This document shows positions 1 to 34,433 of a stretch of DNA of 34,433 bases, piece after piece. How positions within the stretch are numbered: position 1 is the first letter of the stretch; every line of letters starts with the position of its first letter. The stretch lies in the IMG/VR virus record IMGVR_UViG_3300025097_001755, positions 1 to 34,433 of that record; one strand, given 5' to 3'. The translations under genes and the position numbers were made by a program. The notes beneath the pieces are model-generated. The model had not been told where the DNA came from. It did not search any database and saw nothing but the letters and a program-made list of their open reading frames with translations. The DNA is from a virus.

Positions 1-642
1 ATGGTGCATGGTAGCTCGTCGTTCGTCTGTTATAAAGGCGCCGGCGCAGTAACCTGCATTAATCTTAAAGCCTTCTGTGACATCTAAAGTTGTATCATGA
101 GAGCGCGACTCTTCAATAGTTATGGAGCCATCTTGTCCGACTCGATCAACAGCAAGTGCAATGAGGTGCCCAATGGTTTTATCATTGTTGGCAGAGATAG
201 TCGCGATGTGTTCGATATCTTCCGTACTGGTAATGGGCTTTGCCATCTTTTCGAGATTAGCGACCACTTCTTGCGTAGCGCGGTCAATTCCGCGCTGTAG
301 CTCAATCGGGGAAACACCTGATGCGATAAATCGCTGTGATTCTCGCAAGATAGCCCGGGCAAGCACCGTAGATGTGGTGGTGCCATCGCCGGCAGTATTA
401 TTAGTTTCAATAGCAGCTTGGCGAATAATTTGAGCACCAGCATTCTCGAAAGGATCATCTAGTGCAACAAAGTAGGCGACCGTTACACCGTCCTTCGTGA
501 TGAAGGGCTGTTGGTCCTTCTCTTTGAGTAACACGTTTCGGCCTCTTGGTCCCAAAGTGGACGCCACATTGTCCGCTAGGACATTGGCGCCATTGATAAT
601 CTTTTGCTGTAAAGTTTGATTATCATCGTAAGCTCTGCTCAT
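1..642 (-). CDS. groEL: GroEL-type chaperonin, N-terminal part (runs off left edge)
   Basis: Encodes the first 214 residues of a 60-kDa chaperonin, the ATP-driven folding chamber; the C-terminal part lies beyond base 1. Translation from the ATG at 642 gives family hallmarks at the expected places: TLGPRGRNVLL (about 29-39), TKDGVTVA with Asp51 (E. coli Asp52), NTAGDGTTTSTVLA with Asp86 (E. coli Asp87, ATP hydrolysis), and ISANNDKTIG in the intermediate domain. A GAGG Shine-Dalgarno sits 5 bases before the ATG, and a perfect-consensus promoter lies just upstream, so this gene can be transcribed apart from the virion-type genes before it. Phage chaperonins are known and usually fold phage head proteins. 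A GroES-like gene lies about 17 kb away in the same window. Identity is certain at family level; full length cannot be judged here. Confidence 0.96.
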   Translation of the reverse strand, partial: MSRAYDDNQTLQQKIINGANVLADNVASTLGPRGRNVLLKEKDQQPFITKDGVTVAYFVALDDPFENAGAQIIRQAAIETNNTAGDGTTTSTVLARAILRESQRFIASGVSPIELQRGIDRATQEVVANLEKMAKPITSTEDIEHIATISANNDKTIGHLIALAVDRVGQDGSITIEESRSHDTTLDVTEGFKINAGYCAGAFITDERRATMHH

Positions 643-673
643 TAATACCTCGTAGTTGTGCAGTTATATTATT

Positions 674-702
674 ATTATAATCGCCTGACAGGGATTTGTC
701 AA
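674..702 (-). promoter_or_regulatory. Perfect-consensus sigma-70 promoter of groEL
   Basis: On the minus strand TTGACA (702-697), a 17-base spacer and TATAAT (679-674) match the bacterial housekeeping promoter exactly. Transcription should start near 667 and give a leader of about 25 bases before the groEL ATG at 642. The spacer holds a small perfect palindrome, CCTG-A-CAGG (684-692), which could be an operator half-turn or chance. Confidence 0.85.
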
Positions 703-716
703 GCACTTTATTTAAT

Positions 717-2426
717 TTATTCGTCTACGCCAGCAACGTGACGAGCTTTCTCTGCGGCAGCTTCGCCGGCTTCGGCGCCTGCCTCGGCTTCTTCTGGAGC
801 CTGGAGTCCGTTTGCAAAGAATGAATTTAGCTTGGCTGACATTTTTGCCATCTCGTCAAAGATGCCGAACACCTCGTCTATCAGTTCGCCGCGGGCTGTC
901 TCCAACACTTGTACCACATACTTGGCGCCAATTTGAAGCATCGCGAAAGGCTCGCCACCTCCCAGTCTAATGGTGGCGCCGCGTGGGACCACCCAGTGAG
1001 AGTTGGATAGATATCCTCTTGAATTCTTGATGGCAACAGCCTTCAGTTCTGGAGTTAGGGCATTGTACCACTCTACTACTTCGTTTCCAGTCGCCCACTC
1101 CTCAACGCTATTAAGGAAGTTTGAGCGCGCATCTCGGGATTTTATCTCTTGTTTCTTAAATTGATTAAAAAGATCTATAAACAATGCTGCTATTTGTTTT
1201 GTCTTCTCCACCTCGGGGTGTCGCGAACTGGTTTTAAGTTCAGGATTAATCACAGAGAGTATTGCTCCCTTAATTTGCGAGGGTGTGCCAAGTCGGAGGG
1301 CTTTTTGTTCTCTCTCGATAGTATCGATATATAAGCGGAGTATCGCATCTTTTATAGCCTCGATTTGAGAATCATCTACTCCGAATTCTTGCAATCCCTC
1401 AAGGGGTGTTTTGTCGAGCCAGTTCGACCACATCGTTGACATCTCTGCCGAATCACTAGTATCGCTTCGGGCTGGAATGTTAGCCGCCCACTCAAGTGCT
1501 TCAGTCTCTTCTCCAGTCTCCATGTAGCGCGTAAGGGCGCTCATAAAGGCGCGGTTAGAAAGAATGCATTTCTGGCCTTTTTGGCCGGCATTAGAGAGAA
1601 GTTCAAAGAGATTTGAACGTGTGATATCAAACTCATAAAAGTTGATAACCCCTTCTTGTTCCACTCCGTCACCTGATAACTGCTTTGTACATGCAATATA
1701 GCGCATGGCGCCGCCTTCGAACTCCGGATTGGACGCCACCCAGGCCTCCCAGGCTGGGTTAGGCACGATCATATCGTTACTCAAATCTACAAAACTACCG
1801 CCGACCTCAAGTCCGGCATCGTTATAAAGTTTGAGACTGATTGGTACGCGCTCTCCATCGACGTTTGCTGTAATATCAGCAATTGTATTGGCGCCAGAGG
1901 CTGGGATCTGTTTTCCATCCATCAATGCTGCCAGGAAAGCTTCAAAGTTAAAGCCTGCAGCAGATGCATTGAAGTTGGTAATTGCCATTGTAAGGGTCTT
2001 ATAGAACACCAAGAAGGCCATGGCCTGCTGGATGAACTCACGAGGATTATCTTTAGGAAGTGAGTTGATCCCTTCCTTCATAATATCAGAAACTGCATTA
2101 AGCTTATCGTCAAATCCGGTACCAGGAATGTTTCTTAAATACTGCTCCAGGCCTGCGCGCTGAGAGGGTGGTACACTCGGGTCATCATTGGCGGCGTCAT
2201 CGTCAGCATTAGCCCACCCCAATTCTGAAATCGGGATCATGGGAATTTCTGATACATGATAAGTGCGAGTTGATTGGTTAGAAGCTTCTTCCTCAATTGG
2301 AGAGGGGGACAGAGCATGCGCGGTCATCTCGTCCATCATTTCCCCGATCATCTCCATCAAGAGGTGAGGGGAAAGAGTGAGCTTCTTTTCGTACTCTTCT
2401 TGTAAAATCTTATGTAAGTCTGACAT
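717..2426 (-). CDS. 569-aa protein of unknown function (possible virion or nuclease-like protein)
   Basis: I do not recognise this gene. The 569-residue product opens with a Met/Glu-rich helix (MSDLHKILQEEYEKK), has an acidic low-complexity stretch around residues 40-90 and ends in an Ala/Glu-rich tail (EEAEAGAEAGEAAAEKA). Near residues 185-220 a segment reads ADITANVDGERVPISLKLY followed by EVGGSFVDLSNDM; a D...ISLK pattern of this kind occurs in PD-(D/E)XK-like folds but is far too weak alone for a nuclease call. No signal peptide or membrane helix is seen. The start has a GAGG ribosome site at good distance. It sits between a ClpP-like protease (12 bases upstream) and groEL, a context fitting head assembly, so a capsid-associated protein is a reasonable guess. 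Confidence 0.85.
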   Translation of the reverse strand: MSDLHKILQEEYEKKLTLSPHLLMEMIGEMMDEMTAHALSPSPIEEEASNQSTRTYHVSEIPMIPISELGWANADDDAANDDPSVPPSQRAGLEQYLRNIPGTGFDDKLNAVSDIMKEGINSLPKDNPREFIQQAMAFLVFYKTLTMAITNFNASAAGFNFEAFLAALMDGKQIPASGANTIADITANVDGERVPISLKLYNDAGLEVGGSFVDLSNDMIVPNPAWEAWVASNPEFEGGAMRYIACTKQLSGDGVEQEGVINFYEFDITRSNLFELLSNAGQKGQKCILSNRAFMSALTRYMETGEETEALEWAANIPARSDTSDSAEMSTMWSNWLDKTPLEGLQEFGVDDSQIEAIKDAILRLYIDTIEREQKALRLGTPSQIKGAILSVINPELKTSSRHPEVEKTKQIAALFIDLFNQFKKQEIKSRDARSNFLNSVEEWATGNEVVEWYNALTPELKAVAIKNSRGYLSNSHWVVPRGATIRLGGGEPFAMLQIGAKYVVQVLETARGELIDEVFGIFDEMAKMSAKLNSFFANGLQAPEEAEAGAEAGEAAAEKARHVAGVDE

Positions 2427-2437
2427 ATTAGTCCTCT

Positions 2438-3049
2438 TTAAATTATGTGGTCGGCGATACCATACTCAACCGCTTCTTCTGCAGATAAATAGATGTTAAC
2501 CTTGCGTTCCAGCATTTTTTTAAGCTTAGTCTCGGTTAATTTTGTTTCCGCAACCAAGCAGTTGATGTACATCTGTTGAAGATTTTCTATTGCGTCCATC
2601 TCATTCATCATATCATGCAAGCTACCAGCATTACCGCCCATCACAGAATGAATCATGACTCGGCAGTTCTTCCCGATAAAGCGGCTTCCTTTTGTGCCGG
2701 CGGCGAGTATCAAAACTCCAGCAGACATAACCTTTCCGAGCCCACACGTGTGTATCTCTGTTTCACTGCGAATGGCGCGCATAAGATCGTACAGCGCAAA
2801 CATATCGTCAGCATTACCCCCATAAGTGGAGATATAAAATAAGATAGGGCGATGAGTGCGAGGATCCTCATTCATGTGATTGAGTTCATTAAGGTATAGC
2901 AACGCGTGGCTAACCTCGGCAATCTTCTCGGATGAAACCTCGGCAAATAGTCCTATGGTGCGTAAGTCGGGCTCTCTTTTCTGTGTTGGGGCTGGTGGGT
3001 GTTTTTGAGCCTCTTCGTTGGATATCAGCTTTTTTATCTTTTTAATCAT
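2438..3049 (-). CDS. ClpP-like serine protease with Asn in place of catalytic Asp
   Basis: A 203-residue member of the ClpP/crotonase-fold protease family, which in phages often serves as head-maturation protease. Visible motifs are FYISTYGGNADDMFALYD (the family ISxxGG strand), nucleophile Ser109 in KVMSAGVLILAAG, and His134 in RVMIHSVMGG, 25 residues later as in E. coli ClpP (Ser97-His122). Aligning the C-terminal LSAEEAVEYGIAD with E. coli LSAPEAVEYGLVD puts Asn185 where Asp171 of the triad should be. An Asn at this place is known in Listeria ClpP1, so activity may be weak or partner-dependent rather than lost. The basic N-terminal segment (MIKKIKKLIS...) could be a propeptide. It lies between a small membrane protein and the 569-aa protein, near an acidic scaffold-like gene, so a prohead protease role is plausible. 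A second, triad-complete ClpP-like gene lies at 11060-11665. Confidence 0.9.
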   Translation of the reverse strand: MIKKIKKLISNEEAQKHPPAPTQKREPDLRTIGLFAEVSSEKIAEVSHALLYLNELNHMNEDPRTHRPILFYISTYGGNADDMFALYDLMRAIRSETEIHTCGLGKVMSAGVLILAAGTKGSRFIGKNCRVMIHSVMGGNAGSLHDMMNEMDAIENLQQMYINCLVAETKLTETKLKKMLERKVNIYLSAEEAVEYGIADHII

Positions 3050-3074
3050 AATGCAACCCCTTCCTTGCTACTTG

Positions 3075-3473
3075 TTACTTTTCTAAATAGGTGCTCATGA
3101 TGACATTTCTATTGGATTCTAAATAATTCATTGCAGAACTCCAGTCAGTATAGGGAACCACTCCTTGGAAAAAATCCGGATGAACCTCCAAAAGCAGCGA
3201 TATTGAGCGCTTCTTAAATAATTCAATTTCTAAATCTAAATTCTCTTCATAAATCTTCAAATTGCGTTCGGAGATATCTTTTTCTCGTAAGTCTTTAAGG
3301 CAAAGAACTCGAGAATGTTCAAAATTCTCCAAAGCGCGAGTTAAAAGAAAGAGCGAAACAAGATTTGACATCTGTATAAGCTGAATACTAAGTCTTGCTG
3401 ATTTGAGATAATAAAATACCTTGCAGGTCAAATACCCAAAGATAAAGACCAGCGTCATTAATAAATAATTCAT
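3075..3473 (-). CDS. Small membrane-anchored hypothetical protein
   Basis: A 132-residue product of unknown function. Residues 3-22 (LLMTLVFIFGYLTCKVFYYL) form one clear hydrophobic membrane segment, followed by a helical, charged cytoplasm-type region with a likely coiled coil around residues 60-95 and a C-terminal segment containing HPDFFQGVVPYTDW. A hydrophobic patch near residues 30-45 could pack against the membrane. It is preceded by a terminator hairpin and a weak promoter candidate and is followed by the ClpP-like gene 25 bases on. An inner-membrane accessory protein (lysis, exclusion or assembly anchor) is possible, but nothing in the sequence decides. Confidence 0.75.
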   Translation of the reverse strand: MNYLLMTLVFIFGYLTCKVFYYLKSARLSIQLIQMSNLVSLFLLTRALENFEHSRVLCLKDLREKDISERNLKIYEENLDLEIELFKKRSISLLLEVHPDFFQGVVPYTDWSSAMNYLESNRNVIMSTYLEK

Positions 3474-3483
3474 AATTCTCTAT

Positions 3484-3519
3484 AAAAAAATAACCATCGC
3501 CTTAAGAGGTCGATGGTTA
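3484..3519 (-). terminator. Rho-independent terminator after the acidic-repeat gene
   Basis: On the minus strand a 9-base-pair stem (TAACCATCG at 3519-3511 with CGATGGTTA at 3499-3491) closes an 11-base loop and is followed by seven T (3490-3484). The stem is AT-rich but perfect and sits 31 bases after the stop codon at 3550, in the only sizeable gap in this area. It should end transcripts of the 3550-4188 gene, perhaps partially. Confidence 0.8.
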
Positions 3520-3520
3520 T

Positions 3521-3549
3521 ATCTTAACACTCTCGTATTATTTTGTCAA
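3521..3549 (-). promoter_or_regulatory. Weak sigma-70 promoter candidate
   Basis: TTGACA (3549-3544) is followed by 17 bases and TAAGAT (3526-3521). The -35 box directly abuts the stop codon of the acidic-repeat gene. The predicted start near 3514 falls inside the terminator hairpin, so an RNA made here would lack most of the first stem arm and could escape the terminator. The -10 box is weak, so this is tentative. Confidence 0.4.
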
Positions 3550-4188
3550 CTATTTTGTGAGCCTCTTCATGATTCTTTCGGCTAGTTGGTCGACAACTTC
3601 TGCTTTGCGCCCCTCTCTTTGGAGGCGCACAGCAACGCGTCGAGCGACTTCAGCGACCATTGCAGCCTCTGGGTCTTCTTCTTCTTCTGAGCCAAATTCA
3701 AGTTCTTCACCTCCTTCTTCGGCCTCTCCCGGGAGATCGCCCATTGGCTCCATTTCTACTGCTGCAGCGTCCATTTCTATGTCTTCTTCTCCGCCGAGTT
3801 CGTCTCCGGCTGCTGGAGCTTCTTCAACATCGACCTCGATGCCGAGGACTTCTTGAGCGACTGCTGCCACTTGCGTCATAAACTCGGCAAATTTAGCTTC
3901 CACCGCTGGGTCTGCTTCAACGGACATGTCGTCCATTGGCTCGTCCATTGGCTCGTCCATAGGTTCCTCCATTGGCTCGTCCATTGGCTCGTCCATTGGT
4001 TCGCCCATAGGCACGTCATCCGCAGGTCCGAGTTCTACCTCGGCCTCTACTTCTTCTTCTTCATCGCGAGCACCGGGATAAGGCGGCGCTCCCATTTCTT
4101 GAATTCTTTTTTCCCCTACGGGGCGCATATCAGCGAGCTTCATGAAGCGGCGAAGTTCGCTCTCGGTTAACAAAGTCTTACGAGCCAT
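3550..4188 (-). CDS. Highly acidic EPMD-repeat protein, scaffold-like
   Basis: A 212-residue protein of unknown family with basic ends and an extremely acidic middle. The N-terminus (ARKTLLTESELRRFMKLADM) is a basic amphipathic helix; residues about 60-88 are tandem four-residue units of the type EPMD/EPME; residues 125-180 are almost all Asp, Glu, Ala, Gly and Met; the C-terminus (AEVARRVAVRLQREGRKAEVVDQLAERIMKRL) is again helical and basic. This charge layout resembles phage scaffold or internal core proteins, which are acidic, repetitive and helical. Close neighbours include a ClpP-like protease of the type that degrades scaffolds. The start has AGGAGA 7-8 bases before the ATG, and the gene is followed by a terminator. 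The scaffold role is inference from composition and context. Confidence 0.88.
   Translation of the reverse strand: MARKTLLTESELRRFMKLADMRPVGEKRIQEMGAPPYPGARDEEEEVEAEVELGPADDVPMGEPMDEPMDEPMEEPMDEPMDEPMDDMSVEADPAVEAKFAEFMTQVAAVAQEVLGIEVDVEEAPAAGDELGGEEDIEMDAAAVEMEPMGDLPGEAEEGGEELEFGSEEEEDPEAAMVAEVARRVAVRLQREGRKAEVVDQLAERIMKRLTK
3929..4012 (-). repeat. Seven 12-base tandem repeats inside the acidic gene
   Basis: Seven consecutive 12-base units, plus-strand consensus TCGTCCATTGGC with one- to three-base variants, run without interruption from 3929 to 4012. Each encodes four residues of the (D/E)EPM type, so unit loss or gain keeps the frame. Near-identical copies suggest recent slippage or recombination expansion. 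Confidence 0.9.
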
Positions 4189-4259
4189 TATAAAATCTCC
4201 TTGTTTATTTACATAAACTCATCAATAAATAGTAGTACAAATGTCAATGTGCCTAAAAC

Positions 4260-4523
4260 TTAATAAGGTTTCTCAACTAGATGTTTTTTAAGTTTCGCGA
4301 ACGCCTTGGTTTCAATCTGTTTTACTCTCGCAAAAGAGATTCCTAAACGCTCTGCAATCTGTCTTAAGGTCATAGGTTTTTGATCATTGTTATAAATAGC
4401 CACCAATGTGCAATTGCTATCTTTTTCATAATTAATCCACATTTTACATTCTGTGAGTGGGCAATTTAAGAGATTCTTTCGGCAACAGCGGGCGCATTCT
4501 GTGAGTCCGTCATTCTTTTTCAT
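4260..4523 (-). CDS. Cys-rich small protein with sigma-70 region-4-like HTH
   Basis: An 87-residue predicted transcription factor. Residues 51-80 (MTLRQIAERLGISFARVKQI, then ETKAFAKLKK) match the region 4.2 helix-turn-helix of sigma-70 factors, whose typical form is TLEEVGxxLGxSRERVRQIExxALxKLR. The N-terminal half holds six Cys (10, 13, 14, 21, 26, 38) in a CxxCC...C...C...C arrangement that may bind a metal. No region 2 is present, so it cannot be a complete sigma factor; it may act as a region-4 mimic that recruits RNA polymerase to phage promoters, or as an anti-sigma/appropriator. Its start overlaps the previous stop by four bases (ATGA), so it is co-translated with the gene at 4520-4852. 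It is the only clear HTH regulator in the window. Confidence 0.85.
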   Translation of the reverse strand: MKKNDGLTECARCCRKNLLNCPLTECKMWINYEKDSNCTLVAIYNNDQKPMTLRQIAERLGISFARVKQIETKAFAKLKKHLVEKPY

Positions 4524-4852
4524 AAGTCCGGGTGCTCTTGCTCAATAAGGTCAAATATGTTTTCTATATCACCTTCGTTAAAGCCGAGTTCGTTCATTGT
4601 CGCTTCTCCTTGATCGCGGAGGCGGCGAGATTTCTTTTTAATCCTCGGAGACTGCTCTTTCACTTCGTCAACAAACTGTTGCAACACGGGATCGTCATTA
4701 ATGTAGCCGGTAATGATTGCTCTAAAGAATTGCCCCTGTTTAAACCCATCGTGTTTGAGTTTAAGAACAAGCTTGGCGTGACGATGTTCGTTGTCTGAAA
4801 ATACCACGCGCTTATTGAGCTTACCATAGTCTGCTTCACCTTCATCGCTCAT
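4520..4852 (-). CDS. Small hypothetical protein, possibly ribbon-helix-helix-like
   Basis: A 110-residue charged protein of unknown function. The stretch KRVVFSDNEHRHAKLVLKLK followed by HDGFKQGQFFRAIITGYIND (about 15-53) has the strand-helix-helix rhythm of small DNA-binding proteins, then a Lys/Arg-rich linker (PRIKKKSRRLRDQ) and an acidic helical end. I chose the ATG at 4852 rather than the upstream TTG at 4858 because AGGAG lies six bases before it. The stop of the preceding IMPDH/GMPR gene and this ATG share one base (TGATG). Its 3' end overlaps the sigma-like gene by four bases, suggesting the pair work together, perhaps in regulation; that is inference. Confidence 0.82.
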   Translation of the reverse strand: MSDEGEADYGKLNKRVVFSDNEHRHAKLVLKLKHDGFKQGQFFRAIITGYINDDPVLQQFVDEVKEQSPRIKKKSRRLRDQGEATMNELGFNEGDIENIFDLIEQEHPDL

Positions 4853-5880
4853 CACCAACTCCTCGACAGGATATGTGTCCTACTCTCGCTCAATCCTGAT
4901 GTAGTCTGTCTTACAAATTGGGCTTTAGCCTGGAGTTCCACAATCGTTCGGGCGCCTGAATAAGATAGTCCAGAACGAATTCCTCTCTCAATATCTTCCA
5001 ATACTGCACCCACAGGTCCGCGGTACGGAACACGCGTTGCAACTCCCTCAAACGAAGAGTATTTACCTCGCCAACAAATCTGTGCCTCTTTGCTGGCCAT
5101 TCCCCTGTAAGCTTTCCATTGTGTTCCATCGGGGCTCCTCTGTAGTGGTCCTGGAGTTTCGTCCGTGCCCGAGAGCAAAGAGCCGACCATCACTGCATCT
5201 GCGCCGGCAGCCAAGGCTTTCACCATATCACCAGAGTTCTTAATGCCACCGTCAGCGATGATCTTTACATCACGGTCGGTCTTGGCGCACTCGAAGATTG
5301 TCTGTAAGCCGGGTAAGCCGTGGCCGGTCTGAATTCGTGTGGAACAAATAGAACCACCACCAATATTACAGCGCACACTATCTGCACCCCAATCCGCGAG
5401 ATCGTTGACCCCTTGGAGAGTTGCGACATTTCCTGCCATGATGTGTACACTATCGCCAAACTCATTTCGAAGTTTCTGAAGCGCGCGTTTCACCATCGCA
5501 TGATGACCGTGAGCTACATCAACACAGAAAAAGCCGGCGCCGGCGGCGATCAACTGGCGTGCTCTCTCCAAATAGTCTCCATTAACCCCAATCGCCGCAC
5601 CAATTTGGGGGACAGCCCCTGTTTCTAACATAAGCTGGTGTATTTGTTCACATTGGGAAGCGGGGGTATTGTAGCGGTGAACCACACCTGTACCGCCGGC
5701 AGTCGCCATGGCTAGCGCCATGCGAGTGCCCGTGATAGTATCCATCGGCGAAGCAATAATAGGCAACGTTAGCTTGATATTCTTTCCTAAATCGGTGCCA
5801 ATATCAATCTCCGTGCGAGAGTCGATGTCCGAATACTGGGGAACCAGGAGTACATCATCGTACGACAGGGCCCTGTTCAT
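4852..5880 (-). CDS. IMP dehydrogenase / GMP reductase family enzyme
   Basis: A 342-residue TIM-barrel purine nucleotide enzyme. Motifs seen: [13 protein letters not shown] at the N-terminus, [12 protein letters not shown], phosphate-loop region [20 protein letters not shown] with catalytic Cys179 and Thr181, [21 protein letters not shown], and the active-site flap [14 protein letters not shown] with Glu278. There are no CBS domains, and the length is that of GMP reductase (about 345) rather than bacterial IMP dehydrogenase (about 490). The shortened flap also favours GMP reductase (GMP to IMP, NADPH), but the C-terminal [10 protein letters not shown]...SGLSESRTH resembles IMP dehydrogenase. 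Direction therefore cannot be settled. Either reaction would alter the guanine/adenine balance during phage DNA synthesis. The ATG overlaps the preceding stop by four bases. Confidence 0.93.
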
Positions 5881-6227
5881 TTGTCTGCCTTTTTCTTCTT
5901 TTTGGTCTTCTGTGATTTTCGGAAAGTTGGCGACCTTGCCGCCAAGTCTTCTTCGGTGATGGCAGCTTCCTTTGCCGTGGGGTCAGAGGGAATCGGTGCT
6001 GGCGGGGCGACCGGTGGCGGTAAGTATGTAGTTTGCACTATTCTGTAGGTGTGTTCCAAGAGAGCCACTGCTTTGGCATGCTCTACGATGTCATTAAAAT
6101 AAACTTCGTCTTTAATAGAAGATAGCGGCCTCTCTAAATAAGCATCAATGATAGCCTTATGTTCTAATAGTTCCGCTCGTAACTTCATTAAGGCTACTTC
6201 TACGAATTGTTGTCTTGCTGTACTCAT
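5877..6227 (-). CDS. Hypothetical protein with basic Lys-rich tail
   Basis: A 116-residue unknown protein. The N-terminal 70 residues are helical (TARQQFVEVALMKLRAELLE and a second helix ending VALLEHTYRIV), followed by a Pro-rich linker (LPPPVAPPAPIPSDP) and a strongly basic C-terminus ([14 protein letters not shown]). A GAGG ribosome site precedes the ATG by eight bases. The stop overlaps the start of the IMPDH/GMPR gene (ATGA), so the two are translationally coupled. The basic tail could contact nucleic acid, but no family is recognised. Confidence 0.8.
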   Translation of the reverse strand: MSTARQQFVEVALMKLRAELLEHKAIIDAYLERPLSSIKDEVYFNDIVEHAKAVALLEHTYRIVQTTYLPPPVAPPAPIPSDPTAKEAAITEEDLAARSPTFRKSQKTKKKKKADK

Positions 6228-6242
6228 GAATTGTACCTCTCT

Positions 6243-6416
6243 TTAGTCTCGGAGTTGTTTTTCAAGGCGCGCGCGTTCTTTAACGGCGCCTGCACCTTCT
6301 CCGAGGAGCGCATCTAGCTTATCTAGTTGCTGTTGTGCGGTGCGGTTTGAGCGCTCAAAGGCTCTCCCCTCGGCGGCCTCTCGGCGCCTCTGTCTGTCTG
6401 CTGGTCCTCTTCTCAT
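6243..6416 (-). CDS. Very small basic helical protein (57 aa)
   Basis: A 57-codon gene: ATG at 6416, TAA at 6243-6245. A GGAAG ribosome site lies five bases before the ATG, and the gene fills the space between its neighbours with normal spacing (15 bases on each side). The product starts MRRGPADRQRRREAAEGRAF and continues as a charged helix ending ARLEKQLRD; it is Arg-rich and probably coiled-coil. No function can be assigned. Support comes from the ribosome site, the fit within the array and the lack of any other explanation for the stretch. Confidence 0.7.
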   Translation of the reverse strand: MRRGPADRQRRREAAEGRAFERSNRTAQQQLDKLDALLGEGAGAVKERARLEKQLRD

Positions 6417-6431
6417 TGTGCTTCCTTTATT

Positions 6432-6665
6432 TTATGCAGCATGGACGATTGTAACGTCCGTTTCGTAAGTTATAGAATATCCGTTAGGTTCTGGCTTGCT
6501 GGGCGAGCTTGTCCAAAGAACCCACCATCTCATGTGCTCGTCTGGATCGTGTCTCATTCCCCACGTATTGATCTCTCCTGTTTTGCAAATAACGAGTCCA
6601 ACTCCATAGTCGTGCCAAGTTGCCTTGTGTTTCACCAAGTCTCCAGATTTAATAAGAGGATTCAT
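6432..6665 (-). CDS. Small hypothetical protein, possible SH3-like barrel
   Basis: A 77-residue product. The opening IKSGDLVKHKATWHDYGVGL followed by VICKTGEI and RWWVLWTSS has the alternating strand pattern and GDLV...GVGLV turns of small SH3/KOW-like barrels, common among short phage proteins. No catalytic residues are evident. The ATG overlaps the stop of the preceding gene by four bases. Family assignment is a guess from pattern only; existence of the gene is well supported by context. Confidence 0.78.
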   Translation of the reverse strand: MNPLIKSGDLVKHKATWHDYGVGLVICKTGEINTWGMRHDPDEHMRWWVLWTSSPSKPEPNGYSITYETDVTIVHAA

Positions 6666-6856
6666 CTGTTTGACACCAATCCCGCTTCAGCCAATATCTC
6701 GTTGACTTCGTTTAAACAATCGGCTAGAGCTTTCTTCCCCTGCAGATCTCTGCACAAAGACATGTTTACTATCGCTTTTGAGTATTCTCTTAACTGATTG
6801 AGTCTTTTAGCTTTTTCGTCTCCGAGTTCATCTCTAACTTTCTCTATTTCATTCAT
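6662..6856 (-). CDS. Small helical hypothetical protein (64 aa)
   Basis: The frame is open from 6892, but the ATG at 6856 is preferred because AGAGGAG lies five bases before it, giving 64 residues beginning MNEIEKVRDELGDEKAKRLN. The product is almost wholly helical and ends ECLNEVNEILAEAGLVSNR-like (residues 45-64: DCLNEVNEILAEAGLVSNR). No function is recognised. Its stop overlaps the next ATG by four bases (ATGA), typical of this gene chain. Confidence 0.75.
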   Translation of the reverse strand: MNEIEKVRDELGDEKAKRLNQLREYSKAIVNMSLCRDLQGKKALADCLNEVNEILAEAGLVSNR

Positions 6857-6924
6857 GACGGCTCCTCTTGTATCTTGCTTTCTGTTTCCCACTTACTGTC
6901 TGTGTCCTCGGGGGTTGCTTTGCG

Positions 6925-7173
6925 TTAGGGTTTTACAATCACTTTGTGTTCTGTATCGGATATCATTAGCAATGTTAGCATCTTGTTGTCTTTCTTTAGT
7001 GTCTCCCAGTATTCTGGTGATGCTATATGGATCTGTTCGTTAAGGGTTTTTCTAAATAGGCTCTGCAATCCCATTCCGTGCATCCAGCCCTTTGGTCGAG
7101 GTAGATAGATCTTACCATCTTCCGTTCTTATGAAGTCGGTCGATCGCGTTCTCTTTGGTTCACCCTCTCTCAT
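6925..7173 (-). CDS. Small hypothetical protein (82 aa)
   Basis: An 82-residue unknown protein with a basic N-terminus (REGEPKRTRSTDFIRTEDGK) and a mixed strand/helix remainder ending ISDTEHKVIVKP. It starts within the last codons of the thioredoxin gene (four-base overlap) and so is probably translated with it. No motifs of a known family are seen. Confidence 0.75.
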   Translation of the reverse strand: MREGEPKRTRSTDFIRTEDGKIYLPRPKGWMHGMGLQSLFRKTLNEQIHIASPEYWETLKKDNKMLTLLMISDTEHKVIVKP

Positions 7174-7538
7174 GACTTTCCTCGCTGGATAAATTCTTCA
7201 ATATCCCCAGAGTGATACCAAGTATTCTCATGAGGAGGCTTGGGATCTTTTAAAATTCTCACGCGGGGCTTTATAAGCCCAGTTTTCACACTAGCAATCG
7301 TCGGGACTCCGTTTATTTTAATAAGAGAGTCTAGATTGTTGGCGTCGTCTACGTTAAATGCAAAGAAATGTACGGACTGTTCTTCGTTCGAGTCGGATAA
7401 CTCCACGTAGCGATCATGCAGTGCTGAACAATAGTCACACCCATTGGAGTAAAACTTTATGACACAAAGAGCTTCTTGGTCGATATGCCCCTTGATAAGC
7501 TTTCGTAAAGCGTTCTCGGAAATCCTGTTAACTGGCAT
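7170..7538 (-). CDS. Thioredoxin-like protein, CDYC active site
   Basis: A 122-residue thioredoxin-fold oxidoreductase. The active-site sequence SNGCDYCSAL (Cys34, Cys37) follows the strand ALCVIKFYS, and the conserved cis-proline lies in INGVPTI (Pro79), as in thioredoxins and glutaredoxin-like phage proteins. FFAFNVDDANNL corresponds to the central strand-turn before it. A likely role is reducing the phage ribonucleotide reductase at 18189-20180, whose C-terminus has a swinging Cys pair; that link is inference. The gene overlaps the zinc-ribbon gene upstream by 11 bases and the next gene by four. Confidence 0.9.
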   Translation of the reverse strand: MPVNRISENALRKLIKGHIDQEALCVIKFYSNGCDYCSALHDRYVELSDSNEEQSVHFFAFNVDDANNLDSLIKINGVPTIASVKTGLIKPRVRILKDPKPPHENTWYHSGDIEEFIQRGKS

Positions 7539-7782
7539 TGGCTAATGCCTCCTGTGTTTTTTTAATACAATCTGGGCAGAATAGTGTAACTGACTCTTTT
7601 TCTTCTCGAACCACCACCTTCCAAGAAAAGACCATCTCTCGGTCCGACTTATCGAAAGACGCTGAACAAACGGAGCAACTCTCTGGCAAGTGTCCAAACA
7701 TCATCAACTTGTCCTCCATCATTTGCTGGCTATCTGCCTTTCGGCGCTTCGCATCCGCTGTCCTGCGCTGTTTTCGATTCAT
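7528..7782 (-). CDS. Small zinc-ribbon protein
   Basis: The frame opens at 7872, but the upstream part overlaps the methyltransferase gene; the ATG at 7782 (NRKQRRTADAKRRKADSQ) overlaps that gene's stop by four bases, as elsewhere in this chain, and gives 84 residues. Cys pairs in SCSVCSASF and LFCPDCIKK, about 38 residues apart, form a CxxC...CxxC zinc-ribbon. The basic N-terminal helix would suit nucleic-acid binding. It lies between DNA methyltransferases and thioredoxin. Exact function is unknown. Confidence 0.83.
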   Translation of the reverse strand: MNRKQRRTADAKRRKADSQQMMEDKLMMFGHLPESCSVCSASFDKSDREMVFSWKVVVREEKESVTLFCPDCIKKTQEALANAS

Positions 7783-8270
7783 CGTGTTAGTACTCCCATC
7801 GATGGAAGAGCACCCAGCGCCCACGTGGGGTGCTTGCGGAATACCACCACGGCAGATGGGAATGGCGCACAATTCTTGCTATCACCAAACTTGAGGCGGC
7901 CCTTAATGAAATAGACATACTCTGCCTTCATCACATAGTCATGCCAATACTTGGTATCGGTTCGTGCCGGAATCAACATAACGACCTTGGTGTCTGCGTC
8001 GGCTTCGGCTGATTCATAAGCCTTCTGAATCCACTGATCAATACCGCGGCCATATGGGGGATTAACAAAAGCCGTATGCCCTGTCCAATCCTTGGTAAGC
8101 CCGTCGTCTGCTTCTGTGAAGAATTTTGCACACTTTGTGTTTTCTTCTGACGCACACGGATCAAGACTAAAGGGTCCAAATCTCCAATTTAGTTTGTCGA
8201 AAAATTCTTGGGGTGTCGACCATTTGCCAGTGGCAGAGCTAAACATTGTCTTTTGCGTTGCTTTATTCAT
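7779..8270 (-). CDS. Phage Dam-type N6-adenine DNA methyltransferase
   Basis: A 163-residue enzyme of the phage Dam family (DNA N-6-adenine methyltransferase type common in lambdoid and other phages). Recognised features are MFSSATGKWSTPQEFFDKLN at the N-terminus, FSLDPCASEENTKCAKFF, and the catalytic motif IV in TAFVNPPYGRGIDQW, followed by VVMLIPARTDTKYWHDYV and a C-terminal AVVVFRK strand. These match the family in order and length (about 160-190). It probably methylates adenine in a short DNA site using S-adenosylmethionine. It overlaps the next methyltransferase gene by four bases and forms a three-gene group with the predicted endonuclease at 8991-9581, so it may protect phage DNA against that or host enzymes. 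Confidence 0.93.
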   Translation of the reverse strand: MNKATQKTMFSSATGKWSTPQEFFDKLNWRFGPFSLDPCASEENTKCAKFFTEADDGLTKDWTGHTAFVNPPYGRGIDQWIQKAYESAEADADTKVVMLIPARTDTKYWHDYVMKAEYVYFIKGRLKFGDSKNCAPFPSAVVVFRKHPTWALGALPSMGVLTR

Positions 8271-8998
8271 TTGCTTTCCTTCAATTCTTTAATTCGGTGA
8301 TTGGTTATGGAAACATACTTTGGATCCAGTTCAATACCAATATAGTGGCGATCGCTCTGTATAGCTGCCAGTGCCGTCGTACCAACGCCTATGCACGAGT
8401 CTAAAATAACATCGCCTTCGTTAGAATAAGTTTCGATTAAATATTTAAACAATTCAACCGGCTTTTGAGTAGGGTGAAGAACCTTACCTTCCGATTCTGC
8501 TGTCTTAAAGTATACTACAGTTCTTGGATACCGCAGACCTGTATCATTCTTCACCAAGGTAGAGACTTGAGAACCATACACTTCAGTAGGGCGATGGGCG
8601 CGGCCCTTGTTGTAGGGGGTGCCTTGCCGCATACGCGGATTGTATACCGGAGGCTTGCGATAAAATACACAGACATCCTCATGGGCTCTCATTGGCATGC
8701 GTTTTGCATTCAAGTAGCCTGTTGCCTTTGACTTTTCCCATACCCATGTATATTTGAAATTTTTAATATTAGAATTTATAAGCTGGCTCGTAAAAGGCTG
8801 CGAGGCTGTGAAGACCATTGGCGCATTTATCTTACACACTCGATTATACTCCGCCCATAAAGGCTCAAAAGGTATAATAGTGTCCCACTTGCATTGAGTC
8901 GTGCCGTACGGCAAGTCGCAGAGTACCATGTCAATCGAATTATCTGGCAACTCCTTGAGTCGTTCGAGGCAATCCCCAGTTAAAATCTCATCAATCAT
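8267..8998 (-). CDS. DNA N4/N6 methyltransferase, beta-class order
   Basis: A 243-residue site-specific DNA methyltransferase. Catalytic motif IV (VLCDLPYGTTQCKWD, about 25-39) comes before the AdoMet-binding motif I (DVILDSCIGVGTTALAA, near 202-218), the order of beta-class N4-cytosine/N6-adenine enzymes. HPTQKPVELFKYLI before motif I is the usual family signature, and the target-recognition region lies between (residues about 95-170). Whether cytosine-N4 or adenine-N6 is modified cannot be read from DLPY alone. It lies directly after the predicted restriction-type nuclease gene (8-base overlap), the usual partner arrangement of type II systems. Confidence 0.95.
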   Translation of the reverse strand: MIDEILTGDCLERLKELPDNSIDMVLCDLPYGTTQCKWDTIIPFEPLWAEYNRVCKINAPMVFTASQPFTSQLINSNIKNFKYTWVWEKSKATGYLNAKRMPMRAHEDVCVFYRKPPVYNPRMRQGTPYNKGRAHRPTEVYGSQVSTLVKNDTGLRYPRTVVYFKTAESEGKVLHPTQKPVELFKYLIETYSNEGDVILDSCIGVGTTALAAIQSDRHYIGIELDPKYVSITNHRIKELKESK

Positions 8999-9581
8999 TC
9001 TTCATGCCCTCTAAAAATGAAAGTTGTTGCTGTACCAGTTCTTCGTTCAAAGTGAAGCAGTTCTCCTCATTAGCGTAATACTTACGGCGCGCAACACGGC
9101 CGTGGGCACACACTGGAAGATATGTAAACTTTGTTTTTAAGTAATGGCGAATGTCCTCGCGATATAACGCACATTGACGGTCGAACACTTCTGAATAATT
9201 ATTCATCTTGGTAGGACAGCTTAAAACAAAATGTGGCGGCTCTTTGTTTTCAGATATACAGTGCGCAACCACAATTGCACAACTGCTAATTGCGCGTTGC
9301 AGGAAGCACGAATCTACATAATGTCCCTTTGCTTCTTCAACGATGATAATTTCGCCGTCGCGCTCGATCGCCAAGTCCGCGTCGTACCCACCAATAGTCT
9401 TTCGACTTTTCTCCTCTACAACACTAAAGCCGTGTTGTTTATAGATGGTGCTCCTGAAAGATTCATACTCTTCTCCTACAATATCCTTTGCTGCTTTTTC
9501 AGAATCTAGGCGCCATCGCCTATATACAGATTTGTAAAAATCCTTCTCAAAATGCTCAATATAAACACGACTATCCATCAT
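8991..9581 (-). CDS. Predicted PD-(D/E)XK restriction-type endonuclease
   Basis: A 196-residue protein with a convincing PD-(D/E)XK nuclease core: GGYDADLAIERDGEIIIVEE then AKGHYVDSCFLQRAIS (about 64-100), where Asp in YDADL and Glu/Lys in VEEAKG would bind the metal and activate water. IEHFEKDFYKSVYRRW at the N-terminus and PPHFVLSCPTKMNNY later complete an alpha/beta layout. The size and its position overlapping a DNA methyltransferase gene suggest a type II-like restriction enzyme, or a free-standing nuclease degrading host or rival-phage DNA. Recognition site is unknown. The ATG overlaps the dUTPase stop by four bases. Confidence 0.82.
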   Translation of the reverse strand: MMDSRVYIEHFEKDFYKSVYRRWRLDSEKAAKDIVGEEYESFRSTIYKQHGFSVVEEKSRKTIGGYDADLAIERDGEIIIVEEAKGHYVDSCFLQRAISSCAIVVAHCISENKEPPHFVLSCPTKMNNYSEVFDRQCALYREDIRHYLKTKFTYLPVCAHGRVARRKYYANEENCFTLNEELVQQQLSFLEGMKND

Positions 9582-10039
9582 TGATCTGTGCTCCCTAAAG
9601 ACCCGGCGCCTCGTTCACTAATTGTCATTGGGTAATCATATAGATTGCCGGCAGTGCGCTCGATGGCGCGGAAGTGTACAACAGGAATCAGCACAACTTG
9701 TGCGATCTTCATATCTGCGTGAATGAATTGTGGCTCTTTTCCAACATTGTGAAGGTTGACGAAGACCTCTCCATCATAGCCACTGTCTACTACGCAGGCT
9801 CCGACAAGGAGGTGCTTTTTTGCAGCGTTACCTGAACGGTTCTTTACTTCGAGCATATATCCGTGTGGAATCCCGAACCTCAAGCCAGTCTGGAAGAGTC
9901 CCGATTGTCCGGGTCTCAACCAGCGGCCAGCGACACAGCCCTCTTCCGGACAGTGAAATAAATCAAGCCCAGCATCAGACGGATTTGCACGATCAGGCGA
10001 TCGTGCATTGCCGCGAACCTTTGAATATTCAAGAATCAC
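9578..10039 (-). CDS. dut: dUTP pyrophosphatase (dUTPase)
   Basis: A 153-residue trimeric-type dUTPase, converting dUTP to dUMP plus pyrophosphate, which keeps uracil out of phage DNA and feeds dTMP synthesis. All five family motifs are present in order: SDAGLDLF, KNRSGNAAKKHLLVGA, VVDSGYDGEVFVNLHN (metal-site Asp region), MKIAQVVLIPV, and the P-loop-like RGAGSLGSTD at the C-terminus. Motif 2 has NRSGNA where RSGLA is usual. The start is GTG at 10039, sharing bases with the TGA of the preceding gene. It is coupled to the endonuclease gene after it. Confidence 0.96.
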   Translation of the reverse strand: MILEYSKVRGNARSPDRANPSDAGLDLFHCPEEGCVAGRWLRPGQSGLFQTGLRFGIPHGYMLEVKNRSGNAAKKHLLVGACVVDSGYDGEVFVNLHNVGKEPQFIHADMKIAQVVLIPVVHFRAIERTAGNLYDYPMTISERGAGSLGSTDQ

Positions 10040-10287
10040 TGATCTTCTCCCTTTGTAAGAAGGTTGTAGTTGTCCACCACTTCGTCAATGTTAATCTTTC
10101 CCTTAAACAAGCGGTAAGCTTTGACTGCTGCTCGGATCTCATCTGTGTCGAGCCAGCGATTTTCGCGGTACTCGCTACGTAGCTCCCGTCGTTGTTCCTT
10201 GTATGGCTCCATTGCCTCTTCAATGGCGTTAAGTGAGCGGATATATTCCTTCACGTACTTTTGTTTCTCTTTTAGTGTATTGGCCAC
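10036..10287 (-). CDS. Small helical protein, weakly GapR/DUF2312-like
   Basis: An 83-residue, highly charged helical protein. The pattern YIRSLNAIEEAMEPYKEQRR, ELRSEYRENRWL and DTDEIRAAVKAYRLFK resembles the arrangement of GapR/DUF2312 DNA-binding proteins (long helix, spacer, short helix rich in Lys/Arg), but the sequence match by eye is weak. It is the first gene after a consensus promoter and heads the tightly overlapped chain that includes dUTPase and the endonuclease/methylase group. A DNA-associated role would fit but is not shown. Confidence 0.8.
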   Translation of the reverse strand: MANTLKEKQKYVKEYIRSLNAIEEAMEPYKEQRRELRSEYRENRWLDTDEIRAAVKAYRLFKGKINIDEVVDNYNLLTKGEDQ

Positions 10288-10312
10288 AAGCCCTCCTTAT
10301 TGGTTCATTCTT

Positions 10313-10341
10313 ATTATAGCTGAGTTGGAATCAAAAGTCAA
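10313..10341 (-). promoter_or_regulatory. Strong sigma-70 promoter heading the dUTPase gene chain
   Basis: TTGACT (10341-10336), 17 bases, then a perfect TATAAT (10318-10313). The TGA inside the -35 box is the stop codon of the J-domain gene (10340-10338). The start should fall near 10306, leaving about 18 bases before the ATG at 10287. It can drive the overlapped genes down to at least the sigma-like gene at 4260. Confidence 0.85.
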
Positions 10342-11045
10342 GTGTTTTTTTGAGGAATTTCAAAACCAAATAGTTGTTTGAGGAAACTGCGAATCAGATT
10401 GTCTCGCCTATCATCGGAATCACAATCATAAAAGAGATAGTTATATGTTTGCGTAGCTTTTTGAATTGAGTTTCTCAATCTTTTCTGCTCTGTTTCCATC
10501 CAGCTTATTTGTTCATTATAATTCTTTGGCAACTCAATGTCAAGCTCTTCTGCCATTTCTAGTAATTTAAAGTACTGCTGCTTGTCTAGCGCATGCTTTG
10601 CCTCTTTGAACGCTTCCTCAAATAAGTCTCTAGTGAAGTCATCGCGGGCTTTATCGGGATGAACATGGGTCGCTATAGCCTTAAATAGTCGCGTGAATGT
10701 CTCATGCATCTCCTTGTCGATAGCAGCCTCCCCTTCTTCGCCAGCAGATCCTTGAAATTTGATAACTGCGGTTTCTTCGGCTGGTGATACTTTCTGCTCT
10801 TCTATCTGTTCATCAGAAAGTTGACCTAGGTTTTCCTCGATCCCATACGCCTCTCTTACTCTTTCGGCATGTTTAGCATTTAGCTCTGCGATGTCGATGC
10901 CATGTTCGGCACAGAACTTCTCATAGTATTCTTGAAATTCTGGACCAGAGGATTTAGCCACCTCACATATTATAGCATGCTCTTCGTGGAGAAAACGAAG
11001 CCCGTTAAGCGATCGCTTCCATCGAAATTGAGTAGAGGTAGACAT
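10338..11045 (-). CDS. J-domain (DnaJ-like) protein
   Basis: A 235-residue protein with a C-terminal-half J domain: FTRLFKAIATHVHPDKARDD (about 117-136) carries the diagnostic HPD tripeptide (129-131), followed by LFEEAFKEAKHALDKQQYFK, the helix III/IV region. J domains stimulate ATP hydrolysis by DnaK (Hsp70). The N-terminal 90 residues are helical and acidic with no recognised zinc-finger or G/F region, so this is a J-only adaptor. The following segment LLEMAEELDIELP and a helical end rich in Arg complete it. It may redirect host DnaK to phage replication or assembly proteins. It sits directly after a ClpP-like gene, strengthening a protein-quality theme. Confidence 0.87.
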   Translation of the reverse strand: MSTSTQFRWKRSLNGLRFLHEEHAIICEVAKSSGPEFQEYYEKFCAEHGIDIAELNAKHAERVREAYGIEENLGQLSDEQIEEQKVSPAEETAVIKFQGSAGEEGEAAIDKEMHETFTRLFKAIATHVHPDKARDDFTRDLFEEAFKEAKHALDKQQYFKLLEMAEELDIELPKNYNEQISWMETEQKRLRNSIQKATQTYNYLFYDCDSDDRRDNLIRSFLKQLFGFEIPQKNT

Positions 11046-11059
11046 ATCATAAGTAGTGT

Positions 11060-11665
11060 TTAGCCAAAGTCAAATTCAACATTAGTATATATTTTCAGCT
11101 TCGGAACGTGCGCATGGTTGATGAGGTTGTGGCGCGAGGCCTCTTCATAGTCCAAAAACCAATCAGCGTGCCCCTTCTGGTGTACAATTTTCAAGAAATA
11201 GTCTTCCTGGTGGCCACAATTTCTCGCCATCATTCGATAGACCTTTTTATTGAGGCGTTCAGTTTCTTCCGCAGAGGCCTTTACTTCTTCTACTTTCCCC
11301 CAGTTCATTGAAGATACGTCGTGAATCATAAGGGTGGCATCGGGATCCATATATCTGCGCCCTTCGTCGCCAAAGCTCGCAAGGATGGCGCCGCAACTCA
11401 TTGCCTTTCCCTGAATGATGGTGGCCACGGGGAGAGTAGCGTGGCGGATATCTGATATCATAGACATCAAACTATAGACTTGTCCACCATAGCTGTCGAT
11501 GATAACCGGTATCACGGGCTGTCCGGTGTTTTGAGCTTTGCACATTAGCTCTGAAAATTCCTTTGCGGAGTCCTCTGTGAACTTTCTCACTCGAATGACA
11601 ACAGGGAGATCGTCTACTAACTCCACCTTTTTGAACAGGGCGCTATGGTCTACTATTACGTTCAT
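11060..11665 (-). CDS. ClpP-like serine protease with complete triad
   Basis: A 201-residue ClpP-family protease. The strand IPVIIDSYGGQVYSLMSMIS matches the family pattern; nucleophile Ser90 lies in GKAMSCGAILASFG, His115 in TLMIHDVSS (25 residues on, as in E. coli), and the third residue Asp168 in HADWFLDYEEA at the place of E. coli Asp171. Thus, unlike the ClpP-like protein at 2438-3049, all three catalytic residues are present. The two differ widely outside the motifs. It lies between dnaE and a J-domain gene, far from virion genes, so a regulatory or housekeeping role with host ClpX/ClpA is possible. The start follows TAGGAT at fair distance, and the gene begins only four bases after the dnaE stop. 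Confidence 0.9.
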   Translation of the reverse strand: MNVIVDHSALFKKVELVDDLPVVIRVRKFTEDSAKEFSELMCKAQNTGQPVIPVIIDSYGGQVYSLMSMISDIRHATLPVATIIQGKAMSCGAILASFGDEGRRYMDPDATLMIHDVSSMNWGKVEEVKASAEETERLNKKVYRMMARNCGHQEDYFLKIVHQKGHADWFLDYEEASRHNLINHAHVPKLKIYTNVEFDFG

Positions 11666-11669
11666 CGTT

Positions 11670-14600
11670 TTATCCTAATAGTCTAAATGTTTTGCCAATT
11701 GCATATGTGGAAAATCCCCAGTTCTCATCGTACTTAAGCTTTGCCATATAGGGTCGATTAATACGGATGGTATCCTTGTGTGGCTTAACGCCCCAGCATC
11801 GAATCCTCGTTGATTCATTATTTGAATCAATCACTTCCACAATCCAATATAACTTGCCATTCTTGGTCTTGCGCTCGATAATCTTTCGAGGAATAAACCA
11901 GCACAAAGTCAACGCGGGGTCGAATTCAGAGATTGGTGGAACAAACTTCTCCTTAAGTTTTTCGATCTTCTCTGTTCCTATGACCAAGTTGATGGGGAAG
12001 ACTCCAGTTAAATCTGTCTTAAACTGAATAATCTCCTCGTGACTGAAGTCTCCTTCAGGGCTGTAAGTTTTGATATTCTCTGCCAATCTCTTGAGGTTTT
12101 TGGGACGGTCAACAATGCATGCAGACCAGAAGTGTTTCATTCCCGTAAAACGATCATCAATAAGTTCATCTAGGGCGCCCCCTCGACAAAGAGCGTCCAA
12201 GCACTTCTTGTTCAGCTTGGAATACACGACTTCCTCGTTGAAAAGCAACTCTTCTGCGGTGTTGAACGGGCGATGTTCGAGAACCTGCTGGATAGCCGAG
12301 TCGCCGAAACCCTTGATTGAAGTCAGAGGCTGGATAAGTGTCTTTCCATCTTCGCTAATCTCCCAGACGGTACCGGACTTGTTGATATCGAGAGGCGCAA
12401 TGTCAAATCCATATTTCTTTGCAATGTTGATCGCCTTCTCTTTTCTGCTCTCTGGCTCTTTGTCGAGGAACGCTGCCATCCACTCTGCGGGATAGTAGTT
12501 CCACAGCCATGCGCACTGGAACGAGATGATGCTGTAAGACACGGCGTGTGATTTATTGAAGCCATAGCCGGAGAAGAACTCGAACTTATCCCAGAGCCCT
12601 TGAGAGACATCAACGTTAATACCGTTCGCAGCACAGCCATTGATAAACTTATCATGAAGCTTTCCCTTAACGCTATTCTTGCCGGTGCCCTTCTTGGTCA
12701 ATACCTTGCGAAGCATGTTGCCCTCATCGAGGGTCAGTCCGCCAAGCCTGTGAGCCAACAAGGCGATTTGCTCCTGGAAAATAAGGAAACCATAAGTCTC
12801 CTCGGTGATTTCCTGTGCAGCCTCCGAGATATATGAAATGCGATGGGGGTGATTTTTTGCCTCTACATAATCTGCATCAACACCCGCCGACAGGGGTCCC
12901 GGTCGGAAGATAGAAGTAACTGCAGAGATGTCAACAATGCTATTCGGCTTGGCGCGCTTGCAGAAGCCTTGGGCGCCCTGCTCTGTGAATTGGAAGATAC
13001 CAGCCCACTTGCCAGCGTGGAAAACATTCTCATAGACCTCCTGGTTATCGAAATCCAAATTGTCTGGGTGGAGGGTTTTTTCGTAATATTCGCGGACCTG
13101 GGCGAATGTTGGCTCCGCAACCCCGTGGTGGCGGCGCAAGATGTGCTCGATGCAACCCTCCATCATCTTGAGAGTGGAGAGCCCAAGCAAATCGAACTTA
13201 ATGAAACCCATCGGCTCTAGGTGTCGAACGTTCTGTCCTTCTGCCCATGGAGCCTGACGAACACCCCCACTATTGATTAGCGGCATGCTACGGTCCAGTT
13301 CCTCGGCAATAACCACACCGCCAGCATGACGGCTGCAGGAGCGAACTTGTCCGACGAGGCCTTCAACATGTGCCTTAACTGTGGGGTATTTATTCAAATA
13401 CTTTTGGAGCGATGGCGAAAACTCCATCACCTCTTCCCAAGTGGGCGCATAGATACCTGCTCGGATCCCGTGCTTCTTCTTTGCTTCGGGAGTGGCTTCG
13501 CGGATCATAACAGAAGTAACGGTGTTAGCCTCTGTAAAAGGAATATCATAAAGTTTAGAGATGTCCTTGATCAAGCTGCGCAATTGCAAAGTGTTCCAGT
13601 TGGAAATAGGGGCAACACAATCCTTCCCCCACATGTCAACTAGCTTCTCTTTGATCACCATGCTATCTGATATGTCATAATCGATATCTGGATAGTCTGT
13701 GGCGTCTGAACGCAAGAATCGTGAAAATAGGAGTCCATATTTAATTGGATCAACTTGGGTGATACCCAACACATACGCAACCAGTGAGCCGGCAGCCGAT
13801 CCTCGGCCGGGTCCAGTAAGCATCATGTCTGTTGCGGTGTCAGCGATCGCCTTCATTGTCAAGAAGTACTTGCAAAACCCACGATCATCGATAACATCAA
13901 GCTCGCGCTTTAGGCGTGCGGTATATTCTTCATTCTCATGGAACCCGAGTGCCTCTAATCCGCCAGTGGCGGCGCGGAACAAGGCTTGTGTTGCCGTCAG
14001 ACCTTCAGGAACAACAAAGTCTGGGAGACGCACCGTCGTATCTGGCAGAAAGGTTTCGATCCTCTCATAAGCGATCTGGTGTGTTCGCTCTATGCTTTGT
14101 CGCACAAGTTCGTCGTCATATTCTGTTCCCTGCAAGGCGCAATACTTCTTGTATGACTCCCACATCTGATCGCCATTCTTTGGGTAAAGTTCATAACCAA
14201 TGACGTCAGTTGATTCAGGGAGAACGCTTTCGTCTTCGCCTTCGTCCGTCTTCCATGATGGCTTGCCTTTTCCAAGCCAACCAAGCTGCTTATACATCTC
14301 CCGGTCTTTCCATGAGCCTGGGGTGGGGTAGTGACTATCTGCTGTGGAGATCAGCTTAAGTCCGAATTCTTTAGCGATCTCAATAACGTATTGATTCAAC
14401 TCGTGTTGTTCCGGGATGTTGTTCCACTGTAACTCTGCGTACCAGCGATCCCCAAAGATTGACACCATTTCGCGGGTGGTTTCGCGCATAGCCTCTAGGA
14501 CGGCTTCAGAGCCCTCCTCTCGGTTCTCCCAGTAGTTGCCGGCGTACACCCCTCCCAAGCACGCAGACGCAGCGATAACGCCCTCCGAGTGCTCTCGAAG

Positions 14601-15113
14601 GAGGTCGTAGTCCATTCGTGGGTATCTATAGAAGTATTCTTCTGTGTAGCTCTTCGAGACTAGCTTGAACAAGTTGTTCAATCCAGTTTGGTTCTGCGCG
14701 AGGAGGATCAAGTGGCGCCGGCGCTTAAGGATCGGCTGGGAGGCTTTTGTATCTCCCTCATCCTCTGTTGTGGCACCTGATTGGGTCGTCTTTTTGGTGG
14801 CCCGGGCTCTTTTCTTGTCTGCCATGGCTTCATCATAAGCCTCTCTCCACTCCTTAACAGATGTGGTGAAATAGGCCTCGACCCCGAAGATGGGCTTGAA
14901 ATCCTTGCCTTCGGCGCGCATCTTCTTGGCATGAATCACTTGATAAGCTAACCCGTTCATGTTTCCATGATCAGTTAACGCGAGAGCAGCCATGCCGTTC
15001 TCGTATGCGAAATCCATGTGGTCTTGTGGATATCCAATCGCGTCGAAGATCGATCCTGCAACGCTATGGGCGTGTAGCCCAACAAATTTAATTTTTGACG
15101 TGGTTCTTGTCAT
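11670..15113 (-). CDS. dnaE: DNA polymerase III alpha subunit (DnaE type)
   Basis: A 1147-residue family C replicative DNA polymerase, nearly the length of E. coli DnaE (1160). Domains in order: PHP domain at the N-terminus (VGLHAHS at 11-17, LALTDHGNMNGL, IFGVEAYF); palm with TGPGRGSAAGSLVAYVLG (433-450) and YPDIDYD, whose Asp476 and Asp478 are catalytic, plus KFDLLGL with Asp641; fingers with FSGYGFNKSHAVSYS; helix-hairpin-helix region (LTSIKGFGDSAI); and a C-terminal OB fold. A low-complexity insert (TTQSGATTEDEGDTKASQ) lies near residues 108-126. GGAGGGA before the ATG is a strong ribosome site, and a promoter precedes it. A complete host-type replicase in a phage that also carries a PolA-type enzyme is uncommon. 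Confidence 0.97.
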   Translation of the reverse strand: MTRTTSKIKFVGLHAHSVAGSIFDAIGYPQDHMDFAYENGMAALALTDHGNMNGLAYQVIHAKKMRAEGKDFKPIFGVEAYFTTSVKEWREAYDEAMADKKRARATKKTTQSGATTEDEGDTKASQPILKRRRHLILLAQNQTGLNNLFKLVSKSYTEEYFYRYPRMDYDLLREHSEGVIAASACLGGVYAGNYWENREEGSEAVLEAMRETTREMVSIFGDRWYAELQWNNIPEQHELNQYVIEIAKEFGLKLISTADSHYPTPGSWKDREMYKQLGWLGKGKPSWKTDEGEDESVLPESTDVIGYELYPKNGDQMWESYKKYCALQGTEYDDELVRQSIERTHQIAYERIETFLPDTTVRLPDFVVPEGLTATQALFRAATGGLEALGFHENEEYTARLKRELDVIDDRGFCKYFLTMKAIADTATDMMLTGPGRGSAAGSLVAYVLGITQVDPIKYGLLFSRFLRSDATDYPDIDYDISDSMVIKEKLVDMWGKDCVAPISNWNTLQLRSLIKDISKLYDIPFTEANTVTSVMIREATPEAKKKHGIRAGIYAPTWEEVMEFSPSLQKYLNKYPTVKAHVEGLVGQVRSCSRHAGGVVIAEELDRSMPLINSGGVRQAPWAEGQNVRHLEPMGFIKFDLLGLSTLKMMEGCIEHILRRHHGVAEPTFAQVREYYEKTLHPDNLDFDNQEVYENVFHAGKWAGIFQFTEQGAQGFCKRAKPNSIVDISAVTSIFRPGPLSAGVDADYVEAKNHPHRISYISEAAQEITEETYGFLIFQEQIALLAHRLGGLTLDEGNMLRKVLTKKGTGKNSVKGKLHDKFINGCAANGINVDVSQGLWDKFEFFSGYGFNKSHAVSYSIISFQCAWLWNYYPAEWMAAFLDKEPESRKEKAINIAKKYGFDIAPLDINKSGTVWEISEDGKTLIQPLTSIKGFGDSAIQQVLEHRPFNTAEELLFNEEVVYSKLNKKCLDALCRGGALDELIDDRFTGMKHFWSACIVDRPKNLKRLAENIKTYSPEGDFSHEEIIQFKTDLTGVFPINLVIGTEKIEKLKEKFVPPISEFDPALTLCWFIPRKIIERKTKNGKLYWIVEVIDSNNESTRIRCWGVKPHKDTIRINRPYMAKLKYDENWGFSTYAIGKTFRLLG

Positions 15114-15136
15114 TCATCCCTCCCGAATGTTCTCTT

Positions 15137-15165
15137 AATATAACACAGACGCACCAAGATTGCAA
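15137..15165 (-). promoter_or_regulatory. Sigma-70-type promoter of dnaE
   Basis: TTGCAA (15165-15160), 17 bases and TATATT (15142-15137). The -35 box matches consensus at four of six places, the -10 box at five. It lies immediately after the stop of the preceding gene (15169) and about 24 bases before the dnaE ATG. The start near 15130 leaves a short leader with the GGGAGGG ribosome site. Confidence 0.65.
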
Positions 15166-15168
15166 GCA

Positions 15169-16041
15169 CTAAGTTGAGATTTCTTTTTTAGGTGCTAGAT
15201 TGTAAGTGCGAGGTTTGTAAATTTCGTAGTAGGGCACAGCAACCCGATTGTCTGACGCCATGTAGCTGCGGTATTGGTCCCACTCTCTAATATCATAGAA
15301 CCAATCTAGTTCGTGTCTATTGCTCTTTTTCAGATTCAGCTTCTGAAACACGGTGGGTAGGTCGAAAAACCTGGCGGACCACCTTTCGTTGAGTGGACGC
15401 CTCTGGCTCGGTAGCGAGCCTGGTGAAGGGGGTAAATATTCCCTTGTGGTTATCTTGTTTATATTGCGGCGACATTGTAAATAGTCATCTCCTTTCATTG
15501 TAAAACTGATCGGGAGATCTTCTGTCACAGTCTTGTTGTTATATGTTAATGTAAAGTTTTTATTCGTGTCTTGGATCAGCGGTCTAAGTTTCCTCAAAAT
15601 ACGATAATCATATATAGACATTGGAAATGCTATGAAGTATTTTTCTGGCAGAATCCACCGGGAAATCTTATAAGACACAAACCATGACGAATATATCCCA
15701 TGTAATACTGACCAGCCATACGAATTTCGTTTGTCCAAGTCTTTTGGGTGTATTGGGACGTAATAAATAGGCACTTCTTTGCGTACATTCGAATAAAACT
15801 TGGTAAAATCTCGCTTATAGTAAACTGGATCATAAACCCACTCCCCAACTGCCTGCTTAATAATGGGAGCCAAATCGTTATTGGCTACGATCCATATTGT
15901 CTTGCAGCCGGCCATAGCACAGGACATCACAGCGTTTTGTATAGCCGTAAATCTAGGCTCCAAGAGCGTTAAAACGTCCGGGGTGATTGATTCGTAGTCA
16001 GTCTCAAGTTGAGCGACGGGGATAATTCCTGCTAGGTGCAT
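15169..16041 (-). CDS. Unknown protein, nucleotidyltransferase/GT-A-like N-terminus
   Basis: A 290-residue protein not firmly recognised. The start MHLAGIIPVAQLETDYESIT, then LLEPRFTAIQNAVMSCAMAG and CKTIWIVANNDLAPIIKQAV, resembles the nucleotide-binding half of sugar-1-phosphate nucleotidyltransferases and other GT-A enzymes: first strand and loop, a long helix, then a strand ending in a polar pair. RNSYGWSVLHGIYSS and YFIAFPMSIYDYRI could be the second half of the fold. The typical GxGTR loop is absent, so the function may differ. It overlaps the gene before it by 10 bases, and the two probably act as a pair. Sugar or nucleotide modification is a possible role, not demonstrated. Confidence 0.83.
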   Translation of the reverse strand: MHLAGIIPVAQLETDYESITPDVLTLLEPRFTAIQNAVMSCAMAGCKTIWIVANNDLAPIIKQAVGEWVYDPVYYKRDFTKFYSNVRKEVPIYYVPIHPKDLDKRNSYGWSVLHGIYSSWFVSYKISRWILPEKYFIAFPMSIYDYRILRKLRPLIQDTNKNFTLTYNNKTVTEDLPISFTMKGDDYLQCRRNINKITTREYLPPSPGSLPSQRRPLNERWSARFFDLPTVFQKLNLKKSNRHELDWFYDIREWDQYRSYMASDNRVAVPYYEIYKPRTYNLAPKKEIST

Positions 16042-16874
16042 TCTAAATAATCTAATATCTTCTTATATGGTGACGTACTTCTTGGTAAACATTGGAGGAG
16101 TTGTCTTGGATCCAATATAATATCTCTAGCGCCCTCTGGTACAATGACTTTTGCTTTTGTTGTGGACTCGCCAAGCGGTGCAGTCGAATGACCCAATCCT
16201 CTGGTGATACATGTTGTTCTAAATTTATAATGTTTTGGCTTTCCATTAGGTCCGAGTCCATTAAATTTCCCTTTCATCCCTCTTATTTCCATTTCGCTTA
16301 CGGCTTTAAACCGCGCCATCGTTTCCGAAAAATCAAAGTCTTCTAATTCTTCCGGAGTCAAAAGCGAAACAACGCATGCATCTTTTACGGGTGTCTTGCC
16401 ATCAATCCTATCGGAAGAGTAGAACCAGATCTCTTTTACAAAATCATCGCCAGTCTCGATGTGATCGATGTCGTGCTTCCCTCCCCTATTGAATGCAATC
16501 CAATCATAGCATATTGTTTTTGTGTTGTCAAGCTCTATTTTTGGCAGACCGCTTGCATTATCATCACCAAAGTAATAACATTCGTCAAACTCCACATCAA
16601 TCAGTTTGGCGTATGCGTCTGAAAAGGTTATGGTATTTTCGCCACCATATCGAAGACTCTTACACCGATCTGACAAGGGTGCGTGGCCGTGTATGGAGAG
16701 CAGAAAGACAAGTCGTTCCCATAATATATTCTTCGGGACACCCACAATCTTTGTTTCGGTGTGGGTTTTTAAGCTCTGTGTGAGAGGTGGCACTTTTAAG
16801 CATGTGAGATCAAGGGACGGATCCAAGTGATCAAACCTAAAAGGCTTGTGCGGAGTGCTATAAAAGACTGGCAT
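16032..16874 (-). CDS. Unknown protein, probably with a longer N-terminus lacking a normal start
   Basis: From the ATG at 16874 this gives 280 residues (MPVFYSTPHKPFRFDHLD...). No ribosome site precedes that ATG. The same frame stays open back to 16967, and the added residues EQIVVGSSLEALLYAFIHE read like the first strand, phosphate loop and helix of a Rossmann-type fold that would run straight into MPVFYS. The extension has no ATG, GTG or TTG, so the start is ATA (16946), ATT (16925) or CTG (16898), or the true start has been lost. Later features (ICYDWIAFNRGGKHDIDHIE, WFYSSDRIDGKTPVKDACVV) fit no family I know. It overlaps the nucleotidyltransferase-like gene at 15169-16041 by 10 bases and likely shares its pathway. 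Confidence 0.78.
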   Translation of the reverse strand: MPVFYSTPHKPFRFDHLDPSLDLTCLKVPPLTQSLKTHTETKIVGVPKNILWERLVFLLSIHGHAPLSDRCKSLRYGGENTITFSDAYAKLIDVEFDECYYFGDDNASGLPKIELDNTKTICYDWIAFNRGGKHDIDHIETGDDFVKEIWFYSSDRIDGKTPVKDACVVSLLTPEELEDFDFSETMARFKAVSEMEIRGMKGKFNGLGPNGKPKHYKFRTTCITRGLGHSTAPLGESTTKAKVIVPEGARDIILDPRQLLQCLPRSTSPYKKILDYLECT

Positions 16875-16967
16875 TTCGTGTATAAATGCATATAGCAGCG
16901 CTTCTAGAGAACTACCGACTACAATTTGTTCAAAATGGACAGCTATAGCTCCCCCTAACTTGCCGAT
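16875..16967 (-). other. Open, coding-like 5' extension of the 16032-16874 gene
   Basis: Thirty-one sense codons in frame with the gene that follows, bounded upstream by a TGA at 16968-16970. The translated part from 16931 on is strongly protein-like (EQIVVGSSLEALLYAFIHE). An AGGGGGAG purine run (about 16950-16957) could serve as ribosome site, with ATA at 16946 as the nearest in-frame weak start. This is the longest stretch without an ordinary gene call in the window; no promoter or hairpin is evident in it. Confidence 0.6.
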
Positions 16968-16970
16968 TCA

Positions 16971-17888
16971 TTATTCTTCTTCGGATTCTTCGAGTTCTGC
17001 GAGGAGTGTCTTGAGGTCGAGGCCGGCACAATCAATTTTCTTCTTACTAACATGATAGTGGCTCACAAAACCATTGAAGTTTCCATAGAGAGCATCTTGA
17101 CAATATTTAGTAGAGGTTACACCAGTTTGACTAAGCGGTGTTTTGTATTCTACGCCAGCGGCGTTGTGAACCGCCTGCCACAAGGCTTTGGCTGCCTCTA
17201 TTTGAGCGGGGTAAAACCCAAGAAAACTTTCAAGCTTTTCAGAATGAACCCATGCGTTATCAATTATTGGGCGATCACCAAAACCATGTTCGGTATACCA
17301 AGACTGAAATTTAGGATAGTAGGCGTTCGATATCTCTACGCCCACGGAGGCTCGATTAGATCTAGAGTGCCCAGCATGCCATGCACCATGTTGCATATCA
17401 AGAGTTTGATAAATCGTGCCATCGTTGTCGATTAGGAAATGAACTGAAATGCCTCTTCTGTTTAATACGCTCGCACAGGACGTTGAATTGAGACAGACAT
17501 CCCAGTGATTCACAAACAATCGAATATTCCGCTTTGGGCGCCCAGTGTAATCATAATATGTGCCCGGGTTTGCCTTTAAGCCATCGGGCTCCGACCACAA
17601 CACCACTTTGTCCCACTTAATAGGGTAAAAGTTGCCTTGATAGACAATAAAATTAGAATAATTTAACGGACACGGTTCGTGATAGTGAATCTGTGCTTGT
17701 CTTTCCGTCCAGATTCTACGGAACGTCATTGGACCGCACAACCCATCAACCGAAATATTTCGCGCTTTCTGCCATTTTTTAATAGCTCTCACGAGATTTT
17801 CGTCATAATACTTTTCACCAAACCAGGATGGTTCCCAACCTAATTTTGCTGCTGATGATTGATTATAAAAGCTCTTGTCAATTGTCAT
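16971..17888 (-). CDS. Endolysin: N-acetylmuramoyl-L-alanine amidase with peptidoglycan-binding domain
   Basis: A 305-residue cell-wall hydrolase cutting the amide bond between muramic acid and L-alanine. Residues about 29-62 (ENLVRAIKKWQKARNISVDG then LCGPMTFRRIW) form an N-terminal PG_binding_1-type domain. The Amidase_2 domain follows: zinc ligands His128 in LFVNHWDVC, and His279 and Cys287 in SHYHVSKKKIDCAGL, with the same 8-residue spacing as T7 lysozyme His122/Cys130; WHAGHSRSNRASVGVEISN (170-188) is the classic core. No signal peptide is seen, so release would need a holin, not identified here. The acidic tail is ELEESEEE. The gene starts 19 bases after the GroES-like gene, with a GGGGGA purine run upstream. 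Confidence 0.95.
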   Translation of the reverse strand: MTIDKSFYNQSSAAKLGWEPSWFGEKYYDENLVRAIKKWQKARNISVDGLCGPMTFRRIWTERQAQIHYHEPCPLNYSNFIVYQGNFYPIKWDKVVLWSEPDGLKANPGTYYDYTGRPKRNIRLFVNHWDVCLNSTSCASVLNRRGISVHFLIDNDGTIYQTLDMQHGAWHAGHSRSNRASVGVEISNAYYPKFQSWYTEHGFGDRPIIDNAWVHSEKLESFLGFYPAQIEAAKALWQAVHNAAGVEYKTPLSQTGVTSTKYCQDALYGNFNGFVSHYHVSKKKIDCAGLDLKTLLAELEESEEE

Positions 17889-17907
17889 ATGGGCGAATTC
17901 CCCCGAA

Positions 17908-18189
17908 TTATGTAACAGTAATTCCTATTATGTAATTATCTTGAATTACAGTAAATAGCTTGCTGTCCACATTAATTTCCTCGATCATGGACTTATCTAC
18001 AATCACACTGGCGCCAGATGATAGCCTCTCTGAGAACCTCACATCGTCTGCCCATGATACCACGTGGGCTGATACAAACTTGTCGTCATGAATCTTAAAA
18101 TCATCCGGAAGGACAACGCCGCTTTCTGTCTTGTTCTCGCTTTCGTCCTCTATCACAATGTGGACATATCTATTGACTGGTTGAAACAT
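17908..18189 (-). CDS. GroES-like co-chaperonin
   Basis: A 93-residue protein with the layout of GroES/T4 gp31: FQPVNRYVHIVIEDESENKT, then ESGVVLPDDFK at the place of the mobile loop (GroES KSAGGIVL), FVSAHVVSWADDV like GroES RGEVLAVG, GASVIVDKSM like GDIVIFND, and the C-terminal YIIGITV like DILAIVE. Length fits (GroES 97). It would cap the GroEL ring, possibly the phage chaperonin starting at 642. The ATG at 18189 is preferred over the one at 18192 because AGGAG lies five bases ahead of it; the stop TGA of the reductase gene shares one base with it. Sequence identity to GroES is low, so the call rests on pattern order. Confidence 0.82.
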   Translation of the reverse strand: MFQPVNRYVHIVIEDESENKTESGVVLPDDFKIHDDKFVSAHVVSWADDVRFSERLSSGASVIVDKSMIEEINVDSKLFTVIQDNYIIGITVT

Positions 18190-20180
18190 CATTTCTCCTG
18201 GGGTTTATCGAATTGGATTTCACAACTATCGTTGGTGCAAAATTTAGTGCCGGCGCCTGACTCCTGAACGTTGGCGCGCTGGATAGGGGTAATGTTCTTA
18301 ATCAGCTTATTATAAGCTTTTTCAGTAATCGACTCATAGGGAGCCTGTTTATAACCTGTATCTTTGTAACGCAAAAAAGAAACAGCTTTTAGGCGAGTCT
18401 CGTACATTTCAAGAGCGCTCTTAAGTTGTTCAGCCTCTTCATCTTTAAAGGTCACTGTAATAGATACAGAATTGTCTGCCCAGTAATGTTGATATTGTGC
18501 AGCCATCTCCAGCTGTTCCCACATCGAAACCGTCTTTTTGCTTCTTGAAAAATGAGGCTCACATACAGGAAATTCGATGCAGTATGTATTTGGAGAATAG
18601 GCATCATCTTCTATCTTATATCCAGCCTCTCTAAGTGGCTCAACTAGTCCGTTGTCTTTGGAGAAACGAATTCGCCGGATGTAGTACTCACTCTCTGGGA
18701 AGTGGATTCCGGGTGTAGAGCCGTTAAGCAACGACACTGTGCCAGATGGCTTAATTGACGTCATCCTTACAGACTTGGGAATACAAAGCCAGTTGGAATA
18801 TTCTTCATCTAGAGCCTTAATGTGGCTATAGGCATTATCGCACCAGTCAAGCATGGCGCGGCGACCGAATTTGTTAAACGCTTGAACTACGCCAGATTGA
18901 GAAAGTCCGATCCGGCGATTCTTCAACATCTTGGCGTTAGTCTCTGGCCAATGTGTGTTCGATAGCGTAATAGTCTTTCCATACAAGTATGCAATCTTTA
19001 AGGTCTTCAAATAGTCTTCATAGTCGTCGTGCTTGGCAGGAAAAGTCTCAACTAGGCAGCAAAGCTCTGCGTCTTCCAATTGCTGTTCTACGCAAGGGTT
19101 AAAGCCAGCAACGTTGACATCATCATATTTCAGCCCATCTTTAAAACGACCATGTGTGCGGGCGTTGTTCAGCCAAATATAGCCGGGCTCTCCATTCTTC
19201 TGTGATTGTTCTGCGTGCCATGTATAGTCCATGCCTACCTCCGCATTGAAGGAATTGTTTGAACCCCAGCGGTGATGATATAGCTTCTCTTGGTCGTTCT
19301 TCATTTGAAGATATTCTTTGTCTCGGTGGTGACCCATTGCTAATGCCGCAGATCGGCGAACATTACCAGCCACCACACACCGACCGATAAGATTCTCTGT
19401 GTCTACAATATCAACCGAACTGATGGGTTCGCCAATCTTGGCTGAAAAGAGTGCTGTAAGGTTGTCGTGTAGCTCCTTCAAGGGACCATAACCGCTAGAT
19501 GTTCCACCAAACCCTCTAATAAGAGCGCCCTCGGGACGAATAGCAGAGTAGTCAAACTTGGGTACCTTATCGCCAAAGAAGAAGCCATCAAGAAGCATGT
19601 GAACCGAGTTGACCCAGCCCTCGCGAGAGTCATCAATAATGTGGGTGTCGTTGGTGTATTCGGGTTCTCGAATAGTAACAGTGCTTGTACCCTCGGTATC
19701 AAAACCCACGCCGATTCCCAGCATTAGCGCATCCATCATCCACGCAAAAAGATATCCACCTTTCGTAGAAAGATCACGAGTGGAGCGGAAAGCACAATTG
19801 AAAAGACCAGCAGCAGTGCGCTCTTCAACGAATTTGGTACCCATCATCCACAGTCCGCGGCCCGGGGGAGTCCACTTGAGAGCGAAAAGCCGATCAAAGG
19901 CGTCTTTTGCAGTAGCCTGTGCTTTGGCGTCGTTCCACTCCAGTCCAAGCATGAAAACGTGCTGCTTTTGCATGTTAAACATACCCTCGATAACGCGCCG
20001 ACAGGTCTGCCACCACTCTTCGGTGCCAGGGGTCCCAGCATTGAACTCGCTTAATCGGCGGGCATAAGTACGCTTAAAAGTAACATAACCGACAGGTCCC
20101 CAAGGCACATCTGCAGATTTATAAGGTTCGATAAACGTGTCCGATAATCTAAACCGACGGATGTTTTCAAGTGTTCTCAT
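18189..20180 (-). CDS. nrdJ: Adenosylcobalamin-dependent (class II) ribonucleotide reductase
   Basis: A 663-residue monomer-type class II reductase that makes deoxyribonucleotides using coenzyme B12, independent of oxygen. Residues matching the Lactobacillus leichmannii enzyme are Cys129 in LFNCAFRST (Cys119), thiyl Cys363 and Glu365 in FNPCVEQ (Cys408, Glu410), and Cys374 in ELCCLVETFP (Cys419), the last at the same 11-residue spacing. IKPSGTVSLLNGSTPGIHFP is the phosphate-binding region. The C-terminal CTNDSCEI provides the swinging redox pair, likely reduced by the phage thioredoxin. The protein is shorter than the Lactobacillus enzyme (739). It begins two bases after the helicase stop and overlaps the GroES-like gene. 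Confidence 0.97.
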   Translation of the reverse strand: MRTLENIRRFRLSDTFIEPYKSADVPWGPVGYVTFKRTYARRLSEFNAGTPGTEEWWQTCRRVIEGMFNMQKQHVFMLGLEWNDAKAQATAKDAFDRLFALKWTPPGRGLWMMGTKFVEERTAAGLFNCAFRSTRDLSTKGGYLFAWMMDALMLGIGVGFDTEGTSTVTIREPEYTNDTHIIDDSREGWVNSVHMLLDGFFFGDKVPKFDYSAIRPEGALIRGFGGTSSGYGPLKELHDNLTALFSAKIGEPISSVDIVDTENLIGRCVVAGNVRRSAALAMGHHRDKEYLQMKNDQEKLYHHRWGSNNSFNAEVGMDYTWHAEQSQKNGEPGYIWLNNARTHGRFKDGLKYDDVNVAGFNPCVEQQLEDAELCCLVETFPAKHDDYEDYLKTLKIAYLYGKTITLSNTHWPETNAKMLKNRRIGLSQSGVVQAFNKFGRRAMLDWCDNAYSHIKALDEEYSNWLCIPKSVRMTSIKPSGTVSLLNGSTPGIHFPESEYYIRRIRFSKDNGLVEPLREAGYKIEDDAYSPNTYCIEFPVCEPHFSRSKKTVSMWEQLEMAAQYQHYWADNSVSITVTFKDEEAEQLKSALEMYETRLKAVSFLRYKDTGYKQAPYESITEKAYNKLIKNITPIQRANVQESGAGTKFCTNDSCEIQFDKPQEK

Positions 20181-20181
20181 A

Positions 20182-21564
20182 TTAGCGTTTTCCTTTTAAT
20201 TTGTTGTATTTGTCTTTCAGTAACTGCTGCTGCATTCGTGGTCCAAGTACCGGCGGACCTGTTCTCACCGTGTTTCCATTTACAGTACTAACTGTCTGGG
20301 GCGGCAAGACCTTAATCGAAACGTTCGAAGTGTCCATAAAGATATTATACACCATTCCGTCCGGTCCGTTTCTATTTTTTGCAATAAACATCTTGCCAAG
20401 ATTGTTTTGCTTATCTTCGATAGTTCGCGAAATAGAAAAGATAAAGTCAGCCACGAAGCACTTGTTAAATGCTTCGGATATTTGCTCCATTGTGATTACT
20501 TCTGCATTCAGTCCCGATCTGTTAGTTTGAGAGGCTGTCCATACCGGACATTGGCATTCAGTTGAAATGGCTCTCAACTCTTCATAAATAGATTCCAATT
20601 CGCTTCTTTTCTCTTTTCTTATTACAGTCGGCCTTAAAAGGTCCGCATAGTCCACAATAATCATTCCGGGCTTTATACCTCGCTTTATAAGCTTGGCGAT
20701 ATGCGCTTTAATAGTCGCAGTCGAAGCCGATTTTGTCGGATATTCCTTGACGATCAACGTTCCGTCTAAATCTTTAATTTCGTCGTATACTTCTTCTTTA
20801 AAATTTATGATATCTGAAAGTGGGTATCCTGTAATACAACTGTCATATCGAGTAGCGATGATAGTGTCTTGAAGCTCCATTGTATAATGAATTACTGTCT
20901 TTCCCTCTTTGATTGCTTGGGCGCCTAGATGTACGAGTACCATGCTCTTTCCGGCGCCTGTTGGCGCAACCACCACTCCAAGCTCGCTTTTTCCCAAGCC
21001 TCCTCCGCAGATCTGATCGACCTCTTTCCAGCCTGTCGTGCAAGGTCGGCGATATCGGGGCACAAAACGAGCTTCAAAATCAGCCATATAGTCATAGCCG
21101 AAGTTGTTCTCGGATCCCAACTTTAAAGCGTCATTAATGACTGTTGAGATCTCATCAAAAGAACAATTTTGAAGGAGCCCAACCGACTTTAGCATTGCTT
21201 CTTTTAGATTTTGCTTTCGACAGAAGTCAATAGAAGTTTCTTTAATGAACTCTACATCGGTCAGTTCTCGATTGTGAATGCGCAGGAAATATTCGCGCAC
21301 CTGACGTTGAAGGACCTCTTCTTCTTCATCTAATTCAGTTTTAAGAATGGTGGCGATCGCTTCCACCGAGGGGTGGCGACTATACTTATCGCGGTAGTCT
21401 GTGATCTTGCGCAAGAAGATCCTAAGATAGTCCAACTCTAGGAAGTCCCCATTTAACACTTCCGTAATTTGATCAGCGAATGGTCGATCTTCATAGATCA
21501 GCTGGACGAGGCCTTCTTGGAAGGATTTCCCATACCTTCCAAAGCCTGCTTCTTGTGTTGTCAT
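20182..21564 (-). CDS. Replicative DNA helicase, DnaB type
   Basis: A 460-residue hexameric 5'-3' replication-fork helicase. The N-terminal domain (to about 150) is helical; the RecA-like motor has CTTGWKEVDQICGGGLGKSE, Walker A APTGAGKSM (about 200-208), HYTMEL (H1a type), Walker B GMIIVDYADLL, and TASQTNRSGLNAEVITMEQISEAF (H3/Q motif) followed by KNRNGPDG near the arginine finger. The order and length match DnaB/gp41-like proteins. I use the ATG at 21564 because GAGG lies six bases before it; a TTG at 21567 is directly adjacent. It has its own promoter, and the reductase gene follows two bases after its stop. Confidence 0.95.
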   Translation of the reverse strand: MTTQEAGFGRYGKSFQEGLVQLIYEDRPFADQITEVLNGDFLELDYLRIFLRKITDYRDKYSRHPSVEAIATILKTELDEEEEVLQRQVREYFLRIHNRELTDVEFIKETSIDFCRKQNLKEAMLKSVGLLQNCSFDEISTVINDALKLGSENNFGYDYMADFEARFVPRYRRPCTTGWKEVDQICGGGLGKSELGVVVAPTGAGKSMVLVHLGAQAIKEGKTVIHYTMELQDTIIATRYDSCITGYPLSDIINFKEEVYDEIKDLDGTLIVKEYPTKSASTATIKAHIAKLIKRGIKPGMIIVDYADLLRPTVIRKEKRSELESIYEELRAISTECQCPVWTASQTNRSGLNAEVITMEQISEAFNKCFVADFIFSISRTIEDKQNNLGKMFIAKNRNGPDGMVYNIFMDTSNVSIKVLPPQTVSTVNGNTVRTGPPVLGPRMQQQLLKDKYNKLKGKR

Positions 21565-21585
21565 CAATGCCCTCTCTTTATAATA

Positions 21586-21613
21586 AGTATAACTGATTTG
21601 TCCGAAATGTCAA
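21586..21613 (-). promoter_or_regulatory. Sigma-70 promoter of the helicase-reductase operon
   Basis: A perfect TTGACA (21613-21608), 16 bases and TATACT (21591-21586). Start expected near 21579, giving a very short leader before the helicase ATG at 21564. It should drive helicase, reductase, GroES-like protein and endolysin, with no terminator seen between them. Confidence 0.8.
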
Positions 21614-21646
21614 GTCAAAACTTAAAGTTTTTGCCCGCTAGCGATA

Positions 21647-22609
21647 TTAGTTTTCGTTCACAATTCGGTTTAAGTTTACCCTTAAGTCTTCCCAGTTCAG
21701 TTCGCCGAAACCGTCTTCCCTCATCATCCCTATGATTTCTGTACGGTTAAGTCCAAATTCAAAATTCTCAACGCCTTGTGTTACTATGTTTTTCGATTGA
21801 ATCGACATTACAGGAGAATATAGTTGCATCATTTTATAGTTGTGTTCGATAAGCTCCCTATTCTCTGCCACATTGCTATAAAACTTCAACTTGTTCTTCT
21901 CCAATTTGAGTTCACAGTGATCCATTACGTTGTCGATAGTGTGCGTGTCGCTCTCTGCCAGAAAACCGATGCGCTTGGCCACCGTGGCAAACCCGGCGCC
22001 CTTAACGCCCGGAAGATTGTCGGATGCATCGCCAATAATGGCTCTAGCAAGTGCCATATTAGTCGGATGAACACCTGTTTGCTCTACAATGCGACTAGTG
22101 TTGAGGACTTCATCTTTGGTGGGGCGCCAAAGGACAGTCTCATCGTCACATAACTGCATAAAGTCTTTATCGTTGGAAACAATGATCTTTTGCCAGCCTT
22201 TGTAATAAGACATCTGGGTTGCATAAGAAATAACGTCGTCTGCTTCGATCTCTGGAAGCATAAACTGGATAATAGGCATCTCGTTCAAGTATTCAATAAT
22301 TCGAGATTGTTGCCAAATTTTGTTCTGTAGCTCTTCGTTATCCGTAAGATTGTGAAAGGCGCGATTAAGCCGGATTGGCTTGCGGCCGGCCTTATAGTTC
22401 TTGTCCATAATCTTGCGTTTGGCGGATCCGTTTGGTCCGTCCCACACAATCATAATTTGATCGGGCTTTGTCATCCTCACAAGCTTTTGAAGGATTTTAA
22501 TAAAGCCTTTTAGTCCGCCGATGGGTTGTCCATGGGTTGACAGGGATGGATCTACAATATACGCCCTTAAATAAGCGTTTAGTGCGTCAACAATTAATAG
22601 TCGTTTCAT
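21647..22609 (-). CDS. 5'-3' exonuclease / flap endonuclease (T5-exo/PolA-N type)
   Basis: A 320-residue structure-specific nuclease that removes RNA primers and flaps. Acidic metal-binding residues are in the usual order: LLIVDALNAYLRAY, IMIVWDGPNGSAKRK, LPEIEADDVISYAT, IIVSNDKDFMQLC, and AIIGDASDNLPGVKGAGFAT (helix-hairpin-helix DNA clamp). I chose the ATG at 22609 because GGAG sits five bases before it and family proteins begin at this point. The frame is open to an ATG at 22702, adding 31 residues (MITQTQPTKPIKAPNPVLLL...) with GAGGG farther from that start, so a longer form is possible. The short PolA at 27957 has no such domain, so this protein supplies it separately. Confidence 0.93.
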   Translation of the reverse strand: MKRLLIVDALNAYLRAYIVDPSLSTHGQPIGGLKGFIKILQKLVRMTKPDQIMIVWDGPNGSAKRKIMDKNYKAGRKPIRLNRAFHNLTDNEELQNKIWQQSRIIEYLNEMPIIQFMLPEIEADDVISYATQMSYYKGWQKIIVSNDKDFMQLCDDETVLWRPTKDEVLNTSRIVEQTGVHPTNMALARAIIGDASDNLPGVKGAGFATVAKRIGFLAESDTHTIDNVMDHCELKLEKNKLKFYSNVAENRELIEHNYKMMQLYSPVMSIQSKNIVTQGVENFEFGLNRTEIIGMMREDGFGELNWEDLRVNLNRIVNEN

Positions 22610-22741
22610 TTGGTCTCCGCCAATTGGGTATTTATGTTTTCCAAGCAATAATACTGGGTTTGGTGCTTTGATGGGTTTAGTAGGTTGTGTTTGTGTTATC
22701 ATTTTTTTGTATCCCTCTGGCGATGCCTGTACAAGTGGTGT

Positions 22742-23194
22742 TCATAGTCTGTAGCTTCCTGCTATTTTATTGTTAATGGTGTAGACGACTCTGCGAATTC
22801 CCACGTGCCGAAGAGCAGATTCGCACATAGGACAGGGTTTTGACATTTTGAAATCACCTTTCTTGCCAACACGAGCCACATATATGTCTGCCCCTTCCGT
22901 CTTGCGACGGTCAATTCCTAGGATACTCCCAAGTTCTGCGTGAACTGTGGAATGTCCTGGCTGGATGTCACCCTTGCGAAAACGACGACCAAAAGAACAA
23001 AAGTTGTTTTTGTTCTTCGATACGTTGATTACAGATGCTCCTCTTGCCAAGACTGCTCCATGACGGGGGCCGTCGAAAGCGGATTGTTGAGCAACACGAC
23101 GTGCCAGATCCATGTACCGCCCAACTCGACCCCTATAAGTGTGGTGCTTGTCAGCCGATGTCGAGTACTTGTACTCTTCGCCCAATAAAGACAA
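22742..23194 (-). CDS. Zinc-dependent cytidine/dCMP deaminase-family protein
   Basis: A 150-residue member of the cytidine-deaminase fold. Zinc ligands and proton shuttle are seen in TVHAELGSILG (HAE) and SKPCPMCESALRHVGIRRVV (PCxxC), spaced as in dCMP and nucleic-acid deaminases. HGAVLARGASVINVSKNKNN matches the central strand region. Substrate is unsettled: dCMP deamination would feed dTTP synthesis with dUTPase, but the basic N-terminus would also permit a nucleic-acid substrate. The start is TTG at 23194 with GGGAGG five bases ahead; a nearby ATG is out of frame. It has its own promoter with an operator-like palindrome, and is followed by the exonuclease gene. Confidence 0.92.
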   Translation of the reverse strand: MSLLGEEYKYSTSADKHHTYRGRVGRYMDLARRVAQQSAFDGPRHGAVLARGASVINVSKNKNNFCSFGRRFRKGDIQPGHSTVHAELGSILGIDRRKTEGADIYVARVGKKGDFKMSKPCPMCESALRHVGIRRVVYTINNKIAGSYRL

Positions 23195-23198
23195 GAAT

Positions 23199-23234
23199 GC
23201 CTCCCATATTTATAGTATACTAAATTTGGGAGGC
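23199..23234 (-). promoter_or_regulatory. Operator-like inverted repeat around the deaminase -10 box
   Basis: GCCTCCCA (23199-23206) and TGGGAGGC (23227-23234) form a perfect 8-base inverted repeat with a 20-base spacer. The centre spans the -10 box TATACT, and one arm contains the ribosome site. Only one arm would be transcribed (start near 23207), so RNA hairpin action is unlikely and binding of a dimeric repressor on DNA is more likely. Confidence 0.6.
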
Positions 23235-23242
23235 AATGTCAA
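23214..23242 (-). promoter_or_regulatory. Strong sigma-70 promoter of the deaminase gene
   Basis: TTGACA (23242-23237), 17 bases and TATACT (23219-23214). It lies 11 bases beyond the stop of the lipoprotein gene. Predicted start near 23207 gives a leader of about 13 bases that still holds the GGGAGG ribosome site for the TTG start. Confidence 0.85.
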
Positions 23243-23252
23243 GTACTTTTTT

Positions 23253-23528
23253 TTAACGTCTGCGGTGTCGCCTTGGCGGCGGACTATTTGGGCGCCCAGA
23301 ACGGTAGCGTGCATACCGATGAGGATTTCTCTCAATGAGGTGAGGGCGGACATGTCGAACTGTCCAATGCCCCCTTACCCAGTGTCCATGGCGATAGTGT
23401 CCGTTTACCCATACCCATGCTTTAACTTGCACGTGGGCATGTACGCCCGGGCGTGGTACAGGCTGATGCGCATGTGCTGCACACCCGCTCATTAAAGCAC
23501 AAAAAATTACAGTTGCTAATAGTTTCAT
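23253..23528 (-). CDS. Small putative lipoprotein, His/Arg-rich
   Basis: A 91-residue protein beginning with a lipoprotein-type signal: basic start MKLL, hydrophobic core ATVIFCALM and lipobox-like MSGC, with Cys16 as the lipidated residue. The mature part is rich in His, Arg and Trp with repeating HGHW/RGHW units (WVWVNGHYRHGHWVRGHW), reminiscent of YXWGXW-repeat periplasmic proteins, and ends in a Pro/Arg stretch. It probably sits in the periplasm on a membrane, supporting a diderm host. Possible roles include superinfection exclusion or an Rz1-like spanin part, though known Rz1 proteins are Pro-rich rather than His-rich. It lies oddly among replication genes, six bases after the RecA stop. 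Confidence 0.82.
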   Translation of the reverse strand: MKLLATVIFCALMSGCAAHAHQPVPRPGVHAHVQVKAWVWVNGHYRHGHWVRGHWTVRHVRPHLIERNPHRYARYRSGRPNSPPPRRHRRR

Positions 23529-23533
23529 TTTGT

Positions 23534-24688
23534 TTAATCCTTTACTGGGACGGTTAGATCTTCTGGATCTGCGTAGAATGTGTCGGCTGTTCCTTCTCGG
23601 CGATCGAACTTTTGCACGATCTCCTCCTCCATTAGACGCACGACATTACCTTTAAATTCATCGTCAGATGTAATTAATTCAGTCCACTTAGATGGCTGAA
23701 ACTTTTTAGTGTACCCGTCGGGCATCTTGAGTGTATACCAAGCTCCAGCGCTGGTCAAACAAGAAGAGCCCTTAATGGCGTCAAACCACGACTCCTCATC
23801 TCTAATGCCGATGTCATCGGTTCCCCACATAATGCGGAATGCGCAAGAGCGACCTTGTGTTCCAAAACGCGACTTTTCAAGTCTAATCTTAACTTCAGAA
23901 CCAATGCGAAAACCCTTCTCATCAACAACAAAGGCGGCCTTCGCCTTCCTGCCTGTTAGCCAGATGCGCAGCGAATATGCATAGTGCATAGCCTTACCGC
24001 CAGGAGTGGTATACGGCGTTACCATCGCAATTTGTCGCGCCATCGGACCTTGAGGGATATTAGTCTTTAGTTGGTTGAGAACCAAGAAGGTCGCCTTTTT
24101 GTCCGCGATCGGAATAACCAATTTAGACATCCCCTTTGCAAGAATGCGTGCTTTCACTGCCATCGAAGATTGTGGATTGAAGTCGCCTTCTACGTCTGAT
24201 ACTGCGGGAGTGAATGCTAGCGAATCCCAGATAAAGAGCATCTGCTCCTCTGTCGCTCCTAGGATTTCTTCAATTGTCTCCAGAACGAACTCAACCGAAG
24301 CTGCCTGAACATACATGAGGCGATCTAAATCACACCCAGCGCGCTCAATAAAGGTTGGGTCAATTGCGGATTCAGAATCAAAATATACCACCATCATACC
24401 CATCTTTTGGGCATTTGCTGCGATCTGGACAGCCATATAAGATTTACCAGTTGATTCTAGCCCTGCTATCTCTGTAAGTTTCCCTACTGGAATGCCTGAT
24501 AATTGCCCCTTGCAAACAATAGAATCGAGCCATCGAGAACCTGTGGGGATCCACTGCTTTACTTCGGTGGGGTTGTCTCCCGACAAATTGTGTGCGACAG
24601 TTACCCCTGCCTTTTTGTTAACAAGACTCATCAAGTCTTGCATCGATACCTTTCCAGGCTTGTTTTTAGATTTTACTTTACGTGCCAT
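23534..24688 (-). CDS. RecA/UvsX-type recombinase
   Basis: A 384-residue strand-exchange protein that coats ssDNA and drives homologous pairing. Features (numbered from the ATG at 24688): Walker A GLESTGKS (76-83), VVYFDSESAIDP with the catalytic Glu at about 106, Walker B MLFIWDSLAF (about 150-159), FLVLNQLKTNI (RecA VNQLR motif), loop region with TPYTTPGGKAMHYAYS, and the acidic end typical of RecA. The order is RecA-like, but MPDGYTKKF and the C-terminal part are phage-specific. ATG at 24688 is used because AAGGAG is six bases before it; a GTG at 24691 is adjacent. Its start lies within the end of the dam gene, and it has its own promoter. Confidence 0.95.
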   Translation of the reverse strand: MARKVKSKNKPGKVSMQDLMSLVNKKAGVTVAHNLSGDNPTEVKQWIPTGSRWLDSIVCKGQLSGIPVGKLTEIAGLESTGKSYMAVQIAANAQKMGMMVVYFDSESAIDPTFIERAGCDLDRLMYVQAASVEFVLETIEEILGATEEQMLFIWDSLAFTPAVSDVEGDFNPQSSMAVKARILAKGMSKLVIPIADKKATFLVLNQLKTNIPQGPMARQIAMVTPYTTPGGKAMHYAYSLRIWLTGRKAKAAFVVDEKGFRIGSEVKIRLEKSRFGTQGRSCAFRIMWGTDDIGIRDEESWFDAIKGSSCLTSAGAWYTLKMPDGYTKKFQPSKWTELITSDDEFKGNVVRLMEEEIVQKFDRREGTADTFYADPEDLTVPVKD

Positions 24689-25535
24689 CACTTACTCCTT
24701 TGGTTTCATTTAGTATAACACAATGTTCGCGCGGTGGCAAGTTGGTTATGATAATTTCTGAAGATTTCTTACTTTTGTTCATCCCGTAGGTCCATTCTGC
24801 TGTGATAATTTCATAGTCTTTATACATTTCTCTAATCTCCTCACAGTCATTATATGACATAACCCACCGATCTCGTGTTGATAAGATAGAATGAAGCCGC
24901 TCGTGCTCAAAGCCTTTGTGGAGGTCGCCGTTAACGCCGTATAGTGAGTTCTGACTGGTTTTAAGCATGTAAGGGGGGTCTAAATAGAGGAAGGCTTTGG
25001 GGTGGTTTAGAATGGCATCCTCGAAGTCTGCATAATCGACTCGGAAGTTTTCCGGCTTAAAATCCCGAAGGCGCTGAACTGAACTATCTGTGAATCGTGC
25101 TGTTGCAGCTTTCTCTGACCAGCCGCCGCTAAATGTTGCTCCGGAGAAGCTCGATCTATTGATGGCGTAGAACTTGGCTGCGCGCTCATAGCTGAACATG
25201 AATGAATCAGTCTTAAGATCCTCTCTAAAGCTCTGAAATGATTCTTTGGAGCATCCGACAACGCTGTTGCCGTTGCGATCAACGAAAGTTTCACGGAGGC
25301 TCTCTACCTCGTCAGCCAAGCGTTCGTTGTCCCCACATAAGGCGTTCCAAAACCAAACAAGTTGCTTCATCTTGTCGTAGCCGAATACCTTGATTCCCTT
25401 GTTGGCTAGTGCCATCTCGACGGAGCCACCTCCGAAAAACGGAGAGCACACCCGCTCAACATCATCTGGAATCAGCGGCAAAATGTGCTTAACTGCTCGT
25501 GTTTTGCCGCCGGGGTATCGTAATGGTGTCTTCAC
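24678..25535 (-). CDS. D12-class N6-adenine DNA methyltransferase (Dam-like)
   Basis: A 285-residue alpha-class adenine methyltransferase of the MethyltransfD12 family (T4 Dam, E. coli Dam). The N-terminal TPLRYPGGKTRAVKHILPLI and AdoMet motif I VCSPFFGGGSVEMALA come first, and catalytic motif IV AFLYLDPPYMLKTSQ near residue 185; NRSSFSGATFSGGW fits the target-recognition side. GATC is the usual site for the family but is not proven here. The start is GTG at 25535 directly after an in-frame TAA, with no clear ribosome site. The 3' end overlaps recA by 11 bases and contains the recA promoter. This is the third methyltransferase in the window, and the only one not next to the endonuclease. Confidence 0.94.
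   Translation of the reverse strand: MKTPLRYPGGKTRAVKHILPLIPDDVERVCSPFFGGGSVEMALANKGIKVFGYDKMKQLVWFWNALCGDNERLADEVESLRETFVDRNGNSVVGCSKESFQSFREDLKTDSFMFSYERAAKFYAINRSSFSGATFSGGWSEKAATARFTDSSVQRLRDFKPENFRVDYADFEDAILNHPKAFLYLDPPYMLKTSQNSLYGVNGDLHKGFEHERLHSILSTRDRWVMSYNDCEEIREMYKDYEIITAEWTYGMNKSKKSSEIIITNLPPREHCVILNETKGVSDGT
24712..24740 (-). promoter_or_regulatory. Sigma-70 promoter of recA inside the dam 3' end
   Basis: TTGCCA (24740-24735), 17 bases and TATACT (24717-24712). Both boxes lie in the last codons of the dam gene. The start near 24705 leaves a leader of about 17 bases with the AAGGAG ribosome site. recA and the lipoprotein gene would be expressed from it. Confidence 0.75.
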
Positions 25536-25582
25536 TTATATAGTACCATTAATTCTAGGGTAGGCTTTGGGCGCGGTGGCAT

Positions 25583-26197
25583 TTATTTCTCCTTTAAATA
25601 TTTGTCTATAGTTTCTCGCAAAAAAACCTTCTTGTCAACATTGTCCGGGACTTTTATAAAACTTTCGGGGTATTTAGTTTTTATAACTCTCCCTTGTATA
25701 GTCATTTCTCGACCCTCGGTCGAAAAAAGCCGCTTTGGGATCGCTGGATCATTGAGGTGCATCTGGATTTTTAGTTTTTCAAAAATTCTATCGTGTTCGG
25801 GCTTATATCCTCCTGAATTTACCAGATCATCTCGCAGCAGGTCGACCTCATCCAGACAATAATAAGATGCGCGATCTTGGTGGCACAACTTTCTATAAAC
25901 TTCACGTCGCCACTCTTCTAGGGCTTCTGGAAAAATGAGATAATCTTGTTGAAGAATATCTTCCTTTATTTCATAATCGGAGACGACAATAAGGGTATTC
26001 TCCCACTCTTTCAAGGTTTCAAATTTAAACTTTCTTTTTGTAGAAACGGCGCCGCGCGAGGTGTTTCTGGTCTTAAAGTCGATTGGCATGCCATAGAAGG
26101 CATCATATTTTTCGTCTCTCTTATGCTCTTCTTTACCAAATCCAAATCGGAGTTTTTGCTTAGTTTCGCGAATAGAATCTTGAGCTTTCGCAGCCAT
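25583..26197 (-). CDS. Hypothetical protein, possible PD-(D/E)XK nuclease fold
   Basis: A 204-residue protein from the ATG at 26197 (MAAKAQDSIRETKQKLRFGF). The frame opens at a GTG at 26260, but that lies upstream of a terminator hairpin, so the ATG is preferred. Residues about 33-55 (EKYDAFYGMPIDFKTRNTSR) contain IDFK, and LKEWENTLIVVSDYE follows; a D...DFK pair with a later hydrophobic strand is seen in restriction-type nucleases, though the match is thin. The middle is helical and Arg-rich (YRKLCHQDRASYYCLDEVDL), the end basic. It sits between the SSB and dam genes, so a replication, repair or DNA-cutting role is plausible but unproven. Confidence 0.82.
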   Translation of the reverse strand: MAAKAQDSIRETKQKLRFGFGKEEHKRDEKYDAFYGMPIDFKTRNTSRGAVSTKRKFKFETLKEWENTLIVVSDYEIKEDILQQDYLIFPEALEEWRREVYRKLCHQDRASYYCLDEVDLLRDDLVNSGGYKPEHDRIFEKLKIQMHLNDPAIPKRLFSTEGREMTIQGRVIKTKYPESFIKVPDNVDKKVFLRETIDKYLKEK

Positions 26198-26213
26198 AGG
26201 AGTGCCTGTGTTT

Positions 26214-26248
26214 AAAAAGGGGGGCAGACTATTTATTCCCGGTCTGCC
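26214..26248 (-). terminator. Terminator after the SSB gene
   Basis: A 7-base-pair GC-rich stem, GGCAGAC (26248-26242) with GTCTGCC (26229-26223), a 12-base loop, then CCCC and five T (26218-26214). The T run is separated from the stem by four bases, so it may be leaky. Its position 32 bases after the SSB stop would make SSB the most abundant product of its promoter. Confidence 0.6.
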
Positions 26249-26279
26249 GGCGGTTTCCACAAACTAAAGCCTAGTTATC

Positions 26280-27047
26280 CTAGGACATCAATTCCTCAAA
26301 CGCCTTGTCAACATCATTCGTCGGCTTGGCGGAGTATTTTGTAGTCTCTTTGGAACGGCTCTCGGCAGAACCATCGCCGGAGAGTTGTTCATCTAGAATC
26401 GCGCCTACTTGATCGCTTGTCAGGCGTTCGAATAGGGTTTCGAACTCCGGGACACGATCCAGGAGGGCAGGGATGGATTCCGTGTCAGCGAGCAGGGGGG
26501 ATGTGTTTCGGCGCATCTTCAGACTCGTTTGTGGATAAGCACCAGGCTTATTAGGCTTGGTGTATGTGAGGGTGATATCGGTTCCTTCGTCGGAATCGGT
26601 AATATCACCATACTCTGGGTCGAGGATATAGCCCAGAAGAAGTTCATAAGCCTTCTTTCCGTATCCATAGACCTTGACGCCTTCGTCTTCACGACCGCGG
26701 ACTACCACAGGCGAGAAATAACGTTGACGCACGAAAAGTGACTTTGCAAGATTCTTGCTGTCCTCGTCGTTGTTGGAGGTCCCTTCGCGCCATAAAGCGG
26801 AAGCGAACTCGCAGATGGGGCATGCTTCGCCGTAATTACGTTTCGGGCAAAGAACACCACCACGATGTTCGCCCACATTATAGTGGAAAGACATCTCCTT
26901 GAGGGGGTCCCCGTCGTTTGTTGGAACGATACGAATGTCCGTATCGCCCTCGTCCGGTTTAAACCAGACTGATGGAGTGTTATCTCCGTTTCCTTCTCCT
27001 CGAAGGGATGCAAGCTTACGCCGCATCAGTTCCATATCAATACCCAT
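26280..27047 (-). CDS. Single-stranded DNA-binding protein, T4 gp32-like
   Basis: A 255-residue ssDNA-binding protein. The N-terminus MELMRRKLASLRGEG is the basic self-interaction arm. The core has a zinc knuckle formed by His and Cys in EHRGGVLCPKRNYGEACPIC (about 60-79), as in T4 gp32 (His-Cys-Cys-Cys), followed by FVRQRYFSPVVVRGREDEG, with aromatic residues that contact DNA. The end is acidic (NDVDKAFEELMS), the usual partner-protein docking tail. Ser/Thr-rich linker residues 222-243 precede it. AAGGAG sits five bases before the ATG. The gene has its own promoter and terminator, consistent with the large amount needed at replication forks. Confidence 0.92.
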   Translation of the reverse strand: MGIDMELMRRKLASLRGEGNGDNTPSVWFKPDEGDTDIRIVPTNDGDPLKEMSFHYNVGEHRGGVLCPKRNYGEACPICEFASALWREGTSNNDEDSKNLAKSLFVRQRYFSPVVVRGREDEGVKVYGYGKKAYELLLGYILDPEYGDITDSDEGTDITLTYTKPNKPGAYPQTSLKMRRNTSPLLADTESIPALLDRVPEFETLFERLTSDQVGAILDEQLSGDGSAESRSKETTKYSAKPTNDVDKAFEELMS

Positions 27048-27098
27048 TTTTTCTCCTTTGTGTTGAATGAGTTAGCAACAAGCGTTCCTTATTGCCTT

Positions 27099-27127
27099 AT
27101 TATGACACACTTGACGTAGCTTGTCAA
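27099..27127 (-). promoter_or_regulatory. Strong sigma-70 promoter of the SSB gene
   Basis: TTGACA (27127-27122), 17 bases and CATAAT (27104-27099). The TGA in the -35 box is the stop codon of the upstream tubulin-like gene (27126-27124). A palindrome CTTGAC-7-GTCAAG (27110-27128) covers the -35 box and could be an operator. The start near 27092 gives a leader of about 45 bases. Confidence 0.8.
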
Positions 27128-27960
27128 GCGTATTTTTGCACTACGTTAGTAAGGGCAACGCAGAACCCAAAATCATCAAATTCAGTTTCATAAATCGCAT
27201 ACGAAATTTTTCGGAAAGCGTTCCTTGGTTTTTGCTTGAGCAAATCGACCAACTTTTTGTGAAGCGTTCCATCGTTCTCCAACTTATCCCTGTTTATACA
27301 CATATAATAACATACATCGCGGTCCATGTCAAGTGGAAAAAGCCATTTTTCTTCTAAATTCTTCATATTAAGTAAACCGATGGTTCTAATTCGACAAATA
27401 TCAAGGGGCCGCGAGACCATTCCGATTTCCGGCTCATTGTGCTCAAAGAAGTTTAGATAATGAACAGTTGAGAAAATAGTGTGATTAAGCGTGGCGTAAT
27501 ACTTCTTAATAGGGACGTTTCCGAGATGGTTTTCGAGCAATTCGTTGCTAATCAGTGTTGCTGACTTCAAGAGCCCCGATCGTGCATATTCCTGGATCAC
27601 GCTGAATACCACTTTATCTACTAACTTCGGCATGCCCGTGAGAAGCTCTCCATCAGGCTTGATGTAAAATAACTCTACCTCGGCGTGTTTAAGCTGCTCT
27701 ATAACTCCGAGCGCATAATTAGAACTCATTGACGAGCCCACGACAAAGAATTGCACTCGTCCCTTGATTTCACTAAAAAACTTTTTAAGATTTGGGATAT
27801 TTTGCTCGTATTCTTCCGCTTCTTCGTGGCGCTTCAATCTAAATTTATATTTAGAGGTGCGCTCGACTGAACTATTAAGCTGATAGACTTTATAATTGTC
27901 GACTGCTTTGAAATTCTCTACTATTTTGGAAGCGGCGTTACCCAGTCCAACTACAATCAT
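27124..27960 (-). CDS. Divergent FtsZ/tubulin-like protein (putative)
   Basis: A 278-residue protein whose segments follow the order of the FtsZ/tubulin GTPase fold: MIVVGLGNAASKIVENF (first strand and loop T1, FtsZ IGVGGGGGNA), VYQLNS (second strand), VQFFVVGSSMSSNYALGVIE where FtsZ has GGGTGTGAA (T4), ELFYIKPDGELLTG (FtsZ VVTKPF), SATLISNELLEN (FtsZ IVIPNDRLL) and KKYYATLNHTIFSTVHYL (FtsZ dAFxxAD helix). The GTP loop glycines are largely replaced, so nucleotide binding may be altered. The C-terminal half has strand patterns (MCINRDKL...DDFGFCVALTNV) of the second domain. If real, it may be a filament or DNA-positioning protein as in PhuZ or TubZ phages. It is not a close relative of either. 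The start overlaps the next upstream stop by four bases. Confidence 0.85.
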   Translation of the reverse strand: MIVVGLGNAASKIVENFKAVDNYKVYQLNSSVERTSKYKFRLKRHEEAEEYEQNIPNLKKFFSEIKGRVQFFVVGSSMSSNYALGVIEQLKHAEVELFYIKPDGELLTGMPKLVDKVVFSVIQEYARSGLLKSATLISNELLENHLGNVPIKKYYATLNHTIFSTVHYLNFFEHNEPEIGMVSRPLDICRIRTIGLLNMKNLEEKWLFPLDMDRDVCYYMCINRDKLENDGTLHKKLVDLLKQKPRNAFRKISYAIYETEFDDFGFCVALTNVVQKYA

Positions 27961-29129
27961 AGATCCAACTCTTTCAGTTCGAAATAATCCGTACCAGCCT
28001 TTATTGAACTAAGGAAGCCATCTTCAAATGTTTCCTTAATTTCCATTATAATATCTCTGTCTTCATTGTTAAAGTCTATCACAATTTCATCATGAAGTAT
28101 ATGAGAAACAAAAGATTTTCTCTCTTCTAGCATTTTGTCTATAATAACCGCCTTGGAAAGAACGCGATCTGACGTTGAACTCTGAATCAGGTAATTGAGC
28201 GCCCTAAAGTCGTCCACCGCTATTTTGCGGTCATATGGCGTAGTAACAAACTCTCCATCATACCGGGCCTCGAGGATTTTTACTTTATTGTAGATTTCAT
28301 TAAGTTCCGGGTGATCTATTGAGTTGTAGAGCCAACTAAAGAACTCAACTTTGGCCTCATCCCGAGTCAAAGTGTTGGCAAACACATTCTTAGCATTCCA
28401 GTCGTGAATGTCGTAGTCGGGCTGTTCCTCGCCAGATAACTCCAAAAACATACGCACTTCAGCGCCATTATAATCTAATGCCACAAAAAGGTCGTTCTTT
28501 GGCTTCAGGAGCTTCCTAAACTCTTTCTTAACTGTTAGTATGGGGAACGAGCCGGGACGGGTTGTGAGGCGCCCTGTGACGGTACCAAACAGGTTGTAGT
28601 CAATGTAGGCATAGTTCTTGACCAGTTCTTGCGCTTTATTGCGCTCTATAGTCGAAAGCATCAAATGACGGCAACCATCGGTACTCAAATTGAGCCTATT
28701 GTACCTTATCTTATAGAGAAGTTTTTCGACGTCGCACAGGTGCTGGTAGTTCTTTGGTTTTTCGTAAGAATCAAAAACGTGTTCTGTGATTTGTGTTTTA
28801 ATCTCGCAAAAGCGTTTTAAGAAGTCATGAGGGACGAGATCGAAAATGCAATGATCATTTAGATTGACTTTTGCGATTTTGAATGTCTTCATATATGCGC
28901 GTAATCTGCGCTCGGTAGCGGATAGCTCCTCTGAATGCTCTTCAGAGCAGCATTGGGCCAATGTTGCGCCGTTGGCGTATAGCCACGCATATTCTACATC
29001 GGCGTCAACAGCCGAGCCTGTGTAACGCCAAGTGTGGGTCAAATCAGCCGGAAAATTGTCAAAATGTAGTTGCCCGTCCACATACACCCCAATACATTCG
29101 GATTTATCATCAATCGATTGAAAGTACAT
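27957..29129 (-). CDS. Short family A DNA polymerase, no exonuclease domain
   Basis: A 390-residue PolA-family polymerase. The palm opens with FGTVTGRLTTRPGSFPIL (thumb-palm TGRL motif, 182-199), motif A ALDYNGAEVRM (catalytic Asp219), an O-helix-like TRDEAKVEFFSWLYNS (Arg256, Lys260, Tyr268), ALNYLIQSSTSDRV, and motif C ILHDEIVID (His346-Asp347-Glu348). This is about two-thirds of the 600-residue Klenow size: no 3'-5' exonuclease motifs are present, and the N-terminal 120 residues are unmatched. Roles may be gap filling, repair or special-primer synthesis beside DnaE. It overlaps the tubulin-like gene by four bases and follows the unknown 444-aa gene by one. Key residues suggest it is active. 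Confidence 0.92.
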   Translation of the reverse strand: MYFQSIDDKSECIGVYVDGQLHFDNFPADLTHTWRYTGSAVDADVEYAWLYANGATLAQCCSEEHSEELSATERRLRAYMKTFKIAKVNLNDHCIFDLVPHDFLKRFCEIKTQITEHVFDSYEKPKNYQHLCDVEKLLYKIRYNRLNLSTDGCRHLMLSTIERNKAQELVKNYAYIDYNLFGTVTGRLTTRPGSFPILTVKKEFRKLLKPKNDLFVALDYNGAEVRMFLELSGEEQPDYDIHDWNAKNVFANTLTRDEAKVEFFSWLYNSIDHPELNEIYNKVKILEARYDGEFVTTPYDRKIAVDDFRALNYLIQSSTSDRVLSKAVIIDKMLEERKSFVSHILHDEIVIDFNNEDRDIIMEIKETFEDGFLSSIKAGTDYFELKELDL

Positions 29130-29130
29130 T

Positions 29131-30465
29131 TTAGTCCAAAATAGCTTGTTCGTCTTCGGGAAGTAGATCTTCAGGAATGAGATTCCCTCCCCATTCTGAT
29201 TTTTCCTTGGCTGCTATGCTTGCATAGCGATAGTTTGAAGGATTTGTGGTATCTTCTGCTCTCATAATTTCCATCTCTTCGCGAAGTTCATTAACCTTTT
29301 TAATATAACTGACTGAACCGATTTTGTCAAACTCTTTATTTATAATCGCTTCTAAATAGACGGTTAGGGCTATCGGAAGTCCCTGTGTGTTGGTGAGCGA
29401 TATTACTTCACCAACTATTTCATCCATTGCGGCATCTGTGAGTTCTGGCTTTTCTTCAAAAAGCCTCAAATACGTATAAAGCCGGAGAATTCTCATCGCT
29501 CCAGTGTCGCGTATCATTTCATTGACAGTGTATTCGCGTGGATAAACCTTTTTTACATGTGTTTTACCATTTCCGCAATCTTCAAATTTATCATAAGAGT
29601 ACACTTTACAAGAATTATACAGCGCCAGCAACGTAGTAGCAAAGTTTTTCAGATCTATAAAATTTGGATTAGCGTAGGCTCTTCGGAAAAGAGAATCCAC
29701 GCCATAATATCCATATCGCAGCGCAATTTCCTTCATCGCGTCTGATTCTAAATCTGCCACAATTCTCCAGGGTGTATTTAAGTCTACCATGAATCCATAC
29801 GAATTGCAAGTGTTAATATAAAAATCCCAATTTTTGCTTTTGATGAACTTTCTTACTTTCTCGTCATCGTCCTCATATTTCAAATCAGCTATCTCTATCG
29901 CTAGTCCCGTTGACATGATCGAACAATCTCTACTCTTAATAAACCCAGGATAGGTAAAGCGCGCTGTCTGACAACTGGTTTTTAAAATCGGAATCAATAA
30001 TTCAAGGAACTCTTCGAAATTTGAAAAACGCATCTGCTTGGACTTGAAAAGCCTTGCGATTTGGTCTATATAGCGTTGTCGATGATCTTGATATAATTTT
30101 TGAGGAGATATATGTGCCTTGTATACAACCAACTTGCTCAAATATGGGTCGTTTGTTGCAATTTGTGACATGGTGGCCTTTTTCTCAAACTGCCGGGACA
30201 TTTCATTGAAGATGTCCGCCACAAAGTTGACTGCTCTCATTGGTGATTCGCGGCGTAGGGGGTTTTTCAAGGATTTGAGGGCGCCCTTTTTCAATACAAT
30301 CGGCTGGAACGATCTCCCTACTCGACCGTAGAGCGCTTTCTCACCATAACTAAAATCAATTACGTTTTGTGGTGATTTATCTGTAACATAGGCCCAGTAA
30401 TACAACCTCTTCTGGAAAAGGTCTTTTGTTGACTCCCTGTTGTTTGGTGCAAAATATTTAGACAT
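29131..30465 (-). CDS. Unknown 444-aa protein, possibly virion-associated
   Basis: A 444-residue product of no recognised family. It starts MSKYFAPNNRESTKDLFQKR and is mostly helical with many aromatic residues; it has no signal, membrane segment or nucleotide motif. The stretch LAIEIADLKYEDDDEKVRKF and a long helical C-terminal third ending GGNLIPEDLLPEDEQAILD are its clearest features. It is separated from the giant upstream gene by 14 bases and from the polymerase by one, so it lies at the junction of virion and replication genes. The context favours a structural or assembly role; a terminal-protein-like role with the polymerase cannot be excluded. Confidence 0.83.
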   Translation of the reverse strand: MSKYFAPNNRESTKDLFQKRLYYWAYVTDKSPQNVIDFSYGEKALYGRVGRSFQPIVLKKGALKSLKNPLRRESPMRAVNFVADIFNEMSRQFEKKATMSQIATNDPYLSKLVVYKAHISPQKLYQDHRQRYIDQIARLFKSKQMRFSNFEEFLELLIPILKTSCQTARFTYPGFIKSRDCSIMSTGLAIEIADLKYEDDDEKVRKFIKSKNWDFYINTCNSYGFMVDLNTPWRIVADLESDAMKEIALRYGYYGVDSLFRRAYANPNFIDLKNFATTLLALYNSCKVYSYDKFEDCGNGKTHVKKVYPREYTVNEMIRDTGAMRILRLYTYLRLFEEKPELTDAAMDEIVGEVISLTNTQGLPIALTVYLEAIINKEFDKIGSVSYIKKVNELREEMEIMRAEDTTNPSNYRYASIAAKEKSEWGGNLIPEDLLPEDEQAILD

Positions 30466-30479
30466 CTGATACTCCTAAT

Positions 30480-33400
30480 TTAAATTCCCGGAATGCCGTC
30501 CCAGAAAGGCCACCAATCAGATCCGCTGTCGTCGCCACCATTTGCTGCCTCCTCTCTTTCTGTGGCAAAGCCCTCACATTCCGGTGAAACTTGGGTTGGA
30601 TCGTTCGTGCCGCTATTTTGATCGCGCAGGGATTGGCACTCGGCCGCGGCACCGTCGCGTTCAATTTGATTAACCCACTTGGCTGTAATCTTGGTGTTAG
30701 CTTTTCCGGCTCCAAATTCGTGTTCAGATCTGATAATCATATAATAGCCACCAATACCTAATTCTGTCATCGAAATCTTATCGATATTATAGCCCGGGTC
30801 AAAACCATATGGGTCAACATAGATATAGGTGCCCGGATAGGTATTTATGTTTGCATATGAGTCGATTTCAACGTCATAAACCACCCTTAATTGCCGTAGC
30901 CCATCATACCCGTCCTGCTCAAAACGGACTTCAGCGAGCCCCCTTGTTTGCGTTTTAGAGAGTGAGATATTCTTAATTAATCCTTTATCGCGCCCCAACA
31001 TATAGTGGAAAATGCCGCGACCTTCATCTTCTCCTCTTTTCCCTCTCATTTTATCCAGAGGTTGTATTTGTCCAGCAAAATAAACAAAATAATTAAATTC
31101 TTGATCTGGCTCTATCATAGTTCGGGCGCCTGGGGGACCCGAAAGATTCAAAACCGGGTCAAGCTGGTGTCCTCTAATATTTTGCAATTCGTCAATGCGG
31201 GCGCGGCGCCGCGGAGCATTGGAAAGGGCTTGTTGGATTGTGGCGGCATTCCGAAGATCTATGATGTTTCCACTATTGGCTGGGGGGTAGCCGGTCTGTG
31301 CTATTTTCATCTCAAGCACGTCATAATCCGAACTCGGGGACCAACTAGTCAAAGAAGTTTGTTGCGCTCGGACTTTGTTTTTAACATTTCTGAAACATTC
31401 TCTACTATTCAAGAAATCACGAACGAACTCATTCATTATATCGTTCAAAAATTTTGTAAGAGAATAAAAGGTATCCTCTTTCTTGAGCATCTTATCTGTC
31501 ATGTATTCAACAAAATACTTTACGGAAATGGGAAGATCGCCAAATGTGGCATTTGTTACCTGTGAGGAGCCACGGGAAGGGGCGTTTACGAACTCTACAG
31601 GGCCCAATACTATTCTCAATCTTTTAAAATTGGCTAGCGCGATCTCCAGTTCTTTCTTTTTCTGGCTGCGGGTTTTGTGTGTGATAGGAATGTCTGTTCC
31701 GGATGGGAGTTTGTGCTCGGTTATTGCTGTCAGCGGGCTGCCGGTGCCAGAAAGGGCTTTCAATTCGTCGTCAATATTCTTCAAAATTATATCGATTAAC
31801 CTGCCAAGATAGAAATAAGCCACCGTTTCGCCTGATTGTGGCGTTGCCAACAGGGCTGCAGCAATAGCATCATTTGCCGGCTCTCCTGCTTCTGGATCGT
31901 CCGACGCTGATCCAGCCTGGGTCTCAAACGAGGCTAGTCCGCTAGTAATCGAACTCTCCAGTGCGGCTTGCGATGCGCCAAAAGAACCAGGGGCGCTGAC
32001 AAGCGCTGCGACAGCCGCGGTGGCGGCGGCGTCATTGTTGAGAAGGTATCCTCTCAACTGTTCATATGGCATTGTCAGGTAGTGAATCTCGCCTGCCGCG
32101 ATTAACGACGTTGTGAGGTATTCGAGTGAGGAGCGCTGATCGGCTGCTACCAAGATCTTAAAGTCCTCTTTCACTTCCGCAACAGTGTTACTGTCAGTAC
32201 ATTTTCGAGCCACCTCTTTTAGTGCCATAGATCTTCGGAGTCTCTCGAGTGTCACAAGGGGTTCCCCGGGTACCGAGGGCTGCTGGGATACGGCGCCGGC
32301 AAAGATATTGAAATTTTTATTATCAAAAAACTCTTCTATATACGCCAAATAGTTGATATTCATCACCACTTGTCCGGATTCGTCGAAATCAAAGTTATGC
32401 ACCGTTGGGGTTAAATTGAGAGTAACAAAACTTGATTCTATAGCTGCGAGCAATTCGGCGCTGATGTGCATATTGTTTTCGGATGGTACCGCCCAGCCGA
32501 CTTCGGCTCTTAATCTGAAGTTTAAGTCTGCGAGGTTTTCGTTTTGCTCATTGACATCAATTGTGTCACCGCATGACCCGGAAGGTACCGTTGTACCAGG
32601 GTGATCTCCACGACCGGTCTTAAGAGCCAGGTCTACATATTTATATTTGCGCGCGCGGCGATTCCGCGCGCCATTATCAAGTCGAATGGCGGAGCCGGCC
32701 CGCTCTCGCACAAACTCACGGAAATTAGATCCAAAGATCTTAAGATTTGCTTTGATGCTCTTCTTGATCGCGAACGGGTTGCTTCCCTCATAAGAGAACA
32801 CAAAGCTTTTGATGCCTGCACCCACACCGCGAGCACCAGCATCGGCGCCGAAATTAGTTAAGTCATCCGCCGTGAAATGTGAATCAAACTTCATCTCCAC
32901 TTGATAATCATCATCACCAAACTCATCATATACCACTTTATAAAGCCTTATTGAAGGCTGGAGAAGAGATAACTCGCTATTTTCAATATTGACTAGACGC
33001 TTGAGCTTTGGATTTAACGTCAGCTTGTTTAAAAAGCCATAAGCATCTCCAGAAACCAGAAGGCTCGCGTTATTTGCGGGTTGAGCAGGAGTGGGGATAG
33101 CGCCGAGCGCGGTATAAGCACCAGAGGCTACATATGGCAAGCGCTTTTTTCGAAGGGTTATGTCTTCTTTGATTTTTTGATTAATAAAAATATTAATATA
33201 ATTTAAGAGAAAACACTGCTCTTTAAATAAAATGTTTCTTTTGTCGGTGGATTCTTCTATAACTGTGGCGGTTTCGGCAATGTTCTGGACTCGGAAATTG
33301 CTAATAACCCGGTTCATACCATAGATGCGTGCCGCGTCTTGAACCGGGTCGCCGGTGTTGGTGACGGGGTTTAGAGCACTAGTAAGAAGGTCTTCTACTT

Positions 33401-34433
33401 CTTTATCTGTTTTTGCATCTTTAGCAAAAGCTTTGACTTGACAACCTATAGTCGCTGCTAGGCGCTCGACAACATTGGCATACGCACCCGCAAAAGCGGT
33501 TATTTTTGCCGCGAAATCGGCATCGAAAGTCTCAAACAGTTCCGCGGCGGCTTGCAAGTTTTCAGTACCAATTTTAGAGGCGCCTAACAAAATACCATAA
33601 AAGCCGGCTTCGGGCGATTGATCAATTCCAAGTTCGTCACTGACTGTTTTCCACCGGCCAAGAGATCTGGAAAAGCCAAGATCTACAGTCTCTCGGGTTC
33701 CTACTCGGAAAACCAGCGGAGCGATAGCGTAAACGGTATTTTCGTAAGGCGAGTTATCTCCCCTCTCTTCATAGGTCTCGTATGAGGGAGCATCTTCTAA
33801 CACCGCCATGGCGCGGCTAATATTAGATAGCCCACTAGCAATTGCGGTCGCCCAGCCTATTGGATAATCGGCAGGTGTTTCGGTAGTAGGCGTGGTGTTC
33901 CGGACTGTGCCGGGGGTAAATGACTCTTGCGAGGAGCCGGGTGAATATCTGGTATTAGTGTTATAGCCAGCGGGATCTGAAGTCCACAGTCCGGGATAAT
34001 TCGGATATGGGAGCAATGCATTGTCGGTGGGGACGACATCTATCATATAAGGTTTTAGTGCGGATGCTCTCGCGGCATCGAGTGCCGCGGTGTCTTCGAC
34101 GCTAGCGCTGCCGGCGGCCATGGCATCTACAGCAGCTTTGTTGTCTCTTTCGTCGTGGATAGACGCCGGGGGTTCCATGTTGAGATAGCGGGTACCTTCT
34201 CCGCGGGGGAACTCTTCGGTGATGGTTGCCGAGAAATCTGTTCCGAAATTGTCCGAGGCAAACTGCAACAGGCTGGCATATCCTGTGTTGAGGGCGATTC
34301 TGGTGCTGGGGATACTGTCTAGGCACTCACGGAGACTTGCGGCATTCTCTAAATATTCTGCTTGGATAGCTGGGGCAGATGATGAAAGTGCCTCATATTG
34401 TCCCCACGTCAGATCGAGGGCGCTGACTGTGTA
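30480..34433 (-). CDS. Giant virion-type structural protein, 5' end beyond the window
   Basis: The frame is open from the right edge to the stop at 30480, encoding at least 1317 residues without a start; the protein begins outside the window (visible first residues YTVSALDLTWGQYEA). A TTG at 34268 is only an internal codon. Visible parts: an Ala/Asp-rich segment, a long mixed-strand middle with Ala/Glu-rich helical parts (AELFETFDADFAAKITAFAG), and a compact C-terminal domain (FNYFVYFAGQI, PGTYIYVDPYGFDPGYNIDK, GIGGYYMIIRSEHEFGAGKA), a pattern like the end of phage baseplate-hub or tail proteins. The very end is acidic with Trp-rich DWWPFWDGIPGI. No transmembrane segment is seen. Virion role is likely; tail versus head is not settled. 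Confidence 0.9.
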   Translation of the reverse strand, partial: YTVSALDLTWGQYEALSSSAPAIQAEYLENAASLRECLDSIPSTRIALNTGYASLLQFASDNFGTDFSATITEEFPRGEGTRYLNMEPPASIHDERDNKAAVDAMAAGSASVEDTAALDAARASALKPYMIDVVPTDNALLPYPNYPGLWTSDPAGYNTNTRYSPGSSQESFTPGTVRNTTPTTETPADYPIGWATAIASGLSNISRAMAVLEDAPSYETYEERGDNSPYENTVYAIAPLVFRVGTRETVDLGFSRSLGRWKTVSDELGIDQSPEAGFYGILLGASKIGTENLQAAAELFETFDADFAAKITAFAGAYANVVERLAATIGCQVKAFAKDAKTDKEVEDLLTSALNPVTNTGDPVQDAARIYGMNRVISNFRVQNIAETATVIEESTDKRNILFKEQCFLLNYINIFINQKIKEDITLRKKRLPYVASGAYTALGAIPTPAQPANNASLLVSGDAYGFLNKLTLNPKLKRLVNIENSELSLLQPSIRLYKVVYDEFGDDDYQVEMKFDSHFTADDLTNFGADAGARGVGAGIKSFVFSYEGSNPFAIKKSIKANLKIFGSNFREFVRERAGSAIRLDNGARNRRARKYKYVDLALKTGRGDHPGTTVPSGSCGDTIDVNEQNENLADLNFRLRAEVGWAVPSENNMHISAELLAAIESSFVTLNLTPTVHNFDFDESGQVVMNINYLAYIEEFFDNKNFNIFAGAVSQQPSVPGEPLVTLERLRRSMALKEVARKCTDSNTVAEVKEDFKILVAADQRSSLEYLTTSLIAAGEIHYLTMPYEQLRGYLLNNDAAATAAVAALVSAPGSFGASQAALESSITSGLASFETQAGSASDDPEAGEPANDAIAAALLATPQSGETVAYFYLGRLIDIILKNIDDELKALSGTGSPLTAITEHKLPSGTDIPITHKTRSQKKKELEIALANFKRLRIVLGPVEFVNAPSRGSSQVTNATFGDLPISVKYFVEYMTDKMLKKEDTFYSLTKFLNDIMNEFVRDFLNSRECFRNVKNKVRAQQTSLTSWSPSSDYDVLEMKIAQTGYPPANSGNIIDLRNAATIQQALSNAPRRRARIDELQNIRGHQLDPVLNLSGPPGARTMIEPDQEFNYFVYFAGQIQPLDKMRGKRGEDEGRGIFHYMLGRDKGLIKNISLSKTQTRGLAEVRFEQDGYDGLRQLRVVYDVEIDSYANINTYPGTYIYVDPYGFDPGYNIDKISMTELGIGGYYMIIRSEHEFGAGKANTKITAKWVNQIERDGAAAECQSLRDQNSGTNDPTQVSPECEGFATEREEAANGGDDSGSDWWPFWDGIPGI

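Follow-up and report, generated by a model that had tools for sequence, protein, structure and literature searches.

A predicted tubulin-fold protein with eroded GTP loops in the replication operon of uncultured marine T4-like phages whose relatives also encode an FtsZ-like protein

What is a tubulin-like gene doing between a DNA polymerase gene and a single-stranded DNA-binding protein (SSB) gene of a phage? Phage tubulins are known mainly as PhuZ, from nucleus-forming jumbo phages, and as TubZ, from partition systems. In a 34,433-base virus fragment (IMG/VR record IMGVR_UViG_3300025097_001755, positions 1 to 34,433; hereafter the window), an earlier note had proposed that a 278-aa product, here called D, is a distant protein of this type, with a degenerate GTP loop and replication genes as neighbours. 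The reading frame is present on the minus strand, with an ATG start, and so are the segments quoted from its product (IVVGLGNAA, residues 2-10; VGSSMSSNYA, 74-83; ATLISNELLEN, 134-144). The neighbours are also as described (Table 1), since Pfam matches identify a short, exonuclease-less family-A DNA polymerase (PolA) upstream and a gp32-like SSB downstream. This order is kept throughout the D loci that we collected, PolA lying directly upstream of D in 253/254 and SSB directly behind it in 249/250; some contigs entered the collection more than once, with different flanks, so that independent contigs are fewer than loci. The polymerase stop overlaps the D start in an ATGA, which suggests that translation of the two genes is coupled. 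A 444-aa gene upstream of the polymerase belongs to the same conserved block; its product has no match in Pfam or PHROGs and is the fastest-evolving among the genes compared (33-37% identity).

Table 1. Positions of D, its predicted landmarks and its neighbours in the window, and of C in relatives
Feature	Position	Strand	Evidence
D, 278-aa predicted tubulin/FtsZ-fold protein with eroded GTP loops	27124..27960	-	AlphaFold2, VIA-align, 169 aligned relatives
D T1 region, shortened (residues 5-11, GLGNAAS)	27928..27948	-	DSSP on model; alignment
D T4 position (residues 75-82, GSSMSSNY; FtsZ GGGTGTG)	27715..27738	-	169-protein alignment
D T6 asparagine N139, guanine-contact position in FtsZ and tubulin	27544..27546	-	169/169
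D H7 start (residues 152-159, KKYYATLN), guanine-pocket positions Y/F155 and N159	27484..27507	-	Alignment
D putative T7/H8 segment (residues 175-192, NEPEIGMVSRPLDICRIR)	27385..27438	-	Model and 169-protein alignment
ATGA overlap (4 nt), polymerase stop and D start	27957..27960	-	264/264 complete D genes begin ATGA
Short family-A DNA polymerase, 390 aa, adjoins D upstream	27957..29129	-	Pfam DNA_pol_A, E 8.3e-11
444-aa gene upstream of polymerase, same conserved block	29131..30465	-	183/183 loci with enough upstream sequence
gp32-like SSB, adjoins D downstream	26280..27047	-	Pfam gp32, E 4.2e-15; phrog_1192, E 2.7e-22
UvsX-like recombinase, replication/recombination block	23534..24691	-	phrog_97, E 6.7e-61
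C in relative L226	L226:4064-5203	-	
C in relative L227	L227:4058-5194	-	
C in relative L306	L306:7876-8991	+	

The rest of the window encodes a 5'-3' exonuclease, a DnaB helicase, a B12-dependent ribonucleotide reductase, GroES, an amidase and a dUTPase, and on these matches its gene set is that of a large T4-like phage. The same phage carries a DNA polymerase III alpha gene (DnaE-type, with a PHP domain; 11670-15113) alongside the family-A polymerase at 27957-29129. Two different ClpP-like proteases (2438-3049 and 11060-11665) and three DNA methyltransferase genes (7779-8270, 8267-8998 and 24678-25535, the first two overlapping) are also encoded; by Pfam, one methyltransferase is of the N6/N4 type and one of the Dam type, and the third falls in phage DNA methyltransferase families. 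A guanine-nucleotide metabolism gene, homologous to IMP dehydrogenase/GMP reductase, lies at 4852-5880 (PF00478, E 5e-104); the relatives of this phage encode two proteins of the tubulin fold. No tRNA genes were found in the 34,433 bases of the window.

Is D a tubulin at all? Searches of D or its alignment against Pfam, PHROGs, NCBIfam and PDB sequences recognised no family, and matches to uteroglobin, cysteine synthase and CoA-binding proteins were at chance level and were rejected. The tubulin family PF00091 matched none of 25 D family members (0/25) even at E 10 and gave no match in the window, the same search being positive in 13/14 control genomes. Likewise, hhalign with 38 D relatives gave a probability of 0.7% against FtsZ and 2.7% against seven PhuZ sequences, compared with 92% for FtsZ against PhuZ as a positive control; against FtsZ, PhuZ and the second phage protein C introduced below, nothing was significant beyond the first strand or helix H7. 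The FtsZ-core order and spacing claimed for six short segments of D thus drew no support from profile methods, but it did from the predicted structure. An AlphaFold2 model built from 25 marine relatives (pLDDT 87.1, pTM 0.87) has an alternating Rossmann-type N-domain, a 24-residue central helix H7 (residues 151-174) and a four-strand C-domain at 191-271 (strands 191-197, 215-223, 253-259 and 264-271, with helices between), and the order of these elements is that of FtsZ and tubulin. Foldseek returned 1,199 PDB matches, 545 of them with E <= 0.001 and with TubZ, FtsZ and tubulin leading; all matches listed were TubZ, FtsZ, CetZ or tubulin. VIA-align of residues 1-278 placed CetZ first (Z 21.9; 3.4 A over 257 aa), followed by TubZ (21.0) and FtsZ (20.1), all matches listed being of the tubulin superfamily with 257-272 residues aligned. 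In a viral structure library the best match was an 'FtsZ' from an uncultured Caudovirales phage. The model thus keeps the two-domain tubulin fold, at Z 20-22, and no unrelated family matched with confidence. We conclude that D belongs, by predicted structure, to the tubulin/FtsZ fold superfamily, within which it is divergent; its homology to tubulin rests on structure, because profile-profile comparison of sequences is not significant.

Does a protein with this fold also carry the GTPase apparatus? In an alignment of 169 distinct D proteins from the collected loci, T1 is so shortened that about one loop residue separates S1 from H1, where FtsZ has VGVGGGGGNAV (G5 is kept in 168/169 and G7 in 169/169), and no glycine-rich T3 loop is present. 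The degeneracy of the T4 loop that the earlier note had pointed out holds for the whole family, with a consensus of GSS[YFM]SSNY: the first glycine is invariant (G75, 169/169) and the others are gone, the following positions being S (120), S (151), Y/F/M at 78, S (160), S/A, N (161) and Y (159), and the PF00091 signature GGGTG[ST]G is not found. The positions around the base are kept. The T6 asparagine N139 and, on H7, N159, K152 and Y154 are each found in 169/169, Y/F155 is found in 165/169, and the T5 position has Y99, P102 and D103 without exception; the equivalences for N139, Y/F155 and N159 come from motif and secondary structure, not from superposed coordinates. In the GTPase family the T7 loop supplies a catalytic acid to the next subunit. 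The segment of D at residues 175-192 has no invariant acid, its constant positions being G180, P185, R/K190 (167/169) and R192. A motif alignment of LDICRIRTI in D with VDFADVRTV in FtsZ puts a basic residue at the position of the catalytic Asp, as in beta-tubulin. In the model, strand S7 starts directly after R190 and helix H8 is not formed, so that the T7 equivalence is uncertain and a lead only; R190 is accordingly less convincing as a straightforward counterpart of the beta-tubulin substitution at the catalytic position. Under either T7 alignment, the residue patterns indicate that D is missing the canonical GTPase apparatus, with its phosphate loops T1, T3 and T4 eroded and its guanine-pocket positions kept.

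The median dN/dS of D is 0.065 over 366 pairs (5-95% range 0.037-0.099), 49 positions are at least 98% conserved among the 169 proteins, and the reading frame is intact in all D genes found in long genomes. Because of this low dN/dS we regard the gene as functional and under purifying selection. D is also common: 84 relatives were found in a first scan of IMG/VR and 471 viral stretches in a second, and the phages that carry it are a widespread uncultured ocean group. No relative of D was found in 50,697 deposited phage records, PhuZ phages included, and none of D or C in 84,980 cellular genomes by scans that depend on short peptide patterns.

The tubulin-type reading stands as far as the fold of D is concerned, but D is probably not the sole tubulin, since relatives encode a second one, C, about 40 kb away. 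C emerged from a PF00091 search of long relatives, above the family cut-off, in two 195-kb genomes. It is a protein of about 380 aa with GVGGGGN and GGGGGTGSS motifs and a DSKD T7 loop. It matches FtsZ of Staphylococcus aureus with E 5.8e-12 in an alignment that extends through the T7 loop, CetZ with E 9.6e-10 in one that spans both domains, and TIGR00065 with E 2.8e-13, which does not reach the equivalog cut-off. On these sequence matches, C is a canonical FtsZ-like GTPase, homologous to FtsZ and with its loops intact; an AlphaFold2 model reached a pLDDT of 42, probably due to the relatives being too alike. An acidic N-terminal tail of about 60 residues is nearly invariant (FDFLPPAE...EDFGMVEDFGLQMEYSDED), the mean identity of C being about 91%. 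In L226 and the further relative L228, the products of several short ORFs, many of them, are unrelated but begin alike, for example with MKKLFENWRKxLNE or MKITKSQLKQIIKEEL; this common start may be a leader that targets proteins to the capsid or to a protease. A search of deposited phage records yielded no C.

How closely do the two genes go together? C is not in the D operon, its neighbours being SbcCD-like and terminase-type genes, and in all contigs with both genes (relatives of 44-196 kb) it is located 38-43 kb 5' of D, which for a 195,459-base genome requires a circularly permuted map. Where 43 kb or more follow C, D is present exactly once, in 9/9 contigs (G008-G011, G015-G017, G020 and G021), and where 38 kb or more precede D, C is present in 5/5 contigs, truncated at the end of the contig in three; shorter contigs do not reach the partner gene. 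Extrapolating from these relatives, the window phage itself probably encodes C, which is not visible in the window because its expected place is 31-37 kb beyond the right edge. Between viral contigs C is 86-99% identical, and in the same genomes D is 44-88% identical, so that D evolves much faster.

We tentatively favour, at somewhat short of an even chance, a reading in which D acts as a non-catalytic partner of C and, with its tubulin fold, either links C filaments to the phage replication machinery or caps them. D and C would then form a two-gene system in which C is the FtsZ-like GTPase with intact loops. D, which has neither phosphate loops nor a recognisable T7 acid, would probably have lost GTPase activity and have no GTP-dependent filament cycle of its own. 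Made together with the phage polymerase and SSB, it may sit at the end or interface of a C filament through a tubulin-type longitudinal surface, and may thus tie the filament to the replication machinery; phage DNA factories could thereby be positioned or organised. This proposal is consistent with the predicted fold of D, the erosion of its loops with the base pocket kept, the linkage of C and D, the PolA-D-SSB order and the purifying selection. By terminase, the closest two among cultured phages are Flavobacterium phage vB_FspM_immuto (T4-like, 47% identity) and Microcystis phage Mel-JY01, and they point the same way, having neither D nor C (PF00091 tubulin) at this sensitivity; immuto gp002, gp003 and gp078 were checked as hidden tubulins and gave no sign of being such. 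D is unlikely to drive segregation by itself, since the loops that GTP-driven polymerisation requires are missing. Several points weigh against the proposal. C is far more conserved than D, whereas an obligate alpha/beta-like heterodimer would predict similar constraint, and the faster evolution of D and the distance between the genes argue against an obligate 1:1 C-D dimer. Co-occurrence in one phage lineage can reflect shared ancestry and not function. Finally, C lies outside the window and is known only from relatives.

The strongest alternative, although on balance unlikely, is that D is a component of the replisome only, its tubulin fold serving as an accessory or tether for the family-A polymerase or SSB with no role in filaments. 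The invariant gene order and the ATGA coupling agree with this. The polymerase catalytic residues are kept, with D219, D347, K260 and Y268 in 103/103 and E348 and R256 in 102/103. Moreover, D and the polymerase diverge at similar rates between genomes (42-64% and 52-55% identity), faster than SSB, UvsX and DnaB. However, the tight linkage of C and D would then be a coincidence of shared ancestry. The replication block also works without D in immuto, where the order PolA-...-SSB-UvsX-exonuclease-DnaB is as in the D phages but two unrelated small genes stand in the place of D.

An improbable alternative is that D is a self-standing, polymer-forming tubulin with unusual nucleotide binding, which kept the guanine pocket and holds the phosphates with other residues. 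The essentially invariant N139, Y/F155 and N159, together with the T5 residues, would fit such a protein, but the near-absence of T1, the absence of T3, the lost T4 glycines and the want of a conserved T7 acid in either alignment speak against it. Slightly more improbable still is that D acts as a decoy, blocking host division by binding to host FtsZ at the longitudinal interface common to both. Phages do carry FtsZ inhibitors, and an FtsZ-like fold without GTP loops of its own is what a capping mimic would have; however, the phage FtsZ inhibitors known to us are small unrelated proteins, and the linkage of C and D would be left unexplained. Finally, the loss of the canonical loops might mark D as a decaying, non-functional paralogue, which we consider hardly credible since the dN/dS excludes decay and the conserved positions and open frames speak against it as well.

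Several known systems come close to D or to the C-D pair. CetZ and TubZ, the closest in structure to D, are GTPases with canonical loops, and TubZ partitions plasmid or phage DNA together with a DNA-binding adaptor; D shares 12-13% identity with them and is without their phosphate loops. A TubZRC partition system is marked by a TubR adaptor gene next to tubZ and by centromere repeats; the genes next to D are PolA and SSB. FtsZ has the same two-domain fold as D and is a homologue of C by sequence, but D has neither the GGGTGTG and T3 loops nor the conserved T7 acid, and its model has no helix H8. PhuZ of the phiKZ-like nucleus-forming phages (Chimalliviridae) resembles D as a phage tubulin-superfamily protein of about 300 aa. 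It keeps its nucleotide loops, forms GTP-dependent filaments and centres the phage nucleus (PMC13282480). D differs from PhuZ in being without T1, T3 and T4, in having no sequence similarity to it, in its place between PolA and SSB, and in the presence of a second tubulin. A search of four long relatives for phiKZ ChmA (gp054), run without a positive control, gave no match.

A parallel to the C-D pair is that of alpha- and beta-tubulin, Asgard archaeal ones included, in which two tubulin-fold proteins are encoded by one genome, one with and one without the catalytic T7 residue. At T7, alpha-tubulin has a catalytic Glu and beta-tubulin a non-catalytic Lys (PMC13371889). By motif alignment, C would correspondingly have DxxD and D [DE]xx[R/K], an equivalence that is uncertain for D, whose model has no H8. 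In contrast to D, however, both alpha- and beta-tubulin bind GTP, and D evolves much faster than C. It is possible, and we hold it with more reserve than the partnership itself, that the two proteins, with C as an active GTPase, make up a two-tubulin system, a phage cytoskeleton beyond those of the PhuZ phages. Here D would connect C filaments with the machinery of replication, as an independent counterpart of the alpha/beta pairing of catalytic and non-catalytic subunits.

Phage tubulins themselves are known, but the combination of a canonical tubulin with a GTP-loop-less tubulin-fold protein in a polymerase operon was not found in the papers and databases that we searched. Among open-access papers, we found none that reports a single phage with a pair of tubulin-fold proteins; a survey of jumbo phages from 2021 mentions two different FtsZ/tubulin types in a comparison between phages (PMC7824862). 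The marine phages described here, a large uncultured T4-like lineage, appear to have two tubulin-superfamily proteins, C very strongly conserved and D locked into the replication operon. If C and D work together, they would represent a second, independent route to the pairing of a catalytic tubulin with a non-catalytic one, and would suggest that the cytoskeletal organisation of replication extends beyond nucleus-forming phages.
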